Part shown: piece after piece, positions 1 through 64,000 of the stretch
Layout of the letters: the number at the start of each line of letters is the position of its first letter
How positions within the stretch are numbered: the stretch's first letter is position 1
DNA from: Ruminococcus sp.
Lineage (GTDB): Bacteria > Bacillota > Clostridia > Oscillospirales > Acutalibacteraceae
Direction of reading: 5' to 3'
Length of the DNA stretch: 64,000 bases
Assembly: GCA_017416065.1 (NCBI GenBank)
Contig: JAFQDM010000033.1
Coordinates: forward strand, 79,227-143,226
The notes under the pieces: generated by a model
Databases searched by the model: none
What the model was told of the DNA's origin: nothing
Seen by the model: the letters and a program-made list of their open reading frames with translations, nothing else
Position numbers and translations under genes: made by a program

Positions 1-1097
1 CAGATCACCTTGCCCTCTACCTTGATATCCTCAGTATGCTTATTCTTGCAGGTATCGTAAACTGCCACGCCGTCATAAGCATCAAAGGTTCCGTTCACTT
101 CAACGTAGGTATCCTCCGTTCCCTCAAAGTCGGGGAACTCCTTTTTGTAGGGATTGTTTTCGTCATGGTCTGTGGGGTCCCAGGTCTGATGCTTTGAGGC
201 TTCTGCTATTTTAATGGGATTCGGCACTCCCAAGGGCTCCTGCGCCTTGTTGTCAGAAGAGATTATCTTTACGAACGTGCCTTCCACGCAGTTGTCATAT
301 ATCCACTTTGCATCATCTGCTGAGAATCTGATCTCTCCGCCTGTGCAGGCAGTTCCCAGCTTGTTGTACTCTGCAGTTATAAGATCAGACGCAGACTCTG
401 ATTTGTAAGGAGCAGAAGCGAGGAAAAGGTTTGCATCTCCCTCAATTCCGCAATAGTATTGATAGTGATTGCCATCTTCTGCAGAATGCCATCTTTGCTT
501 GTCTGATATAGAGTAAGAGCCCAGGACTGAGGATTCCTTTTCTCCCACGGAGCACACCATGGCTCTCACAGGTCTGCTGTACACTCCCGAGTTGTTGTAG
601 GTATACACGGTTGCACAGCCGTTTCTTACGTTTATAAGGATCGCATACGGATTTGCCAGAACGTCAATTCCGCTTACGTTTTGCTGTATCTCAGATTCAT
701 CAACGGCAATGGCTGTTGATAAAGGCTGCTTTTTCTTTGCCGCTTTGGTAACGGTTACCTCATATTCAACCGTGGCCTTTTTGGCACTTGCGGTTATGGT
801 AGTTGTTCCGGGGGAGATTGCATCCACTCTGCCGTTGGAGTCAACGGTTGCGATCTCAGGGTCTGCGGAAGACCATCTGAGTGCGTACTGATAATCTATC
901 TTCAGATTCACGGGCAGCCACTCGTATTCTCCTACCCTCAGCTTTCCGTTATAATCTCCTGCAGAAAATCCCATTGCCAACGCTTCGTCCTCGCTGGAGA
1001 CCTCCTGAGGCTCCGGCAGATACACAGCACAGCCGAACATCTGCATTATAATAAACATCAGCATAAAAAACGCCGACATTCTTTTGAATCTACTCAT
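1..1097 (-). CDS. Putative lipoprotein, BIG2 domain plus catalytically degenerate L,D-transpeptidase (YkuD) domain; partial
   Basis: The C-terminus lies beyond base 1. ATG at 1097 follows AAGGAGG at 1104-1110. Residues 1-23 are a hydrophobic leader ending in FGC, a possible lipobox with Cys23. Residues about 45-118 read as a BIG2 Ig-like repeat (WSSADPEIATVDSNGRV). Residues about 150-280 resemble a YkuD domain, including the trailing DAKWIYDN helix and the final GT-V-I strand. Active YkuD enzymes carry SHGC(I/V)R just before that helix; here residues 250-258 read ACTGGEIRF, so the catalytic His and Cys are both missing. It is probably exported and attached at the cell envelope. A transpeptidase reaction looks unlikely; a wall-binding role is an inference. 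Confidence 0.75.
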   Translation of the reverse strand, partial: MSRFKRMSAFFMLMFIIMQMFGCAVYLPEPQEVSSEDEALAMGFSAGDYNGKLRVGEYEWLPVNLKIDYQYALRWSSADPEIATVDSNGRVDAISPGTTTITASAKKATVEYEVTVTKAAKKKQPLSTAIAVDESEIQQNVSGIDVLANPYAILINVRNGCATVYTYNNSGVYSRPVRAMVCSVGEKESSVLGSYSISDKQRWHSAEDGNHYQYYCGIEGDANLFLASAPYKSESASDLITAEYNKLGTACTGGEIRFSADDAKWIYDNCVEGTFVKIISSDNKAQEPLGVPNPIKIAEASKHQTWDPTDHDENNPYKKEFPDFEGTEDTYVEVNGTFDAYDGVAVYDTCKNKHTEDIKVEGKVI

Positions 1098-1142
1098 AAA
1101 ATTCCTCCTTGAGAGATCTTATAAACACATATATACATTTTA

Positions 1143-1171
1143 ATTATAATCTATCATTTCAAATCAATCAA
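1143..1171 (-). promoter_or_regulatory. Promoter of the YkuD-like lipoprotein
   Basis: On the minus strand TTGATT (1166-1171) and TATAAT (1143-1148) are separated by 17 nt, upstream of the gene starting at 1097. Confidence 0.6.
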
Positions 1172-1204
1172 GTTTTTTCTGCTATATACATAAGAAAATT
1201 TATG

Positions 1205-1213
1205 TGATATAAT
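1205..1213 (+). promoter_or_regulatory. Extended -10 promoter for the methyltransferase run
   Basis: TGATATAAT is an extended -10 element (TG-N-TATAAT), 35 nt before the ATG at 1249. The -35 region is weak. Confidence 0.5.
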
Positions 1214-1248
1214 ATACTATATCTGATAAACCGAGGGATTTTTGCATT

Positions 1249-2409
1249 ATGAGTGAAGAAAAATACTGCAAGGTTGCAAAGAAATGCAGCGGATGCCAGC
1301 TTTCGAATATGGATTACCCAAGACAGCTGAAGTTTAAACAAAACGAGATCCGCCTGCGCTTTTCAAGACTTTGCAAGTCAGAAAAGATAATAGGCTGTGA
1401 GTCCCCTGTGCATTACCGCAACAAAGCACAGTTTATGTTTAAAAGGCTCAAAGGTCGTATAGTCTGCGGAATCTATCAGTCTGCAGACAGAACGGTGGTG
1501 CCCACAAGCGCTTGCGCTCTGCATACAGAAGCTCAGAACAAGGCAGGCAAGGTGCTCTGCGAGCTTTTTGAGAGCTTCAAGCTGGAGCCCTATGACTTTC
1601 ACAAGGGTAAGGGGCTCATAAAAAGTGCCATAATCAGAGAAAGTATGCACACAAAGGAGCTTATGATAGTGCTTGTGTGCGACAGCCGCAGGCCATTTCC
1701 CTGTGCCGCCCCCTTTGCACAGGCTCTGAGCAAAAAGCTCCCCAAGCTTTCTTCCCTGATAGTCACTAAGCACAAGGGCAACACCCTGACCCCGGGAGAA
1801 AGCCCCCGGGTCATCTTTGGCAAAGATCGCATCACAGACAGGCTTTGCGGCATGGAGTTCATCATAAGCTACAATTCGTTTTTTCAGATAAATTCCCTGC
1901 AAACGGAAAAGCTGTATAACACAGCCGTGGAGTTTGCAGAGCTTTCCTCAGAAGACACAGTGCTGGATGCCTACTCAGGCACAGGCACCATAGGTATGAT
2001 ATGTGCTCCCCACTGCAAAAAGGTCTACTCCGTGGAGCTTAACAAAAACGCGGTGAAGGACGCCATAAAAAACGCAGAGCACAACGGCATAGGCAACATA
2101 GAATCCGTATGCGCAGACTCTGAGGAATACATAAAAGAGCTTGCAGAGGCTCACATTCCTCTGACCTGCGCAGTACTTGACCCTCCCAGAGCAGGCTGCA
2201 GCAGAAGCTTTCTCTCCTCCCTCTCTGCCCTTGCTCCAAAGCGGATAGTCTACATCTCATGCAACATAGACACCCAGATACGTGACGTGCGCTATCTTTT
2301 AAAGCAGGGCTACTGCCTTGAGAAGGTGCAGGGTGTGGATATGTTTCCGTATACAAAGCATATAGAATGTGTGGTAAGACTAAGTCTTCCCCTACATTCT
2401 TCGATGTAA
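1249..2409 (+). CDS. RNA (uracil-C5)-methyltransferase, TrmA/RlmD family
   Basis: SAM-dependent enzyme that makes 5-methyluridine in 23S rRNA or tRNA. The N-terminus carries the iron-sulfur pattern Cys7-x5-Cys13-x2-Cys16, and a later SACALH Cys can be the fourth ligand. The SAM loop is DAYSGTGTIG, the catalytic neighbourhood is LDPPRAGCS, and YISCN follows. At 386 residues it lacks the N-terminal TRAM domain of many RumA proteins, which fits the shorter RlmC/RlmCD-like members. Start at ATG 1249 with an upstream GAGGGA. It is the first gene of a same-strand run through 4596. The exact target (U747, U1939 or tRNA U54) cannot be told from sequence alone. Confidence 0.88.
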   Translation: MSEEKYCKVAKKCSGCQLSNMDYPRQLKFKQNEIRLRFSRLCKSEKIIGCESPVHYRNKAQFMFKRLKGRIVCGIYQSADRTVVPTSACALHTEAQNKAGKVLCELFESFKLEPYDFHKGKGLIKSAIIRESMHTKELMIVLVCDSRRPFPCAAPFAQALSKKLPKLSSLIVTKHKGNTLTPGESPRVIFGKDRITDRLCGMEFIISYNSFFQINSLQTEKLYNTAVEFAELSSEDTVLDAYSGTGTIGMICAPHCKKVYSVELNKNAVKDAIKNAEHNGIGNIESVCADSEEYIKELAEAHIPLTCAVLDPPRAGCSRSFLSSLSALAPKRIVYISCNIDTQIRDVRYLLKQGYCLEKVQGVDMFPYTKHIECVVRLSLPLHSSM

Positions 2410-2487
2410 ATCTCCCTGAGATTTTCGATATATCCCAAAAGGGATTCGATATGTGCAAAAGCACTCTATATGTTGCCTTGCGGCAAC
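2408..2487. repeat. Array of four small hairpins separated by CGATAT
   Basis: Four consecutive hairpins: AAATCT/AGATTT (2408-2424), ATCCC/GGGAT (2432-2445), GTGC/GCAC (2453-2464) and GTTGCC/GGCAAC (2472-2487). CGATAT or CTATAT separates them (2426-2431, 2447-2452, 2466-2471). The first arm begins at the stop codon of the methyltransferase gene. The design matches the larger array after glnA. Confidence 0.7.
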
Positions 2488-2513
2488 GAGATTTATGTAA
2501 AGGAGTTACGCTT

Positions 2514-2840
2514 ATGAAAAGATTCATAAAAGAATTGATACTATTTATAATTCAGCTTTTTATGTTCTACATTTTCCCCTTGTTTACAGGGCCGACGGAT
2601 GCAATGGGAATGGTGTTTCTCATAATAATAGCTACCTTCTCTCTATCCCTTATAACCGGACTTTTCTCCAAAGAAAAGATAAAGTTTCTTTATCCCCTTG
2701 CAGCCTCTGTGCTGTTCATCCCCTCCGTGTTTATCTACTATAACGAATCGGCACTTGTGCACGCACTCTGGTACCTTATAATATCTGCCGCAGGCTTGAG
2801 TCTGGGCGCCTTACTGCGTGCAATGCTAAGCAAAAAATAA
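2514..2840 (+). CDS. Small hydrophobic membrane protein
   Basis: A 108-residue protein with about four predicted membrane helices (around residues 5-22, 27-45, 52-70, 80-100) and a basic C-terminus (SKK). The open frame extends upstream, but ATG 2514 is chosen because AAAGGAG sits at 2499-2505 with good spacing, and the upstream part would run through the hairpin array. It lies 20 nt before the DUF1349 gene. No family recognised. Confidence 0.65.
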   Translation: MKRFIKELILFIIQLFMFYIFPLFTGPTDAMGMVFLIIIATFSLSLITGLFSKEKIKFLYPLAASVLFIPSVFIYYNESALVHALWYLIISAAGLSLGALLRAMLSKK

Positions 2841-2860
2841 TTAAATCCCGAAGGTGCAAT

Positions 2861-3463
2861 ATGAAATTTGATATAAAAAATCTGCAATGGACACGGAAGC
2901 CTGAAAGCTTCACCATTACTGAAAACAAGGTCGAGATCATCACAAAACCCCACACAGATCTGTGGCAGAGGACCTACTATCATTTTCGCAATGATAACGC
3001 TCCGGTACTGCAAACGGAAACTGAGGAAAAATTCTTTTCTTTTGTGGTAAAGACGCAGTTCGAAAGCAAAAAAAGATTTGACCAATGCGGAATCGTGATG
3101 TATCTTGATTCTGACAATTGGCTTAAGGCATCAATAGAGTATGAAAACCAATCTTTTCAGCATTTGGGAAGTGTAGTCACAAACAACGGCTACTCTGATT
3201 GGGCAACAACGGAGATTGATGCCGGCATAAAATCCATGTGGTACAGATTCAGCCGCAGAGAGGACGACTACTGCATAGAGTGCTCTGAAGACGGGGTGAC
3301 CTTTAAGCAGATGCGCATTTGCCATATGCACAAAGGGAATGGCTGCATCCGCTTCGGCATATACGCCTGCAGTCCCGAGGACTCCTCCTTTAAGGCTGTA
3401 TTTACCGACTTTGAGCTCACAGAATGTAAATGGCTTGCACACAACGGCCAACAACCCGACTAA
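2861..3463 (+). CDS. DUF1349 domain protein
   Basis: A 200-residue cytoplasmic protein matching the DUF1349 family (concanavalin-like beta-sandwich, related to yeast Ree1). Typical features are a Trp-rich start, a central GIVMYLDSDNWLKASIEYEN stretch and a late YACSP-like strand. The family's biochemical role is not established; its fold suggests carbohydrate or ligand binding. It has no signal peptide. Start at ATG 2861, 24 nt before the BioY start at its 3' side. Confidence 0.8.
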   Translation: MKFDIKNLQWTRKPESFTITENKVEIITKPHTDLWQRTYYHFRNDNAPVLQTETEEKFFSFVVKTQFESKKRFDQCGIVMYLDSDNWLKASIEYENQSFQHLGSVVTNNGYSDWATTEIDAGIKSMWYRFSRREDDYCIECSEDGVTFKQMRICHMHKGNGCIRFGIYACSPEDSSFKAVFTDFELTECKWLAHNGQQPD

Positions 3464-3486
3464 AGAAAAGCATCAGACCGATATAT

Positions 3487-4035
3487 ATGAGAAATTCAAA
3501 AATACTCAGCACAGCAAACATCTCCCTGATGACGGTGATCATCATCCTTTGCGGATGGATAACACTCCCTGCCCCCGTTCCCTTCACAATGCAGACCTTC
3601 GGAATATATGCGGCAGTTCTGCTCTTAGGCAGCAAGGATGCGCTAATATCCGTTGCACTGTACATTCTTCTGGGGCTTGCGGGAGTGCCTGTTTTCTCGG
3701 GCTTTGCCTCAGGACTCGGGCACCTGCTTTCTCCCACGGGAGGATATATTCTCGGGTTTCTTCTGTGTCCGCTTGTTTCCCTTTTGGGAGAAAAGCTGTA
3801 CAGAAAAAAGTCTCAGACGCTATTACTGCTGTCAGCAGGCACTCTGCTGTGCTACGCTTCAGGCACATTATGGTTTATGGCATACACTAATCAGTCAGAC
3901 CCCCTTGCAGGGCTGTGGAGCGCATTACTCACCTGTGTATTGCCCTACTTAGTGCCCGATGCACTCAAGCTCTTTGCCGCATATTTTCTGGCAAAAAAGC
4001 TAAAACCCAAACTGCGCAAACTAAACAAGGAATGA
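3487..4035 (+). CDS. bioY: Biotin transporter substrate-binding membrane subunit BioY
   Basis: The S component of an ECF-type biotin uptake system, in the cytoplasmic membrane. Family signatures are PVPFTMQTFG near residue 30, GLAGVPVFSGFASG and LLSPTGGYILGF, with about six hydrophobic helices in 182 residues. The open frame starts at 3430 inside the DUF1349 gene, but ATG 3487 gives the normal BioY length and N-terminus; the ribosome site is weak, so translation may be coupled. No biotin biosynthesis gene or ECF energising module lies in the window. Confidence 0.9.
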   Translation: MRNSKILSTANISLMTVIIILCGWITLPAPVPFTMQTFGIYAAVLLLGSKDALISVALYILLGLAGVPVFSGFASGLGHLLSPTGGYILGFLLCPLVSLLGEKLYRKKSQTLLLLSAGTLLCYASGTLWFMAYTNQSDPLAGLWSALLTCVLPYLVPDALKLFAAYFLAKKLKPKLRKLNKE

Positions 4036-4041
4036 TAACAT

Positions 4042-4596
4042 ATGAGCAAAGCACTTAAACATTTCAGAACCATCACAAAGCACCGCCACAAGGTGATCTC
4101 CCATTGCTTCAAGGCAGGCATTGGCTTTCAGGGACTCTTCCACGACCTTTCCAAATATTCTCCCAGAGAATTTTTTGTCGGAGCAAAATACTTCCAGGGC
4201 ACCAAAAGCCCCAACGAGGAGGAGCGCCGACTCTACGGCTACTCAAAGGCATGGATGCACCACAAGGGCAGAAACCGTCACCACTTTGAGTACTGGACAG
4301 ACTACAACCCCGAGCGTCGGGTTGTAGAGCCTGTAAAAATGCCCTTCAATTACCTTGCGGAGATGTTCTGCGACAGGGTAGCTGCCAGCAAGATCTACAA
4401 CGGCAAGGCGTATAAGGACACGGATCCTCTCAACTATTTTCTTAAATCAAAGGCCACCAGATTCATTCACAAGGAAACCTCGGAAGAGTTGGAAAAAATG
4501 CTCAGAATGCTGGCAGAACGAGGAGAGAAAGAAACCTTCTCATACGTAAAAGAGCAGGTAAAGGCATACAAAAAGCACAGAAAATCCCGTTATTGA
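4042..4596 (+). CDS. DUF5662 family protein
   Basis: A 184-residue soluble protein, rich in His and basic residues. HDLSKY (near residue 34) and HHKGRNRHHFEYW (near 74) are the conserved His/Asp-rich motifs of DUF5662 and could form a metal site. Six nt after bioY and in the same direction, so co-transcription is likely. Some databases mislabel this family as catalase; nothing here supports that. Confidence 0.75.
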   Translation: MSKALKHFRTITKHRHKVISHCFKAGIGFQGLFHDLSKYSPREFFVGAKYFQGTKSPNEEERRLYGYSKAWMHHKGRNRHHFEYWTDYNPERRVVEPVKMPFNYLAEMFCDRVAASKIYNGKAYKDTDPLNYFLKSKATRFIHKETSEELEKMLRMLAERGEKETFSYVKEQVKAYKKHRKSRY

Positions 4597-4622
4597 TCCT
4601 CTATTTATATGTAACCTCTGCG

Positions 4623-4651
4623 TTGACAAAGCCACCTCTTTATTATAAAAT
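4623..4651 (+). promoter_or_regulatory. Promoter upstream of the 4687 gene
   Basis: TTGACA (4623-4628), 17-nt spacer, TAAAAT (4646-4651). Confidence 0.7.
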
Positions 4652-4686
4652 TATAATTCCCACCAAACATCAGGGAGTGAATATAT

Positions 4687-5715
4687 ATGAAAAAACTGCG
4701 CACAGCGCTTATACTTATACTTTGTCTTTTCACCGCTTTCTCTTGTGCTTTCTCAGTCTCTGCAGAAAGCATTAAATACAAGATAGAAGATCTTAAAATG
4801 TCCATAGATCTTCCCGACACAATGACCGTCAAAACAAAAGAAAACACACAGGATATGAAGGAAGGCATCTACCTGGAGGCAGTTGAGCCCGAGTCCTCTC
4901 TGATAATATCCGTGTCTATGATTCAGGATGCGGAAACAATAAAGGTAGACACCTTTGTGGATAAACCCTACTCCGTGCTTGAGGATTACAAAGAGCAGAT
5001 GGAAAATTTAGGTTTCAGCGAGGGTAAGGACGGAAACTACGGCGGAGTTCCATTTTTGGATTTTTCTCAGAAGACCACCAGCGAATCGGGACTTGACATC
5101 TACACCCGCCACAGCACCACACTTATAAACGGTATGAGCATCTCCATTGTTTCTCAATCCCCGGGAGATAACTTCACCTCTGACGAGCTGAGCACCATCA
5201 AAGCCTGCCTTGACAGCATCCGCTTTGATACTCAGAGCACCCCTTCTGCAGGCTCCGTAATCGGAAAGGTCGTACTTTGGATAGTAGTAATCCTTCTGAT
5301 TCTGGGCATATTACTGCTGCTTCTGTCCTATTATATGGGCAAAAGAAACGCTCAGAGAAAGCGTGACCTTGCACAGGAAAGAAAGAAAAACGCAGACTAC
5401 GACGTTCTGAAAAAGGCAGATATCCGTTCAAAGCAGGAGGCATCGGGCCTGGGCGGCTACAAATCAAGCTCAGATTTCTTCGAAAGCGGCTTTGACGCAG
5501 AAGGCAAAGCAACTGCCACCACCTCTGCACCCACCACTCACTCACCGTCAAAAACAGAGCTTGCCGTCAAAGAAACCAAAACTGCCGTAACTCATATGGG
5601 ATACTTCTTCAGCAACCTTAAAAAGGAATTCAAAAATAACAGATCAAACAAGAAGTCCAAGGGCAAAAAGCAGGGCAGAAAAGCTGTAGACTACGACATT
5701 TTTAATGAAAAATAA
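4687..5715 (+). CDS. Exported single-pass membrane protein of unknown function
   Basis: A 342-residue protein. Residues 1-26 form a signal peptide ending in SVSA. An extracellular domain of about 170 residues follows, then a strong membrane helix near 200-220, then a long highly basic cytoplasmic tail that ends with Lys/Arg/Asn-rich sequence and VDYDIFNEK. The outer domain resembles small lipoprotein-like folds that bind surfaces, but no family is recognised. GGGAG precedes ATG 4687. It has its own promoter and a terminator at 5775-5819, so it is probably monocistronic. Confidence 0.65.
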   Translation: MKKLRTALILILCLFTAFSCAFSVSAESIKYKIEDLKMSIDLPDTMTVKTKENTQDMKEGIYLEAVEPESSLIISVSMIQDAETIKVDTFVDKPYSVLEDYKEQMENLGFSEGKDGNYGGVPFLDFSQKTTSESGLDIYTRHSTTLINGMSISIVSQSPGDNFTSDELSTIKACLDSIRFDTQSTPSAGSVIGKVVLWIVVILLILGILLLLLSYYMGKRNAQRKRDLAQERKKNADYDVLKKADIRSKQEASGLGGYKSSSDFFESGFDAEGKATATTSAPTTHSPSKTELAVKETKTAVTHMGYFFSNLKKEFKNNRSNKKSKGKKQGRKAVDYDIFNEK

Positions 5716-5774
5716 AATCTATTTTCCTTTGTGGAAATAAACTCTTACAATTTGATTATTTTATATAAAAATCA

Positions 5775-5819
5775 ACGGGAGCTGTTCATTATTTTTGAAC
5801 GGCTCCCGTAGCTTTTTTT
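5775..5819 (+). terminator. Rho-independent terminator
   Basis: ACGGGAGC/GCTCCCGT plus GTTC/GAAC arms (5775-5809) followed by a run of seven T. Confidence 0.9.
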
Positions 5820-5829
5820 GCTAATTTAC

Positions 5830-5858
5830 TTGACTAAAATTTCACAAAGTACTATAAT
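5830..5858 (+). promoter_or_regulatory. Promoter of serC-serA
   Basis: TTGACT (5830-5835), 17-nt spacer, TATAAT (5853-5858). The leader has a small hairpin CATAGC/GCTATG near 5898-5915. Confidence 0.8.
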
Positions 5859-5938
5859 AGGATATTATCATATATATCTATATATATAAATTTTCAGCAT
5901 AGCGGTTTTGCTATGTACAATATGAAAGGGTGTCAGTT

Positions 5939-7024
5939 ATGTCAAGAGTTTACAATTTTTCTGCAGGTCCTTCCGTTCTGCCTGAGTCTGTTCTCAGAAC
6001 AGCAGCAGAAGAAATGCTGGATTACAAAGGCAGCGGCCAGTCCGTAATGGAAATGTCCCACAGAAGCAAGGTTTACGATGCAATCATCAAAGAGGCAGAG
6101 GCTCTTCTGCGCGAGGTTATGGAGATTCCCGACAATTACAAGGTTCTCTTCCTCCAGGGCGGCGCTTCTTCTCAGTTTGCAATGATTCCCCTGAACCTGA
6201 TGACAAAGTCCGGTAAGGCAGACTACGTTGTTACAGGTCAGTGGGCAAAGAAGGCTGCAAAGGAAGCTGCTCGCTACGGCAACGTTAACATTGTTGCTTC
6301 CTCTGAGGATAAGACCTTCTCCTACATTCCCAAGCTGGATAAATCAACCTTTACTCCCGATGCAGACTACTTCCACATCTGCATGAACAACACAATCTAC
6401 GGCACAGTTTACAACGAGCTTCCCGACACAGGCGACGTTCCCCTGGTTGCAGATATTTCTTCCTGCATCCTCTCCCGCAAGATCGACGTAAGCAAGTTCG
6501 GTGTTCTTTATGCCGGTGCACAGAAGAATATGGCTCCTGCAGGTCTTACCGTTGTTATCATCCGCGAGGACCTTATCGGCAATGCTCAGGAGATCACCCC
6601 CACTATGTTCAACTATCAGACACACGCTGATAACGGCTCTATGTTCAACACACCTCCCTGCTACACCATCTATATGGCTAAGCTGGTTCTTGAGTGGGTT
6701 AAGAACGAAATCGGCGGTCTTGACAAAATGTACGAGTACAACCAGAAGAAGGCAGACCTTCTCTACAACTTCCTGGATAATTCCAAGCTCTTCAAGGGCA
6801 CAGTTGTAAAGGAAGACCGTTCTCTTATGAACGTTCCCTTTGTTACAGGTGATGCTGATCTGGATGCAGAGTTCATCAAGGCTTGCACAGACGCAGGCAT
6901 TGTAAACATCAAGGGTCATCGCTCAGTTGGCGGTATGCGTGCATCTATCTACAATGCAATGCCTATCGAGGGCGTAGAGAAGCTTATTGAAGTTATGAAG
7001 GAGTTTGAAGAGTCCCATGTATAA
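5939..7024 (+). CDS. serC: Phosphoserine aminotransferase
   Basis: PLP enzyme converting 3-phosphohydroxypyruvate and glutamate to phosphoserine, the second step of serine synthesis. The N-terminus YNFSAGPSVLP, the MSHRSK motif, LFLQGGASSQF and the AGAQKNMAPAG segment containing the PLP lysine are diagnostic. 361 residues, the usual length. A GTG nine nt upstream is in frame, but ATG 5939 is favoured by AAAGGG at 5925-5930. The 3' end overlaps serA by 8 nt. Confidence 0.97.
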   Translation: MSRVYNFSAGPSVLPESVLRTAAEEMLDYKGSGQSVMEMSHRSKVYDAIIKEAEALLREVMEIPDNYKVLFLQGGASSQFAMIPLNLMTKSGKADYVVTGQWAKKAAKEAARYGNVNIVASSEDKTFSYIPKLDKSTFTPDADYFHICMNNTIYGTVYNELPDTGDVPLVADISSCILSRKIDVSKFGVLYAGAQKNMAPAGLTVVIIREDLIGNAQEITPTMFNYQTHADNGSMFNTPPCYTIYMAKLVLEWVKNEIGGLDKMYEYNQKKADLLYNFLDNSKLFKGTVVKEDRSLMNVPFVTGDADLDAEFIKACTDAGIVNIKGHRSVGGMRASIYNAMPIEGVEKLIEVMKEFEESHV

Positions 7025-8177
7025 TATTCTTACACTTAACAAAATTGCCGCTATCTGCACAGACCGCTTGGGTGCAAACTACACCTTCGGTGATGACGTT
7101 CAGAATCCTGATGCTGTTCTGGTTCGCTCTGCTTCCATGCACGATATGGAAATGCCCGAAAGCCTTCTTGCAATTGCAAGAGCAGGCGCCGGCACAAACA
7201 ACATTCCCGTTGACAAATGCGCAGAGGACGGCATCGTAGTGTTCAACACTCCCGGTGCAAATGCTAACGCAGTTAAGGAGCTTGTTATTGCAGGTCTGTT
7301 TATGGCATCCCGCGATATCGTAGGCGGTATTGACTGGGCAAAGGGCCTCAAGGGCAAGGGCGCTGAGGTTGGCAAGCTGGTAGAGAAAGGCAAGAGCCAG
7401 TTTGTAGGTCCCGAGATCACAGGCAAGAAGCTGGGCGTTATCGGTCTGGGTGCTATCGGCATTCTGGTTGCAAACGCAGCAGTTGCTCTGGGTATGGACG
7501 TTTACGGATACGACCCCTTCCTCTCCGTTGATGCAGCATGGAAGCTCAACAAGGACATTCACCACGCAGCAAGCACAGAGGAGATCTTCAAGGAGTGCGA
7601 CTACATCACAGTTCACATTCCCCTTAACGATAAAACAAAGCACACAATCAACGCAGACACTCTTGCAATGTGCAAGGACGGCGTTCGCATTCTCAACTAC
7701 TCCCGTGACGGTCTGGTTGACTCCACAGCTCTGCTTGCAGCAATCAAGTCAGGCAAGGTAGCAAAGTACGTTACAGACTTTGCAACAGACGACATCCTCT
7801 GCGAGGATAACGTTATCTGTATGCCTCACCTTGGTGCTTCCACTCCCGAAAGCGAAGACAACTGTGCAGTTATGGCTGCAGACGAGGTTAAGGATTACCT
7901 GGAGAACGGTAACATCGTAAACTCCGTTAACTACCCCGCACTGTCTATGCCTCGCTCCACAGATACACGTATCTGCGTGCTTCACTACAACAAGCCCAAT
8001 GTTATCGCTACCATCACAAGCACACTTGCTGCTCAGGGTGCTAACATTGAGAATATGGAGAGCAAGAGCCGCGGCAACTACGGCTATATGGTAATTGACG
8101 TTAACGGCTCAAACCCCAACGCTGTTAAGGCTACAGAGGAGCTTGAGGACGTTATCAGAGTAAGAGTTATCGGCTGA
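7017..8177 (+). CDS. serA: D-3-phosphoglycerate dehydrogenase with C-terminal ACT domain
   Basis: NAD-dependent oxidation of 3-phosphoglycerate, the first step of serine synthesis. The Rossmann motif is GLGAIG near residue 145, the substrate-binding/catalytic Arg is in NYSRDGLVD and the catalytic His in MPHLGAST. The last ~70 residues form an ACT domain, likely for serine feedback. 386 residues, the short type lacking the ASB domain. ATG 7017 overlaps the serC stop, which supports coupled translation. A TTG at 7005 is also open but less likely. Confidence 0.95.
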   Translation: MYNILTLNKIAAICTDRLGANYTFGDDVQNPDAVLVRSASMHDMEMPESLLAIARAGAGTNNIPVDKCAEDGIVVFNTPGANANAVKELVIAGLFMASRDIVGGIDWAKGLKGKGAEVGKLVEKGKSQFVGPEITGKKLGVIGLGAIGILVANAAVALGMDVYGYDPFLSVDAAWKLNKDIHHAASTEEIFKECDYITVHIPLNDKTKHTINADTLAMCKDGVRILNYSRDGLVDSTALLAAIKSGKVAKYVTDFATDDILCEDNVICMPHLGASTPESEDNCAVMAADEVKDYLENGNIVNSVNYPALSMPRSTDTRICVLHYNKPNVIATITSTLAAQGANIENMESKSRGNYGYMVIDVNGSNPNAVKATEELEDVIRVRVIG

Positions 8178-8210
8178 TAAGCTTACCGCTTCTCACAAAT
8201 AAGCAAACTC

Positions 8211-8242
8211 AAAGGCTGTATCTGTACGATACAGCCTTTTTT
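8211..8242 (+). terminator. Terminator of serC-serA
   Basis: AGGCTGTATC/GATACAGCCT stem with a TTTTTT tail. Confidence 0.92.
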
Positions 8243-8288
8243 GCACCCTTTTTGCACCTGTGCATATAAAACGACTCAAAACAGCAAA

Positions 8289-8311
8289 CCCCCGACTTAT
8301 TAGGTCGGGGG
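8289..8311 (-). terminator. GC-rich hairpin, likely terminator of the M23 gene
   Basis: CCCCCGAC/GTCGGGGG with a short loop lies 37 nt after the minus-strand stop at 8348. The U-run is weak. The stem resembles the outer hairpin of the IS200-like element at 28750-28768. Confidence 0.55.
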
Positions 8312-8347
8312 TATAAAGCTCATTTTGAAGTTTGTAAGAGCAAGGGA

Positions 8348-9493
8348 TCACAGAAGCTCAATAACAAAAGATGGATCTACCAGATCGCGACGTCTGTTAT
8401 ATCCCTTATTGGTAACGTAATCGTAGGTCTTGTTTGATTTGTTGGAAAGCTTGCCTGAAGCAGTTCCCATATAGATCTCCAGGTGGAGCATTGTGTCTCC
8501 GCCTATGTTGCTCTTGGCAATCGTTGCAATCTGCTGGCCCTTTGTAACTCTGGAGCCAACTCTGAGGCTTGTGGAAATCTCGCAATATCTTGCAATACTT
8601 CCGTCAGCATGCTGAACTGCAATTGCCTGCATTCCGCCGTAGAAGTTAGAGCTGTACTCTACAACCTTACCTGCCTCCATTGCGTAAACGGGAGTGCCCT
8701 TGCCGTTCTTTTTATAGTGAATATCAATACCTGCGTGTGCTCTTGCACCACTGTCTCTTCTGGCGCCAAAGTAACGGGGAGCAACTTTAATATTCAGATA
8801 TCCTGACTTTTTAACGGGTGCAACCCAATTCTCCAGAGCTCTTTCTTTCAGTGCGGCAACAGCATCCGCTTTAACGGTGAACTCGTTGCAAACAAGAGTT
8901 TTTGTAGTACCTGAAGCATCAGTTGCTTTTACGATAAAGTCATAAGTGCCGGTTGCAAGAGAACCAAACTTGATTGAGCTGTCAACGCCCTTGATGTCGT
9001 AGCTCTTTGCGTTGGGCTTTACGGTCTTAACGTAAGCGGTAGCGGTGCCGTTTGTTTTATAAACACCAACCGTTACGGAGGTTATCTTGTAATCAGATGT
9101 GATCTTACCCTTGATGGAATATGATTTACCCTTCAGAAGGGAACCGGGGTTATAATTTCCTGAGCCAATCTTAAGGCTACTGCTTTTGTCCTCGTATTTT
9201 TTCTCAAGAGCAGCCCATGTCTTGGGGCCTACTATGCCGTCAACATCAAGCTTATTTGCCTTCTGGAAGTTCTTGACCGCCTTCTGAGTGCCGCTGCCAA
9301 AGATTCCGTCCTCAGCAAGACCTGCTTTGTCCACAGCATTGAGCATAACCTGCAAGGTCTTTACGGTGTTACCTCTGTCGCCCTTGCGTACTGTGCTGTA
9401 GCTTGCGGCAGAAGCAGAAAGCTCTGCTATGGGCAGAACGCTTACCAGCATAATGATTGCCAGGATAACCGATATCAGCCTTTTAACTCTCAC
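8348..9493 (-). CDS. Secreted peptidoglycan-binding M23-like protein
   Basis: A 381-residue exported wall-associated protein. A signal peptide (ending in SASA near residue 30) is followed by a PG_binding_1 domain (about 35-100, GIFGSGTQKAVKNFQ, VDGIVGPKTW), a beta-rich linker (about 105-210) and an M23/LytM-like domain (about 225-370). Zinc ligands of the HxxxD and final-His type are present (HAGID at 253-257; His337). The two positions that are normally catalytic His are changed: the usual YAHLS strand reads YCEIS, and the HLH motif reads MLH. This may be a binding or altered enzyme. GTG 9493 is chosen because AAGGAG lies 9 nt upstream; a GTG at 9502 is too close. Confidence 0.85.
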   Translation of the reverse strand: MRVKRLISVILAIIMLVSVLPIAELSASAASYSTVRKGDRGNTVKTLQVMLNAVDKAGLAEDGIFGSGTQKAVKNFQKANKLDVDGIVGPKTWAALEKKYEDKSSSLKIGSGNYNPGSLLKGKSYSIKGKITSDYKITSVTVGVYKTNGTATAYVKTVKPNAKSYDIKGVDSSIKFGSLATGTYDFIVKATDASGTTKTLVCNEFTVKADAVAALKERALENWVAPVKKSGYLNIKVAPRYFGARRDSGARAHAGIDIHYKKNGKGTPVYAMEAGKVVEYSSNFYGGMQAIAVQHADGSIARYCEISTSLRVGSRVTKGQQIATIAKSNIGGDTMLHLEIYMGTASGKLSNKSNKTYDYVTNKGYNRRRDLVDPSFVIELL

Positions 9494-9527
9494 AAAAAAC
9501 ACTCCTTATAATATTTTTATTAACTTT

Positions 9528-9556
9528 AATATACTACTGCGTGATTGATTTGTCAA
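9528..9556 (-). promoter_or_regulatory. Promoter of the M23-like gene
   Basis: Minus strand TTGACA (9551-9556), 17-nt spacer, TATATT (9528-9533). Bases 9557-9712 hold no convincing gene; a 71-codon open frame there lacks a ribosome site and family character. Confidence 0.75.
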
Positions 9557-9712
9557 CAATTTATGGGATATTTGTAATACATTAATAAGAATTAGTGAAT
9601 AAATTATAGCAATACTGCCAATAAGATTTCTTAAGCTGTGAGTCAGACAAAATGCCCTCAGTTCATACTGAAAAATTATGCAGATAAATTCCAAAGTCTG
9701 CCCTTTTATTTC

Positions 9713-9741
9713 TTGACACAAGCTGAAAAGCGGAGTAAAAT
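9713..9741 (+). promoter_or_regulatory. Promoter of mgtE
   Basis: TTGACA (9713-9718), 17-nt spacer, TAAAAT (9736-9741). Transcription would start near 9748, more than 200 nt ahead of the coding start. Confidence 0.8.
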
Positions 9742-9747
9742 AATTAG

Positions 9748-9955
9748 TTAGAGTAGCATATATCTGCTCAGTAAATATTATGATAATGAGAGGTGAAAGT
9801 TAATGGACGCAGGAAGTAGTACCGGCACTGTTCCCGGGCGAAGTTGCACTTACTCTATATATCGCAGTGCACGCACTGCGTACATTACCTTTGCGCTTTA
9901 AACCTGAGAACATGTGTCTTTTACTTCCGCCTATTAATCTTAGGAGGAAAAGACT
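9748..9955 (+). promoter_or_regulatory. Long structured mgtE leader, candidate metal-sensing RNA of unassigned class
   Basis: About 208 nt between the predicted start of transcription and mgtE. Visible pairings are a closing stem GGAAGTA (9812-9818) with TACTTCC (9922-9928), an inner GCGAAG (9838-9843) with CTTTGC (9889-9894), and a stable hairpin CGCAGTG/CACTGCG (9863-9880). A CCGG/CCGG arm lies near 9822-9837. AGGAGG at 9942-9947 lies just outside the closing stem. The conserved words of the Mg2+ M-box and of yybP-ykoY RNAs are not seen. Regulation of mgtE by this leader is an inference from position and structure. Confidence 0.5.
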
Positions 9956-11332
9956 ATGGAAAGGAATTATGTAACTGTCGATGTTACCATCGGCAAGCTC
10001 CTTGACGAGAAAAAATACAAAACTCTCAAGGACATCCTCAGCACCATGAACGCATACGACATTGCGGTGCTTTTAGAGGATATGCACGACTCAAAGATCC
10101 AGCTTCTGTTTCGAATGCTTCCCAAAGAGCTTGCGGCAGACGTTTTTGTTGAAATGGACGAAGACACCCAGGCCTTTCTCATCAAGGGCTTCTCTGACAG
10201 CGAGCTCAAGGACGTTATCGACGAGCTTTCTGCAGACGATGCCGTTGATATTATTGAAGAAATGCCTGCAAACGTTGTAAAGCGTATTCTGCGCCAGGCA
10301 GACCCCGAAACCAGAAAGCAGATAAACGAGCTTTTGAAATACCCCGACGACTGCGCAGGCTCCATTATGACCACGGAGTTTGTATCCTTGCGGCCTAATA
10401 TGACCGTTGAGGAGGCAATCAAGCGCATCCGCAGAACGGGTGTTGACAAAGAAACCATCTACACCTGCTACGTTGTGGCCGGTGACGGCAAGCTTATCGG
10501 TATTACAACCATCAAGGCTCTGCTCCTTGCAGAAGAGGACGAAACCATCGAATCCCTGATGGAGACAAACGTTATCTCCGTGGGCACTCTTGACGACCAG
10601 GAGCTTGTTGCTCAGACCATCAGCAACTACGACTTCCTTGCTCTGCCCGTTGTGGACACAGAGGGAAGACTGGTTGGTATTGTTACCGTTGACGATGCGG
10701 TTGACGTTATGGTTGAGGAGACCACAGAGGATATCCAGAAGATGGCGGCTATCGGTTCAACCGACAAGCCCTACACCAAGGTTGGTGTGTTTGAGACCCT
10801 CTGGCACAGACTTCCCTGGCTATTTTTGCTTATGATATCTTCTACCTTCACGGGCATAATAATTGCAGGCTATGAAGGAAGACTTGCAGGCTCCCTCATC
10901 CTTACCGCTTTTATTCCCATGCTCATGGGTACGGGCGGTAACGCAGGCAGCCAGTCATCAGTTACCATCATCCGAAGTCTGTCCCTTGACGAAATTGAGT
11001 TCAAGGACATTCTGTGGGTTATGTTCAAGGAATGCCGCGTTTCCATTCTCTGCGGTGTTATCCTCGGCGCCGTTAACTTCGGCAAAATACTGCTTGTTGA
11101 CGGCTGGATGCTTCGCAATCCTGAGATAAACGTCTGGATAGCTCTTGTGGTAAGCCTGACTCTGGTGATTACAATTATCGTTGCAAAGATCATCGGATGC
11201 TCTCTGCCTATGATTGCAAAGAAGCTCCGTCTGGACCCTGCCGTTATGGCGAGCCCTTTCATCACAACGATCGTGGACGTTGTGTCTCTGCTTGTATACT
11301 TCTGGATAGCCACCGCTATACTGAATATATAA
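9956..11332 (+). CDS. mgtE: Magnesium transporter MgtE
   Basis: Mg2+ channel of the cytoplasmic membrane. The order is the acidic MgtE N domain (about 10-130), two CBS domains (about 135-255) and five membrane helices (about 285-455), including the pore segment PMLMGTGGNAGSQSS. 458 residues, normal for the family. AGGAGG at 9942-9947 gives ideal spacing to ATG 9956. It is followed by the lipase gene after 13 nt, likely the same transcript. The long leader suggests control at RNA level. Confidence 0.96.
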   Translation: MERNYVTVDVTIGKLLDEKKYKTLKDILSTMNAYDIAVLLEDMHDSKIQLLFRMLPKELAADVFVEMDEDTQAFLIKGFSDSELKDVIDELSADDAVDIIEEMPANVVKRILRQADPETRKQINELLKYPDDCAGSIMTTEFVSLRPNMTVEEAIKRIRRTGVDKETIYTCYVVAGDGKLIGITTIKALLLAEEDETIESLMETNVISVGTLDDQELVAQTISNYDFLALPVVDTEGRLVGIVTVDDAVDVMVEETTEDIQKMAAIGSTDKPYTKVGVFETLWHRLPWLFLLMISSTFTGIIIAGYEGRLAGSLILTAFIPMLMGTGGNAGSQSSVTIIRSLSLDEIEFKDILWVMFKECRVSILCGVILGAVNFGKILLVDGWMLRNPEINVWIALVVSLTLVITIIVAKIIGCSLPMIAKKLRLDPAVMASPFITTIVDVVSLLVYFWIATAILNI

Positions 11333-11345
11333 GAAGGTACGACTG

Positions 11346-12524
11346 TTGAACAAATCAAGATTTTACTTATTTTTTGCCGCAGTGGCCGCTTTGGTGTGCC
11401 TCTGCGGCGTATTTTTTTATTCGCCCCTTAACTCTCCCCTGCCCCGCAGTGTGTCTGCTTCTGCAGATTTTGCCTCGCCCGAATTCTCTTTAGATACAGC
11501 AAAGTCTATGCTCTCTCTGTGCTCAAGCTCCTACAAGGCAGAGGAGCTTGAGCAAAAGCTTTCAAAAAATGGCTTTTGGGATTTTGTTTACTTTGAAAGG
11601 AATCAAAGCTCTCAAACAGGCTCCGGAATTGCCGCAGGGATCGCTCGTAATCAGGAGGGGATGATACTTGTTTTCCGAGGTACGAACAAAGGGGAATGGT
11701 ACTCAAACTTTCATATAGGCAAGGAAGCAGAGCACGCAGGCTTTTCTGCTGCCGCAGACTTTGCCCTTGAGAAGCTTGAGGCCTACGTTAAAGACCGCAG
11801 TCTGAACACAAAAAGTCTGTTTTTGCAGATAACGGGTCACTCCAGAGGAGGTGCCGTTGCAAATCTGACGGCAAAACGGCTTATTGATAAAAACACCTTC
11901 AAAGGTGTGAGTGCATACACCTTTGCTTCTCCCAACACAACCACCTCCCCTGCTGCTCGCTCAGAGAGCTACAAAGGAATATTCAACGTAACAAATCCCG
12001 AGGACTTCATCTGCTATATTCCCCTTGAAGCCTGGGGCTACACCAGATACGGCACAGACTATGAATTGCCCCGCGGAGAGCTTGAGGAAAACCGCGAGCT
12101 CTACGAAAAAATGCAGAGCAGATTTCTGCTTCTGACAGACTACAACCATACAGGGTATCCAAACGGACACAAGGACGTAAAAAAGTTCCTTTCTGCCGCA
12201 GGGAAGCTATCCCCTACGGTTTTTGACTACTATAACAAGGAGATCCCCCTGTATCCAAACTCCATCACCCTCTATGAATATATGGAGAACGCCGCTTCCC
12301 TGCTGGGAGGTGAAAAATCCCTCTCTAAAGGTATGCTCTTGCTGGGAGGCAGCGTCTCTCCCTCTTTTCATCCCATAACAAGATTTATGATGCAAGGCAT
12401 CCGTATAGAGGACGTGACCGAAGACAGCAGCATCACTCACTCTGCCATAGGCTGCGGACACACCTACGAAACCTATGAAGCCTGGCTCAATGTGCTGAAT
12501 GAAGATTATTTCAGAAAAAAATAA
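11346..12524 (+). CDS. Secreted or membrane-anchored class 3 lipase
   Basis: Alpha/beta-hydrolase of the lipase class 3 family. A hydrophobic segment at residues 6-26 acts as signal or anchor. VFRGT (near 110) gives the oxyanion region, ITGHSRGGA carries the nucleophile elbow with Ser166, and a candidate catalytic Asp lies in NPEDFI. The C-terminal third is unusual for the family. Translation probably begins at TTG 11346, the only start near the upstream AAGAAGG; this is less certain. It lies 13 nt after mgtE. Confidence 0.85.
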   Translation: MNKSRFYLFFAAVAALVCLCGVFFYSPLNSPLPRSVSASADFASPEFSLDTAKSMLSLCSSSYKAEELEQKLSKNGFWDFVYFERNQSSQTGSGIAAGIARNQEGMILVFRGTNKGEWYSNFHIGKEAEHAGFSAAADFALEKLEAYVKDRSLNTKSLFLQITGHSRGGAVANLTAKRLIDKNTFKGVSAYTFASPNTTTSPAARSESYKGIFNVTNPEDFICYIPLEAWGYTRYGTDYELPRGELEENRELYEKMQSRFLLLTDYNHTGYPNGHKDVKKFLSAAGKLSPTVFDYYNKEIPLYPNSITLYEYMENAASLLGGEKSLSKGMLLLGGSVSPSFHPITRFMMQGIRIEDVTEDSSITHSAIGCGHTYETYEAWLNVLNEDYFRKK

Positions 12525-12545
12525 GGTGCATCGTAACGATGCACC
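12525..12545 (-). terminator. Palindromic terminator
   Basis: Perfect inverted repeat GGTGCATCGT/ACGATGCACC. The minus-strand transcript continues into a U-rich stretch (A-run 12514-12522 on the plus strand), so it mainly ends the 12575-13516 gene and may also stop the lipase transcript. Confidence 0.75.
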
Positions 12546-12574
12546 CCAAAATACACTGACAACTCTACGGCAGA

Positions 12575-13516
12575 TCACATCCAATGACAAGCAAGCATAA
12601 AGCTCTGGAATCTTGCCTCCTCGGCTGAACGCTGAGAGTTATATGCCGCTATCCCCGTATTAGTTTCTATTCTGTTAAAAGAGTCGTTCATTCTTCTGGC
12701 GTTATTCTCTGTAATCCTGATTAAATTATCAACCTTTTTATTAGTATTAATAAGTTCTGCGTACATTCTGTTATTTTGATCAATAATGACATCAAGCTTT
12801 CCTGATATCTCCTCAAGAGTATGATAAAACTGATCTGCTCTCAGTTCATTGCGCACCAGGTAATACAAACCGTCAGTGCCCTCAAGCTTTGTTGCGATTC
12901 CAAGCCTTATAAACTCGTTCATATAACCTATAGGCACAAGGTTTCTGTAATTAGCCGCAATATTCATTCTGTTGTAAAACTGATTAAGAATCTGCTTTGA
13001 CTGCGACAGTTTATATTTGAGGGCATCCCTCTGTTTTACAAGATAGTTGACCTGTTGCTTCTCCAATGCTACACGATTGTTATCATCATTGACCTGCTGA
13101 TAATACTCCCGCATACTTTCTTTATATTCCCTTTTTGCGGCTCTGCCCTCAAAGATATCTATAAAGAGTCCGATTATCAAACCTAAAACCAAACCGACTA
13201 CAGCACATATCAGCATCGTCTTCAGGATGTTTTTTATAACCTCTCCCATTCTGTCAAATATGAAAAAAGGTGAATCACTCAAACAACCTGAAAGCAATCC
13301 GATTATAAGACCCAGAACAGCTCCGATCACACCTCCGGCAACGCCCACGGTTACCGTGCAGTAATCACCCGATTCCTTTCTGGGAGCATTGATCTTTTGG
13401 GAATATCCCAAACCTGATATTTTATAATTGAGCTTTTCTATGGCTCGTGTCATCAGATAATTATTCATTTCCATATCGTAAAGAATAGCAATACCCTTTT
13501 TTAAATTTTCACTCAT
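12575..13516 (-). CDS. Unknown protein with two Gly-rich membrane segments and coiled-coil regions
   Basis: A 313-residue protein. The N-terminus carries ILYDMEMNNYLMTR. Two Gly-rich hydrophobic segments follow (about 57-78 and 95-120), then a charged helical stretch (130-175), a conserved block QILNQFYNRMNIAANYRNLVPIG-like near 180-200, and a Gln/Asn-rich helix. The same N-terminal and central blocks occur in the next gene upstream, so the two are paralogues. AGAGGTG precedes ATG 13516. Family unknown to me; an inner-membrane scaffold is only a guess. Confidence 0.6.
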   Translation of the reverse strand: MSENLKKGIAILYDMEMNNYLMTRAIEKLNYKISGLGYSQKINAPRKESGDYCTVTVGVAGGVIGAVLGLIIGLLSGCLSDSPFFIFDRMGEVIKNILKTMLICAVVGLVLGLIIGLFIDIFEGRAAKREYKESMREYYQQVNDDNNRVALEKQQVNYLVKQRDALKYKLSQSKQILNQFYNRMNIAANYRNLVPIGYMNEFIRLGIATKLEGTDGLYYLVRNELRADQFYHTLEEISGKLDVIIDQNNRMYAELINTNKKVDNLIRITENNARRMNDSFNRIETNTGIAAYNSQRSAEEARFQSFMLACHWM

Positions 13517-13563
13517 AAAAATTCACCTCTGTATTAATGTGTTAACAGATCAAGCCAACGCTG

Positions 13564-14205
13564 TCAGAGCAGAAAGCTCCGAAACCCGTCCTCCCGGGCT
13601 GAGCGCTGAGCGATGTATTCCGAAACTGCGAGATCACAATAAATACCGCCGACAGCTTGAGTGGAATTCCCGTTGCTGTTTTGCGCAATTTCCATTAATT
13701 CATCAGCCCTCTTAGCCGCCTCTGCAAGGTCTTCGTATACCTGACCTTCTCCGTATGTGACAAAATCAAGCTTATCGGCCAGCTCCTCCAAGGTAGCGTC
13801 AAACTGTTCTATGCTAAGCTTATCAAGCACCAGGCAGTAAAGGCCATCGTCACCTTCAGGCTTATCTGCCATTCCAAATTGCAAAAACTTTAGCATATAG
13901 CCTATTGGTATAAGGCTTCTGTAATTTTCGTCAATATTCATCCTATCATAAAATCTGTTGAGCAATTGCTTTGACTGCGCAAGTTTAGTGCAAAGGGCCT
14001 TTCTCTGTTTTTTCAGGCAGCGCCTTTGCTGTGCCTGCATCTGTAACGCAGACTTTATCCTCAAGAGAAGGCTACCTTTTATGCTGCCCGCAGGGTTCTT
14101 GTCAGAGGCCCTAAAGCTATGCGCCCTGATGCATCTTGTCATTATGAAATTGTTTATTTCCATATCGTATAATATGGAGAGGCCTTCTTTTAGATCAATG
14201 TGCAT
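13564..14205 (-). CDS. Paralogue of the preceding protein lacking the membrane segments
   Basis: 213 residues. It shares ILYDMEINNFIMTR at the start and the block SKQLLNRFYDRMNIDENYRS with the neighbour at 12575-13516, but the region between them, which holds two membrane helices in the neighbour, is reduced to about 35 basic residues. The product should be soluble. AGGGGAAGG precedes ATG 14205. It sits 47 nt from its paralogue and 48 nt from the membrane gene upstream, consistent with one operon. Confidence 0.6.
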   Translation of the reverse strand: MHIDLKEGLSILYDMEINNFIMTRCIRAHSFRASDKNPAGSIKGSLLLRIKSALQMQAQQRRCLKKQRKALCTKLAQSKQLLNRFYDRMNIDENYRSLIPIGYMLKFLQFGMADKPEGDDGLYCLVLDKLSIEQFDATLEELADKLDFVTYGEGQVYEDLAEAAKRADELMEIAQNSNGNSTQAVGGIYCDLAVSEYIAQRSAREDGFRSFLL

Positions 14206-14253
14206 AACCTTCCCCTAAACTTCAGAGCATATTGTCACAAGCCGCTTCAAAAA

Positions 14254-14676
14254 TCAATAAGATGCTCTTTCAAAACCGATGATGTACCTTCCCTTGGTGG
14301 TAAAAAAGCCAACGTCGTTTACAGAAACGATCGTTTTCCTTTTGTCAGATACAACAAGTCGTTCTCTTACTCCATTTTCAAATTCAATTGTAACTATATC
14401 GTATACTCCCGTTTCTTTGTCCAGAATTCTTCCCCATCTTTTGGTGGCAGGCTTTGCTCCCGAAGACAGGTTAATAAGCAGCAGCACTACTCCCAAAGCG
14501 GCACAGATAAAGCCCACGGTGAGCAGAATCGCAGGAGATATCTCAATCAGATCCCGCATATTTGCGCTGACATTGTAAAAGCTCATTTCTTCAACCGCAT
14601 CCATCAGAGCAAAACCCATAACAGTAGCGATCACTCCCACTGCAATACAAACAAAACAGGTCTTCTTTTTCATCAT
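14254..14676 (-). CDS. Small membrane protein with DUF2500-like C-terminal domain
   Basis: 140 residues with two membrane helices (about 7-27 and 47-70) and a C-terminal beta domain. VTIEFENGVRERLVVS and the ending GRYIIGFER resemble DUF2500-type domains. AGGAGA precedes ATG 14676. First gene behind the promoter at 14707-14735, whose spacer contains an inverted repeat. Confidence 0.6.
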   Translation of the reverse strand: MMKKKTCFVCIAVGVIATVMGFALMDAVEEMSFYNVSANMRDLIEISPAILLTVGFICAALGVVLLLINLSSGAKPATKRWGRILDKETGVYDIVTIEFENGVRERLVVSDKRKTIVSVNDVGFFTTKGRYIIGFERASY

Positions 14677-14706
14677 AATTCAACATCTCCTATATATTTT
14701 CTACAT

Positions 14707-14735
14707 ATTATACACCACATTTGGTGTAAAGTCAA
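14707..14735 (-). promoter_or_regulatory. Near-consensus promoter with an embedded operator
   Basis: Minus strand TTGACT (14730-14735), 17-nt spacer, TATAAT (14707-14712). The inverted repeat TACACCA-CATT-TGGTGTA (14711-14728) fills the spacer, and a further half-site TTGGTGTC lies at 14746-14753. This is a typical place for repressor binding; the adjacent divergent XRE protein is the obvious candidate. Confidence 0.75.
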
Positions 14736-14788
14736 TAAGGCGGAATTGGTGTCGGGTACAATCAAAGTATGAACTATAGGGGTGAGCT

Positions 14789-15007
14789 ATGAAAAGTTAT
14801 ACTGAGATCATAAAAGATCTGAGAGAAGACCACGACAAAACTCAAAAAGAGATTGCACAATATCTGGGAACCACACAGCAGGTATACTCGCGCTACGAAA
14901 AAGGTGAAAACGAGATGCCTGTCAGGCACATCATTGCCCTGTGCAGATTTTACAACGTATCCGCCGACTATATTCTCGGACTTTCCGAGTCCAAAACTCA
15001 AAACTGA
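14789..15007 (+). CDS. XRE-family HTH transcriptional regulator
   Basis: 72 residues consisting almost only of a Cro/CI-type helix-turn-helix (KTQKEIAQYLGTTQQVYSRYEKG) and the usual FYNVSADYILGL helix. Single-domain DNA-binding protein. GGGGTG precedes ATG 14789. Divergent to the three minus-strand genes and 61 nt from the inverted repeat, so autoregulation and repression of those genes are likely. A terminator hairpin follows 13 nt after its stop. Confidence 0.88.
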   Translation: MKSYTEIIKDLREDHDKTQKEIAQYLGTTQQVYSRYEKGENEMPVRHIIALCRFYNVSADYILGLSESKTQN

Positions 15008-15020
15008 TATTGCATAAACA

Positions 15021-15067
15021 AAAACGCTCCGCTAATACTAACCAAAAGTATTAGGAGCGTTTTTTCT
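15021..15067 (+). terminator. Terminator whose 3' arm contains the ldh ribosome site
   Basis: Stem AAAACGCTCC (15021-15030) with GGAGCGTTTT (15054-15063), extended by TAATACT/AGTATTA, then a T-run. AGGAG at 15053-15057 lies in the 3' arm and is spaced 10 nt from the ldh ATG at 15068. It can act as an XRE terminator and as a fold that hides the ldh ribosome site. Confidence 0.85.
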
Positions 15068-16030
15068 ATGACCAATAAAAGCAAAAAGGTTGTGCTTATC
15101 GGCACGGGTATGGTTGGAATGAGCTTTGCATATGCGGCACTTAATCAGAATGTATGTGATGAGCTTGTGCTCATTGATGTAGACCGCCTCAGAGCCGAAG
15201 GAGAAGCTATGGACCTAAACCACGGGCTTGCATTCTCGGGAACGAGTATGAAAATATACGCAGGGCAGTACTCGGACTGCAAGGATGCAGATATTGTAGT
15301 TATTTGCGCAGGAGTTAATCAAAAACCGGGAGAAACGCGGCTTGAACTGCTGGGGCGCAATGCCGATGTGTTCCGAACCATAGTATCCCCTGTGGTGGAA
15401 AGCGGCTTTGGAGGGCTGTTCCTGGTGGCAACAAACCCCGTGGACATAATGACCCGCCTGACCTACGAGCTGTCGGGCTTCGAGGCTTGCAAAGTTTTAG
15501 GCACAGGCACAACCCTGGACACCGCAAGGCTCAGATATCTTTTGGGAGAATACTTTAATTTGGATCCAAGGAATGTGCACGCCTACGTTGTGGGTGAGCA
15601 CGGAGACAGCGAGTTCACCCCCTGGTCACAGGCACTCCTCTCTACAAAGCCCGTGCTGCACGTACTCAGAGATAACCCTCAGAAATTCAGGCTTGCCGAC
15701 CTTGAGGACATAAGCATAGAAGTCCGAAACGCGGCTCAAAAAATCATTGAAGCAAAGCGTGCCACCTACTACGGAATTGGTATGGCCATCACAAGGATAG
15801 TCCGTGCCATCCTCTCAGACGAGCACAGCGTGCTCACCGTATCTGCACGGCTTACGGGTGAATACGGAATAGAGAACGTCTATATGGGCAATCCCTGCAT
15901 CATAGGCAGAAACGGTGTTGACCGACAAATTGAGCTTTCGCTGACAGCCGCCGAGCTCCAAAAGCTTCACCACTCCTGCAAGGTGCTTGATGAAAGCTAC
16001 AGCAAACTGAAGCCATCTGCAGACACGTAA
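15068..16030 (+). CDS. ldh: L-lactate dehydrogenase
   Basis: NAD-dependent interconversion of pyruvate and L-lactate. The motifs are GTGMVG (NAD site), the mobile loop VNQKPGETR whose Gln at the specificity position points to lactate rather than malate, GEHGDSE with the catalytic His, and TNPVD. 320 residues. The ribosome site AGGAG is embedded in the terminator hairpin immediately upstream, and no separate promoter is visible between the XRE gene and ldh, so expression may depend on read-through or hairpin opening. Confidence 0.96.
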   Translation: MTNKSKKVVLIGTGMVGMSFAYAALNQNVCDELVLIDVDRLRAEGEAMDLNHGLAFSGTSMKIYAGQYSDCKDADIVVICAGVNQKPGETRLELLGRNADVFRTIVSPVVESGFGGLFLVATNPVDIMTRLTYELSGFEACKVLGTGTTLDTARLRYLLGEYFNLDPRNVHAYVVGEHGDSEFTPWSQALLSTKPVLHVLRDNPQKFRLADLEDISIEVRNAAQKIIEAKRATYYGIGMAITRIVRAILSDEHSVLTVSARLTGEYGIENVYMGNPCIIGRNGVDRQIELSLTAAELQKLHHSCKVLDESYSKLKPSADT

Positions 16031-16139
16031 TGCTCAGTGTAAACAAATAATTCACATTTTGTTTATGGTAATACTATTGCCACGGCTTAAGTATAATGAT
16101 ATTATATATACACAACATCCTGACAAAGAGGTATGGTTT

Positions 16140-16547
16140 ATGTACGGATTCTTTTACAGAATACAAAGATTTATGGCAGGCAGAAACGGCGTTGACAAGC
16201 TCAATCGCTTTCTGTTTGTCTTTTACATAGTTCTTTCTGTTTTCAGCATTTTCATCCATTCTTTAGTCTTTTATCTGATCCAGCTATCCTTTGCAGGGCT
16301 CATTGTTTTTCGCACCTTGTCAAAGAATATTTACCGCAGGTCAAAGGAGAACCTTCTTTACATCAAGTGTGAAACTGCAGTAAAGAACTTCTTTATCCGC
16401 AACAAAAACCGAATCAGAGACAGAAAGACCCACAGCTACATCAAGTGCAAGCATTGCAAAGCAAAACTCAGGGTTAAGCGCAACAAAGGAAAGCACACCG
16501 TGCGTTGCCCCAAGTGCAGACAAGAATTCTCAGTTACGATAAGATAA
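16140..16547 (+). CDS. Small membrane protein with C-terminal zinc ribbon
   Basis: 135 residues: two adjacent hydrophobic segments (about 25-62), a basic region, and a C-terminal zinc ribbon (CKHCKAKLRV...CPKCRQEF, CxxC-x(n)-CxxC). ATG 16140 is chosen because AAAGAGG lies upstream; the open frame extends further but without a ribosome site. The function is unknown. Confidence 0.75.
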   Translation: MYGFFYRIQRFMAGRNGVDKLNRFLFVFYIVLSVFSIFIHSLVFYLIQLSFAGLIVFRTLSKNIYRRSKENLLYIKCETAVKNFFIRNKNRIRDRKTHSYIKCKHCKAKLRVKRNKGKHTVRCPKCRQEFSVTIR

Positions 16548-16573
16548 TTTCCTCACAAATAAATTCCTCACAA

Positions 16574-16605
16574 AAAACCTGCCGTTTTATTAAACGACAG
16601 GTTTT
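16574..16605. terminator. Convergent terminator
   Basis: AAAACCTG-CGTTT/AAACG-CAGGTTTT stem between the zinc-ribbon gene and the exchanger, with A/T tails on both sides, so it can work in both directions. Confidence 0.8.
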
Positions 16606-16622
16606 CTCTTTACGTTTTAATC

Positions 16623-17567
16623 TTATGCAGAAACAGTTGTCATAAGCAGGTATGCGGTGTATCCCACATATCCCAGCACGGAAAGTCCGCCAACGATTCT
16701 GCCCATTCCCTTTTTGATAAGGCATGGAACAAAAACCAAGGCAGTTACGCCAATGACAACGATCAAGTTGATGACTCCGTTGTTATCCACAGGAATGGGA
16801 GTAATGGCAGAAGACATACCCAGAATCAGCATAATATTGAAGATATTGGAGCCGATAACGTTGCCCAGAGCCAGGCCGCTTTCTCCCTTTCCGGCGGCAA
16901 CGATGCTGGTTACAAGCTCAGGCAGGCTTGTGCCGATAGCAATGATGGTAAGTCCTATGAAGGTCTCGCTCCAGCCCAGAGCACGGGCAATATCCTGAGC
17001 GTTATCAACCACCAGCTGACCGCCGAGGATAACGGCAGTCAGACCGCCAACAATAGCCACCACACTAAGCACGGGAGACATAGTCTTCACGTCATCGTCA
17101 ATTTGTTTTTCTCTGTTTTTGAAGGCTTTGAAAAGAATGAATGCAATGTATGCCGCAAAGAGCACCAGCATCAGAATTCCGTTGAATCTGCTGAGCTTCA
17201 TATTTACAAGTGCCATCACAAGCAGCACGATGCTCACAACCACGTTCACAGGAAAATCACGGTAAAGCATTTCTTTTTCTATCTTATAAGGCTTAATAAG
17301 TGCACACACACCTGCAACCACCAGAAGATTGAAGATGTTTGAGCCTACAACGTTGCCCAGAGCAATCTGGTTTGAACCGCTTATGCCTGCGGTGATGCTT
17401 ACTGCCGCCTCAGGTGCACTTGTGCCCATTGCAACCACCGTAAGTCCTATCACAAAGCCGGGAATACCTATAAGCTTTGCAATTGACGAGCTTCCGTCAA
17501 CAAAAAAGTCTGCGCCCTTTATGAGCAGTACAAAGCCCAAAAGAAGCAATAAAATGTTTACTACCAT
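16623..17567 (-). CDS. CaCA-family cation exchanger (YrbG-like)
   Basis: 314 residues and about ten membrane helices with the two family alpha-repeats, GTSAPEAAVSI...GNVVGSNIFN and GTSLPELVTSI...GNVIGSNIFN, whose Glu and Asn bind the cation. Members are annotated as Ca2+/Na+ antiporters. The Mn2+-type riboswitch directly upstream suggests that this copy exports Mn2+, or is induced by it. TAGGAGG precedes ATG 17567. Confidence 0.9.
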   Translation of the reverse strand: MVVNILLLLLGFVLLIKGADFFVDGSSSIAKLIGIPGFVIGLTVVAMGTSAPEAAVSITAGISGSNQIALGNVVGSNIFNLLVVAGVCALIKPYKIEKEMLYRDFPVNVVVSIVLLVMALVNMKLSRFNGILMLVLFAAYIAFILFKAFKNREKQIDDDVKTMSPVLSVVAIVGGLTAVILGGQLVVDNAQDIARALGWSETFIGLTIIAIGTSLPELVTSIVAAGKGESGLALGNVIGSNIFNIMLILGMSSAITPIPVDNNGVINLIVVIGVTALVFVPCLIKKGMGRIVGGLSVLGYVGYTAYLLMTTVSA

Positions 17568-17594
17568 ATTTTCCTCCTAAAATTTTGGTGCAAT

Positions 17595-17724
17595 AAAAAA
17601 AGACCTATACTGCACCCTTGTGCAGTAAAAGTCTCGTAACAAACAAAAGGTTCGGGCAGGGTCCGGAATTGCTTCGTGATGACGAACCATACCACGGCTA
17701 TCGCCGCAAACTACTCCCTCTTAC
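17595..17724 (-). promoter_or_regulatory. yybP-ykoY (manganese) riboswitch with terminator
   Basis: In minus-strand orientation the RNA begins GAGGGAGTAGTTTGCGG, contains TTCGTCATCACG and closes with GAGACTTTT, which are the conserved elements of yybP-ykoY RNAs. The 3' strand overlaps a terminator: AGAC...ACTGCAC/GTGCAGT...GTCT (17601-17634) followed by a U-run (17595-17600). The arrangement fits Mn2+-dependent antitermination of the exchanger gene. Confidence 0.85.
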
Positions 17725-17761
17725 TTCTGATATTTTAATATAAATTCCTTAAAATGTCAAC

Positions 17762-17807
17762 AAAAAAGAGCAAGAATAGAAAGATATCTCCTTCTGTTCT
17801 TGCTCTT
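17762..17807 (-). terminator. Terminator at the end of the glnA 3' region
   Basis: AAGAGCAAGAA (17766-17776) pairs with TTCTTGCTCTT (17797-17807); on the minus strand a U-run follows. Everything between here and the glnA stop would be 3' untranslated RNA of about 370 nt. Confidence 0.8.
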
Positions 17808-17836
17808 ATGTTATAAACTATTCACTTCTGCCATAT

Positions 17837-18173
17837 GATATAAATTCTTGTGCCTAAGGCACATATCGCATACAACAGTATATATCGCACGCTCTTGCGT
17901 ATATCGCAAATTCATTTATGAATTTATATCGCTGACTTCTTTCTCATCAACTCGCTCAATCGTTTTGCGAGATATTCACCTTTCGGTAAATGCGATATAT
18001 TTTCGAAACATCTCAAATTCGATATAGGCTCACTTTGTTCGCCTGCGATATAGATATAAATTCTTGTGCCTAAGGCACATATCGCATACAACAGTATATA
18101 TCGCACGCTCTTGCGTATATCGCAAATTCTTTTATGAATTTATATCGCTGTAAATGCCCCAAGGGTATTTACA
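17837..18173. repeat. Hairpin array with two 98-bp direct repeats, separated by ATATCGC words
   Basis: Two nearly identical 98-bp copies (17837-17934 and 18053-18150, one difference seen) flank a 118-bp related segment. Each copy contains TGTGCC/GGCACA, ATAC/GTAT, ACGC/GCGT and AAATTCAT/ATGAATTT hairpins separated by TATCGC or GATATA words. The middle segment adds CTCGC/GCGAG, a TTTCGAAA palindrome and GGC/GCC arms. A final TGTAAAT/ATTTACA hairpin (18149-18173) adjoins the glnA stop. Confidence 0.85.
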
Positions 18174-18175
18174 AA

Positions 18176-19615
18176 TTACAGATCGTAATAGTAACCGAAC
18201 TCTGCAGGATGGGGGATCTGATTGATCTTCTTAGCCTCTGCACGCTTGTTCTTGATCCAAAGCTTGAGCAGTGCCTCGGGGAATACTCCGCCCTTTGTCA
18301 GGTACTCGTAGTCAGCCTCAAGAGCATCCAGAGCCTCGTCAAGGGATGCAGGCAGGTGCTGAAGCTTTGCCTTCTCCTCGTCAGAGAGCTTATAGAGGTT
18401 GTAGTCGTAGGGACCCCAGCCGTTCTTCTCGGGATCGATCTTGTTCTCGATACCGTCAAGACCTGCCATAAGGATTGCTGCGTATGCATAGTAGGGGTTG
18501 CAGGTTGCGTCAGGGTTTCTGATCTCAAAGCGCTTTGTCTCAGGGCTCTTTGCGTATGCAGGAATACGGATAACAGCAGATCTGTTAGAGGTTGCATAGC
18601 CGATAGTAACGGGAGCCTCGTAGCCGGGAACAAGACGCTTGAAGGAGTTTGTGGAGGGATTAGTGATAGCGCACAGTGAACGTGCATGCTTCAGCAGACC
18701 GCCCATAAACCAATGAGCAACGTCAGAAAGACCGGAGTAACCATTCTCGTCAAAGAACAGGGGCTTGCCGTCCTTGAACAGAAGCATATGAACGTGCATA
18801 CCGTTACCGGCCTCGCCAAAGATGGGCTTGGGCATAAAGGTTGCGGTCTTGCCTGATGCTACTGCCTCGTTCTTAACGATGTACTTGATGATCATGGTCT
18901 TGTCTGCCATCTCCAGCATCTCGCCAAGCTCAACCTCGATCTCAACCTGGCCTGAGCCGCCTACCTCGTGGTGATGGTACTTAACCTTAACACCCCACTC
19001 CTCCAGCATAAGGCACATTCTGGAGCGAATGTCGTATGTAATGTCCTGAGGAGCTGCTACGTGGTAGCCGCCGCCTGAGGGAACCTGATAACCAAAGTTC
19101 TGAACCTCGTTCTCGCCTGTGTTCCAGTTTGCCTGCTCTGTGTCTACCTCGTAAGCAACGCGGTTGGGCTTTGCCTCGTAAGACACATGGTCAAGAAGAT
19201 GGAACTCAAACTCAGGTCCGATGATCATCTTATCTGCGATACCCGTCTCCTTCATGTACTCCTGAGCGCGGATAGCAACGTTTCTGGGATACTGGTCAAA
19301 GGGTCTGTTGGGCTCGCCAACCTTACCAATGATGCAAACGTCACCCGTCATTGTGAGAGTGGGCTGAGATACGAAGGGATCGATCTGAGCAGACTCAAGG
19401 TTGGGGATGAACACCATATCGCTCTTCTCAACTGCAGCATAGCCGTAGTTTGAGCCGTCAAAGCCGATACCGTAAACCATGGTATCCTCATTGAGTCTGT
19501 TTGAGGGAATGGTGATGTGGCGCCAACGGCCGTTGATGTCGATCATTTTGAAGTCGATCATCTTAATGTCGTTAGCCTTGATGAAGTCCTGTGCTTCTTT
19601 AACTGTTTTGAACAT
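18176..19615 (-). CDS. glnA: Glutamine synthetase, type I
   Basis: ATP-dependent synthesis of glutamine from glutamate and ammonia, cytoplasmic dodecamer. Motifs are NGRWRHITIP in the N-terminal beta-grasp domain, GPEFEFHLLD (metal), NGMHVHMLL, KRLVPGYEAP and NRSAVIRIP. A Tyr in DYNLYKLSDEEK lies where GSI-beta enzymes are adenylylated. 479 residues. TAGGAGG precedes ATG 19615. It has its own promoter and an unusually long hairpin-rich 3' region. Confidence 0.96.
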   Translation of the reverse strand: MFKTVKEAQDFIKANDIKMIDFKMIDINGRWRHITIPSNRLNEDTMVYGIGFDGSNYGYAAVEKSDMVFIPNLESAQIDPFVSQPTLTMTGDVCIIGKVGEPNRPFDQYPRNVAIRAQEYMKETGIADKMIIGPEFEFHLLDHVSYEAKPNRVAYEVDTEQANWNTGENEVQNFGYQVPSGGGYHVAAPQDITYDIRSRMCLMLEEWGVKVKYHHHEVGGSGQVEIEVELGEMLEMADKTMIIKYIVKNEAVASGKTATFMPKPIFGEAGNGMHVHMLLFKDGKPLFFDENGYSGLSDVAHWFMGGLLKHARSLCAITNPSTNSFKRLVPGYEAPVTIGYATSNRSAVIRIPAYAKSPETKRFEIRNPDATCNPYYAYAAILMAGLDGIENKIDPEKNGWGPYDYNLYKLSDEEKAKLQHLPASLDEALDALEADYEYLTKGGVFPEALLKLWIKNKRAEAKKINQIPHPAEFGYYYDL

Positions 19616-19675
19616 ATAGACTAAACCTCCTATGGGTTAAAATACTTGCTCTTAATAAAAGCATTTACATACACA

Positions 19676-19704
19676 ATTTTATTGTATTTAATGCAACTTG
19701 TCAA
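19676..19704 (-). promoter_or_regulatory. Promoter of glnA
   Basis: Minus strand TTGACA (19699-19704), 17-nt spacer, TAAAAT (19676-19681). Confidence 0.8.
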
Positions 19705-19734
19705 TAAAAACCGCTATAATTCCGGCGGAGCAGA

Positions 19735-20166
19735 TCAAATTTCGCAAACCTGTGCCTCTGTGATGGATTTGATTCCACTCTGGAGCAGAAGCTGCTCAAC
19801 TCTGTCGTTATCATCCACACGCAGAACCATATATGCGTGGTGAGGAGTTGCACCGTTGAAGGCATACATATATTCCATATTGATGCCGCCCTCAGACAGC
19901 ACCTTTACTACGGTTGCAAGGGCACCGGGCTCGTTTCTGAGCCTTGCACCTACAACATCCGTTACCGTTACGATGCAATTCTCTCTTCTGAGCACCTCAA
20001 GTGCTCTGTCTGTGTCGGAAACAATAAGGCGAAGGATTCCGAAATCCTGTGTATCTGCTATAGACATAGCACGCAGGTCAATGTTCTCCTTTGCAAGCAC
20101 GTCTGTGATCTTTACAAGAGAACCCTGCTTATTTTCAACAAAAACAGAAATCTGACGAATTGACAT
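19735..20166 (-). CDS. Tandem ACT-domain protein
   Basis: 143 residues forming two ACT domains (about 3-70 and 72-140; RNEPGALATVVKVLSEGGIN is the second glycine turn). Stand-alone ACT proteins of this type are commonly found beside phenylacetate-CoA ligase and indolepyruvate oxidoreductase genes and probably sense aromatic amino acids. AGGAGG precedes ATG 20166, four nt after the paaK stop. Last gene of the operon. Confidence 0.88.
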   Translation of the reverse strand: MSIRQISVFVENKQGSLVKITDVLAKENIDLRAMSIADTQDFGILRLIVSDTDRALEVLRRENCIVTVTDVVGARLRNEPGALATVVKVLSEGGINMEYMYAFNGATPHHAYMVLRVDDNDRVEQLLLQSGIKSITEAQVCEI

Positions 20167-20170
20167 ATGA

Positions 20171-21484
20171 TCAGCCTCCTATAAGCTTTCTCTTATCTTC
20201 CACTCTCTTAGCCTTGCCCATAGAGCGTTCTATGCTGCCGGGAGCAACAAGCTGAACGTCTGCACCAATGCCCAGCAGGGAGCGAAGCTCAGCCTTGATC
20301 GCTTTCTCGTGCTCCTTGATCTTTGTGACTGTATCAGAGAACATATCCTCTGTCATCTCTACCTGCACAAGGAGAGTGTCCGTATTGTTAACGCGGTCAA
20401 CAAATATCTTGTAGTTGGGAGAGTATCCCATACGCAAAAGCACCGTCTCGATCTGAGAGGGGAACACGTTAACGCCGCGGATAATAAGCATATCGTCCGT
20501 TCTGCCCTTGGGCTTTGTCATCTTAACAAAGGTTCTGCCGCAGGAGCAGGGCTCGATGGAGAGCACGCCGATGTCACGGGTGCGGTAACGGATAAAGGGA
20601 CAGCATTCCTTTGAGATACAGGTGAACACCAGCTCACCGGGAGTACCGTAGGGAAGCACCTCCCCTGTATCGGGGTCAATAGTCTCTACAATAAAGTGGT
20701 CCTCGTTTACGTGCATACCTGTCTGCTCGGAGCATTCGTAGGAAACGCAGGGACCCATTATCTCTGTAAGGCCGTAAACGTCGTATGCCTTAATGTCAAG
20801 CATTTCCTCGATCTGACGGCGCATCTCCTCTGTCCATGGCTCTGCACCAAAGATGCCTGCCTTAAGGGACAAACTCTTGGGGTCGATGCCCTTTTCCTTG
20901 ATCTGCTCTGCAATGTACATTGCATAGGAGGGTGTGCAGCAAAGCACCGTTGAACCGAAGTCCTGCAGAATGGTGATCTGTCTGTCTGTGTTACCGGAGG
21001 ATACGGGAATTGCAGTTGCACCGATTCTGCCTGCACCTCCGTGGAGTCCGAAGCCGCCTGTAAAGAGTCCGTAGCCGTATGCAACGTGGATGAAGTCGTT
21101 TTCATCTGCACCGACTGCATAGAGCTGACGTGCCGCAATATCATCCCACACCTCAAGGTCGTGCTTTGTGTAGCCTACCACTATCTGCTTACCTGTGGTG
21201 CCTGATGATGCGTGAAGTCTGACTACATCCTTCTGAGGTACTGCAAAAAGTCCGTAAGGATAGTAATCACGCAGATCCTGCTTGGTTGTGAAGGGAAGCT
21301 TGTGAAGATCCTCTGCGCCCTTTATATCGTCGGGGGAAACTCCTGCTTCGTCCATTCTCTTTCTGTACATCTCTACGTTTTCGTAGACATGCTTGACCGT
21401 TTTGACCAATCTCTCATCCTGAATAGCTTTGATCTGCTCACGGGATGCGGTCTCGATCTCTTTTTGCCAGTAGCGCTCTGCCAT
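20171..21484 (-). CDS. paaK: Phenylacetate-CoA ligase family enzyme
   Basis: AMP-forming aryl-acid:CoA ligase, cytoplasmic. Adenylate motifs are [17 protein letters not shown] (P-loop-like), YGLTEIMGP, and [24 protein letters not shown] (hinge), with a C-terminal ACT-like fold. 437 residues. AGGAGG precedes ATG 21484. Lying just after iorAB, it would activate arylacetates, or work in reverse to conserve energy from the arylacetyl-CoA made by the oxidoreductase. Confidence 0.93.
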
Positions 21485-21511
21485 GGCAATCGCCTCCTGA
21501 AAAATTAAGAT

Positions 21512-22084
21512 TTATTCTGAATAATTATAACCCAAAGCAAAAGCCTTGAGATTGATATCAATGAACTTGGGCTTTACAACCAGACGCAGAGCATCCTCCC
21601 ACTTTTCGTAGGGGATATCCAGCTGACGTGCAAGTCTGCCCATAAGCACAATATTTACAGCCTTTGAGGAGCCTGCCTCCTCTGCAAGAGAAAGGGCATC
21701 CAAAGCATCTACAGTTACCTTCTCTGAAAGCTCAGAAAGAATCTCAGAGGGATACTCAGTTGCACCTATAACAACGGGCATGGGATCGATCTGCTGAGTG
21801 TTTGTGATGATAACTCCGCCCTTTTTAAGGTACTGTACCCAACGGGCAGCCTCCAGCTTTTCAAAGGAAATAATGCAGTCTGCATCTCCCTTCTCAACAA
21901 TGGGAGCGTAAACCTTATCTCCGTATCTTACGTAAGTAACAACGGAACCGCCGCGCTGGCTCATTCCGTGAACCTCTGAAACCTTAACGTCATAGCCCTC
22001 TGTTACAAGGAGCTTACCCAGAAGTGTGCTTGCAAGCAGGGAGCCCTGTCCGCCCACACCTACGATCATAATACTTTTAGTCAT
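21512..22084 (-). CDS. iorB: Indolepyruvate:ferredoxin oxidoreductase, beta subunit
   Basis: Gamma-type domain of the 2-oxoacid:ferredoxin oxidoreductases (IMIVGVGGQGSLLAS at the start, VHGMSQRGGSV). It pairs with IorA. 190 residues. ATG 22084 overlaps the iorA stop by one base (TGATG), with GGAGG 9 nt upstream; an in-frame ATG at 22090 is too close to the ribosome site. Confidence 0.94.
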   Translation of the reverse strand: MTKSIMIVGVGGQGSLLASTLLGKLLVTEGYDVKVSEVHGMSQRGGSVVTYVRYGDKVYAPIVEKGDADCIISFEKLEAARWVQYLKKGGVIITNTQQIDPMPVVIGATEYPSEILSELSEKVTVDALDALSLAEEAGSSKAVNIVLMGRLARQLDIPYEKWEDALRLVVKPKFIDINLKAFALGYNYSE

Positions 22085-23823
22085 CAGCACTCACCTCCGT
22101 CTTTGATAGCGTCAAACTTACAAAGCTGTGTGCATACTCCGCAGCCTACGCAGAGCGTTGCATCAATATCAGCCTTGCCCTCGTGCATACTGATAGCGGG
22201 ACAGCCCAACTTCATACACATCTTACAGCTCTTGCAATCTTCCTTGCAAACCGTCAGAGCAGGCTTGAGCTTTACGCTCTTAAGGAGCACGCAGGGTCTG
22301 CGGGAGATAATAACGGAAGGCTCCTGTGCAGAGAGCTCCTCCTTGAGCACTGCATCACACTGAGCAAGATCGTAGGGGTCAACCACGCGAACGCGGTTGA
22401 TGCCAACTGCCTTGCAAAGGGTCTCAAGGTCTATCTTTGCAGCAGGGTCACCCTTGATGTTGTAGCCTGTTGTGGGGTTCTGCTGATGGCCCGTCATACC
22501 TGTAATTGAGTTATCCAGAATGATAACAGTTGAATTTGAAGCATTGTAAGAAATATTTACAAGACCTGTAATTCCTGAATGCATAAAGGTGGAATCACCT
22601 ATCACGCATACTGTCTTGCCCTCTGTGTCCTTACCGCCTGCCTTGTTGTAGCCGTGAAGTCCAGACACGGAAGCGCCCATACAAAGGGTTGTGTCGAGAG
22701 CATTCGGAGGAGGCATTGCGCCCAGGGTGTAGCAACCGATATCACCCAGAACGGTGATCTTGTTCTTGGCAAGAGTGTAGTACATTCCTCTGTGGGGACA
22801 GCCTGCACACATAACGGGAGGTCTGCCGGGTACGTTTGTATCCACACTTGCAAACTCAGGCATATCCATACCGAATGCCGTGGCAACGGAAAGCTGAGAA
22901 AGCTCGCCGATGTTTGTAAACATCTCCTTGCCTGTGCACTCAATGCCCAGGTTCTTTACGTGGGTCTCAATGATGCCGTCAAGCTCTTCTACTATGTAAA
23001 CCTTCTTAACCTTGTCTGCAAAGTTTCTGATTCTCTCCACGGGCATGGGATTCACCATACCCAGCTTGAGAACGCTCACGCTCTCACCGAATACTTCCTT
23101 AACATACTGGTAGCAGGTGCCGCTTGTAATAATTCCGAATTCGGAGTCTGCATACTCTTCCCTGTTTATCTCTGCCGTTTCTGCATAAGCGGTAAGATCA
23201 AGAGTTCTCTGCTCAACCACAGGGTGTCTGAGCTTTGCGTTGGCAGGCACCATAATGAACTTCTGAGGATTCTTCTCGTAGGGCTTATCCTCAGGGAGTA
23301 CTCGCTCTGAGGTCTCAACAATGCTCTGTGAGTGTGCAACTCTGGTGCACATTCTGATGAACACGGGAGTGTCAAACTCCTCGGAAAGCTCAAAAGCAAG
23401 CTTTGTGAATTCAAGTGCTTCTTTGGAATCAGAGGGCTCCAGCATAGGCACCTTTGATGCCTGTGCATAGTGTCTGGAATCCTGCTCATTCTGAGAGGAG
23501 TGCATACCGGGGTCGTCTGCCACGCAGATAACAAGTCCGCCGTTTACTCCTGTGTAGGAAAGTGTAAACAAAGGGTCTGCCGCAACGTTGAGTCCAACGT
23601 GCTTCATACAGCAGCAGGTTCTTTTGCCTCTTACGGAAGCACCAAAGGCAACCTCCATGGCAACCTTCTCGTTAGGTGCCCACTCGCAGTAGATATCGTC
23701 ATACTTTGCGGCAAATTCCGTGATCTCCGTGCTGGGTGTGCCCGGATAGCTGGAAACTATTGAACAGCCTGCTTCATACAGACCTCTGGCAACTGCCGCG
23801 TTGCCGATAAGTAATTCTTTCAT
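22084..23823 (-). CDS. iorA: Indolepyruvate:ferredoxin oxidoreductase, alpha subunit
   Basis: 579 residues. Oxidative decarboxylation of aryl pyruvates to arylacetyl-CoA with reduction of ferredoxin. In order: pyrimidine-binding domain (about 1-180), thiamine-diphosphate domain (about 340-500; GDIGCYTLG, and GDSTFMHSG...NASNST for Mg-ThDP), and C-terminal 4Fe-4S ferredoxin segments (CKEDCKSCKMCMKLGCP, CVGCGVCTQLC). It likely degrades aromatic amino acids. GGAG precedes ATG 23823. Confidence 0.95.
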   Translation of the reverse strand: MKELLIGNAAVARGLYEAGCSIVSSYPGTPSTEITEFAAKYDDIYCEWAPNEKVAMEVAFGASVRGKRTCCCMKHVGLNVAADPLFTLSYTGVNGGLVICVADDPGMHSSQNEQDSRHYAQASKVPMLEPSDSKEALEFTKLAFELSEEFDTPVFIRMCTRVAHSQSIVETSERVLPEDKPYEKNPQKFIMVPANAKLRHPVVEQRTLDLTAYAETAEINREEYADSEFGIITSGTCYQYVKEVFGESVSVLKLGMVNPMPVERIRNFADKVKKVYIVEELDGIIETHVKNLGIECTGKEMFTNIGELSQLSVATAFGMDMPEFASVDTNVPGRPPVMCAGCPHRGMYYTLAKNKITVLGDIGCYTLGAMPPPNALDTTLCMGASVSGLHGYNKAGGKDTEGKTVCVIGDSTFMHSGITGLVNISYNASNSTVIILDNSITGMTGHQQNPTTGYNIKGDPAAKIDLETLCKAVGINRVRVVDPYDLAQCDAVLKEELSAQEPSVIISRRPCVLLKSVKLKPALTVCKEDCKSCKMCMKLGCPAISMHEGKADIDATLCVGCGVCTQLCKFDAIKDGGEC

Positions 23824-23858
23824 AATTCTTCTCCTATCGTAGAGTTTTACTCTTTATC

Positions 23859-25406
23859 TTAACCCTCAAGGGAATCCTTCTGGGATACGGTTACCTTTTT
23901 ATCATAGCAGCTGAACATTGCGTTCACTGCCTCTTCCTCAGGCTTCTTTGTAAGCAGGCTCACTACGACCACAAGCACTATGCCTGAAAGCATTGCAATA
24001 ACGCCTACGTTTGAGGATGCCTGCAAAAGCTTGGGAAGCAGGGAGATGTTGCCCGAAAGCTTGAATACCATATATGTAACGTTCAATAATACGCTGAAAA
24101 TAAAGCTTGACCATACTGCAGGCTTTGTGGCACGCTTCCAATAAAGTCCCAGCATAAAGGGACCCAGGAAAGCACCACTCATAGTACCCCAGGAGATGCC
24201 CATAAGGTCGGTGATAAACGCTACCTTTGAGCTTGCCTGAATAATTGCGATTCCTGCAGAAACAAGAATAAAGAACACAAGGAATATCCTCATTGCAAGC
24301 ATCTTGGATCTCTCGCTCATTTTTGTCTTTTTCATAGGAGCAATAAAGTCCAGAGTCAGAGTTGAGCTTGAGGTAAGCACCAATGATGAAAGTGTGGACA
24401 TAGAAGCCGCAAGCACAAGCATAACCACCAAAGCTATCACAACGTCGGAATTAATGGACTGAAGCATGGAGGGGATGATGGAATCAAACTGACCTCCCAC
24501 CTCATCAGGTGTCATAAATATTCTGCCGAAGCCGCCCAGGAAGTAGCATCCTCCTGCAACGATAACGGCAAATATCGTAGAAACGATGGTGCCTGTCTTG
24601 ATGGACTTCTCGCTGTTGATGGAATAGAACTTTGAGATCATCTGAGGCAGTCCCCAGGTACCCAGGGAGGTTAAAAGCACAACTCCCAGAAGTGCCACAG
24701 GGTCGGGTCCGAAGAAGGAGGTAAATCCTCCCTGTGAAACCGTATCCGTAGACACCTTAGAGAGCAGCTCCACAGAAGCGGCAAGACCTCCGTTCATATT
24801 AAGAACAGCCATTACCACTACCACAATGCCCACAAGCATTACAACACCCTGAATAAAGCTGTTGAGAGCCGTGCCCACATAGCCCGAAAGCACAACGTAC
24901 ATTGCGGTAACAAGCGCCATAACCATAACGCAGACCCAGTAGGGAATTCCGAACGCCATCTCAAAAAGACGGGAAAGTCCGTTATAAAGAGATGCGGTGT
25001 AGGGAATCATAAAAATAAACACAACAGCGGCAGCTGCAAGCTTCAGAGCTTTTGAGCCGTATCTTTTCTCAAAGAAATCAGGCATTGTTGCACTGCCCAA
25101 ATGCTGGGTCATAACCCTTGTTCGTCTGCCCAGCACCTTCCATGCAAGGTATGAGCCGATAAAAGCATTTCCAAGGCCTATCCAGGTGGAGGCAAGGCCG
25201 AAGTTCCAGCCAAACTGACCTGCGTAGCCTACGAAGATAACCGCAGAAAAATAGGATGTTCCGAAAGAGAATGCCGTAAGCCAGGGACCCACGGAGCGAC
25301 CTCCCAGAACAAATCCGTTTACGTCTGTGGCCTTCTTGCGGCAATAAATGCCGACACCGATGGTCACAACCAAAAACAGAACGATAAACAAGATCTTGAT
25401 GAACAT
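23859..25406 (-). CDS. Sodium:solute symporter (SSS family)
   Basis: 515 residues with about 13 membrane helices. GGRSVGPWLTAFSFGTSYFSA near residue 35 is the SSS family start. It probably moves an organic acid or amino acid with Na+. As first gene of the run with iorA-iorB-paaK-ACT it may carry aromatic acids; the substrate is an inference. ATG 25406 matches the usual N-terminus and has AAGGTG upstream. A TTG at 25451 lies closer to a stronger AAGGAGG, so a 15-residue longer product is possible. Confidence 0.88.
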   Translation of the reverse strand: MFIKILFIVLFLVVTIGVGIYCRKKATDVNGFVLGGRSVGPWLTAFSFGTSYFSAVIFVGYAGQFGWNFGLASTWIGLGNAFIGSYLAWKVLGRRTRVMTQHLGSATMPDFFEKRYGSKALKLAAAAVVFIFMIPYTASLYNGLSRLFEMAFGIPYWVCVMVMALVTAMYVVLSGYVGTALNSFIQGVVMLVGIVVVVMAVLNMNGGLAASVELLSKVSTDTVSQGGFTSFFGPDPVALLGVVLLTSLGTWGLPQMISKFYSINSEKSIKTGTIVSTIFAVIVAGGCYFLGGFGRIFMTPDEVGGQFDSIIPSMLQSINSDVVIALVVMLVLAASMSTLSSLVLTSSSTLTLDFIAPMKKTKMSERSKMLAMRIFLVFFILVSAGIAIIQASSKVAFITDLMGISWGTMSGAFLGPFMLGLYWKRATKPAVWSSFIFSVLLNVTYMVFKLSGNISLLPKLLQASSNVGVIAMLSGIVLVVVVSLLTKKPEEEAVNAMFSCYDKKVTVSQKDSLEG

Positions 25407-25614
25407 TACTGCACCTTGGCATTTCGCGATCCTCAAAAACGAACCCGACAAATACCAAGCAGCCCTCCTTTTTCCTTATAAAAATTCGATTTCTTTATTA
25501 TAGCAAAGAATTTAGTGTAATACAAGTTTTTTTTGGAACTTCACATAACTTTTAGACTTTTATTCTCAAAAAAAGTCCGGTTTTGTAAAACCGCTTCCAA
25601 AACTGCCAAAACAG

Positions 25615-25644
25615 TTGACAATGAACTCCCCGCTGAGTTATAAT
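25615..25644 (+). promoter_or_regulatory. Promoter of metY-metA with adjacent inverted repeats
   Basis: TTGACA (25615-25620), 18-nt spacer, TATAAT (25639-25644). CGGTTTT/AAAACCG (25578-25593) and AACTG/CAGTT, the latter reaching the -35 element, are possible operators. Bases 25407-25577 contain nothing else recognisable, and no SAM riboswitch is seen. Confidence 0.7.
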
Positions 25645-25725
25645 AATCTAACTAATGTTCTGTAATTTCCAAGGGCAGTTTTTCCTGAGAACATCTGTCC
25701 TTTTATACACTAAGGAGGTAACACC

Positions 25726-27009
25726 ATGAGTTACAAAAATATTGACACCACCTGCGTTCAGGGCGGCTACACCCCCGGAAACGGCGAACCCAGACAGATC
25801 CCCATTGTTCAGAGCACAACCTTTAAATATGCCACCTCTGAGGATATGGGCAAGCTTTTTGACCTTGAGGCAGAGGGCTACTTCTACACCCGTCTGCAAA
25901 ACCCCACAAACGACTACGTTGCAAAGAAGATCTGCGAGCTTGAGGGCGGCACAGCCGCTATGCTCACCTCTTCAGGTCAGGCAGCAAGCTTCTTCAGCAT
26001 CTTTAACATTGCAGGAGCAGGCGACCACATCGTAGCCTCCAGCGCCATCTACGGCGGAACCTACAACCTCTTTGCAGTTACTATGAAGCGTATGGGCATA
26101 GACTTCACCTTCGTCTCCCCCAATGCATCAGAGGAAGAGCTGCAGGCAGCATTCCGTCCCAACACAAAGGCTCTCTTCGGAGAGACCATTGCAAACCCTG
26201 CTTTGGTAGTGCTTGACATTGAGCGCTTTGCAAATGTTGCACACAAAAACGGTGTGCCCCTTATCATCGACAACACCTTTGCAACTCCCGTCACCTGCCG
26301 TCCCTTTGAGTGGGGTGCAGACATTGTGATCCACTCCACCACCAAGTACATTGACGGTCACGGAGCATCCGTTGGCGGTTGCATTGTTGATTCAGGCAAG
26401 TTCGACTGGACAAAATATCCCGACAAATTCCCCGGTCTTTGCACTCCTGACGAGAGCTACCACGGGGTAACATACACAGAAAGATTCGGTCTTGCAGGAG
26501 CCTACATCACAAAGGCCACTGCTCAGCTTATGCGCGACTTCGGCTGTATTCAGTCTCCTCAGCACGCATTCTACCTGAACTTAGGCCTTGAGAGCCTGCA
26601 TCTGCGTATGCAGCGCCATTGCGAGAACGGACTCGCAGTTGCACAGTACCTTAAGAATCACCCCAAGGTTGCCTGGGTGCGCTACTCAGGACTTGAGGGC
26701 GACGAGTGCTACGACCTGGGCAAAAAGTATCTTAAATACGGCGGATGCGGAGTTGTAAGCTTTGGCGTTAAGGGCGGCAGAGCTGCTGCAGAAGCATTTA
26801 TGAAAAACCTGAAGATCGCCGCTATTGAGACCCACGTAGCAGATGCACGCACCTGCTGTCTGCATCCTGCAAGCGCAACCCACCGCCAGATGAACGACGA
26901 GGAGCTTGCCGCCGCAGGCATCTCTCCCGATTTAGTTCGTTTCTCCTGCGGAATCGAAGCAGCAGAGGACCTTATCTCTGATATAGAGAATGCCCTTGCT
27001 GAAGTATGA
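25726..27009 (+). CDS. metY: O-acetylhomoserine sulfhydrylase
   Basis: PLP enzyme forming homocysteine from O-acetylhomoserine and sulfide. Motifs are YTRLQNPTNDYVAKKIC, the PLP lysine in HSTTKYIDGHG, and HPASATHRQM near the C-terminus. 427 residues, the long MetY type rather than the shorter MetB/MetC. AGGAGG precedes ATG 25726. It lies 47 nt before metA, whose predicted product is its substrate. Confidence 0.95.
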   Translation: MSYKNIDTTCVQGGYTPGNGEPRQIPIVQSTTFKYATSEDMGKLFDLEAEGYFYTRLQNPTNDYVAKKICELEGGTAAMLTSSGQAASFFSIFNIAGAGDHIVASSAIYGGTYNLFAVTMKRMGIDFTFVSPNASEEELQAAFRPNTKALFGETIANPALVVLDIERFANVAHKNGVPLIIDNTFATPVTCRPFEWGADIVIHSTTKYIDGHGASVGGCIVDSGKFDWTKYPDKFPGLCTPDESYHGVTYTERFGLAGAYITKATAQLMRDFGCIQSPQHAFYLNLGLESLHLRMQRHCENGLAVAQYLKNHPKVAWVRYSGLEGDECYDLGKKYLKYGGCGVVSFGVKGGRAAAEAFMKNLKIAAIETHVADARTCCLHPASATHRQMNDEELAAAGISPDLVRFSCGIEAAEDLISDIENALAEV

Positions 27010-27056
27010 GTAAAACCAAAAGCTACACGTAATATATACGAAAGGGGGAAGTTTTA

Positions 27057-27983
27057 ATGCCTATCAAAATTCCCAACGACCTTCCTGCAACCCAGACACT
27101 CTACGATGAAAACATATTCGTAATCACGGAAACACGGGCAATCACTCAGGACATACGTCCCCTGCAGATTGCAATACTCAACCTTATGCCCACAAAGATA
27201 GAGACAGAAACTCAGCTTGCAAGGCTTCTGGGCAACTCACCCTTGCAGGTAGAGATAGAGTTCATCCACACGGCAACCCATAAATCCAAAAACATCTCCA
27301 CGGACCATCTCTTCCGCTTCTACAAAACCTTTGACGAGATCCGCGACAGAAAGTTTGACGGAATGATCATCACAGGTGCCCCTGTGGAAAACCTCCCCTT
27401 TGAGGAGGTAGAATACTGGGATGAGCTTTGCGAGATAATGGAGTGGACAAAAACCAACGTCACCTCCACCTTCCACATCTGCTGGGGCGCTCAGGCAGGA
27501 CTTTACTACCATTACGGCATCCACAAGCATCCCCTGCCGGAGAAGCTCTTCGGAGTTTATCCCCACACCGCAGACTACAAGCAGTCCATCCTCTTCCGTG
27601 GGTTTGACGATGTGTTTATGGTTCCCCATTCACGCCACACCACAATAAACAGAGAGGATATTGAGGCGGTGCCTGAGCTTCGGATACTTGCCTCCTCTGA
27701 GGAAGCAGGAGTGTACGCAATAGGCACAAAGCAGGGCAGGCAGATATTCATCACGGGCCACTCTGAGTACGACGCACAAACTCTGAACAAAGAGTACATC
27801 CGCGACAAATCCCAGGGCAAGCCCATCACCATCCCTAAGAACTACTTCCCAAATGACGATGAATCAAAGCCCCCCATTGTGAGCTGGAGAAGCCACGCAA
27901 ACCTGCTCTATTCCAACTGGCTCAACTACTTTGTATACCAGACGACCCCCTACGACATCACCTCAATCACATCAATAAAATAA
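27057..27983 (+). CDS. metA: Homoserine O-acetyltransferase (MetA type)
   Basis: Acylates homoserine in methionine synthesis. Catalytic Cys142 lies in ICWGAQAG, and His235 and Glu237 in GHSEYD. Residue 111 is Glu (GAPVENLPF); in this family Glu111 is associated with acetyl-CoA and Gly111 with succinyl-CoA, so O-acetylhomoserine is expected, matching MetY next door. 308 residues. GGGGGAAG precedes ATG 27057. Confidence 0.95.
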
Positions 27984-28096
27984 ACAAATCAAAACCACCA
28001 GTTCAACTGGTGGTTTGCACTGCCCCTATAAGGGGCTATTACTGGCTCAACCCCTAAAAGGGGTACTGAAGTTTGACACCGCATTACTATTACTGG

Positions 28097-28127
28097 CAGC
28101 CGCTCACGTGCGGCTGTCTTTTTTTGC
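28097..28127 (+). terminator. Terminator opposing the transposase gene
   Basis: CAGCCGC/GCGGCTG followed by TCTTTTTTT on the plus strand, directly beyond the transposase stop. It would stop metYA transcripts before they enter the transposase gene in antisense. Confidence 0.85.
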
Positions 28128-28130
28128 CCT

Positions 28131-28613
28131 CTAATTCTTGCTACCCGTAAACGGGTCCCTGAATTCTTTAAATGTCATCTGGTCTTTTGTGAAGTCTTCT
28201 TCCATCTGATTTCGTATGTATTCTGCTATTATCTTCTTATTCTTTCCAACTGTGTCCACATAATATCCTCTGCACCAGAAACTTCTTGAACCATATCTAT
28301 ATTTTAAGTTTGCATGCCTATCGAATATCATCAATGTGCTTTTTCCCTTGAGATACCCCATAAATTGTGCTATACTTATGTGTGGTGGAATACTTACCAA
28401 CATGTGTATATGATCTACACATGCTTCTGCTTCTATTATGATTACATCTTTTTGTGCACACAATTTTCTTAGTATTTCACCTATATCTTGTCTCAACTTT
28501 CCATATATCTCTTTTCTCCTGTATTTTGGTGCAAAGACTATATGGTACTGACATCTATACGTTGAGTGTGCCGTACTTCTTATTTCGTTGTTTTTACTTA
28601 TATCTGTTTTCAC
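28131..28613 (-). CDS. tnpA: IS200/IS605-family Y1 transposase TnpA
   Basis: 160-residue single-strand transposase. The HUH motif is HIHMLVSIPP and the catalytic Tyr is in GYYVDTVGKNKKII, both intact. The open frame extends to 28700, but GTG 28613 is chosen because GGAGGA lies 7 nt upstream and the product then has the normal IS200 length. It is probably functional. Confidence 0.92.
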   Translation of the reverse strand: MKTDISKNNEIRSTAHSTYRCQYHIVFAPKYRRKEIYGKLRQDIGEILRKLCAQKDVIIIEAEACVDHIHMLVSIPPHISIAQFMGYLKGKSTLMIFDRHANLKYRYGSRSFWCRGYYVDTVGKNKKIIAEYIRNQMEEDFTKDQMTFKEFRDPFTGSKN

Positions 28614-28796
28614 TTTTAATTCCTCCTTGTATTCTTTAGGTAATGCGGTCGCCAAACCACTACCTATTATACTTGGAGGTTTTATTTTTTTCAAAACCAT
28701 GGGCTTGCTTTGAGCTCGCCCTTTTTATTTTTGCTCTGCTCTTTTTCTTCCCCCGGTAGAACCGGGGGTTTATTTCCACGTCTAAAGACACCAATC

Positions 28797-28837
28797 AGAG
28801 CGTGCCGAGTTTTCATACCCTGCACGCTCTTTTTTTA
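28797..28837 (+). terminator. Plus-strand terminator beyond the insertion element
   Basis: AGAGCGTGC (28797-28805) pairs with GCACGCTCT (28822-28830), then TTTTTTT. No plus-strand gene other than metA precedes it, so it may be the original metYA terminator separated by the insertion. Confidence 0.8.
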
Positions 28838-28900
28838 CACAAGTTTAAGTTCAATCAATAAGAAACTCCTGCCAAATGCATTTATTCCTTTCTTTGCGTG

Positions 28901-29524
28901 TTATGTTGCTAATACATAATAATCAAGCTCAACAGACTCCAAATCAATATTGGCTCTGTAATCTAATGCTTCCAAAGATTCTAATGCATTCTCTTTCCCA
29001 GGATCTTGTAAGTATAATCTATAGTAGATAAGATTAACAGAACTCCTCTCTACCTTTTCTATTTTGCTGAATTTATATTCCGGAAAATCTTCCAATGTAT
29101 ACTCATAACCCAAACCGTCTTTTGGGGTAACAGATATGAATTCTCCGTCATAGTCTCCAACTTCCCATACTGTCCCCGAAAACTCATCCCGGCTTGCCAT
29201 TACAAGTTCCTCTCCCAAAGGAGCCTCAACCTCAAGCCCTGCAAGGTGCTTTTGAATTGCCGTGGCATTTTTTATGGTGATATCTCCTCTTTCAGGCTCT
29301 GCCATATACCTCTGCACTGCAGTAATATACGTAAGCCCTGCCAGTCCTTTTTGCAGGTAGGTTGCATCCTTCACGGTCAGCACTCCGTCTAAATCCACAT
29401 CGCCGTACAGAAAAGCCTCGGGCTGTGTATATAAATCTTCTGTGTCGGCAGATACTACTACCGCAGAAACAGAACTCAGCACAAATAAAACAAGTACCAT
29501 TGTTATGCAGAGAATCTTTTTCAT
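28901..29524 (-). CDS. Secreted protein with N-terminal dockerin
   Basis: 207 residues. The signal peptide ends near VVVSA (residue 27). A dockerin type I pair follows: the first repeat (GDVDLDGVLTVKDATYLQKGLAG, about 40-62) has a full Ca2+ loop; the second (GDITIKNATAIQKHLAG) has lost its loop Asp residues. The remainder (about 105-207) is an unrecognised beta-rich domain. ATG 29524 is spaced 8 nt from GGAGG; the ATG six nt upstream is too close. The first ~46 codons are almost identical to those of the gene upstream. Confidence 0.75.
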   Translation of the reverse strand: MKKILCITMVLVLFVLSSVSAVVVSADTEDLYTQPEAFLYGDVDLDGVLTVKDATYLQKGLAGLTYITAVQRYMAEPERGDITIKNATAIQKHLAGLEVEAPLGEELVMASRDEFSGTVWEVGDYDGEFISVTPKDGLGYEYTLEDFPEYKFSKIEKVERSSVNLIYYRLYLQDPGKENALESLEALDYRANIDLESVELDYYVLAT

Positions 29525-29557
29525 AAACATTACCTCCTATTATTTTAGCCTAATGTT

Positions 29558-30340
29558 TTAATACAACTCAACATTCTCGTATGTAACAATATCTGCAATA
29601 TCTTTTATATCATCCTTGCCTACCTCGATATACAGTCGCCGATTCACTACATCAGCATTTACTGCTCCGCCTTCAGGGAATAATAGAGTATAGCTCACAC
29701 AAAGTGTTCCATCCGATTTTGTGATCTCATTTACTCTGTATTTATATGAACTGCTATCCCATCCAAAAGACATAACAATCAAAGCATTTTTTTCAAAAAA
29801 CTCATCCGTATACCTACTGTCAAGCTTGGTATCATCCAAATCATTAAGCATATAATGCGTTTTATCAAAAATATAAAAACTGTTGGATGTAAAATACTGA
29901 GCAGACTCAAGGCGACTATCGGTCTCCCTATACTCTTCTTGTGTAAAAGGAATTTCATCTCCTGTTACAGTCGCACCAATCATAGCATCTTTATATTTCA
30001 CAGGTTCTATGATAACCTCTGAATTGCCTACCTTTGAGTTCTCTACGTTTATTTCTGCTATATACTTTTGAATTTCCGTTGCGTTGCGAACGGTAAGCTT
30101 GCCGCCATTCGTCTTTGCCGCCTGTTTCTGCAATAATGATAATTTTTCTAATCCGGCAATAAATTTCTGAATAAGAGTTGCATCCTTAATTGTAACTTTT
30201 TCGTCTAAGTCCACATCGCCGTACAGAAAAGCCTCGGGCTGTGTATATGAATCTTCTGTATCGGCAGATACTACTACCGCAGAAACAGAACTCAGCACAA
30301 ATAAAACAAGTACCATTGTTATGCATAGAATCTTTTTCAT
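29558..30340 (-). CDS. Secreted protein with N-terminal dockerin, tandem copy
   Basis: 260 residues. Signal peptide and start of the dockerin match the neighbour at 28901-29524 nearly residue for residue up to YGDVDLD, after which the sequences diverge. First dockerin repeat VDLDEKVTIKDATLIQKFIAG has a Ca2+ loop; the second (KLTVRNATEIQKYIAEI) is degenerate. The C-terminal ~150 residues form an unknown domain unlike the neighbour's. ATG 30340 is used for the same reason (GGAGG spacing). Confidence 0.75.
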   Translation of the reverse strand: MKKILCITMVLVLFVLSSVSAVVVSADTEDSYTQPEAFLYGDVDLDEKVTIKDATLIQKFIAGLEKLSLLQKQAAKTNGGKLTVRNATEIQKYIAEINVENSKVGNSEVIIEPVKYKDAMIGATVTGDEIPFTQEEYRETDSRLESAQYFTSNSFYIFDKTHYMLNDLDDTKLDSRYTDEFFEKNALIVMSFGWDSSSYKYRVNEITKSDGTLCVSYTLLFPEGGAVNADVVNRRLYIEVGKDDIKDIADIVTYENVELY

Positions 30341-30550
30341 AAACATTACCTCCTATTATGAAAATGCGATCTCACTTTTATGATATGGTATAAAATCATC
30401 CCTATTTACTTAAAATTCTACTTTGTACATCGGAGACACCTCTGTTAAGGCTTTTAAGCTCGGCAGACCGCAATACTTCACCACAGCTTGCTCGATCAAT
30501 TGATACAGTTTATTTCGCCTATGGTTTGTACTTATTATCTACCTGATTAA

Positions 30551-30579
30551 ATAATAACATCATTGGTAGTATTTGTCAA
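30551..30579 (-). promoter_or_regulatory. Promoter of the dockerin gene pair
   Basis: Minus strand TTGACA (30574-30579), 17-nt spacer, TATTAT (30551-30556). It leaves a leader of about 200 nt (30341-30545) that contains an AGAGGT-led six-codon ORF (ATG TAC AAA GTA GAA TTT TAA) near 30410-30440. The rest of 30341-30735 shows no gene. Confidence 0.75.
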
Positions 30580-30735
30580 CGATGTTATGTTATTCATAAT
30601 ATTGTGCACAGCAAACATCGCTGATAAAAACTATAAATATATTCATCTCCCTATTCAGGATATAGTATCCCTCCTGTTTTTATGAAGAAACCGTAAATTA
30701 TGGATTAAAAACCTGAGGTTTTCGTCATTTTTGTA

Positions 30736-30763
30736 TTGACATTAAAAATCTCAAAAATATAAT
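30736..30763 (+). promoter_or_regulatory. Promoter of the ABC exporter genes
   Basis: TTGACA (30736-30741), 16-nt spacer, TATAAT (30758-30763). Confidence 0.75.
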
Positions 30764-30815
30764 AGTATAGTAAATCAATTTTAATCAATCAATATGTATG
30801 AAAAGGAGGTATTTT

Positions 30816-32567
30816 ATGCTCAGAAAGCTCTCAAAAAGCGTGCGGGAATTCAAGCTTGCTTCCTTCCTTGCTCCCCTGTTCATTGCAGGCGAGGTACTTA
30901 TGGAGGTTATCATTCCCCTTATTGTTGCACGGCTTATCAACACAGGCATAGAATACAAAGACGCTTCAGGTCAGGTTGTGGGAAACATAGAAAACCTGAT
31001 AAAGCTTGGACTTCTCTTGGTGCTGTGCTGCATCATCTCTATGATATTCGGCACACTTGCAGGAGATTTTGCCGCCAAGGCATCTACGGGATTTGCAAGG
31101 AATCTGAGACACGATATGTTTTTCTCCATTCAGAATTTTTCCTTCAAAAACATAGACAAGTTTTCCTCTTCATCCCTTATCACAAGGCTTACAACAGACG
31201 TAAACAACGTGCAGATGTCTTATCAGATGCTCATCCGCATTGCCGTGCGCAGTCCGCTGATGATAATCTTCTCTTTTGTAATGGCGTTCTACATTCACCC
31301 CAGCATGGGCACCGTCTTTCTGTGCATCGTGCCCATACTCGTTGCAGGCACGGCAATCCTCATAAAGTTTGCATTCCCCAAGTTTATGAAGCTCTTCAGA
31401 AAGCTTGACGACCTGAACAGGGTCGTGCAGGAAAACCTCAGGGGTGCAAGGGTGGTAAAATCCTTTGTACGGGAAGACTACGAGATAGAAAAATGCAAGG
31501 GTGTCTCTGACGCCATCTACAACATCGCCGTCAAGGCAGACTCTCTTGTAGCCTTCAGCTCCCCCTTGATGCAGCTTTGCGTGTACGGCTGTATGCTGCT
31601 TATCTCCTGGATTGGCGCAAACCTTATCGTAGGCGGAGAGCTTACAAAGGGTGAGCTTACAAGTATGTTCACCTACGCATCTCAGATACTTATGAACTTT
31701 ATGATGCTCTCTATGATATTCATTATGATAACCATGTCCAGAGCATCTGCTGAGCGTATCACGGAGGTTTTGGACGAGGTCCCCGACCTTGCCGACCCAG
31801 AAAATCCCGAAACCGTAGTCAAAGACGGCTCCATTGAGTTCTGCGACGTGGATTTCAGCTACTCCGGAGATATGCAAAAGCTCTGCCTTTCCGATGTTGA
31901 CCTTAAGATCGAATCAGGAGAAACTGTGGGTATAATCGGTGCCACAGGCTCCTCCAAGACCACCCTTGTGCAGCTTATCCCCAGGCTCTACGATGCAACC
32001 GCAGGCACGGTGAAGGTAGGCGGCAAGGACGTGCGTGAATACCACATAGAGACCCTGCGCGATGCAGTTGCAATGGTGCTGCAAAAGAACATCCTCTTCT
32101 CCGGCACTATCAAAGAAAACCTTCGCTGGGGCAACGAGAATGCCACGGACGAGGAGCTTGTCCACGCTTGCAAGCTGGCCTGTGCAGATGAGTTCATCAG
32201 CACCTTCCCCGATGGATACGACACATACATAGAAGAAGGCGGTGCCAACGTTTCGGGAGGTCAGAAGCAGAGGCTTTGCATTGCAAGAGCTCTGCTCAAA
32301 TCCCCCAAGATACTTATTCTTGACGACTCCACAAGCGCAGTCGACACCCACACGGATGCTCTCATCCGCAAGGCTATGGCTGAATACATCCCCGAAACCA
32401 CCAAGATCATCATTGCTCAGCGTATTTCCTCCGTTGAGCATGCAGACAAGATAATAGTCCTTGACGAGGGCAAGATCACAGATATCGGCACTCACGAGGA
32501 GCTTCTGAACACAAGCAGTATCTACCAAGAGGTATATGCTTCACAGCAGAAGGGAGGTCTTTCATAA
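30816..32567 (+). CDS. ABC exporter half-transporter with degenerate Walker B
   Basis: 583 residues: six membrane helices (about 15-310) and an ATPase domain (about 335-575). Walker A is GATGSSKTT (near 375), the signature is VSGGQKQR, and Walker B ends ILILDDSTSAVD, with Asp where the catalytic Glu is normal. This is typical of the non-hydrolysing site in heterodimeric exporters (LmrCD/BmrCD/TM287-288 type). ATG 30816 has AAGGAGG upstream. The stop overlaps the next start (TAATG). Substrate unknown; drug or lipid export is likely for the type. Confidence 0.92.
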   Translation: MLRKLSKSVREFKLASFLAPLFIAGEVLMEVIIPLIVARLINTGIEYKDASGQVVGNIENLIKLGLLLVLCCIISMIFGTLAGDFAAKASTGFARNLRHDMFFSIQNFSFKNIDKFSSSSLITRLTTDVNNVQMSYQMLIRIAVRSPLMIIFSFVMAFYIHPSMGTVFLCIVPILVAGTAILIKFAFPKFMKLFRKLDDLNRVVQENLRGARVVKSFVREDYEIEKCKGVSDAIYNIAVKADSLVAFSSPLMQLCVYGCMLLISWIGANLIVGGELTKGELTSMFTYASQILMNFMMLSMIFIMITMSRASAERITEVLDEVPDLADPENPETVVKDGSIEFCDVDFSYSGDMQKLCLSDVDLKIESGETVGIIGATGSSKTTLVQLIPRLYDATAGTVKVGGKDVREYHIETLRDAVAMVLQKNILFSGTIKENLRWGNENATDEELVHACKLACADEFISTFPDGYDTYIEEGGANVSGGQKQRLCIARALLKSPKILILDDSTSAVDTHTDALIRKAMAEYIPETTKIIIAQRISSVEHADKIIVLDEGKITDIGTHEELLNTSSIYQEVYASQQKGGLS

Positions 32568-34480
32568 TGGCAGGTCCTATGAAACACAACCCCGCAGTAA
32601 TGGGCAAAAAGATCTCTATGAACAAAGACCAGTCAAAAACCCTCAAGCGCCTTATGAGCTACATTATGAGCCGCTTCAAGTACAGATTCATTCTTGTATT
32701 TTTGTGCATCATCGTCACTGCAGTGGTCAGCGCTCTGAGCGCAAAATTCGTTGGTAACGTGTTTGACGACTACATCTCAAAGCTTCTGGGAGTTGCAAGC
32801 CCTGATTTCTCTGCACTTATAGGTGCAATCGTTCAAATGGGAATCATCTTCCTCTTCGGCATAGTTGCAACCCTTATGCAGAATCTCATTATGATATACA
32901 TCACTCAGGGAATCCTCAGGCAGACCCGAGACGATATGTACTCTCATATGCAGACCCTGCCCATCAGGTATTTTGACACTCACACCCACGGCGACATTAT
33001 GAGCCACTACACCAACGACGCAGAGACCCTCAGGCAGATGGTATCCCAAAGCATACCTCAGCTTATGTCCTCAATCATCACCATTGTGGTATATCTGGTA
33101 ATAATGCTCATCACAAACGTATGGCTTACACTCTTTGTGCTTCTGTTTGTAGGTCTTACCCTGATGATAACGGGTAAGGTTGCAGGCAAAAGCGGCAAGT
33201 ACTTTGGTATGCAGCAGCAGGAGCTGGGCAGAGTTAACGGCTATATTCAGGAAATGATAAACGGACAGAAGGTTATCAAGGTCTTTAATCACGAAGAAAA
33301 GGCAAAGGAAGAGTTTGACGCTCTGAACGACACCCTCTGCGATGTTTCTTACAAGGCACACAAGTTTGTAAACATTCTGGGACCCATCACAGGAAACCTG
33401 GGACATCTTCAGTACGTGCTCATTGCAGTTGTAGGCGGCATCATTGCCATCTCAGGCTTTGATCCGAGCATCACCCTGGGTGCAATAGTCAGCTTCCTGC
33501 TTTACTCCAAGAGCTTTACCATGCCGATCAACCAGGTTGCTCAGCAGGCAAGCTCCATCGTTATGGCATTGGCAGGAGCACAGCGTATCTTTGCTCTTAT
33601 TGACGAAGAGCCGGAGGAGGACAAGGGCTACGTTACTCTTGTCAACGCAAAGCGTGAAAACGGAGAGATCGTTGAGACAACAGAGCACACAGGCCTTTGG
33701 GCGTGGAAGCATCCCCACGAGGACGGCACCACAACCTACACCGAGCTCAAGGGTGAGGTTCGCTTCTTTGACGTAGACTTTGCTTACGTTGAGGGCAAGA
33801 CCGTGCTCCACGATGTAAGCCTCTATGCAAAGCCCGGTCAGAAGGTAGCCTTTGTAGGCGCTACAGGTGCCGGCAAAACCACCATCACAAACCTGATAAA
33901 CCGCTTCTATGATATTGAAGACGGTAAGATCCGCTACGACGGAATAAACATAAACAAGATCAAAAAGGCAGACCTGAGACGCTCCTTGGGCATTGTTCTG
34001 CAGGACACAAACCTCTTTACGGGAACGGTTAAGGAGAACATCCTCTACGGCAAGCCCGATGCTACGGACGAAGAGGTTACAGCCGCCGCAAAGCTTGCAA
34101 ACGCCCACGGCTTCATCTCAAGACTTCCCAAGGGATACGACACCGTGCTTGAAAACAACGGTGCAAACCTTTCTCAGGGACAGCGCCAGCTTATCTCCAT
34201 TGCGCGAGCCGCCATTGCTGACCCGCCCGTTATGATCCTTGACGAGGCAACCTCCTCTATTGATACCAGAACGGAATCCTTAGTACAGAAGGGTATGGAC
34301 GGACTTATGAAGGGCAGAACGGTTTTTGTAATCGCTCACAGACTTTCTACAGTTCAGAACTCAGACGTGATCATGGTTCTGGAAAAGGGCAGGATCATTG
34401 AACGCGGAAACCACGAAGAGCTCATTGCTCAGAAGGGACAGTATTACAGACTGTACACAGGAGCCTTTGAGCTGGAATAA
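32567..34480 (+). CDS. ABC exporter half-transporter, partner subunit
   Basis: 637 residues: six membrane helices (about 35-335) and an ATPase domain (about 395-630). Walker A GATGAGKTT (near 430), signature LSQGQRQ, Walker B VMILDEATSSID with the canonical Glu. An inserted ~55-residue stretch (residues about 345-400) precedes the ATPase domain. The ATG shares its A with the stop codon of the first subunit, so the two are translationally coupled and very likely form a heterodimer with one degenerate and one active ATP site. Confidence 0.94.
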   Translation: MAGPMKHNPAVMGKKISMNKDQSKTLKRLMSYIMSRFKYRFILVFLCIIVTAVVSALSAKFVGNVFDDYISKLLGVASPDFSALIGAIVQMGIIFLFGIVATLMQNLIMIYITQGILRQTRDDMYSHMQTLPIRYFDTHTHGDIMSHYTNDAETLRQMVSQSIPQLMSSIITIVVYLVIMLITNVWLTLFVLLFVGLTLMITGKVAGKSGKYFGMQQQELGRVNGYIQEMINGQKVIKVFNHEEKAKEEFDALNDTLCDVSYKAHKFVNILGPITGNLGHLQYVLIAVVGGIIAISGFDPSITLGAIVSFLLYSKSFTMPINQVAQQASSIVMALAGAQRIFALIDEEPEEDKGYVTLVNAKRENGEIVETTEHTGLWAWKHPHEDGTTTYTELKGEVRFFDVDFAYVEGKTVLHDVSLYAKPGQKVAFVGATGAGKTTITNLINRFYDIEDGKIRYDGININKIKKADLRRSLGIVLQDTNLFTGTVKENILYGKPDATDEEVTAAAKLANAHGFISRLPKGYDTVLENNGANLSQGQRQLISIARAAIADPPVMILDEATSSIDTRTESLVQKGMDGLMKGRTVFVIAHRLSTVQNSDVIMVLEKGRIIERGNHEELIAQKGQYYRLYTGAFELE

Positions 34481-34497
34481 TAATGCTATATAAAAGC

Positions 34498-34538
34498 AAA
34501 ACTGCTGACGGGAATAAAACCCTGTCAGCAGTTTTTAC
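34498..34538 (+). terminator. Terminator of the ABC exporter genes
   Basis: AAAACTGCTGACGGG pairs with CCCTGTCAGCAGTTTTT, ending in a T-run. Confidence 0.9.
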
Positions 34539-34549
34539 TTTGCCCCTGA

Positions 34550-34648
34550 AGCGAAACGGGGGCCGGCAAAGCGAAGTTTGCCCTTACGGGCAAGTGAAGT
34601 TGCCGATCGGCAGTGAAGTTACTGTCGTAGTGAAGTTTGCTTCGCAAG
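34550..34648. repeat. Hairpin array separated by GTGAAGTT
   Basis: Short hairpins GCCCC/GGGGC, TTGCCC-TTAC-GGGCAA, TGCCGATCGGCA, ACTGTCGTAGT-like and TTGCTTCGCAA, separated by GTGAAGTT words (34593-34600, 34613-34620, 34630-34637; GCGAAGTT at 34571). It lies in the convergent space between the exporter terminator and the M23 gene, and would belong to the 3' end of the M23 transcript. Confidence 0.7.
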
Positions 34649-34724
34649 TATTTCGAAGGATATCTATCTTCAATCTCGCAAACAACTCTTCTTCACCTTC
34701 CACTATATTCGCAAACCTTGCAGA

Positions 34725-35492
34725 TTATTCATCAACAGAGATTATAAGCAGGGGGTCGATGTATTTATCCCCAACCTTTATCTCAACATGAAGGTGCATA
34801 TCCTCCTGCGCCTCAAAGGGAACCTTGCCCACCTTGCCGATGATATCCCCTCTTGTGACCTGAGAGCCCTCTACGCAATACATAGTGTCAGATACGCCGC
34901 AGTAATACACGGTGAAGTTTCCGTTTCTTACCTTTATAACATTGCCGTACATACTGTCTGCGTAGATCTCCTCCACCACACCGTCGCACATGGCAAGCAC
35001 GTTCTCTCCCTCATCAGCTTTAAAGTCCACGCCCGTGTGAGCTCTGTAATCTCCCATGGTGCTGTTATACACCACGTCCTCTGAGTATTCCTGCAGGATC
35101 TTGCCGGAATGCACCGGGTAATCAAGGCTTGCAGACACCTGCAGCATAGTCTGCAGGCTCTCGCTGTCGCCTGTGTAAAGCTCCTCGTACTCTGTTCCTA
35201 CAGGCACCACCGTTGTCTCAGGCTCAGGTACACAGGTGGTCACTATCTCTGTTTCGGTGGGCTCTGTTTCTGTCACCACAACCCCCTTCACCTCGTTTGC
35301 CACAGGCTCTGTAGGCGGATAGACTGCTATATATGTGGGCTCGGTCACGTTGCTGTTTTCAAACCCGCCGATGCTTGAATATGTTGACCAAAGAGCCAGC
35401 CCCACAGCCACAATGCAGATAGAAAACGCTGTCAGGAAGCCTATCTTCTCCTTGCGGCTTTTTTTATTATTTTTATAACTGTATCTTCTCAT
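34725..35492 (-). CDS. SpoIIQ-like M23 domain protein
   Basis: 255 residues: a basic N-terminus, one membrane helix (about 18-38), a Thr/Glu/Pro-rich stalk (about 45-110) and an M23 domain (about 120-250). HTGVDF gives His and Asp zinc ligands and MHLHVEI the final HxH; the usual YAHLS strand reads YYCGVS, so one catalytic His is lost. Layout and the PVHSGKILQEYS start of the domain resemble SpoIIQ, the forespore partner of SpoIIIAH. GGAGGT precedes ATG 35492 but lies inside a hairpin arm. Confidence 0.75.
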   Translation of the reverse strand: MRRYSYKNNKKSRKEKIGFLTAFSICIVAVGLALWSTYSSIGGFENSNVTEPTYIAVYPPTEPVANEVKGVVVTETEPTETEIVTTCVPEPETTVVPVGTEYEELYTGDSESLQTMLQVSASLDYPVHSGKILQEYSEDVVYNSTMGDYRAHTGVDFKADEGENVLAMCDGVVEEIYADSMYGNVIKVRNGNFTVYYCGVSDTMYCVEGSQVTRGDIIGKVGKVPFEAQEDMHLHVEIKVGDKYIDPLLIISVDE

Positions 35493-35498
35493 ACAGAA

Positions 35499-35532
35499 AA
35501 CACCTCCGACCTTATTATTGTCAGAGGTGTTT
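35499..35532 (-). terminator. Terminator-like hairpin carrying the SpoIIQ-like gene's ribosome site
   Basis: On the minus strand AACACCTC-GAC pairs with GTC-GAGGTGTT and is followed by TTTTCTG and the ATG at 35492. The 3' arm contains GGAGGT, the only ribosome site of the downstream gene. It lies 92 nt after the stop of the CDP-glycerol transferase-like gene, which it can terminate. Confidence 0.75.
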
Positions 35533-35624
35533 TTTGTTATTCACTCAAAAAAAGAGAACGCAGAGGAAATTCTGCGCTCTCACATAATTCTTGATTTAAA
35601 AATACTGATATGATATAATTATTC

Positions 35625-36821
35625 TTAATCAGCAATATTCATGATCTTTTTGATATTTTCAACCACCTGCTTTGCGGCGGTGCCCTGCTCATAGCAGCCT
35701 CTTGCCTCAAGGAATGCATCTATCTTCGGCTGATATGCACCTTCGTCAAATGCAAGAACCGCATTGTTCAGCTCCTCATTGTCTGCAACAACGGGGAACG
35801 GGGTCTCTTCCAAAGGATAGTAAAGTCCTCTGCCTCCCTCGTACTCCTTGGCATCGGGAGCGTAAAGGATCATGGGACGACGGGTCAGAACGTAATCATA
35901 AGCCCAGCTTGAGTAGTCTGTGATGCCGAAATCCGCCACAGCTATCAGCTTCTGCATATCAGGGTAATCACCTGCATCCTTCAGCCATGAGCTCTGCTTG
36001 AAGGCCGCCGCACCCGAACGGTTTTTGTAGTGCATACGCACAAGGATGACCCATTCTCCGCCGTATTTCTGCTCCAGAGACTTCTTAAGAGCTTTATAGT
36101 TGATGTTGTAGCAGGAGACGTCACCCGTATCTCTGAAGGTGGGAGCGTAAAGAAGCAGCTTTTTGTCTGTGTCTATCTCAAAATAATCTGCAACCTCTTC
36201 TCTCAGAGCCTCCACGGTCTCCTTTTCAAACAATATATCGTTGCGGGCATGGCCGCATTTCCATATAGGGGTTGAAGGCCAGAAGGTGGTGCGGTAGACC
36301 TCCTCCTCAAAGGTGCTGTTGGCAACCATAAAGTCTGTCATTTTATCGCATTTTTTAGCGTAAGACATCCAGTTTGCATCACCCTGCAGCTTTTTGATGC
36401 CCATACTTCCGTGCCAGGTATTGATGTACACCTGGTCCTTCTTCTTGGGCATATCATACCAAAGGCAGTTGAGGGCATTGTCAAGCCAGACCTTTGCCGT
36501 TGCCTGCTCCTCATACATTTCAAAGCTTGCACGTCTGACGGTTCTTACTCCGTAGGGGAACTTGTTTCCCTCAATAGAGGCCTTATTACCTGCCCATACA
36601 ATATCAATAGGCAGCTTCTGCCTTAATATTTCATCAACAATATACCTTGCATTGCAGGTATAATCGTTATCAAAAGTCATAACAAAAAGTTTATTCTCAG
36701 CAATTTTACCTTTTCTGTAAAAAAGCTTGCGGGTAACTTTTCCAACAAATGCATCAATATTCTTTCTTACGGTCAGAAAAAATATGCCCTGAACCAAAGC
36801 ACTTTTAAATACTGAAGACAT
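35625..36821 (-). CDS. CDP-glycerol:glycerophosphate glycerophosphotransferase family (TagB/TagF-like)
   Basis: 398 residues, GT-B fold. Motifs NTWHGSMGIKKL, GHARND, ILVRMHY and TDYSSWAYDY are those of Glyphos_transf enzymes that transfer polyol phosphates to teichoic acid or related surface polymers; it acts at the cytoplasmic face of the membrane. AGGAT lies upstream of ATG 36821. Neighbouring LicD and epimerase genes support a surface-polymer locus. Confidence 0.88.
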   Translation of the reverse strand: MSSVFKSALVQGIFFLTVRKNIDAFVGKVTRKLFYRKGKIAENKLFVMTFDNDYTCNARYIVDEILRQKLPIDIVWAGNKASIEGNKFPYGVRTVRRASFEMYEEQATAKVWLDNALNCLWYDMPKKKDQVYINTWHGSMGIKKLQGDANWMSYAKKCDKMTDFMVANSTFEEEVYRTTFWPSTPIWKCGHARNDILFEKETVEALREEVADYFEIDTDKKLLLYAPTFRDTGDVSCYNINYKALKKSLEQKYGGEWVILVRMHYKNRSGAAAFKQSSWLKDAGDYPDMQKLIAVADFGITDYSSWAYDYVLTRRPMILYAPDAKEYEGGRGLYYPLEETPFPVVADNEELNNAVLAFDEGAYQPKIDAFLEARGCYEQGTAAKQVVENIKKIMNIAD

Positions 36822-36978
36822 TTCCCTATCAATCCTCCTAATCGTATTCGATTTATCATTTTACTACTATTTGCGGAAAAGTCAAGGGCAGAAATCAATC
36901 ACTATCAGGCTGTACATATTAATCACAACATAACGGAATTTTCTTAGTTAAAATACTTTACAATTGGAGTTGACCCTG

Positions 36979-38058
36979 ATGGCTCATACTGACAATATCA
37001 ACATACAAGAACTGACGGATACGGCAGTCAGTTGCTCCCTTGAGGCACTCTCTGCCCTTGATGCGGCGGATGCCGACAAAAAAGCTTTTGCAGATTCCTT
37101 CAAGGAAGGCTTTGCACGGGCAATAGAGGAGCAAAGAGAAAAAGACCGCATCCTCAGAAAGCTTCAGCTTACAGAGCTTGAGATACTCCGTGAGCTTGAC
37201 CGTGTGTGCAGAAAGCACAACCTGCGTTACTACGTGGTAGGCGGTACCCTCATCGGTGCCGTGCGCCACAAAGGCTTCATCCCCTGGGATGACGACATTG
37301 ACGTCTCTATGCCCAGAAAGGATTTTGACAAGCTGTGTAGAATCGCAAAGGAGGAGTTTGCAGACGACTTCTTCCTCCAGACCCGCAAAACAGACAAAAA
37401 CTGCTATTTCTACTACGCAAAGCTGCGCAAAAACGGCACCTACTTTGGCGAGGATAAGTTTGAGCATACAACACTCCACAAGGGAATATTTATGGATATT
37501 TTCCCTCTTGACTACATTCCCGACAACAAGGCATTGCAAAAAATATTCTTCCGCGGCTTCAGCTGCCTTACGGGCTTCATCTGCTCCAAAGAGAAAACCA
37601 CCGAGTTTCTCTACAAAAATATGAGCCTGCCCTTCATCGTAACCTTCAGGTTCTTGCAATGCATCCTGCCCAAGTGCCTGCTTCTTGGTATGCGCAATCT
37701 CATAGGAAAGCTTTCTAATGCTCTTTCAAGAAAGCAGCTCCTTGCATCCCTCAGCGGATTCCACGGATATCCGGGAGAGATTGCCCCCGAAAAGTGGTGG
37801 GGTGAGGGTTGCGACATAGAGTTTGAGGGATTGACAGTCAGGGCCCCCTCAGAGTACCACACGTTGCTTACCCATATGTTTGGGGATTATATGCAGCTTC
37901 CACCCCCGGAAGAAAGGGTCAACCACAGCGTTGAGCCTGAAAAGATCATCTTTGAGGGTGTGAGCGCTGATGACTACAAGCCAAAGATCAAAAGGAAGCG
38001 CAGTCACCGCTACTACGGTTGCGACTACGACATTATTCCTATAGAGAATAAAAACTAA
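36979..38058 (+). CDS. LicD family phosphotransferase
   Basis: 359 residues. The LicD core VVGGTLIGAVRHKGFIPWDDDIDVSM (about residues 78-103), with its DDDID metal site, is clear, and a late WWGEGCDIEFEG-like block fits the family. LicD proteins attach phosphocholine or other phospho-groups to surface glycans. ATG 36979 has TTGGAG upstream; a TTG at 36964 is open but overlaps that site. It ends at a strong terminator shared with the convergent epimerase. Confidence 0.88.
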   Translation: MAHTDNINIQELTDTAVSCSLEALSALDAADADKKAFADSFKEGFARAIEEQREKDRILRKLQLTELEILRELDRVCRKHNLRYYVVGGTLIGAVRHKGFIPWDDDIDVSMPRKDFDKLCRIAKEEFADDFFLQTRKTDKNCYFYYAKLRKNGTYFGEDKFEHTTLHKGIFMDIFPLDYIPDNKALQKIFFRGFSCLTGFICSKEKTTEFLYKNMSLPFIVTFRFLQCILPKCLLLGMRNLIGKLSNALSRKQLLASLSGFHGYPGEIAPEKWWGEGCDIEFEGLTVRAPSEYHTLLTHMFGDYMQLPPPEERVNHSVEPEKIIFEGVSADDYKPKIKRKRSHRYYGCDYDIIPIENKN

Positions 38059-38065
38059 CTAAAAA

Positions 38066-38104
38066 AGAGAGAACGAATGGTTTTAACCCAAGCGTTCTCT
38101 CTTT
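38066..38104. terminator. Bidirectional terminator between licD and the epimerase gene
   Basis: AGAGAGAACG (38066-38075) pairs with CGTTCTCTCT (38093-38102), with A-rich and T-rich flanks. Confidence 0.88.
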
Positions 38105-38126
38105 CTGTTTACTGCATTATTATATA

Positions 38127-39179
38127 TCAATCAAAGCTTACAACCGTGCGTCTGAGACCGTCTATGAGCTTGACCTCAGGCTTCCAGCCCAAAGCCTCAA
38201 GCTTTGCCGTATCAAGGCCAACCCTTGCGTAGTTGCAATATGCGCCCGTGTTCTGCTCAAGGTCAAAGATAACCTTGATATTTCTCTCAGGGAACAGATC
38301 TGCCAGCATCTGAGCCACATCGCGGATGGGTGTGGGCTCTGTCTCATTTGCAAGGTTGTAAACGCCTCCGCACTCACCGCTGAGCATTGCAAGGAAGATC
38401 GCCGCCACAGCATCCGTCACGTAGCAGAAGGCTCTCAGGGCCAGGCCCTCACTCTTGAGCACGATGTTTCTGGAATTAACTGCATCGCTGATAAAGTCAG
38501 ACATAACCCTGCCGTCGCTGTCGATTATCATACCCGGACCGTAGGAGTGAGCGATCCTAAGCACTGTGAAGGGAATACCGTACTGAACAAGGTAGCTCTT
38601 GAGGATAGTCTCTGCAATGCGCTTGCTCTCAGGGTAGCAGGAGCGTGCATCAAGAGGGTCAAAAACTCCCATATCCGTCTCTTTGATAAACTCAACTCCC
38701 TCCACCTTACCGTAAACCTCACGGGTTGAGGGATAGATGATATTGGTCACGTTCTTGCGCTTAGCAAGCTCCAGCACATTGACTGTGCCCTGGGTGTTGG
38801 CGGCAATAATGCCTGTGGGGTTGTGCTTGATGAAGTAAGGACTGCAGGCGCCTGCCGCATGGAAGATATAGTCCACGTCTCCCTCGCAGTCAATGGGATC
38901 GCACACATCCTGTGCCAGTATCTCAAAGAGAGGACTGTCAATAAATCCTGCAAACTTCGCCTGAGCCTTCTCCTTGTTTCTTACAAGGGCAATGACTCTG
39001 ATGCCGAAATCACGGGTAAGATTCAGGTGCATAAGCGCCATAGTAAAGTAGTACGCAAGCATACCCGTGGCACCAGTTACAAGCACACTCTTACCGCGGA
39101 GCTTCTCAAAGGGTACAAACTCCCTGCTTACCAACTCTTCCATATCCTGACGGACAACGTCCTTATCATATAAAAACAT
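38127..39179 (-). CDS. NAD-dependent sugar-nucleotide epimerase/dehydratase (extended SDR)
   Basis: 350 residues. NAD site VTGATGMLAYY, YPSTREVYG, and the catalytic YPESKR (YxxxK) with upstream Ser/Thr; HSYGPGM is typical of UDP-glucuronate decarboxylase or dTDP-glucose dehydratase relatives. It makes a sugar nucleotide, probably for the neighbouring surface-polymer enzymes. ATG 39179 has AAAGG about 12 nt upstream; the ATG at 39191 overlaps that site. Confidence 0.88.
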   Translation of the reverse strand: MFLYDKDVVRQDMEELVSREFVPFEKLRGKSVLVTGATGMLAYYFTMALMHLNLTRDFGIRVIALVRNKEKAQAKFAGFIDSPLFEILAQDVCDPIDCEGDVDYIFHAAGACSPYFIKHNPTGIIAANTQGTVNVLELAKRKNVTNIIYPSTREVYGKVEGVEFIKETDMGVFDPLDARSCYPESKRIAETILKSYLVQYGIPFTVLRIAHSYGPGMIIDSDGRVMSDFISDAVNSRNIVLKSEGLALRAFCYVTDAVAAIFLAMLSGECGGVYNLANETEPTPIRDVAQMLADLFPERNIKVIFDLEQNTGAYCNYARVGLDTAKLEALGWKPEVKLIDGLRRTVVSFD

Positions 39180-39268
39180 AAAAATCAACATCCTTTCATC
39201 TGTTCTTTAATTAGTATATCACGAACATAAAAAACTTGCAACAAAATATCCACAGCCCAAAAAAAACA

Positions 39269-39297
39269 TTGCACACAATCAATTTATATGTTACTAT
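39269..39297 (+). promoter_or_regulatory. Promoter of the CotH-dockerin gene
   Basis: TTGCAC (39269-39274), 17-nt spacer, TACTAT (39292-39297). Confidence 0.65.
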
Positions 39298-39326
39298 TAG
39301 AATATAAAATTAAGGAGGTAAATCCT

Positions 39327-41414
39327 ATGAAAAAGCTTACATCACTTATACTTTGTATCCTTATGATTCTGAGCACCGGTATTATGTCCTTCACAGCTTC
39401 TGCTGCAGATACAACACCCGAGCTTAAGCCGGATATGCTCTATGCTCATGCGGTAAATAACAGCAGCGAGACCGAGGCATGGCACCACTGGCAGCACCCG
39501 GATGCTTACATAGGCTACGATGAGGAAGATATGGAGGAACTGGGACTTGTTGAAGGCGAAGGTGTGTCCGAGGAATTCAGCTTCTTTCTGCCCTCCTGTG
39601 TTAAGGATAACACGGTTACCCTTGCAAACACCTACTCCAAAGATCTGACAATAGGCGAAACACACAGCCCTGCAGAAACTGCAATAACGATCCCTGCAGG
39701 AGGTACGGTGAGCTTTACCTACAAAAAGGCCACATCCTACACAGTAACCGTAGGCGGAGAAAGCTTCTTCCTCTTCTTTATGGATTCCACCGCAGAAGCC
39801 TCCATCTTCATAAACAATATGGATGCAGACGGCAAGGGCACAGAGCTTTTCTCTTACCTTTGTGAGGATAAGGAAAACGATGCAAAGGCCACAGGAGCTA
39901 TTATAGACGACGAGGGTAACGTTGACAACACACCCATCAAAAAGATTAAGGGCAGAGGCAACACCACCTGGCTCAAAACCAAAAAGCCCTTTAATGTAAC
40001 CTACGACAGCGCAGTATCCATTGACGGTATGGAGAAAACAAAGAAGCTCTCACTCCTTGCAAACTATCAGGACAGCGCACTTATTCGCAACCGCTTTTTG
40101 CAGGATCTTTCTGACGAGATAGGTATGCCCTATGCATCAGATTCCAGATTCGTTGACGTGTATATGAACGGTGTGTACTTAGGCTCATACCAGATAACCC
40201 AGAAGGTAGACATAGGCAAAAACAATCTGGTGCCTGAGATAGACGACGATACACATCTGAACGAAGACGGCACACTCAAAGAGGAATTCCCCTTTATCTG
40301 CGAGGTTGACGCCTCTGCAGGTGAGGGTGACTACTTCATCAGAACCAATCAGGCACGCTGCAAGCTGACCCTTAAGGGACCCGAAATTGACGAGGGCGAT
40401 CCCTATCACAGCGAGGTACTTCAGATTGCAAGAGACAAGTTTGACGCAATGTACACAGCGGTGCGCACAGATTCTGCAAATATGGCAGACCTTGTAGACA
40501 TTGACTCTCTGACAAAGATCATGCTTATTAACGAGCTTGGCAAAAACTGGGACGTTGGTATCTCTTCCCTTTATTTTGTGTACAAGCAGGCAGAGGACGG
40601 CAGCTGGAAGTTCTTTGCTTCTCCCGTTTGGGACTACGACAACTCCCTTGGAAACTGCACAGGCATTGAATGGGATCTGAAGAGGATGAATGTTACCGAC
40701 TACGAGGAGCCCACAGGCTGGTGGGTACAGCACAAGCCCGGTGCAGACACCTCCAAAAAATCTGCAAAGTACACCCTTCCCGGTTATGCCGCAAGAAACA
40801 AGACCATTATGGCTTATGCCGCACAGGTCTGGTTTGAGGAGTTTGTTCCTGCTATAAACAAATTCAATTCTCAGGGTGTTGCAGAAGGCGAGCTTTACTC
40901 AAGTGACGTTTACTATTCCTACCTTGAGGGCACAGCCGCTATGAACTACGCCATGGGCTGGCAGCTCACAACAGGTGACTGGATCTGCGACCACTCAGAG
41001 CTTCTTTGCGGCTCCTACAACGCCCTCACAGGAGAGTTTGTTCCCGACAAGGAGCTCACAAAGTACGACATAACCTCCTTTGAGGATCAGTACAAATACA
41101 CCATCGACTGGCTCAACACAAGAGTAGCCTGGCTCAGCTCTGAGTTCTACAAATCCTACACTCCCACAACTCCCGATGCAACCGAAGAAACTGCCCTCAT
41201 CGGAGATGCAGACCTTAACCTCAACGTAAACGTTAAGGACGCAACCCTTATCCAGAAGCACGTGGCAGGCATCGTAACTCTTGGCACCCTGGCAGAGCTT
41301 TGCGCGGACTCCAACGCAGACTCCAAGGTAAACGTTCAGGATGCAACCGCTATTCAGAAGTATGTTGCCGCTATCCCCGTGAACGCACCCATCGGTGAGC
41401 TTCTGAACAAATAA
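39327..41414 (+). CDS. Secreted CotH-domain protein with C-terminal dockerin
   Basis: 695 residues. The signal peptide ends near ASA (residue 26). A beta-rich region (about 30-185) is followed by the CotH domain (about 190-520), marked by KGRGNTTW, KPFNVTYD, LLANYQD, RNRFLQDLSDEIG and VWDYDNSLG. The C-terminal dockerin (about 628-690) has two intact Ca2+ loops: GDADLNLNVNVKDATLIQKH and ADSNADSKVNVQDATAIQKY. CotH domains include protein kinases of spore coats, and CotH-dockerin proteins occur in ruminococcal cellulosomes. AAGGAGG at 39314-39320 selects ATG 39327. Confidence 0.93.
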   Translation: MKKLTSLILCILMILSTGIMSFTASAADTTPELKPDMLYAHAVNNSSETEAWHHWQHPDAYIGYDEEDMEELGLVEGEGVSEEFSFFLPSCVKDNTVTLANTYSKDLTIGETHSPAETAITIPAGGTVSFTYKKATSYTVTVGGESFFLFFMDSTAEASIFINNMDADGKGTELFSYLCEDKENDAKATGAIIDDEGNVDNTPIKKIKGRGNTTWLKTKKPFNVTYDSAVSIDGMEKTKKLSLLANYQDSALIRNRFLQDLSDEIGMPYASDSRFVDVYMNGVYLGSYQITQKVDIGKNNLVPEIDDDTHLNEDGTLKEEFPFICEVDASAGEGDYFIRTNQARCKLTLKGPEIDEGDPYHSEVLQIARDKFDAMYTAVRTDSANMADLVDIDSLTKIMLINELGKNWDVGISSLYFVYKQAEDGSWKFFASPVWDYDNSLGNCTGIEWDLKRMNVTDYEEPTGWWVQHKPGADTSKKSAKYTLPGYAARNKTIMAYAAQVWFEEFVPAINKFNSQGVAEGELYSSDVYYSYLEGTAAMNYAMGWQLTTGDWICDHSELLCGSYNALTGEFVPDKELTKYDITSFEDQYKYTIDWLNTRVAWLSSEFYKSYTPTTPDATEETALIGDADLNLNVNVKDATLIQKHVAGIVTLGTLAELCADSNADSKVNVQDATAIQKYVAAIPVNAPIGELLNK

Positions 41415-41444
41415 ATTACGGTAAACACATATCACTACGTCAGC

Positions 41445-41480
41445 TGCCCAAGTGTTCTTAAGGACACTTGGGCAGTTTTA
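41445..41480 (+). terminator. Terminator of the CotH-dockerin gene
   Basis: TGCCCAAGTGT (41445-41455) pairs with ACACTTGGGCA (41464-41474), followed by GTTTTA. Confidence 0.85.
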
Positions 41481-41487
41481 TTCACCT

Positions 41488-41528
41488 TACGTCGAGTGAT
41501 ATTGCTACGCAGTGACAGCGTAGTGAAT
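41488..41528. repeat. Short remnant of a hairpin array
   Basis: ACGTCGAGTGATATTG followed by CTACGC-AGTGACA-GCGTAG and GTGAA; the GTGATATT/AGTGA words recall the separators of the arrays at 2408 and 34550. It lies in the 3' region of the minus-strand acyl-CoA ligase gene. Confidence 0.45.
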
Positions 41529-41618
41529 TTTTTGTAAATACATCGTTTTGGCAAGTTTGATTGATTTTGGAGATTCCTTGTGCTATACTTAATCACATTG
41601 CAGATAAACTTCAGCCTT

Positions 41619-43280
41619 TCAGGCTTTTTCAAGCTGAGTGTATGCTGTTTTTCCGAATTTTGTCAAGGGGAACTCCCTTACAAACCTGAACTCTGAGGGC
41701 ACGGAATACTTTGCAACGTTATTCCTGCAAAATTTAAGAAGCTCAGCCCTCAGGCGTTCCTCCGGCACAGCATCATAAGCAGGGATCACATAGGCAATGA
41801 TCCTGTGCATTTTATATGGATCCTTCACCCCTACAACACAGCTTCTGCTCACCTTGGGGTGTGTGTCCAAAAGGCGCTCCAACTGCTCGGGATACACGTT
41901 GTATCCGCTGGTGACTATCATTCGTCTGAGCCTGCGCCTGAAATACAAAAAGCCATCCTCATCCATAACCCCTGCATCCCCCGTATGAAGCCATACGTGT
42001 CCGTCTTTGTGAAGTCTCAGCACCTTTTCTGTTTCTTCCTTTGAATTCAGGTATCCCTTCATCAGAGTGGGACCGCAGATGCATATCTCCCCTTCTGCTC
42101 CGTAGGGCACCTCTTGCTCTGTATGAGGCTTGCAGATTTTATAGTAAGTGTCAGGAAACGGAATCCCCACGCTGTTCTCCCTTTGAACCTTTGCAGGAGT
42201 CAGACAGCTTGCGGTTACACATTCCGTGGCACCGTAGCCTTCTCTTATCTTCACCCTTGAGCCCTGCTCCGACAAATATGCATCAAATTTCTTCCTAAGT
42301 ACTGCAGGCAGAGCATCCCCTCCGCTGAAAACTCCCAGAAGACTGCTCAGGTCAAGTCCCTTCATTCGCGGCTCCTTCAGCAAGGCTTCAAACAAGGTGG
42401 GCACCCCTGCAATAAAGTTCGGCCTGTGTTTTTTTATAAGCGCCGCATACTGCTCGCTCTTAAATCTGGGCACAAGTATGCTCACACCCCCGTGCATCAG
42501 CACAGCGTGCACGCACACGCACAGACCAAACCCATGGAATATCGGCATTGCCGCCAGCATAGACCTGCCGAGTATCTCACATCCACTCATCTGCGCTGTC
42601 TGAATTGCCATGGCATTCAGCCCCTTGCCTGAGAGCATAACGCCTTTAGGCTCCCCTGTTGTACCGCCTGAAAAAAGAATCACCGCAGTATCGTCGGCTT
42701 TTTTTCCGCTTGCGCAGGGGAAGGCTTTTATATTTTTCTTAAATATCTTATTCCAATGCAAAACAGATTTTTTCTGCACTCTTTTTCTCTTTCTGAAGAG
42801 TCTGTACATAATGCTCGCTTCTTCCATTGCATGGGTGAGGATCAGTGGTTTCTCCCCTGTCAGGGACATCACCTGAGCAAAGCTATCCTCCATACTGTCA
42901 AGAGCTGCTATGCAAGCTGCATCAAGCTCCTTTGCATACCTTGCAAGCTCGCTCACCGCAGACAAAGGATGAACAAAACCGCACACGGCACCCAGGCTGT
43001 CTGCAGCATACAGCAGGTACACCGCTTGAGGAATATTAGGCAGACAAACCATAAGCCTATCCCCTCTGCCGATACCCAGCCTTGCAAGCATCTGCCGAGC
43101 ACTCAGCACCTTATTCTTCAATTCGCGGTAGGATATCCTTCTGCCCATAAAAACAAGAGCTGTGTTCTCAGGATGCTTTTGTGCCATACTGAGCACAGCC
43201 TCGCTTATGGTAGTATCAGGATAACTCAGATTCGGCTTTATTCCGTCATAAAATTTGAGCCAGGGTGCTTTAAGTTCCAT
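41619..43280 (-). CDS. AMP-dependent acyl-CoA synthetase
   Basis: 553 residues, ANL superfamily. Motifs in order: ILFSGGTTGEPKGVMLS (phosphate loop), GYGATECV, WLHTGDAG, the hinge YFRRRLRRMIVTSGYNVYP and the C-terminal lysine segment LTKFGKTAYTQ. It activates a fatty or other carboxylic acid to its CoA thioester in the cytoplasm. GAGGCG lies upstream of ATG 43280. No beta-oxidation genes are adjacent. Confidence 0.9.
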   Translation of the reverse strand: MELKAPWLKFYDGIKPNLSYPDTTISEAVLSMAQKHPENTALVFMGRRISYRELKNKVLSARQMLARLGIGRGDRLMVCLPNIPQAVYLLYAADSLGAVCGFVHPLSAVSELARYAKELDAACIAALDSMEDSFAQVMSLTGEKPLILTHAMEEASIMYRLFRKRKRVQKKSVLHWNKIFKKNIKAFPCASGKKADDTAVILFSGGTTGEPKGVMLSGKGLNAMAIQTAQMSGCEILGRSMLAAMPIFHGFGLCVCVHAVLMHGGVSILVPRFKSEQYAALIKKHRPNFIAGVPTLFEALLKEPRMKGLDLSSLLGVFSGGDALPAVLRKKFDAYLSEQGSRVKIREGYGATECVTASCLTPAKVQRENSVGIPFPDTYYKICKPHTEQEVPYGAEGEICICGPTLMKGYLNSKEETEKVLRLHKDGHVWLHTGDAGVMDEDGFLYFRRRLRRMIVTSGYNVYPEQLERLLDTHPKVSRSCVVGVKDPYKMHRIIAYVIPAYDAVPEERLRAELLKFCRNNVAKYSVPSEFRFVREFPLTKFGKTAYTQLEKA

Positions 43281-43358
43281 TTTTCGCCTCTTATTTTACA
43301 TATAATAATTATATTCACGGCAATCATTGCCAAAATCCACAAAGTCAGAAGGTTCAAT

Positions 43359-43631
43359 ATGGATTCAGAGAAGATCTACCACTCTCCCGTCATCTGCTAC
43401 GAGATTTCAAAGCAAAACAAAGGGTATCAGCTTGACGTTTATCTTCAGGGTCACAAGGAAAGCACAGACCCAAAGCTCCACAGCACACTCAGGGATTTTT
43501 CCGACAACAGAGATTCTGCAGATACTTTTGCCGAATATCTGTGTGCAAGCTGTGCCCTGCCCATCCATATTCCCGAGCTTGCAGAGGAATACCTCTCCGT
43601 GAACACAAAATCAGAATTTTACAAGGGATAA
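43359..43631 (+). CDS. Small DUF6514-like protein
   Basis: 90 residues. A long open frame begins at 42756 but its first 200 codons are antisense to the acyl-CoA ligase; ATG 43359, with AAGG upstream, starts the real-looking gene. The pattern YEISKQNKGYQLDVYLQG...CASCALPIHIPELAEEYL resembles DUF6514 of Firmicutes; the late Cys pair and HIPE segment are typical. Function unknown. Confidence 0.6.
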   Translation: MDSEKIYHSPVICYEISKQNKGYQLDVYLQGHKESTDPKLHSTLRDFSDNRDSADTFAEYLCASCALPIHIPELAEEYLSVNTKSEFYKG

Positions 43632-43690
43632 AGCCTCCCTTTCTCCTTTGATTATTAACAAATATAAAACCTTTCATTCAGGAGACCAAA

Positions 43691-44647
43691 ATGAAAAAGT
43701 TTATTTCTTCCATCCTCATTCTTTTGCTGGCCTTCAGCCTATCCTTCAGCCTTTGCGCTTGCAAGGATGCAGAAAATGAAGCCTCAAACGAAAAGCTTCA
43801 GATCATTGCCACTATATTCCCACAGTTCGACTTTGCACGTGAGCTTGCGGGGGATAAAGCACAGGTGCAGATGCTCATAACTCCCGGCACGGAATCCCAC
43901 AGCTTCGAGCCCACCACCTCTGACATAATGGCAATAAACGATTGCGACATATTCATCTACACAGGCGGTGAATCCGACAGCTGGATCGACAGTCTGCTGA
44001 AAAACACAGACAACAAGGATATGACGGTGATATCACTTATGCAGTGTGTGCCGGACACAAAGCAGATTGAAGACACACACCATTCAGAGCACGAACAGGA
44101 GCATCACCACAACCACAGTCACACAGACGAACACGTGTGGACCTCCCCCGTAAATGCAATGATGATCGCTGAGAAAATATGCGCGCAGATGTGTGCACGC
44201 GACAGCGCAAACGCAGACTACTACCGCAATAACCTCAGCCAATACCTTGCAAAGCTCAGCACTCTGGACTCAGAATTCAGAGAAGTAACGGAAAATGCAA
44301 GTCGCCGCACCTTTGTATTTGCAGACAGATACCCCTTAACCTATTTTTCAAGTGAATATGGTCTTGAGCACCACGCAGCTTTCTCAGGCTGTTCTGATGA
44401 CACAGAGCCCTCTGCCGCCACGGTTGCAAGGCTTGTGGATATTGTAAAAGAGGAGAACATCCCCGTTGTACTCAAGATCGAGCTCAGCTCAGACTCCATT
44501 GCAAATACAATCAGCAAGGAAACGGGTGCAGAGGTTATGACCTTTTATTCCTGCCACAACATCTCAAGGAATGATTTTGAAAACGGAGAAACCTATCTTT
44601 CACTAATGCAAAAAAATGTAGCGACCCTGCAGGCAGCTCTTAACTGA
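43691..44647 (+). CDS. Zinc/manganese ABC transporter substrate-binding lipoprotein (ZnuA-like)
   Basis: 318 residues. The lipobox LCAC gives a lipidated Cys near residue 24. Cluster A-I metal-binding fold with the His-rich loop (EHEQEHHHNHSHTDEH, about 135-150) typical of zinc-binding ZnuA proteins, and metal His residues in ESHSFEP and HVWTSP. It captures Zn2+ (or Mn2+) outside the membrane. No permease or ATPase gene is next to it. Forty-five nt after the small DUF6514-like gene. Confidence 0.9.
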   Translation: MKKFISSILILLLAFSLSFSLCACKDAENEASNEKLQIIATIFPQFDFARELAGDKAQVQMLITPGTESHSFEPTTSDIMAINDCDIFIYTGGESDSWIDSLLKNTDNKDMTVISLMQCVPDTKQIEDTHHSEHEQEHHHNHSHTDEHVWTSPVNAMMIAEKICAQMCARDSANADYYRNNLSQYLAKLSTLDSEFREVTENASRRTFVFADRYPLTYFSSEYGLEHHAAFSGCSDDTEPSAATVARLVDIVKEENIPVVLKIELSSDSIANTISKETGAEVMTFYSCHNISRNDFENGETYLSLMQKNVATLQAALN

Positions 44648-44666
44648 ATCAGATTTATATAAAAAA

Positions 44667-44705
44667 CAGTCTTTCCAAACCTTAATGATCGGAAAGACTG
44701 TTTTT
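44667..44705. terminator. Bidirectional terminator
   Basis: CAGTCTTTCC (44667-44676) pairs with GGAAAGACTG (44691-44700), with A-run before and T-run after, between the convergent znuA-like and degV-like genes. Confidence 0.88.
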
Positions 44706-44723
44706 ATATTAATTCAGAATATA

Positions 44724-45581
44724 TTACTCTGTCATAAAGAGTACACCCAGGGTGTTGGGTCCGCAATGGCTGGAGACGGTACCGCTTGCACGGGTCAGGA
44801 ACACTTCCTTAAAGATTCCCTTTGCCTTCACGTACTCAAGCACCTTCTGCTCAAGACCGCCTGTCATAGAAGAATAGGTAACGAAGGCGCGGTCGGTTTT
44901 AATGTTATCATACTGAGACAGAGTATCGTCAACATACTCAAAGATAACCTTCTCGTACTTTCCGCGGTATTTCTTGCCAACGCCCATAGCGCCCTGCTGA
45001 TCGTTGAAGACCTTGATGCTGGGCTTAAGTCCCAGCAGATTTGCACCAAAAGCCGCAAGAGCAGAGCATCTTCCGCCTGCCTTAAGGAACTCAAGTGTAT
45101 CAATCACAAAGCTTGCGTGATTATTCTGACTCAAGGCCTGAACCTCTTCTGCCACCTGCTTTGCAGGCATACCCTTTGCGATCCTCTCTGCTGCTTCAAT
45201 TGCAAGCAAGCCTGCACCTGTGCTGAGTGAACAGGAGTCAACGGGATACACCTTGTCGTCAAGCTCCTCTGCTGCAAGGCAACTGTTGCGGAAGCTGCTG
45301 GAAAGAGCAGAGCCCAGGCTTATGTATACTATCTCATAGCCCTGGTCAACGTAAGGCTTGAGCTCTGTCACAATATCGTTTATATTGATAGCTGCTGTTT
45401 TGGGCAGAGTTTTTGTTTTGTAGTAATTATCAAAAATATCCTCAGAGGTGATCTCTCCATCCTTGTAGGTCTTATCGTTCAGAATAACGTGGATGGGAAC
45501 TGTGCGGATGCTGTATCTCTCACACAGCTCAGGAGTAAGGTCAATTGTGCTGTCAGCAAATAAAAGAACTTTGTTATCCAT
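44724..45581 (-). CDS. DegV family fatty-acid-binding protein
   Basis: 285 residues. Family marks are the N-terminal LFADSTIDL, SLGSALSSSFRNS (fatty acid head-group pocket), VDSCSLSTGAGLL and the C-terminal HCGPNTLGVLF. DegV/FakB-type proteins bind fatty acids; FakB delivers them to the kinase FakA, which is not in this window. AAGGAGT precedes ATG 45581. Confidence 0.92.
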   Translation of the reverse strand: MDNKVLLFADSTIDLTPELCERYSIRTVPIHVILNDKTYKDGEITSEDIFDNYYKTKTLPKTAAININDIVTELKPYVDQGYEIVYISLGSALSSSFRNSCLAAEELDDKVYPVDSCSLSTGAGLLAIEAAERIAKGMPAKQVAEEVQALSQNNHASFVIDTLEFLKAGGRCSALAAFGANLLGLKPSIKVFNDQQGAMGVGKKYRGKYEKVIFEYVDDTLSQYDNIKTDRAFVTYSSMTGGLEQKVLEYVKAKGIFKEVFLTRASGTVSSHCGPNTLGVLFMTE

Positions 45582-45727
45582 AATTATGAGGACTCCTTTT
45601 TACAAGTATTTCATAGTAATTGTAGTTGTAAAAACCATTTAATTATGCTATACTTTTTTTGTCATTATATATGATTATATCTTAAAAATATGAACATTTC
45701 AAGTATTTCACAGAAAGGATAAGCAAT

Positions 45728-47719
45728 ATGATAAAAAAATATGTATTCGGCACTCCGTTTGACACGGAAGCAATGGTTGCACAGATCCCTGCAGAAAGCG
45801 ATGCTGTGCCATATTTCTGCACAGATACCTCGGATGGGCTCAGATTCACCCTGGAGCTTGAAAGCTCAGACGCAATCTACGGTCTGGGCGAATCTGTGCG
45901 CGGCATCAACAAAAGAGGCTACCTCTACAAGGGCTTCTGCTCAGATGACCCCAACCAGACAGAAACCACCAACTCCCTTTACGGAGCACACAACTTTATG
46001 GTAATTGAGCAGAAGGAGCGCATCTTCGGCGTTTTCTTTGACTGTCCTTCCCTCATAAGCTTTGACGTTGCCTTCACTTACTTTGACAAGCTCATTGTCA
46101 GCACGGAAAACAAGAACATCAACGTATATATCATAGACGGCAGCTCCGCTTATGAGATCATTCGCGAGTTCAGAAATGCCATTGGTATGAGCTACATTCC
46201 CCCAATGTGGGCATTCGGCTACACTCAGAGCCGCTGGAGCTACGCAGACCGGGACAGCGTCAGAAGAGTTGTTAAGGGTCACCGCGACCTGAACATTCCC
46301 CTTGATGCCGTTTATCTTGATATTGACTATATGGAGCGCTTCAAGGACTTCACGGTTGACAGCAAAGCCTTTGGCGACCTTGAAGAATTTGCAAACGAAA
46401 TGAAAGAGCAGAACATCCGCCTTGTTCCCATTATCGATGCAGGAGTTAAGATCGAGGATGGCTACGATGTGTACGAAGAAGGTGTTGAAAACGGCTACTT
46501 CTGCACGGATAAGGATGGCAAGCCCTTTGAGGCTTGCGTATGGCCGGGAATGACCCACTTCCCTGATTTTCTCAACCCCGATGCAAGGCTCTGGTTCGGC
46601 AAAAAGTACAAGATCCTTACAGATATGGGCATAGAGGGCTTCTGGAACGATATGAACGAACCCGCCATCTTCTATTCTCAGAACAGTGTAGACAATGCAC
46701 ACAAGCTTGTGAAGAAATATGCAGACAAGGAAGAGCTTACTCTTAAGGAATTTGAGGAGCTCAAGGGCTACTTTGGAAGCCGCCAGAACTGCGACGAGGA
46801 CTACAGCGGATTCTATCACAACACTCCCCAGGGCAGATACTGCCACAAGGATCTTCACAACCTCTACGGCTACAATATGACACGCAGTGCCGCAGAGGGA
46901 CTTGCCGCCACAGAACCCCATAAGCGCTTTTTGCTTTTCTCCCGTGCATCCTACATCGGTATGCACCGCTACAGCGGAATCTGGACAGGCGACAACCACT
47001 CCTGGTGGTCACACATTCTTGCAGAGCTCAGGGTTCTGCCCGGACTTAATATGTGCGGCTTTTTGTATGTAGGAGCTGACCTGGGCGGATTCGGCTGCGA
47101 ATGCACCCGCGATCTTCTGCTGAGATGGCTCTCTCTCGGAATATTCACCCCTCTTATGAGAAACCACGCCGCCTGCGGCACACGCAATCAGGAGTGCTAT
47201 CAGTTTGAGAATCCTCAGGACTTCAAGCACATTATCGACCTGAGATACCGCCTTATCCCCTACATCTACAGCGAGTATATGAAGGCAGCGTTAAACGGAG
47301 ATATGATGTTCAAGCCCCTTGCCTTTGAATACCCTGAAGATGAAACCGCAAGGCACACAGAAGACCAACTGCTTTTGGGTAATGAGGTTATGATCGCTCC
47401 CGTCTACACACAGAACGCTTTGGGCAGATACGTTTACCTGCCTGAGGATATGACCGCAGTCAGAATGAAAGAGGGCAACCTCTCCTTTGAGGATATGAAG
47501 AAGGGACATCATTTTGTAGAGATTCCCGAGAATGAGGTAGTATTCTTCATCCGCGCAGGCAAGGCCATTCCTCTGTGCAAAAGTGCCGAGAGCACAACAG
47601 AGCTTAACAAAGAAAGCCTTGAGCTTATCGGCAGCGGAAACGAATACACCCTTTATGCCGATGACGGCATCAGCAAGGACTACACAAATCCCGAAAACTA
47701 CAGAAAGCTTACAAAGTAA
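45728..47719 (+). CDS. GH31 family alpha-glucosidase
   Basis: 663 residues, no signal peptide, so cytoplasmic. Catalytic nucleophile Asp is in GFWNDMNEP and the acid/base Asp in WTGDNHSWW; RYRLIPYIYSEY and DQLLLGNEVMIAP are also typical. It releases glucose from the non-reducing ends of imported malto- or isomalto-oligosaccharides, which complements the exported amylases at 51.5-56.3 kb. AAGGAT precedes ATG 45728. No transporter is adjacent. Confidence 0.93.
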   Translation: MIKKYVFGTPFDTEAMVAQIPAESDAVPYFCTDTSDGLRFTLELESSDAIYGLGESVRGINKRGYLYKGFCSDDPNQTETTNSLYGAHNFMVIEQKERIFGVFFDCPSLISFDVAFTYFDKLIVSTENKNINVYIIDGSSAYEIIREFRNAIGMSYIPPMWAFGYTQSRWSYADRDSVRRVVKGHRDLNIPLDAVYLDIDYMERFKDFTVDSKAFGDLEEFANEMKEQNIRLVPIIDAGVKIEDGYDVYEEGVENGYFCTDKDGKPFEACVWPGMTHFPDFLNPDARLWFGKKYKILTDMGIEGFWNDMNEPAIFYSQNSVDNAHKLVKKYADKEELTLKEFEELKGYFGSRQNCDEDYSGFYHNTPQGRYCHKDLHNLYGYNMTRSAAEGLAATEPHKRFLLFSRASYIGMHRYSGIWTGDNHSWWSHILAELRVLPGLNMCGFLYVGADLGGFGCECTRDLLLRWLSLGIFTPLMRNHAACGTRNQECYQFENPQDFKHIIDLRYRLIPYIYSEYMKAALNGDMMFKPLAFEYPEDETARHTEDQLLLGNEVMIAPVYTQNALGRYVYLPEDMTAVRMKEGNLSFEDMKKGHHFVEIPENEVVFFIRAGKAIPLCKSAESTTELNKESLELIGSGNEYTLYADDGISKDYTNPENYRKLTK

Positions 47720-47727
47720 AAGCAAAA

Positions 47728-47755
47728 AGAGCAGACCCTTTCGGGGGTCTGCTCT
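47728..47755 (-). terminator. Terminator mainly for the pduL-type gene
   Basis: AGAGCAGACCC (47728-47738) pairs with GGGTCTGCTCT (47745-47755). On the minus strand TTTTTGC follows, so it ends the PduL transcript; it may also stop the GH31 transcript. Confidence 0.82.
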
Positions 47756-47776
47756 CAAAAATATAAGCTTAAATTA

Positions 47777-48346
47777 TCAGAGGATGATCTCTCCGTCAAC
47801 TGTGCCGGAAAGTCCTGCTGCGTTGGACTCGTCTGTATCGATGTGCATTGCAGGGAAGAACTTATCGCTTACTCTTACAACAACATCGCCGAAGATAGTC
47901 TCACGGCAGCCCTTATCGCCAACCTTAACGGAAACGATCTGCTTATCCTCAACTCCAAACTCTGCTGCAGCCTCAGGGGTCAGATGGATGTGACGCTTTG
48001 CAACGATAACGCAATCAGAAGCCTCAACCTCACCCATAGGACCTACCAGCTTGCAACCGGCAGCACCTGCAACGTCGCCTGACTCACGAACAGGAGGAAC
48101 CAGACCCAGCTTTCTTGCGTCTGTAAATGCAACCTCTACCTGATTAGCAGGACGAACGGGACCAAGAACGGACATTGTAACCTCGCCCTTAGGGCCTACA
48201 ACTGTTACCTTCTCTGCACAAGCAAACTGACCGGGCTGAGAAAGATCCTTCTTGTTTGTAAGCTGAGCACCCTTACCAAAGAGAGCCTCAAGAGTCTCCT
48301 GGGTAATGTGAATGTGACGAGCAGAAGTTTCTACCATAATTTTCAT
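47777..48346 (-). CDS. pduL: PduL-type phosphate acyltransferase
   Basis: 189 residues. Two repeats carry the zinc-binding motif: SARHIHIT near the start and AKRHIHLT in the second half; GPVRPANQVEV and SGDVAGAAG are conserved in the family. It interconverts acetyl-CoA (or propionyl-CoA) and the acyl phosphate, feeding ATP synthesis by acetate kinase. There are no microcompartment genes nearby, so it likely replaces Pta. ATG 48346 has GGTGG upstream; an ATG at 48361 is less favourable. Confidence 0.93.
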   Translation of the reverse strand: MKIMVETSARHIHITQETLEALFGKGAQLTNKKDLSQPGQFACAEKVTVVGPKGEVTMSVLGPVRPANQVEVAFTDARKLGLVPPVRESGDVAGAAGCKLVGPMGEVEASDCVIVAKRHIHLTPEAAAEFGVEDKQIVSVKVGDKGCRETIFGDVVVRVSDKFFPAMHIDTDESNAAGLSGTVDGEIIL

Positions 48347-48467
48347 AAATAATACCACCAATCATTTCAAATTTCTTCTTTATTTTACACCCCTTAGGGA
48401 GAAATTTCAACAGTTTTTGAACTTTTATCGCAGTTTTGCCAAAACTTAAGAAAAGGCAGGTTTTTAT

Positions 48468-49046
48468 ATGTACGAATCATGGAATGAATTAGAGGAAAAT
48501 TGTCTGTGCTGCCGCAAATGTGAGCTTTGCAATGAGCGCACAAACGTTGTGTTCGGCACAGGCGCCAGAGATGCCGAGGTAATGTTTATAGGCGAAGGTC
48601 CGGGAGAAAACGAGGATCTGCTTGCAAAGCCCTTTGTTGGAAGAGCAGGACAGCTTTTAGACAAAATGCTCCTTGCCGTAGATCTGGACAGAACAAAGAA
48701 TATCTACATAGCAAATATGGTCAAGTGCCGACCCCCAAAAAACCGTGACCCAAAGCCCGAGGAGGTTGCCTGCTGCCTGGATTGGCTCAGAAATCAGGTG
48801 CTGCTGATGAAGCCCAAGATAATAGTTTGCCTGGGCAGAATTGCCGCCGCAAGGCTTATTAAAGAAGACATCAAGATCACAAAGGAGCACGGTCAGTTTT
48901 TTGAGAAAAACGGTGTGCTTATGATGCCAATGCTGCACCCTGCCGCAATCCTGCGCGACCCACGCCGCAAGCCCGAGGCATTTGCAGATTTTCTGACTTT
49001 GAGAGAAAAGATCAAGGAGATCTGCCAACATACATATACGGAGTAA
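48468..49046 (+). CDS. Family 4 uracil-DNA glycosylase (4Fe-4S)
   Basis: 192 residues. The Cys-rich N-terminus CLCCRKCELC and a further MVKCRPP with CCLDW hold the four cluster ligands. GEGPGENEDLLAKPFVGRAG is the uracil pocket and MLHPAAILRDP the second active-site motif. It removes uracil from DNA. AAGGCAGG precedes ATG 48468. Monocistronic; a bidirectional terminator follows. Confidence 0.94.
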   Translation: MYESWNELEENCLCCRKCELCNERTNVVFGTGARDAEVMFIGEGPGENEDLLAKPFVGRAGQLLDKMLLAVDLDRTKNIYIANMVKCRPPKNRDPKPEEVACCLDWLRNQVLLMKPKIIVCLGRIAAARLIKEDIKITKEHGQFFEKNGVLMMPMLHPAAILRDPRRKPEAFADFLTLREKIKEICQHTYTE

Positions 49047-49109
49047 CCTCCATTTTTGTTGATTGGAAGAGCTCCTGCATCAGACAAACAGAACAGCAAA
49101 CAAAAAATC

Positions 49110-49139
49110 AACCCTCCTGCGTGACTTAGCAGGAGGGTT
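49110..49139. terminator. Strong bidirectional terminator
   Basis: AACCCTCCTGC pairs with GCAGGAGGGTT. On the plus strand it follows the glycosylase gene; on the minus strand a GATTTTTTG tail ends the repeat-bearing transcription unit from 49.99 kb. Confidence 0.92.
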
Positions 49140-49172
49140 ATTTATTATTTAAATTAAAAGCTGAATTTTCTT

Positions 49173-49621
49173 TTGGCCCATACCTCTCATTTCTTAGAAT
49201 AAGCGAAATAAATTTGATTATCTCATTGGACTATACCTCTGAAATTGTTTTGGTCGAGATTAAGCTTTAAGTAATTGTTGGCCCGTACCTCGCATTTCTT
49301 AAAATAAGCGAAATAAATTTGATTATCTCATTGGTCTGTACCTCTGAAATTATTTTGGTCGAGATTAAGCTTTAAGTAATTGTTGGCCCGTACCTCGCAT
49401 TTCTTAGGATAAGGTCGAATTAAATATTAAATGTACATTGGTTTGTCCTCGTAAATTTATGGTTTTAATTCGTGGGGTTAGTTAAAATTTAAACTGTACT
49501 TTGGTCTGTACCTCGAATTTCTTAGAATTTCTGAGATCTTTCTTACTTATCTCATTGGACCGTACCTCTTCTTTAGATTTTGTTGAAGATAAATTTTACT
49601 TGTACATTGGCTTTTACCTTT
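49173..49621 (-). ncRNA. Nine-unit ~54-nt repeat array in a probable non-coding transcript
   Basis: The word TTGG(N)C(N)GTACCTC (plus strand) starts at 49173, 49226, 49278, 49331, 49383, 49438, 49501, 49555 and 49607, a period of 52-63 nt. In transcript orientation each unit shows GAGGTAC-G-CCAA. Units 1-4 make two copies of a 105-bp direct repeat; the others are diverged apart from the core. Five units continue as ATG plus a stop after one or two more codons: ATG AGA TAA at 49547-49555, 49323-49331 and 49218-49226; ATG TAC AAG TAA at 49596-49607; ATG TAC ATT TAA at 49427-49438. Each is 8-9 nt behind AGAGG, GAGG or AAAGG. No long ORF exists on either strand. Confidence 0.6.
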
Positions 49622-49819
49622 GGGTCGTTCATCGGAGGTCAGAGACATCCGGTGTATGTTCCTGTTTATGTATATCATAGTGATTACATTTCAAATCAAA
49701 TACTCTTTCACTTTCTGATGCGGCACTTGAGTTGTTAGTTCAAATCCTTTCAGTCGTATCAATTGTGGTAAGTAATTTCACCTGAAAGCTTCTGAGCGTT
49801 TTAATCAGTAAACTGTTGC

Positions 49820-49936
49820 TTACTGAATATCGGAAGAGATCTCCGATATAAAACTATTTGAATTGATGTTTGTGCTTACTGCCGATCCAGCCATCACTAC
49901 CAAAGTCTGAACCGGACAGTTCTGACTTTCGATCAT
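49820..49936 (-). CDS. Short 38-residue ORF at the head of the repeat transcript
   Basis: ATG 49936 has AAGGAGGAG at 49943-49951 with 8-nt spacing, the strongest ribosome site in the region, and the frame runs 38 codons to TAA (49820-49822). The peptide begins MIESQNCPVQ and has a short hydrophobic, small-residue centre (TLVVMAGSAV) with a Ser/Asn/Ile-rich end. No known family. It sits about 50 nt after the predicted transcription start; a GAGATG-GAAA-CATCTC hairpin precedes it. Confidence 0.5.
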   Translation of the reverse strand: MIESQNCPVQTLVVMAGSAVSTNINSNSFISEISSDIQ

Positions 49937-49993
49937 CGGTATCTCCTCCTTCTTTTGAGCTTTGAGATGTTTCCATCTCTTCTCTGTGTCTAT

Positions 49994-50022
49994 ATTGTAT
50001 CATAAGTTTTCTTATTGTGCAA
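49994..50022 (-). promoter_or_regulatory. Promoter of the repeat transcript
   Basis: Minus strand TTGCAC (50017-50022), 17-nt spacer, TACAAT (49994-49999). Predicted start near 49987, giving a transcript of about 870 nt to the terminator at 49110. Confidence 0.75.
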
Positions 50023-50093
50023 TACTTTTATGCAATTTTAACAACTGAATATTGCACAATGTTTTTTGTACTGATTAGTTCACATTGCACAAA
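50015..50093. promoter_or_regulatory. TTGCACAA inverted and direct repeats at the repeat-transcript promoter
   Basis: ATTGTGCAATA (50015-50025) and its exact complement TATTGCACAAT (50050-50060) bracket 24 bp, and a third ATTGCACAA lies at 50085-50093. The first overlaps the -35 element. They look like regulator binding sites. Confidence 0.55.
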
Positions 50094-50099
50094 AGGGAG

Positions 50100-50400
50100 T
50101 ATTAAAGCCTCCAGTGCAAGGGTGGGGGGATTATTTTGTCTTTACTTTAGAATACTTCACTCCCTCAGTATCGCATACGCTCAACAGTTCTTTTGCGAAG
50201 ACAGCAAACCCTTTTGTCAGCAATGCCGACAATTCTTCTGCGAGGACGACAAAATCTCTGCCACTACATGACATCTCCCTTATCAAAGGAGTTTCCATAA
50301 TAGCTGATCATCCCCAAAGAAGGAGCCATATTTTGCCTGTCTCGTAAGGGAGTTTTGTATTTGTATGGCAAATGAATATGAAGAAAAATTCTTAAGGCAA
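50100..50400. other. Non-coding stretch with internal degenerate repeats
   Basis: Two open frames of 77-84 codons on the plus strand lack ribosome sites and family character. The segment contains the similar pieces TTCTTTTGCGAAGAC and TTCTTCTGCGAGGAC, and a CTCCCTTATCAAAGGAG palindrome. It looks like a dispersed intergenic repeat rather than a gene. Confidence 0.4.
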
Positions 50401-50407
50401 ATAGAAA

Positions 50408-50440
50408 AGCCTTCCGAGTTTCCCCGGAAGGCTTCTGTTT
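50408..50440 (-). terminator. Terminator of the starch-cluster anchored protein gene
   Basis: AAGCCTTCCG pairs with CGGAAGGCTT around a short loop; the minus strand continues TTTTC. Confidence 0.8.
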
Positions 50441-50464
50441 GTTTAGTTATTCAGCAATTATTAA

Positions 50465-51316
50465 TTACTCTGTAACTCTGTTCTTGCGAGCGAAGAAGAT
50501 AACGCCTGCGGAAGCGATCATCATTGTGATTGCAACGTAAACGATTGTCATCTCCTGGCCTGTGCTAACTGCACCGCCTGCAGAAGGAGTGATGGGCTTT
50601 GCCTGCTCGGGAGCCTTGGACTCTGCCTTTGTCCACTTGAGCTCAACGCCTGCTTCCTTGATGAGCTTCTCTACCTGATCCTGAGAAAGGCCCAGTGCCT
50701 CTGCTACATCGTCAATGATAGCCTGGTCATCCTTACCGGAGCTTGCCTGTGCGCTCAGAAGGTTGTTGCCTGTGATGAAGGAAGTGAAGAGGCTCTCTGC
50801 TGATGCGCCGGGAGCAAGTGAAGTACCTACAACGTTACCGATGGATGTGATACCCATGATAGGACCGTACTGAGCTCTGTCCTGGTTCTTCCAGTATGCT
50901 GCGATAGCTGTCTTGTTGCTGTCTGCGGGGTTCTCAAACTTTGTACCATCGCAGAAAACAGTGTCGCCGTAGCAAGACTTGGAAAGAAGAAGGTCATAAG
51001 TCTGGATGCCTGTGTTAACGCTGAAGATTACACAGTAGATTTTGCCGTCCTGAAGACCGCCAACCTTGGATACATCGTAAGAATAGAGCTTGTCGCCCAT
51101 ATCTGTACATTTGCCTGCCTTAACCTGCCAGCCCATAAGAGCGTCGCCCTCATACTCCCAGATGTAGCAGAAAACGTTCTTGTAGTTGTTCCAATCCTCG
51201 GGAACCTGGAAATAGATAGTTGTGTCCTCTGCTGCAGAAGCAGGAGTTGCTGCGATTGCTGCCATACAGGCGAGCATCATCAGAGCCATCATAATGCTGA
51301 TGATTTTCTTGAACAT
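50465..51316 (-). CDS. Secreted protein with starch-binding-like N-terminal domain and C-terminal membrane anchor
   Basis: 283 residues. Signal peptide ends in ASA (residue 28). Residues about 30-125 have the pattern of CBM25/26-type modules (TIYFQVPEDWNNYKNVFCYIWEYEG, a W-and-K motif and a late DTVFCDGT). A helical region (about 165-225) is followed by a Pro/Ala linker and a membrane helix near 258-277 ending in basic residues, so the protein is held outward on the cell surface. It may bind starch or present it to the amylases encoded upstream; this is an inference. TAGGAGG precedes ATG 51316. Confidence 0.7.
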   Translation of the reverse strand: MFKKIISIMMALMMLACMAAIAATPASAAEDTTIYFQVPEDWNNYKNVFCYIWEYEGDALMGWQVKAGKCTDMGDKLYSYDVSKVGGLQDGKIYCVIFSVNTGIQTYDLLLSKSCYGDTVFCDGTKFENPADSNKTAIAAYWKNQDRAQYGPIMGITSIGNVVGTSLAPGASAESLFTSFITGNNLLSAQASSGKDDQAIIDDVAEALGLSQDQVEKLIKEAGVELKWTKAESKAPEQAKPITPSAGGAVSTGQEMTIVYVAITMMIASAGVIFFARKNRVTE

Positions 51317-51364
51317 AGGTAATTACCTCCTAAAAATTCTTCGAGATTCTTCTCGTCATAGAAG

Positions 51365-51393
51365 ATTATACTACAATTATTTCAAAACTGCAA
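51365..51393 (-). promoter_or_regulatory. Promoter of the anchored starch-cluster protein
   Basis: Minus strand TTGCAG (51388-51393), 17-nt spacer, TATAAT (51365-51370). It gives the gene its own transcript apart from the amylases. Confidence 0.75.
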
Positions 51394-51553
51394 TAGTTTT
51401 TACAAATAATAGTCTTTACTTTTTGCACAAATTTCTATGTGTTAATTTGGTGCTTCCCCTCATAGTGCATTGTGATTGATAATCCCCCACAAGCTGCTGT
51501 GGCGACACCCCGAAAAACAAGGTGCCGCCACTTTAGAAAAACAGTTTGGAAAA

Positions 51554-53812
51554 CTACTTGAGGTATGTCTGACCTGAGGGTCCGATCTTGCCTGAGATGC
51601 CTGTAAAGCCTGAGGCACAGCAAACATAAACCCTCATGTTGCCCTTACCTGAAGAGGAAACAGTGAGTGTGCCGTTTGTAACGTTCTTCACGTCACCTGT
51701 TACAGCATCAATATACTTGCCGTTGGGAATGCCCTTGAAGGTTGCACCGTCAGTAACGGATACAAGTGCCAGGCTGTCAACACCCTCCTCAGCATTTGTG
51801 TATCTCTTGATATATGCCATATTGCCGGCTACGTAGCTGCTGCTTGTGGTGTACTGACCCTTCTGCAGAGCAGGGATAGCACGGCGGATAGCGTTAAGCT
51901 TCTGAATATGCTTTGCAAGGGGGCTGTTCAGTGTATTTGCAACTGTGCCCGTTGCTGTGTACTCGCTGAAGTCAGATGCAGTAACGGTACCCTCGATGTT
52001 ATCTCCGTAATATGCACGGCCTGTGGTAGACAGAGGTGCTCCGGGGCCGACGTCGATCACCTGACCTGCCTGGAACTCGATCTCTGAGCCATAATAGAGG
52101 CAGGGAATTCCACGGAAGGTGAACATAAGGCAAAGGTTCTCTGCCCAAGCCTGAGTTCCGCCGTTGTAACGCACGGTCTGACATCTGTCGGGGCTGTAGT
52201 CGTGAGAATCAACGTACACAACGTTCCATGTGGAGTCATTGTAGTACTTGTCCTCTTCCTTAGCAACGTTGAAGGCTTCTCCTGCTGTGTAGTATGCCCA
52301 GTGCATGGGGAAGTCGATAACTCCCGTTCCGTTAGCCTGGGAATAATCGGGAGTACGGTATTGGATACCGCTGAGGAATGCGTTCTTGCTGTTGTAGGAA
52401 ACTTCTCTTGTATTGTAAGCCGCAAAGTGGTCAATGGTCTTCTGGTAGTTTTTGCTCCAGCTTGAGCTGCTCCAGTTATCCTTCCAGGCTGAGTCTGTCT
52501 CCTTCCAGGTATAGAAGAAGCAGGAGTCGGAAGCGCCGCCTTCGTTAAAGGCACCGTGATATCTTGCGCAAACCTCGCCGAAGATGTAGAAGTTATCTAT
52601 TGCAGTGAACTTGGGGAAATATGCGTGGTTAAGAGTCCATCGGTTGATATGCTTCTCAGTATCCAGACGGAAGGCATCAACGCCCATATCCACATAGTCA
52701 AGGTATGTGTTTGTCAGATACTCAGCAACCGCAGGATTCTCTGTATTGATATCCACACAGTCACCCGCTATCTGTCCTGCCTGCTCTGTGTAGTTACCCC
52801 AGGACTGAGATTTCTCGTGGTGATAGTAATTGTTTGTATCGTGAGAATCCTCTTTCATAACAGCAATTCTTGCATCATACTGCTGACCTGCTGTGAGGTT
52901 TTCATAGTTGGGGTATGCCTTTGCAAGGGTAGAATCAGGGAGCAGCTTCATACTGTCGATGCTCTCCAGGTCCTTAATGTCGTCGTACTCTTTCTCAAAC
53001 ATAGGAGCAAGGAATGCCTCTCCGAAGTTACCTGAGTGATTCCATACAACGTCCTGGATGATCTTCATTCCCTTTTCATGGGCAGCGTCAAGAAGATCCT
53101 GATACGTAAAGTCTGAGGACTCATATCTTGCGTCTACCTTTGCAAAGTTCATTGCATGGTAACCGTGGTAGTCATAGCCGGATGCATTCTCTGCAATGGG
53201 AGTGATCCAGATGGCGGAGAAGCCCAGAGCCTTGATGTAATCAAGCTTTTCTGCAAGTCCCTTGAAGTCTCCGCGCCATGCAGGGTCAGAATCGGGGTTG
53301 TTTGCGTTGTCGTCATCCCAGCAATGCACGTTGTTGCCTGTGTCGCCGTCATAAAAACGGGTCGTAATCACAAAATAAATCGTATCCTCACGGAAGTCAC
53401 CGCGCTCCACGGTAGGGCCGTTTGCTGTTTTGCTCCAGCGTCCGTCCTTGTAGTACCAATCGCCTGTGTTGCGGGTGAGCTCTTCTGTAAGCTGACCAGA
53501 AAGCTGAGATGTACCGTCTGTAAACATAAGGTTTATCTTTGTGGTATCAGCAAAGGTATGCTTGTACCAGTTTGCACCGGATGCTGTATCTGCGGTCATC
53601 TTAACTCCGGGGTATGCGGTTTCGAGATTCATGGGAAGGGCGTTCCAATAATATACATACGGAACGGTGCCTTCGCAATAAAAATGAACAGTAATGCCGC
53701 TTGCTGAGGTTTCTGCAATCTGCTTTTCCTGTGCAAATGCAGAGTATACACCTGCTCCAAGGCATATTGCCAAACACAGCACAAGTGCGACAACTGACTT
53801 AAAACGTCTCAA
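51554..53812 (-). CDS. Secreted GH13 alpha-amylase with N-terminal CBM26-like module
   Basis: 752 residues. Signal peptide to about residue 28, a CBM26-like starch-binding module (about 33-125; YVYYWNALPMNLETAYPG), GH13 catalytic barrel (about 135-640) and a C-terminal beta domain (about 645-750). Catalytic Asp is in GVDAFRLDTEKH, Glu in FGEVCAR, transition-state Asp in VDSHDYSP; DVVWNHSG is region I. No dockerin. The start is taken as TTG 53812, 8 nt behind GGAGG; another TTG at 53818 is only 2 nt away. Closely related to the next gene upstream. Confidence 0.93.
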   Translation of the reverse strand: MRRFKSVVALVLCLAICLGAGVYSAFAQEKQIAETSASGITVHFYCEGTVPYVYYWNALPMNLETAYPGVKMTADTASGANWYKHTFADTTKINLMFTDGTSQLSGQLTEELTRNTGDWYYKDGRWSKTANGPTVERGDFREDTIYFVITTRFYDGDTGNNVHCWDDDNANNPDSDPAWRGDFKGLAEKLDYIKALGFSAIWITPIAENASGYDYHGYHAMNFAKVDARYESSDFTYQDLLDAAHEKGMKIIQDVVWNHSGNFGEAFLAPMFEKEYDDIKDLESIDSMKLLPDSTLAKAYPNYENLTAGQQYDARIAVMKEDSHDTNNYYHHEKSQSWGNYTEQAGQIAGDCVDINTENPAVAEYLTNTYLDYVDMGVDAFRLDTEKHINRWTLNHAYFPKFTAIDNFYIFGEVCARYHGAFNEGGASDSCFFYTWKETDSAWKDNWSSSSWSKNYQKTIDHFAAYNTREVSYNSKNAFLSGIQYRTPDYSQANGTGVIDFPMHWAYYTAGEAFNVAKEEDKYYNDSTWNVVYVDSHDYSPDRCQTVRYNGGTQAWAENLCLMFTFRGIPCLYYGSEIEFQAGQVIDVGPGAPLSTTGRAYYGDNIEGTVTASDFSEYTATGTVANTLNSPLAKHIQKLNAIRRAIPALQKGQYTTSSSYVAGNMAYIKRYTNAEEGVDSLALVSVTDGATFKGIPNGKYIDAVTGDVKNVTNGTLTVSSSGKGNMRVYVCCASGFTGISGKIGPSGQTYLK

Positions 53813-53873
53813 TCTCAATTCCTCCTTACTCTAAATGTAATGTTATCAATGTATATACCAAATCGTGCAATAA

Positions 53874-56282
53874 TTATTTAAGATAAGTGAGTCCTGTATC
53901 TCCGATCACACCGTCGATACCTGTAAAGCCTGAGGCACAGCAAACGTAAACTCTGGCATTTCCTTTGCCGATGGAAGGTACGTTCAACGTGCCGTTGGTT
54001 ACGTTCTTAACATCACCCGTGATAGCATCAATATACTTACCGTTGGGGATATTCTTGAAGGTTGCACCGCCGGAAACAGTCACAAGTGCCAGGCTGTCCA
54101 CACCCTCCTGAGCATCAGTAAAGCGGCGGATATATGCCATATTGCCTGATACGTACTTGCTGTCTGTGGTGTACTGACCCTTCTGAAGTGCAGGGATAGC
54201 ACGGCGCACAGCATTAAGCTTTGTCAGGTGCTTTGCAAGGGGTGAGTTAAGGGTATCCTTAACAGTACCCGTTGCCGTATATTCGCTGAAGTCTGTAGCG
54301 GTAACACTACCCTCCAGGTAATCTCCGAAATATGCACGACCTGTGGTGGAAAGGGGAGCATTAGGACCTACGTCCATAATAACGCCCTTCTGGAACTCAA
54401 CCTCACCGCCGTAGTAGAGGCAGGGAATTCCGCGGAATGTGAACATAAGGCTCATATTCTCTGCCCATGCCTGTGTGCCGCCTGTGTAGCGTGTGCTCTG
54501 GCTCTGGTCGGGGCTGTAATCGTGAGATTCAACGTAAACAACGTTCCAGGTGGAGTCGTTGAAGTACTTATCCTCTGCCTTTGCAATACCAAACGCATTG
54601 TTTGCATCTCCAAAGCACCAGTGCATCTGGAAGTCGATGGCTCCCATGCCTGAGCTCTGTGAGTAATCGGGTGTATGGTATGTGATTCCGTTGAGGAATG
54701 CATTGGTGGAGGTTGGCTGATTGCTAACGCTGTCATACTGCTTGTAGTGATCAAAGGTAAGATTCATATTCTCATTGATCTCTTCTGCGGTTGCGTTAAC
54801 GTCAAAATTCCAATTATCCTTATATTTGCTGTCTGTTTCGTCCCATGTATAGAACTGAACGGATTCACAAGCGTGATCTCTGTACCAAACCTGGCTGAAA
54901 CGGCAGCATATCTCACCGAACATATAGAAGTCTTTTTTGCCAATGGACTGTGCCGCGTGGTTGATGGCATCGTTGTACATCATATTCAGAGAAAGTCTGG
55001 AGATGTGGCGCACGGTATCAACACGGAAGGCATCTACGCCCTTTGCAATGTAATCTGAGTAGGTATCTGTCAGATACTTAGCCACAGCAGGATGCTCTGT
55101 GTTAAGGTCAACGCAGTCGCCTGCTATCTGGCAGTATTTACAAGTCCAGTCGTCCCAGTTAAGGCTCTGGAAATATCCTGTGTGGTAATAGTTATGAGGA
55201 TTGTACTTGGGATCAGTAGAGACCTTGTGCATCTCATAGTCTGTATCATCGGGATGCGTACCAGTTGAGTTGTTTGCACCTGCTGCAGATGCAGTATTCT
55301 TCATAAGGTTAAGTCTTTGGTCGTACTGAACCTGACCCTTCTGTGCCCAATACTCCTCAGGGCTTGAAAGTCCGTAGGAGTTGAGCAGATAATCTGTGGG
55401 AACCATACATTCCTCAAGGTTTGAAAGGTCCTTGGTTGTGTCCTTCTCAAAAAGAGGACAGAAGTAGCTCTCGCCAAAGTTACCCGTGTGCTGCCACACA
55501 ACGTCCTGAATAACCTTCATTCCCTTTGCGTGTGCTGCTTCAATAAGGTCTTCGTAGGTGAAGTCCTCGGACTCGTATCTTGCATCAACTGTTGAAAAAT
55601 CCATTGCATGGTAGCCGTGGTAATCGTAGCCTGAAGCGTTGGTTACAACGGGAGTGATCCAGATTGCGGAGAAGCCAAGAGCCTTGATGTAGTCAAGCTT
55701 TTCAGCCAAGCCCTTGAAGTCGCCCCTCCAGGCAGGGTCAGAATCGGGATTCTGTGCCTGAGAATCATCCCAGCAATGCACGTTGTTGCCTGTATCGCCG
55801 TCATAGAAACGGGTTGTGATCACAAAGTAGATGGTATCCTCACGGAAATCCCTGTAATCATACTCACGGGGTACGTCGGGATTATAGCTGTACCATCTGC
55901 CGTCCTTGTACCACCATTCGCCTGAGTTTCTTGTGAGCTCCTCTGAAAGCTGACCCGAAAGCTCAGACGTACCGTCTGTGAACAGCATATTGATCTTTGT
56001 TGAATCCTTGAAGGTATATTTATACCAATTGCCACCCTCCTGGGTGGAATCAGCAGTCATCTTAACACCGGGGTATGCTGTCTCAAGATTCTGAGGCAAA
56101 GCATTCCAATAGTAGATGTAAGGCACGGAATCCTCACTTTTGAGGTATACCGTAATACCTGCGCTGTCTGCAGAAACCTCTGCCGCGCTATCGCTTTCAG
56201 CCGCAGAAAAACCTGTAATACCAAAGGAAATTGCAAGAGCAAATACAAGTACAAGAGCCGCAATTCTTTTGAATTTACTCAT
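53874..56282 (-). CDS. Secreted GH13 alpha-amylase with N-terminal CBM26-like module, paralogue
   Basis: 802 residues with the same plan as its neighbour: signal peptide (about 1-28), CBM26-like module (about 42-140; IYYWNALPQNLETAYPG), GH13 barrel and C-terminal beta domain. Catalytic Asp in GVDAFRVDTVRH, Glu in MFGEICCR, Asp in VESHDYSPD. It is about 50 residues longer because of insertions after the first third. No dockerin. GGAGGAG precedes ATG 56282, 14 nt after the CBM26-dockerin gene, so both belong to one operon. Confidence 0.94.
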   Translation of the reverse strand: MSKFKRIAALVLVFALAISFGITGFSAAESDSAAEVSADSAGITVYLKSEDSVPYIYYWNALPQNLETAYPGVKMTADSTQEGGNWYKYTFKDSTKINMLFTDGTSELSGQLSEELTRNSGEWWYKDGRWYSYNPDVPREYDYRDFREDTIYFVITTRFYDGDTGNNVHCWDDSQAQNPDSDPAWRGDFKGLAEKLDYIKALGFSAIWITPVVTNASGYDYHGYHAMDFSTVDARYESEDFTYEDLIEAAHAKGMKVIQDVVWQHTGNFGESYFCPLFEKDTTKDLSNLEECMVPTDYLLNSYGLSSPEEYWAQKGQVQYDQRLNLMKNTASAAGANNSTGTHPDDTDYEMHKVSTDPKYNPHNYYHTGYFQSLNWDDWTCKYCQIAGDCVDLNTEHPAVAKYLTDTYSDYIAKGVDAFRVDTVRHISRLSLNMMYNDAINHAAQSIGKKDFYMFGEICCRFSQVWYRDHACESVQFYTWDETDSKYKDNWNFDVNATAEEINENMNLTFDHYKQYDSVSNQPTSTNAFLNGITYHTPDYSQSSGMGAIDFQMHWCFGDANNAFGIAKAEDKYFNDSTWNVVYVESHDYSPDQSQSTRYTGGTQAWAENMSLMFTFRGIPCLYYGGEVEFQKGVIMDVGPNAPLSTTGRAYFGDYLEGSVTATDFSEYTATGTVKDTLNSPLAKHLTKLNAVRRAIPALQKGQYTTDSKYVSGNMAYIRRFTDAQEGVDSLALVTVSGGATFKNIPNGKYIDAITGDVKNVTNGTLNVPSIGKGNARVYVCCASGFTGIDGVIGDTGLTYLK

Positions 56283-56295
56283 ATTTAACTCCTCC

Positions 56296-58134
56296 TTACC
56301 AGCTTACGTTCATTCCTGCAATATATTTCTGAATATAGGTTGCATCTTTAACTGTAAGACTGCCGCTTGAATCCACCTCTGCATTAACAAGGCCCTGCTC
56401 TGTCAGCACGATGATATCTGCCACGTGCTTCTGGATAGCCGTTGTATCTCTGATGTTAACAACGCCGTCGCAGTCTGCATCGCCCTTGAGGTAATCATCC
56501 TCAGGCTCAGAGGGAGTCGTAGGCTCAGACACATCGGGCTGCTCCGCAGTAGCGGTAATGGTTACGGTCTTTGTTGCAACCGTGTCCTGTGCATCCTTAA
56601 CAGAGACCTCTACCTCATACGTGCCCTCAGCTGTAAGTGAAAGTGCATAAGCTGCAGAAGAGGAGTAATCCTTGACCTGCTCACCGTTTACCTTGAAGGA
56701 ATATGTATAAGGTGCAACACCGCCTGAAGCTGTTGCATTCACGTTCACTGTGTAGCCAACCTGAGCTTTGCCTGATGTGCTTACTGTTACCTTAAGCTCA
56801 CCGGGAGCAGAGAGCTCCTCTACACAATCGTACTTGTAGGTTCTTGTAACTGTGGAGTTGTCAGAGCCCTGCACGGAAACGTCTATCTGATACACGCCCA
56901 CAGTTGTGGGAGTAAACTCATACTGAGCAGATGTGGTATAGTAAGGAACGTTTGCAATCTTTCCGTTGGGGTCGGTAATCTTAAACTTGTAGAAAAGAAG
57001 CTTTGTGCCTGTATTACCGCCGCCTGCAGTAACGTCAATTACAGTCTTTACGTCCTTCTGGATCTCGCTGCTCTCGGAATTTGTGGGAGCAACGCTTACT
57101 GACTGAACAACAGGCTTTGTCTCTGCGTTTATGTCGTTCACCTTAAAGGATGCGGTCTGGCTCTTCTCGTTGCCTGCTTCATCCTTTACATAGTAGGTGA
57201 TGGTGTATGTGCCTGCTGTGTCGGGAGTCCAGACAACTGTGCTGTCTGCACTATAATCGCTGATGACAGTAGTGGAGGTGCCCACAGTTGCTGTGAACTT
57301 ATAGGAAAGTGCACCCTCGCCGCCTTCTGCATCAATGGAGAGCTTAATGTCAACTCCTGTGTACTGAGGAGATGCAGGCTCTGCAACCACACCGTTAAAG
57401 TGGAGCAGAGTGGGGTCGTAGATCGTCCACTCACCTGTCTTATTGTTATACATCTGACCTGAACCGGGGTGATTAAGGTTTGAGGTCTGAGTACCTGAGT
57501 TGTTGTTGAAGATAACTAATTTATAGTCACCCTCATACTCAAGCATCCACACGCCTTCACCGATGCTGGTAAGTGCTTCTCCGGGCCAGCTTTTGTTCTC
57601 GTCTGAGGAGCCGGTTGTCCACATATAAGCATAAACTTTGCTCCAGCCTGCCTCGTTCATAACGTATACAGTGTTTTTATCTGTGGAAACTGTAGAGTCT
57701 GCACTTGGCTGGGTAGCCTCTGTTGCCTCTGTTGAGTCGGGCTCTGTAGCCTGTGTAGGCTCCTCGGGCACATCAACAGTAGTCCAAGCACCTGTGCTGT
57801 TATTGTAGCAACTGCCGCTGCCCTGATAAGACAGATCTGCGGTCTGGGTACCTGAGCCGTTGTTGAAAATAAGTTTCTCCCAATCGCCGGTAACCTTGTA
57901 GGACCAAAGTCCGTCATCGCCCTTGGTCATCTTCTGACCGGGCCAATCTCCGTTATTTCCGGAGCCGTCTGTCCACATATAGCAGTAGACGGTACCCCAG
58001 TTTGCTGCATCTTCGCAGAAGACGGTATCACCTGCGGCTGCAGATGCTGTGGGTACAAATGCTACTGTCATAAGGGACAACAGCATTACAACGCTCAGCA
58101 GAAGTGACACAAATTTACGATTTCTTCTGACCAT
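56296..58134 (-). CDS. Secreted starch-binding protein: two CBM26 modules, Ig-like repeats and dockerin
   Basis: 612 residues without a catalytic domain. After a signal peptide (to about 32) come two CBM26 modules (about 34-122 and 155-245; each with a YMWT, WPG and GTQT pattern), a Thr/Ser/Glu linker between them, three Ig-like or Y_Y_Y-type beta repeats (about 255-540) and a C-terminal dockerin (about 550-612; DADCDGVVNIRDTTAIQKH, SSGSLTVKDATYIQKY). It should bind starch and dock to a cohesin, as in amylosome proteins of Ruminococcus bromii. ATG 58134 is chosen because GGAGGAATT precedes it. First gene of the amylase operon. Confidence 0.92.
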   Translation of the reverse strand: MVRRNRKFVSLLLSVVMLLSLMTVAFVPTASAAAGDTVFCEDAANWGTVYCYMWTDGSGNNGDWPGQKMTKGDDGLWSYKVTGDWEKLIFNNGSGTQTADLSYQGSGSCYNNSTGAWTTVDVPEEPTQATEPDSTEATEATQPSADSTVSTDKNTVYVMNEAGWSKVYAYMWTTGSSDENKSWPGEALTSIGEGVWMLEYEGDYKLVIFNNNSGTQTSNLNHPGSGQMYNNKTGEWTIYDPTLLHFNGVVAEPASPQYTGVDIKLSIDAEGGEGALSYKFTATVGTSTTVISDYSADSTVVWTPDTAGTYTITYYVKDEAGNEKSQTASFKVNDINAETKPVVQSVSVAPTNSESSEIQKDVKTVIDVTAGGGNTGTKLLFYKFKITDPNGKIANVPYYTTSAQYEFTPTTVGVYQIDVSVQGSDNSTVTRTYKYDCVEELSAPGELKVTVSTSGKAQVGYTVNVNATASGGVAPYTYSFKVNGEQVKDYSSSAAYALSLTAEGTYEVEVSVKDAQDTVATKTVTITATAEQPDVSEPTTPSEPEDDYLKGDADCDGVVNIRDTTAIQKHVADIIVLTEQGLVNAEVDSSGSLTVKDATYIQKYIAGMNVSW

Positions 58135-58203
58135 ATTAATTCCTCCTGTGAAAGAATTTTCTTGCAACAGGGCACAATGCCCCATTACTACTTATACACA
58201 CTA

Positions 58204-58209
58204 ATTATA
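58204..58209 (-). promoter_or_regulatory. Probable -10 element of the amylase operon
   Basis: Minus-strand TATAAT (TTGGATATAATTAG) 70 nt before ATG 58134; the -35 region is poor, suggesting dependence on an activator. Confidence 0.5.
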
Positions 58210-58351
58210 TCCAATTACAGGAATCTTATTGTTCTATAAAAGAATAATGACCTTTTATTAATAACCAATGTTTTTATTACCCTTTTATACAAGATACATA
58301 GCATTTTTTTATCTCAATCCCACAAAAATCGCCTCCGTAAAAGGCAACAAA

Positions 58352-58381
58352 AAAGACAAGGCAAAAACTCACCTTGTCTTT
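58352..58381 (-). terminator. Terminator of rarA
   Basis: AAAGACAAGG pairs with CCTTGTCTTT; a U-run follows on the minus strand. Confidence 0.87.
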
Positions 58382-58395
58382 TGTCATTTTTTATT

Positions 58396-59670
58396 TTATA
58401 TACCGTATTTTCCCTTTATTCTGTCCCAATAGACCTTGAACGCCTGCTCGTTCTTATTATCGCCGTAATTGTAGTAAGAAGAGCCCTGAAGATTATCCGG
58501 CAGATACTGCTGAGGCAGGTAATGATCCGGAAAGCTGTGGGGATACTGATAAAACTGCCCCGGATTCTTATTATCTGCTCCGTCATAGTGCATATTCTGC
58601 AGAGTTCTGGGGATGGCTCCCGCCTTGCCAGCATCCACGTCCGCCATTGCCGCAGCTATGGCATCATGGGCAGAATTTGACTTTGGCGCAAGACAAACAA
58701 GGATAACCGCATCTGCCAGGGGAAGCTTTGCCTCCGGAAGTCCCACCGCCTGGGCAATATCCACACAGGACTTTACAATGGGAATTATCTGAGGATATGC
58801 AAGCCCCACGTCCTCGCAGGCACACACCATCAGCCTTCTGCAGGCAGAGGGCAAGTCCCCCGCCTTTAAAAGTCTTGCAAGGTAGTGAAGTGCCGCGTCA
58901 GGGTCTGAGCCTCTCATACTTTTCTGATACGCAGAGATAACGTCATAATGCTCGTCGCTGTCTCTGTCGTACCTGAAGGCACTCTGCTGAGAAAGCTCCT
59001 TTGCATGCTCAAGGCTTACCTTCCTTACTCCATCCTCCTCAGGAGAGGAGATAACGCAAAGCTCAACCGCGTTTAGTGCTTTTCTTACGTCTCCGCCGCA
59101 GGAGGATGCAATGGTCCTCACCGCATCGTCTGAGATCTCTATCTGCACGTTTTTCTCGGCACTTAAGAAATCCACAGCCCGCCTTACAGCCGGCTCCAGC
59201 TCCTGCGCCTCTACAGGCTTGAACTCAAAAACCGTGCTTCGGGACAAGATGGCGTTGTATACATAGAAATACGGATTTTCCGTAGTGGAGGCAATGAGGG
59301 TGATCCTTCCGTCTTCTATAAACTCCAGAAGGGTCTGCTGCTGCTTTTTGTTAAAATACTGGATCTCATCCAGGTACAGCAGTATTCCTCCAAAGCCGGA
59401 GAATGTGCTCAGCTCCTGCACAACAGCTCTTATGTCTGCCGTGGAGGCAGTGGTGCCGTTGAGCTTTTTAAGCGTCCTGTTGGTTTTCTTTGCAATATAG
59501 GTTGCAAGGGTGGTCTTGCCCACCCCACTGGGACCGTAAAATATTAAATTTGGAATTTCGCCGCTTTCAATTATCTTCCTCAAGGGCTTGCCCTCAGAGA
59601 GAAGATGCTTCTGCCCCACTATCTCGTCAAGAGTCTGCGGGCGGATTCTGTCGGCAAGAGGTGATGACAT
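58396..59670 (-). CDS. rarA: Replication-associated recombination protein A
   Basis: 424-residue AAA+ ATPase acting at stalled replication forks. DRIRPQTLDEIVGQKHLL at the start, Walker A GPSGVGKTT, Walker B LYLDEIQYFN, sensor STTENPYF, and the C-terminal MgsA-type tetramerisation region with YPHSFPDHYLPQQYLP. AGGGGA precedes ATG 59670. Monocistronic, ended by the terminator at 58352. Confidence 0.95.
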   Translation of the reverse strand: MSSPLADRIRPQTLDEIVGQKHLLSEGKPLRKIIESGEIPNLIFYGPSGVGKTTLATYIAKKTNRTLKKLNGTTASTADIRAVVQELSTFSGFGGILLYLDEIQYFNKKQQQTLLEFIEDGRITLIASTTENPYFYVYNAILSRSTVFEFKPVEAQELEPAVRRAVDFLSAEKNVQIEISDDAVRTIASSCGGDVRKALNAVELCVISSPEEDGVRKVSLEHAKELSQQSAFRYDRDSDEHYDVISAYQKSMRGSDPDAALHYLARLLKAGDLPSACRRLMVCACEDVGLAYPQIIPIVKSCVDIAQAVGLPEAKLPLADAVILVCLAPKSNSAHDAIAAAMADVDAGKAGAIPRTLQNMHYDGADNKNPGQFYQYPHSFPDHYLPQQYLPDNLQGSSYYNYGDNKNEQAFKVYWDRIKGKYGI

Positions 59671-59710
59671 AACGTCCCCTTCTCTCCAAATCAGAATTAC
59701 TCAAAAAAGA

Positions 59711-60958
59711 TTATGCGTACAGGGGGAACTTATCGCAGATAGCCTTAACCTCTGCAATGCACTTCTCCTTGTTGCCCTCAAAGTCCTCCATAACCATGGT
59801 GATGAGGTCTGCGATCTTAACCATCTCTTCCTCACCAAAGCCACGGGTGGTGACTGCTGCTGTACCAATGCGGATACCGCTGGTTACAAAGGGACTTCTG
59901 GGCTCGTTGGGAACTGTGTTCTTGTTAACGGTGATGTTTACCTCGTCAAGTCTTGCCTCCAGCTCCTTGCCCGTAATGTCTGAATCACGCAGATCAAGCA
60001 GGAGCAGGTGGTTGTCTGTACCGCCGCTGACCAACTTGTGACCACGTGCAACAAGTGCATCTGCCAGCACCTTGCAGTTACGAACTATCTTCTCTCCGTA
60101 AGCCTTAAAGTCTTCAGACAATGCCTCGCCGAAGCACACAGCCTTTGCGGCAATGATGTGCTCCAGGGGACCGCCCTGAGAGCCGGGGAAGATCGCCTTG
60201 TCGATTGCCTTTGCGTACTCTTCCTTGCAAAGGATAAGTCCGCCTCTGGGACCGCGGAGGGTCTTGTGGGTTGTGGTTGTTACAAAATCGCAGTAGGGAA
60301 CGGGACTGGGGTGCACACCTGCAGCAACAAGACCTGCAATGTGAGCCATATCTACCATCAGATATGCGCCAACCTCGTCTGCAATTTCTCTGAACTTCTT
60401 AAAGTCGATAACTCTGGGGTATGCAGAAGCACCTGCAACAATAAGCTTGGGCTTGCACTCCTTTGCGATCTCCAAAACCTTATCGTAATCAATAACGTGA
60501 GTTACGGGATCAACACCGTAGGGTACAAAATTGTAGATCTTACCGGACATATTAACAGGTGAACCGTGAGTAAGGTGACCGCCCTCAGCAAGGCTCATAC
60601 CCATAACAGTATCTCCTGCCTCAAGCATTGCAAAGTATACAGCAAGGTTAGCCTGTGCACCTGAGTGAGGCTGAACGTTTGCATGCTCTGCGCCAAAAAG
60701 CTCGCAAGCACGCTTTCTTGCAATATCCTCAACGATATCAACGCACTGGCATCCGCCGTAGTAACGCTTGCCGGGATAACCCTCTGCGTATTTGTTTGTC
60801 AGAACTGTTCCCATAGCAGCCATAACCGCAGGGGATGCAATGTTCTCGCTTGCAATAAGCTCAATGTTGCGGCACTGTCTCTGGTATTCCAGATCCATTG
60901 CGTTTGCTACCTCGCTGTCGAACATGCCGACAAGCTCAATGTTCTTTCTTACGTCCAT
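59711..60958 (-). CDS. glyA: Serine hydroxymethyltransferase
   Basis: 415-residue PLP enzyme converting serine and tetrahydrofolate to glycine and methylene-tetrahydrofolate. Motifs are [24 protein letters not shown], the PLP lysine in [14 protein letters not shown], and [15 protein letters not shown] precedes ATG 60958. Starts 12 nt after dusB; linked functionally to serC-serA. Confidence 0.97.
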
Positions 60959-60970
60959 AATCTTTACTCC

Positions 60971-61939
60971 TTATAATTCCTGAGTTATAGCAACTCGTTT
61001 TAACAGTTTATAAAAATCCTCCAGAGTCCGCAGAGTCCCTGCTTCATTGCGCAGAGAAGCGGCGCTGTGGAAGCCCTTGATATACCAGGCAACGTGCTTT
61101 CTGGCCTCTCTCATGCCCACGTTTTCACCCTTATATTTGCACAAAAGCTCAATGTGACGCCTCATAACGTCAAGCCTCTCGCACAGTGTAGGTTCAGGCA
61201 GAAGCCTCTCCTCTGTCATATAGGCATTTATCTGAGAGAATATCCAGGGATTCCCCATGGCTCCTCTGCCTACCATCACAAGGTCACAGCCTGTTTCTTC
61301 GTACATCCGCACTGCATCCTGTGCAGTACATATATCGCCATTCCCGATCACCGGGATACTGACTGCTTCTTTAACCTGCCTGATTATTTCAAGATCTGCA
61401 TAGGGCTTGTACATCTGTGCCCTTGTTCTGCCGTGAACTGCCACCGCGTCAGCTCCGCCCTGCTCACAGGCAAGGGCAACCTCTACGGCGTTTACGTGGT
61501 CATCGTCAATCCCCTTGCGGATCTTCACCGTAACGGGAACATCCACTGCGTTCTTCACAGCCTCAACTATCCTCCCGCAAAGCTCGGGAGTCTGCATCAG
61601 CGCACAGCCGCAACCAATGGAATTCACCTTTGGCACGGGGCAACCCATATTGATATCTATAAAATCAGGCTCATATTTCAGAGAAAACTCTGCGGCAAAC
61701 GCCATAGTCTCAGGCTCACAGCCGAAAAGCTGAACTCCGCAGGGTCTTTCTGCCTCTGATATTTCCATAAGCTCTGCACTCTTTTTGCTGTGGTAAGAGA
61801 TTCCCTTGGCGCTTACCATCTCTGACGTAGAGACAGCCGCCCCAAAGGAGGTGCACAGCTCTCTGAATGCTCTGTCTGCCACTCCTGCCATAGGAGCAAG
61901 AGAAGCAAACCCGTCTATTGTAAGATTTCCTATTTTCAT
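60971..61939 (-). CDS. dusB: tRNA-dihydrouridine synthase
   Basis: 322-residue FMN enzyme that reduces uridine to dihydrouridine in t[22 protein letters not shown] with the catalytic Cys, [19 protein letters not shown] and GNGDI are typical of DusB. ATG 61939 follows the stop of the upstream gene by one base (TAATATG), and there is no clear ribosome site, so translational coupling is likely. Confidence 0.93.
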
Positions 61940-61940
61940 A

Positions 61941-62507
61941 TTATTTACGTTTTGTATTCTGATAGTAAGTGTCGTTTAAAAGGCGCTTTTTCCCGGACAT
62001 TTTATCGCCTGTGGAATAGCGCTTCTTGCCCCCTGCACGGTAAGCCTTGGTCTTGGTTGTAAGCAGTACCGCAAGCACCACCGCAATACCCACACCTATG
62101 CACACCCAGGCAACAAATCCCCAGAAAAGAGCAGGCTCGTTCTCTTCTTTAACATCTCCTATAACATCGGGGATAACAATATCCTCGGGAGGAGCTTCGG
62201 GCAAAGGCTCCGGGTAGGTGGGCTCAGGTCGGGTCTCAGTCAAAGCCTCCGTTACCGTTTCAGACGCGGGCTCGGTCGTTTCCTCCGCGGAGGCGGTTTC
62301 CTCATAGGTATCCTGAGAGGTATCTTCCTGTGCAGGATAAGTATCCTCTGCATAATCCGTGGTTTCCTCTACAAAGGATTCAATTGCATAGGTTTCTTCT
62401 TCGTAAGGCTCTGTTTCTGCCAAAACTGTGCCTACGGAGAATACAACGAGCACTGCCGCCAGAAGGACTGCAAATATTGACTTGTGGATGTTTTTGTATT
62501 CTTTCAT
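61941..62507 (-). CDS. Acidic Thr/Glu-rich exported protein with membrane anchor
   Basis: 188 residues. Signal peptide ending in VLA (residue 30), a highly acidic Glu/Thr/Tyr-rich low-complexity segment (about 31-110), a Pro-rich part, a membrane helix near 127-148 and a strongly basic cytoplasmic tail. The layout is that of a small stalk-like surface protein. No family recognised. TTGGAG precedes ATG 62507. It is coupled to dusB. Confidence 0.6.
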
Positions 62508-62558
62508 TTTCTAAAACTCCAAACACGTCCCTATTATCCATAATATTATATCAAACAC

Positions 62559-63647
62559 TCAACCGCTTTGCAATACCCTTGCAAGCACATTTGACAATAA
62601 TTCCCCCGTGTACACCGCTTCCTCAAGAGTATTTGCATCTGTTCCCACCTCGATAAGCAGAGATCCGTTGTTTATGTTCATATTATATGCAAAATTTCCG
62701 AAATAAAGAGGACGAGTCATCCCCGGATACATCTGCTCTGCTGTATCCTGCAGCTTCAGAGCAAGAGCAAGGTTATCCTCCCAGAAGGGAAACTCAAAGT
62801 ATCCGTCAGGGTCGTAGCCTGCCATTATCATTATCTGTGCGGCTTTTCTGCCGGAAACCGTAAAGGTAGGCTTTACCTTGCCGCCGTTTGTGCCGTAGCT
62901 TATGCTGTCCCTGTGCAGGTCAAGCACCACCTTGATTTTCGGGTATTTTTCAATGTACTTTTCAATGGTATCCCAGCTTCTGTAGTACGCTCCGTCGTAC
63001 TTAGGGTCATCGTGCACCTCTCTTGCCTGCACAACCCCTATTCCCTGTCGTTCAAGTCCCTCGGCAACTGCCTTGCCTACTCTGAGCATATTGCGCTCGG
63101 GATCATTACTCCTGGGATAAAATCCTTCGTGGTAGTACCCTGCGTCATAGGTCAGGTAGCTTTCGCTTGTATGCGTGTGGACAATAAGCACCTGCACATC
63201 GTCAGAATCCTCAAACTCAAAACCTAAGGAACGGGCAAGGTAACTGCCTATATCAAGCTCATATTCTGTGGAATTCTTCACGTAAAAATCATTATACCCT
63301 ACTTCCCCTGTGGAATACTGGGTTTCCACTACAGGGAAATGAGCTTCATGTGCATACAGATTCGGATTCTCAGAATAAACGTATTCGTCAAGAGTGGAGG
63401 TGCTTACATGCTTTGTACTGCTTACATCCTCTGGTGCCGTATCCTCCTGCTCAGCACCTGTGGTGTTGGTAACTGTCGTCCTGCTGTAGCTTCCGTCAGG
63501 CAACGCAAGGGCGGCCGCGGCAAGCATTACCTCACGGGTACAGTCTGCACTGCCAAACACCCTTGTCCACAAACACATCCCCGCAAGCCCCACAAGGCAA
63601 ACCGCCAATAATGCACACACAGCCATCCTGAGCTTTCCTGCCAACAT
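62559..63647 (-). CDS. spoIIP: Stage II sporulation protein P
   Basis: 362 residues. One membrane helix near the start, a linker, and the SpoIIP amidase/endopeptidase domain (about 150-360): VLIVHTHTSESY, VVQAREVHDD, LDLHRDS, and a late SLLIEVGTDANT with the catalytic Glu. It degrades septal peptidoglycan during engulfment with SpoIID and SpoIIM, neither of which is in the window. ATG 63647 follows GGTGG; an upstream in-frame ATG at 63716 lacks a ribosome site. Together with the SpoIIQ-like protein it supports spore formation. Confidence 0.93.
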   Translation of the reverse strand: MLAGKLRMAVCALLAVCLVGLAGMCLWTRVFGSADCTREVMLAAAALALPDGSYSRTTVTNTTGAEQEDTAPEDVSSTKHVSTSTLDEYVYSENPNLYAHEAHFPVVETQYSTGEVGYNDFYVKNSTEYELDIGSYLARSLGFEFEDSDDVQVLIVHTHTSESYLTYDAGYYHEGFYPRSNDPERNMLRVGKAVAEGLERQGIGVVQAREVHDDPKYDGAYYRSWDTIEKYIEKYPKIKVVLDLHRDSISYGTNGGKVKPTFTVSGRKAAQIMIMAGYDPDGYFEFPFWEDNLALALKLQDTAEQMYPGMTRPLYFGNFAYNMNINNGSLLIEVGTDANTLEEAVYTGELLSNVLARVLQSG

Positions 63648-63775
63648 CTGCACCACCCTGTCATAATATTCTACATATAATATTATGAACACACTCCCCA
63701 CAGTATGACGGATCAAATGGGGATTTGTTTGCAGGAATCTGCGATCTGCACCCTACCGTCTGCAAATACGTCAAA

Positions 63776-63803
63776 ACAAAAAAAGGGAGCCCATTGGACT
63801 CCC
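63776..63803 (-). terminator. Terminator of a gene to the right of the window
   Basis: GGGAG/CTCCC stem (63785-63803) followed on the minus strand by a U-run (A-run 63777-63784). The 14-bp tandem repeat lies upstream of it in that transcript. Confidence 0.75.
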
Positions 63804-63812
63804 ATACAATTC

Positions 63813-64000
63813 ACTTCTTATTTCTTACCTCTAACCTCTTACTTTTTACCTCTTACTTTTTACCTCTTACTTTTTACCTCTTACTTTTTACCTCTTACTT
63901 TTTACCTCTTACTTTTTACCTCTTACTTCTTACCTCTTACTTCTTACCTCTTACTTCTTACCTCTTACTTCTTACCTCTTACTTCTTACCTCTTACTTCT
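63813..64000. repeat. 14-bp tandem repeat reaching the window end
   Basis: Two degenerate units (63813-63840), then six copies of ACTTTTTACCTCTT (63841-63924), then five of ACTTCTTACCTCTT (63925-63994) and a partial one to 64000. One strand is almost purely pyrimidine. The switch from one variant to the other is clean. The array continues beyond the window. Confidence 0.95.

What the first reader, a model, noticed from the sequence alone, without database searches (positions are those of the whole stretch)
49110..50022. Complete non-coding-like transcription unit with nine repeats
A TTGCAC-17-TACAAT promoter, a 5' hairpin with GAAA loop, further hairpins, nine ~54-nt repeats with a GAGGTAC-G-CCAA core, and a strong terminator form an ~870-nt unit without a long ORF. 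The core is kept in units whose other bases have diverged, so it is probably under selection. This could be a large regulatory RNA that binds a protein or ribosomes in multiple copies.
Basis: partly seen in the sequence, partly recalled or inferred. Interest (0 to 1): 0.8.

Follow-up and report, generated by a model that had tools for sequence, protein, structure and literature searches.

The report
Repeat-built RNA with ribosome-docking motifs
A gut-type bacterium's genome holds a gene for an RNA built from nine copies of a motif that looks like a ribosome landing site followed by almost no message, and the same unnamed kind of RNA turns up across many Clostridia.

Summary
In detail: promoter, 5' hairpin, nine cores (spacing 52-64 nt) and terminator lie on the minus strand. 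It is not a local oddity: four other species of the genus keep the whole unit, and a capped scan gave 83 loci with the repeat, nearly all Clostridia. No Rfam 15 family matches an array at its gathering score in the window or 15 loci. The unit is a linear motif, AGGAGGUACRGUCCAA-(UG/AG/CA/UC)-RAA..UAAG, with no internal pairing found: a Shine-Dalgarno sequence, a conserved spacer, then AUG (147 of 279) or a poor start, then an in-frame stop, usually at codon 3 or 4. Most loci have a near-consensus promoter and no long sense ORF. In 30 of 54 loci the last unit is a mini-ORF whose stop abuts the terminator (controls 13% and 10%); the window's array lacks this. Best reading: a stand-alone RNA that docks several 30S subunits or ribosomes while making almost no protein; a protein partner is the main rival. 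A general CsrB-like role is unlikely (csrA absent from 12 of 17 genomes). No expression data were available.

The parts
49109..50022 (-). whole RNA gene, promoter to terminator
   Evidence: homologues with the same order of parts in G077, G045, G088, G071
50014..50093 (.). TTGTGCAA/ATTGCACAA palindromes overlapping and preceding the -35 box, possible operators
   Evidence: three exact and one one-mismatch site (over the whole window such sites are not above chance); conserved to varying degree in four relatives
49994..50022 (-). promoter TTGCAC-17-TACAAT
49964..49979 (-). 5' hairpin with GAAA loop
   Evidence: not clearly conserved in relatives
49820..49936 (-). 38-codon leader ORF with AAGGAGG ribosome-binding site
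   Evidence: open frame kept in G077, G045, G088 with little protein-level constraint (pN/pS 0.53-1.00 over six pairs); no Pfam or PADLOC match
49607..49620 (-). core 1, AAGGTAAAAGCCAA then ATG TAC AAG TAA
49555..49568 (-). core 2, then ATG AGA TAA
49501..49514 (-). core 3, no ATG
49438..49450 (-). core 4, GAGGACAAACCAA then TG, that is ATG TAC ATT TAA
49383..49396 (-). core 5, no ATG
49331..49344 (-). core 6, then ATG AGA TAA
49278..49291 (-). core 7, no ATG
49226..49239 (-). core 8, then ATG AGA TAA
49173..49186 (-). core 9, no ATG
49109..49140 (-). intrinsic terminator

Best explanation
The unit is the gene of a stand-alone RNA of an unnamed class found in Clostridia. Each repeat is an unstructured docking site for the small ribosomal subunit: a Shine-Dalgarno sequence with a conserved spacer, followed by AUG and a stop one to three codons later, or by a codon that starts poorly or not at all. 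One RNA can so hold several 30S subunits or ribosomes at about one per 50-60 nt while making almost no protein. The likely use is as a decoy or parking RNA that competes for free 30S subunits; bound subunits would also shield the RNA from nucleases. Shown by computation: the conserved unit, its clustering in arrays, its lack of structure, own promoter and terminator, in-frame stops, and a terminal mini-ORF abutting the terminator in many relatives. Inferred: transcription, 30S binding and any effect on translation.
For: Unit consensus with SD, start-codon spacing and stop. In 138 distinct ATG units the in-frame stop falls at codon 3 or 4 in 110, against at most 22 and 19 stops in codons 2-5 of the other frames; ATG units slide the stop by one codon far more often than non-ATG units (36:74 against 5:77, p 5e-6). 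Units have no structure that would hide the SD. Predicted pairing with the 16S 3' end is stronger than for ordinary gene starts (median -16.7 for 245 units, -12.3 for 234 long ORFs given their best start). Spacing floor near 50 nt: 3 of 280 spacings below it. Promoter with at least 10 of 12 consensus bases in 71 of 78 arrays, 20 of 78 after plain shuffling. Terminal mini-ORF next to the terminator in 30 of 54. In whole-genome searches of 22 array genomes, 98 of 99 unit matches lie near another one. A strong SD without a start codon can stabilise RNA (PMC7509114, passages).
Against: No expression or binding data. In the window itself only four of nine cores pair with the 16S end better than the ordinary-start median (-9.8 to -16.9), and its last unit lacks the mini-ORF. 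The spacer UACRGNCC is more conserved than docking needs, and its extra pairing with 16S is not significant once the SD is fixed (17% of shuffles as good). Eight of 51 arrays with three or more exact cores have no ATG core at all. The stop triplet is also kept in non-ATG units, so part of that signal is a fixed motif. The family is patchy, so it is dispensable.
Confidence: 0.42

Rival explanations
1. Multivalent protein sponge or scaffold: GGUAYRGNCCA is the site of an unidentified single-strand RNA-binding protein, and the array titrates or gathers many copies. The SD likeness is a by-product or lets the protein compete with ribosomes.
For: The spacer between SD and start codon is strongly conserved; N7 is C in only 1 of 255 distinct units; 8 of 51 arrays lack ATG cores.
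Against: CsrA, the best-known such protein, is absent from 12 of 17 array genomes including the window's (several are incomplete). No lone operator copies were seen in 22 genomes apart from one match at a contig edge. In-frame stops and terminal mini-ORFs are not explained.
Confidence: 0.28
2. Translated mini-gene array: the mini-ORFs must be translated, either for peptidyl-tRNA drop-off that ties up tRNAs, or for the tiny peptides, above all the last one.
For: In-frame stops in ATG units; terminal mini-ORFs abutting the terminator; synonymous-rich variation in one terminal group (DIKSEQK, 9 synonymous to 3 non-synonymous codon differences). Two-codon minigenes can act through drop-off (PMC8708949, passages).
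Against: 132 of 279 units have no ATG and 8 of 51 arrays have none; other terminal groups show no clear synonymous excess (10:20, 14:34, 36:28, 7:8); the window's leader ORF is weakly constrained.
Confidence: 0.18
3. Regulatory leader or attenuator: translation of the last mini-ORF disrupts the terminator and lets transcription run on.
For: The stop codon lies within 5 nt of the hairpin in the 30 loci found.
Against: The nearest downstream gene is often on the other strand, as in the window; neighbours are not constant.
Confidence: 0.07
4. Neutral tandem repeat or decaying remnant without function.
For: Two 105-nt blocks in the window are 94% identical, so duplication is recent.
Against: Cores are kept while spacers diverge over many genera, with promoter and terminator in place.
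Confidence: 0.05

Closest known systems
CsrB/RsmZ-type sponge RNAs (recalled)
   Same: stand-alone RNA with many copies of an SD-like G-rich site
   Different: theirs are short GGA motifs mostly in hairpin loops and bind CsrA; here the site is a longer unpaired motif and csrA is absent from 12 of 17 genomes
STAB-SD elements and start-less SD stabilisers (PMC7509114, passages)
   Same: an SD that binds ribosomes without useful translation
   Different: single elements in leaders of ordinary mRNAs; here arrays of up to 11 in an RNA without a long ORF
Minigenes, e.g. in axe-txe (PMC8708949, passages)
   Same: SD, start codon and stop after one or two more codons
   Different: one or two copies acting in cis on a downstream gene; here many copies, about half without ATG, no constant downstream gene
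Large Clostridial and Lactobacillales RNAs: ROOL, GOLLD, raiA/ModT (PMC12286853 listing; PMC11706538 passages; PMC5643018 abstract)
   Same: stand-alone bacterial RNA of several hundred nt, own promoter and terminator
   Different: those are highly structured and not made of an unpaired repeat; no Rfam match
Type III toxin-antitoxin RNA (recalled)
   Same: tandem RNA repeats with own promoter and terminator
   Different: about 36-nt pseudoknot repeats next to a toxin gene; here no conserved structure and no constant neighbour

Membership tests
CsrB/RsmZ sponge RNA | CsrA/RsmA present in the genome | tested here: not met
   5 of 17 array genomes have PF02599; window genome and four genus members do not (several genomes are incomplete)
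CsrB/RsmZ sponge RNA | repeat site presented in hairpin loops | tested here: not met
   no structure in units
ROOL, GOLLD, raiA/ModT and other Rfam families | covariance-model match at gathering score | tested here: not met
   window and 15 loci: no match in an array; 11 further loci at E <= 1: only tRNAs above gathering
raiA/ModT | raiA RNA elsewhere in the same genomes | tested here: inconclusive
   0 of 17, but the control genomes did not ring either
Type III toxin-antitoxin | adjacent ToxN/AbiQ-like toxin gene | tested here: not met
   window neighbours are UDG, CBM26 and a third without PADLOC match; neighbours vary in other loci, where no family search was made
Minigene array | start codon in every unit | tested here: not met
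   147 of 279 units ATG; 8 of 51 arrays none
Minigene array | in-frame stop after one to three sense codons in ATG units | tested here: met
   110 of 138 distinct ATG units at codon 3 or 4
STAB-SD like ribosome docking | strong SD in unstructured context | tested here: met
   for the family; for the window only 4 of 9 cores exceed the ordinary-start median
STAB-SD like ribosome docking | 30S binding without translation stabilises or occupies the RNA | not testable with these tools
   needs toe-printing or profiling

The most novel reading that the evidence does not exclude
A Clostridial RNA class that works as a ribosome trap: a tandem array of Shine-Dalgarno sites, each with a start-stop or no start, that loads 30S subunits at ribosome-width spacing and tunes the pool of free ribosomes, ending in many species in a mini-ORF whose terminating ribosome sits against the terminator.
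Probability: 0.3. Interest if true: 0.93.

Novelty: categorically new. Interest (0 to 1): 0.8.

Why it matters
If right, gut and rumen Clostridia carry a dedicated RNA that competes for ribosomes by sequence, a layer of control that my searches of an open-licence library did not turn up. Even if the partner is a protein, this is an unannotated RNA family with a clear repeat unit, present in named species with isolate genomes (Blautia wexlerae, Eubacterium ramulus), so existing RNA-seq and ribosome profiling could test it directly.

Tried and rejected
CsrB-like sponge: unlikely as a general rule. Folded ncRNA with covarying repeats: nothing in fold z-scores (156 units), RNAalifold, or six pairing-permutation tests; a seventh gave no result. 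Extended pairing of the spacer with the 16S 3' end: the consensus prefers that site over all scanned windows of E. coli rRNA, but the spacer adds nothing significant once the SD is fixed. Phage or plasmid origin: no blastn match; the two viral-contig hits look like coding repeats. Attenuator: see rivals. raiA in the same genomes: inconclusive. Likenesses to RNase P, PyrR sites and T-boxes were thought of from memory and not tested.

Selection and dropped rows. I set 35 aside by hand: 24 among the 80 rows whose titles were shown and 11 by the look of the sequence among the other 39. Seven of the 35 went by title alone, because the output was cut there. Of the 56 titled rows kept, 55 name Clostridia taxa and one says uncultured bacterium. 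The 84 kept rows gave 279 units in 83 loci. Contig lengths and sequences show L072 and L025 to be the loci L011 and L012; L133 appears to be L010. Because the scan fixed GGTAYRGNCCAA, conservation at those bases is partly built in. Unit counts are not corrected for relatedness. The mini-ORF groups were collected with patterns loose at third positions, which favours third-base variation; the EESKE and DIKSEQK groups had been seen without such patterns, where they share terminators. The promoter control is a plain shuffle. 29 of 83 loci had no terminator by my detector.

Literature: nine searches of the PMC open-licence library listed no such RNA; only passages of three papers and one abstract were read.

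Full report
What is there. The minus strand from 50022 to 49109 carries a promoter (TTGCAC-17-TACAAT), a GAAA-loop hairpin, a 38-codon ORF with a good ribosome-binding site, nine cores and a terminator. The seven exact cores are the only exact matches in the window. After CCAA, cores 2, 6 and 8 read ATG AGA TAA, cores 1 and 4 read ATG TAC xxx TAA, and cores 3, 5, 7 and 9 have no ATG; over most of the array the two kinds alternate, following a 105-nt double unit. A 44-nt sequence-only model of the unit built from 128 units of other loci (A1, R1) hits the window genome seven times at E <= 1, all in this array.

Relatives in the genus. A blastn search of 100 genomes of the genus, the window's own included, gave matches in 8. 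G077, G045, G088 and G071 have the promoter, an open frame behind the same ribosome-binding site, 5 to 9 cores and a terminator. G047 is a diverged cousin with four cores of another shape, by eye, and the unit model does not find it. G070 and G098 are 22-nt matches that I take as chance. Two contigs have the lengths of records titled Ruminococcus sp.. The promoter region carries TTGTGCAA-type palindromes, conserved to varying degree.

A wide but patchy family. With the unit model 18 of 100 genomes of the family of Blautia wexlerae match at E <= 1e-4, counting the centre and one genome already known, and 12 of 197 in the window's order, counting the window's own; both used strict filters. Exact two-core patterns are rarer: 2 of 398 in the family with the own genome counted, and in 393 genomes of the class only the own genome. 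In 22 genomes chosen because they carry the array or a cousin, 21 match; 98 of 99 matches lie near another one on the same contig, and the exception is at the start of a contig. In some searches I looked at 14 loci: some hold several units, others a single exact core followed by other sequence, a mini-ORF and a terminator, so short versions exist. I saw no unit serving as the start of an ordinary long ORF, but did not test this systematically.

The unit. The consensus is an A-rich stretch, AAGAAAG-like, then GAGGUACRGUCCAA, then UG, AG, CA or UC, then RAA and UAA. Spacers between cores do not fold better than shuffles (156 units, mean z 0.06; with both cores -0.11), RNAalifold finds only the two invariant G-C pairs, and swapping parts between units does not lower complementarity. 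The unit is thus a linear motif with an SD at start-codon distance. Against the E. coli 16S 3' end, 245 units have median duplex energy -16.7 and 234 ORFs of 300 codons or more -12.3 even when given their best start. The consensus prefers this site to the other scanned windows of 16S, 23S and 5S; single units do so less clearly (60 sampled units: median 0.4% of windows better; five window units: 0.5 to 16%). The window's nine cores run from -9.8 to -16.9 and only four beat the ordinary-start median. The spacer's own pairing is not significant (17% of shuffles as good for the consensus; mean z -0.75 for 120 sampled units), so its conservation remains unexplained.

Signs of translation. Among 138 distinct ATG units the first in-frame stop is at codon 3 in 36 and codon 4 in 74; among 117 distinct non-ATG units 5 and 77 (Fisher p 5e-6). 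The stop is thus partly a fixed motif, but in ATG units it can move by a codon and stay in frame. Of 51 arrays with three or more exact cores, 8 have no ATG core. My detector found a terminator in 54 of 83 loci; in 30 of these a start codon with an SD leads to a stop within 5 nt of the hairpin start, against 13% at random places in the same arrays and 10% in shuffled ends. Terminal peptides recur in groups; one (DIKSEQK) has 9 synonymous to 3 other codon differences, a second (EESKE) is rich in third-base changes but has more non-synonymous codon differences (14 to 34), others are mixed. The window's last unit has no such ORF, and its leader ORF is weakly constrained.

Own gene. Of 78 arrays with enough upstream sequence, 71 have a promoter of at least 10 of 12 consensus bases within 420 nt, 20 of 78 after shuffling. 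Twenty ORFs of 80 codons or more overlap arrays, all on the antisense strand. Units per array run from 1 to 11, median 5; 3 of 280 spacings are below 50 nt. Neighbours vary: a secA-like gene on the other strand in at least nine loci, named by look; in the window a uracil-DNA glycosylase and a CBM26 protein.

What it most likely does. Strong SDs can bind ribosomes and stabilise RNAs without a start codon (ermC and ompA, PMC7509114, passage). An unstructured RNA with a row of such sites at ribosome-width spacing, no real ORF, and stops that release any ribosome that starts would hold several 30S subunits or ribosomes. I give this 0.42. The main rival is a protein that reads GGUAYRGNCC, because the spacer is conserved beyond the needs of docking. 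CsrA is not that protein in most of the genomes tested.

Limits. No expression evidence; loci selected by pattern and by hand; 16S taken from E. coli because the search found no 16S gene in eight array genomes, which may be gaps or masking.

Noticed in passing
window 63813-64000: About 13 copies of a 14-nt tandem repeat (ACTTCTTACCTCTT) run to the end of the contig, so the assembly probably broke there.
   Followed up: partly
window 50465-56282: A CBM26 starch-binding protein, an alpha-amylase with CBM26 and a similar large ORF lie in a row upstream of the array: a starch-degradation cluster (the third gene by likeness).
   Followed up: partly
L034, L085, L115, L119, L130, L139, L147, L151, L164: The sequence GACGAGAAAG, often in what looks like a hairpin loop, occurs in 9 of 94 array regions on the sense strand and in none antisense: a possible accessory domain of the RNA.
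   Followed up: partly
L014 1540-1960: Diverged cousin in the same genus (G047): own promoter, 20-codon ORF and four cores of the form GGAGANNAGNCCNATG before a terminator, by eye.
   Followed up: partly
L037: Malaciobacter halophilus hit is a 66-nt-period array that looks like a CRISPR array, a coincidence of the pattern.
   Followed up: no
L021, L028, L030, L031, L044, L099: Mycolicibacterium hits are pairs of the palindrome TTGGTATAGACCAA 58 nt apart, operator-like, unrelated to the array.
   Followed up: no
window 14852-14861: The only other exact ATTGTGCAAT of the window lies in a helix-turn-helix-like coding region (by look), so it is probably not a regulatory site.
   Followed up: partly
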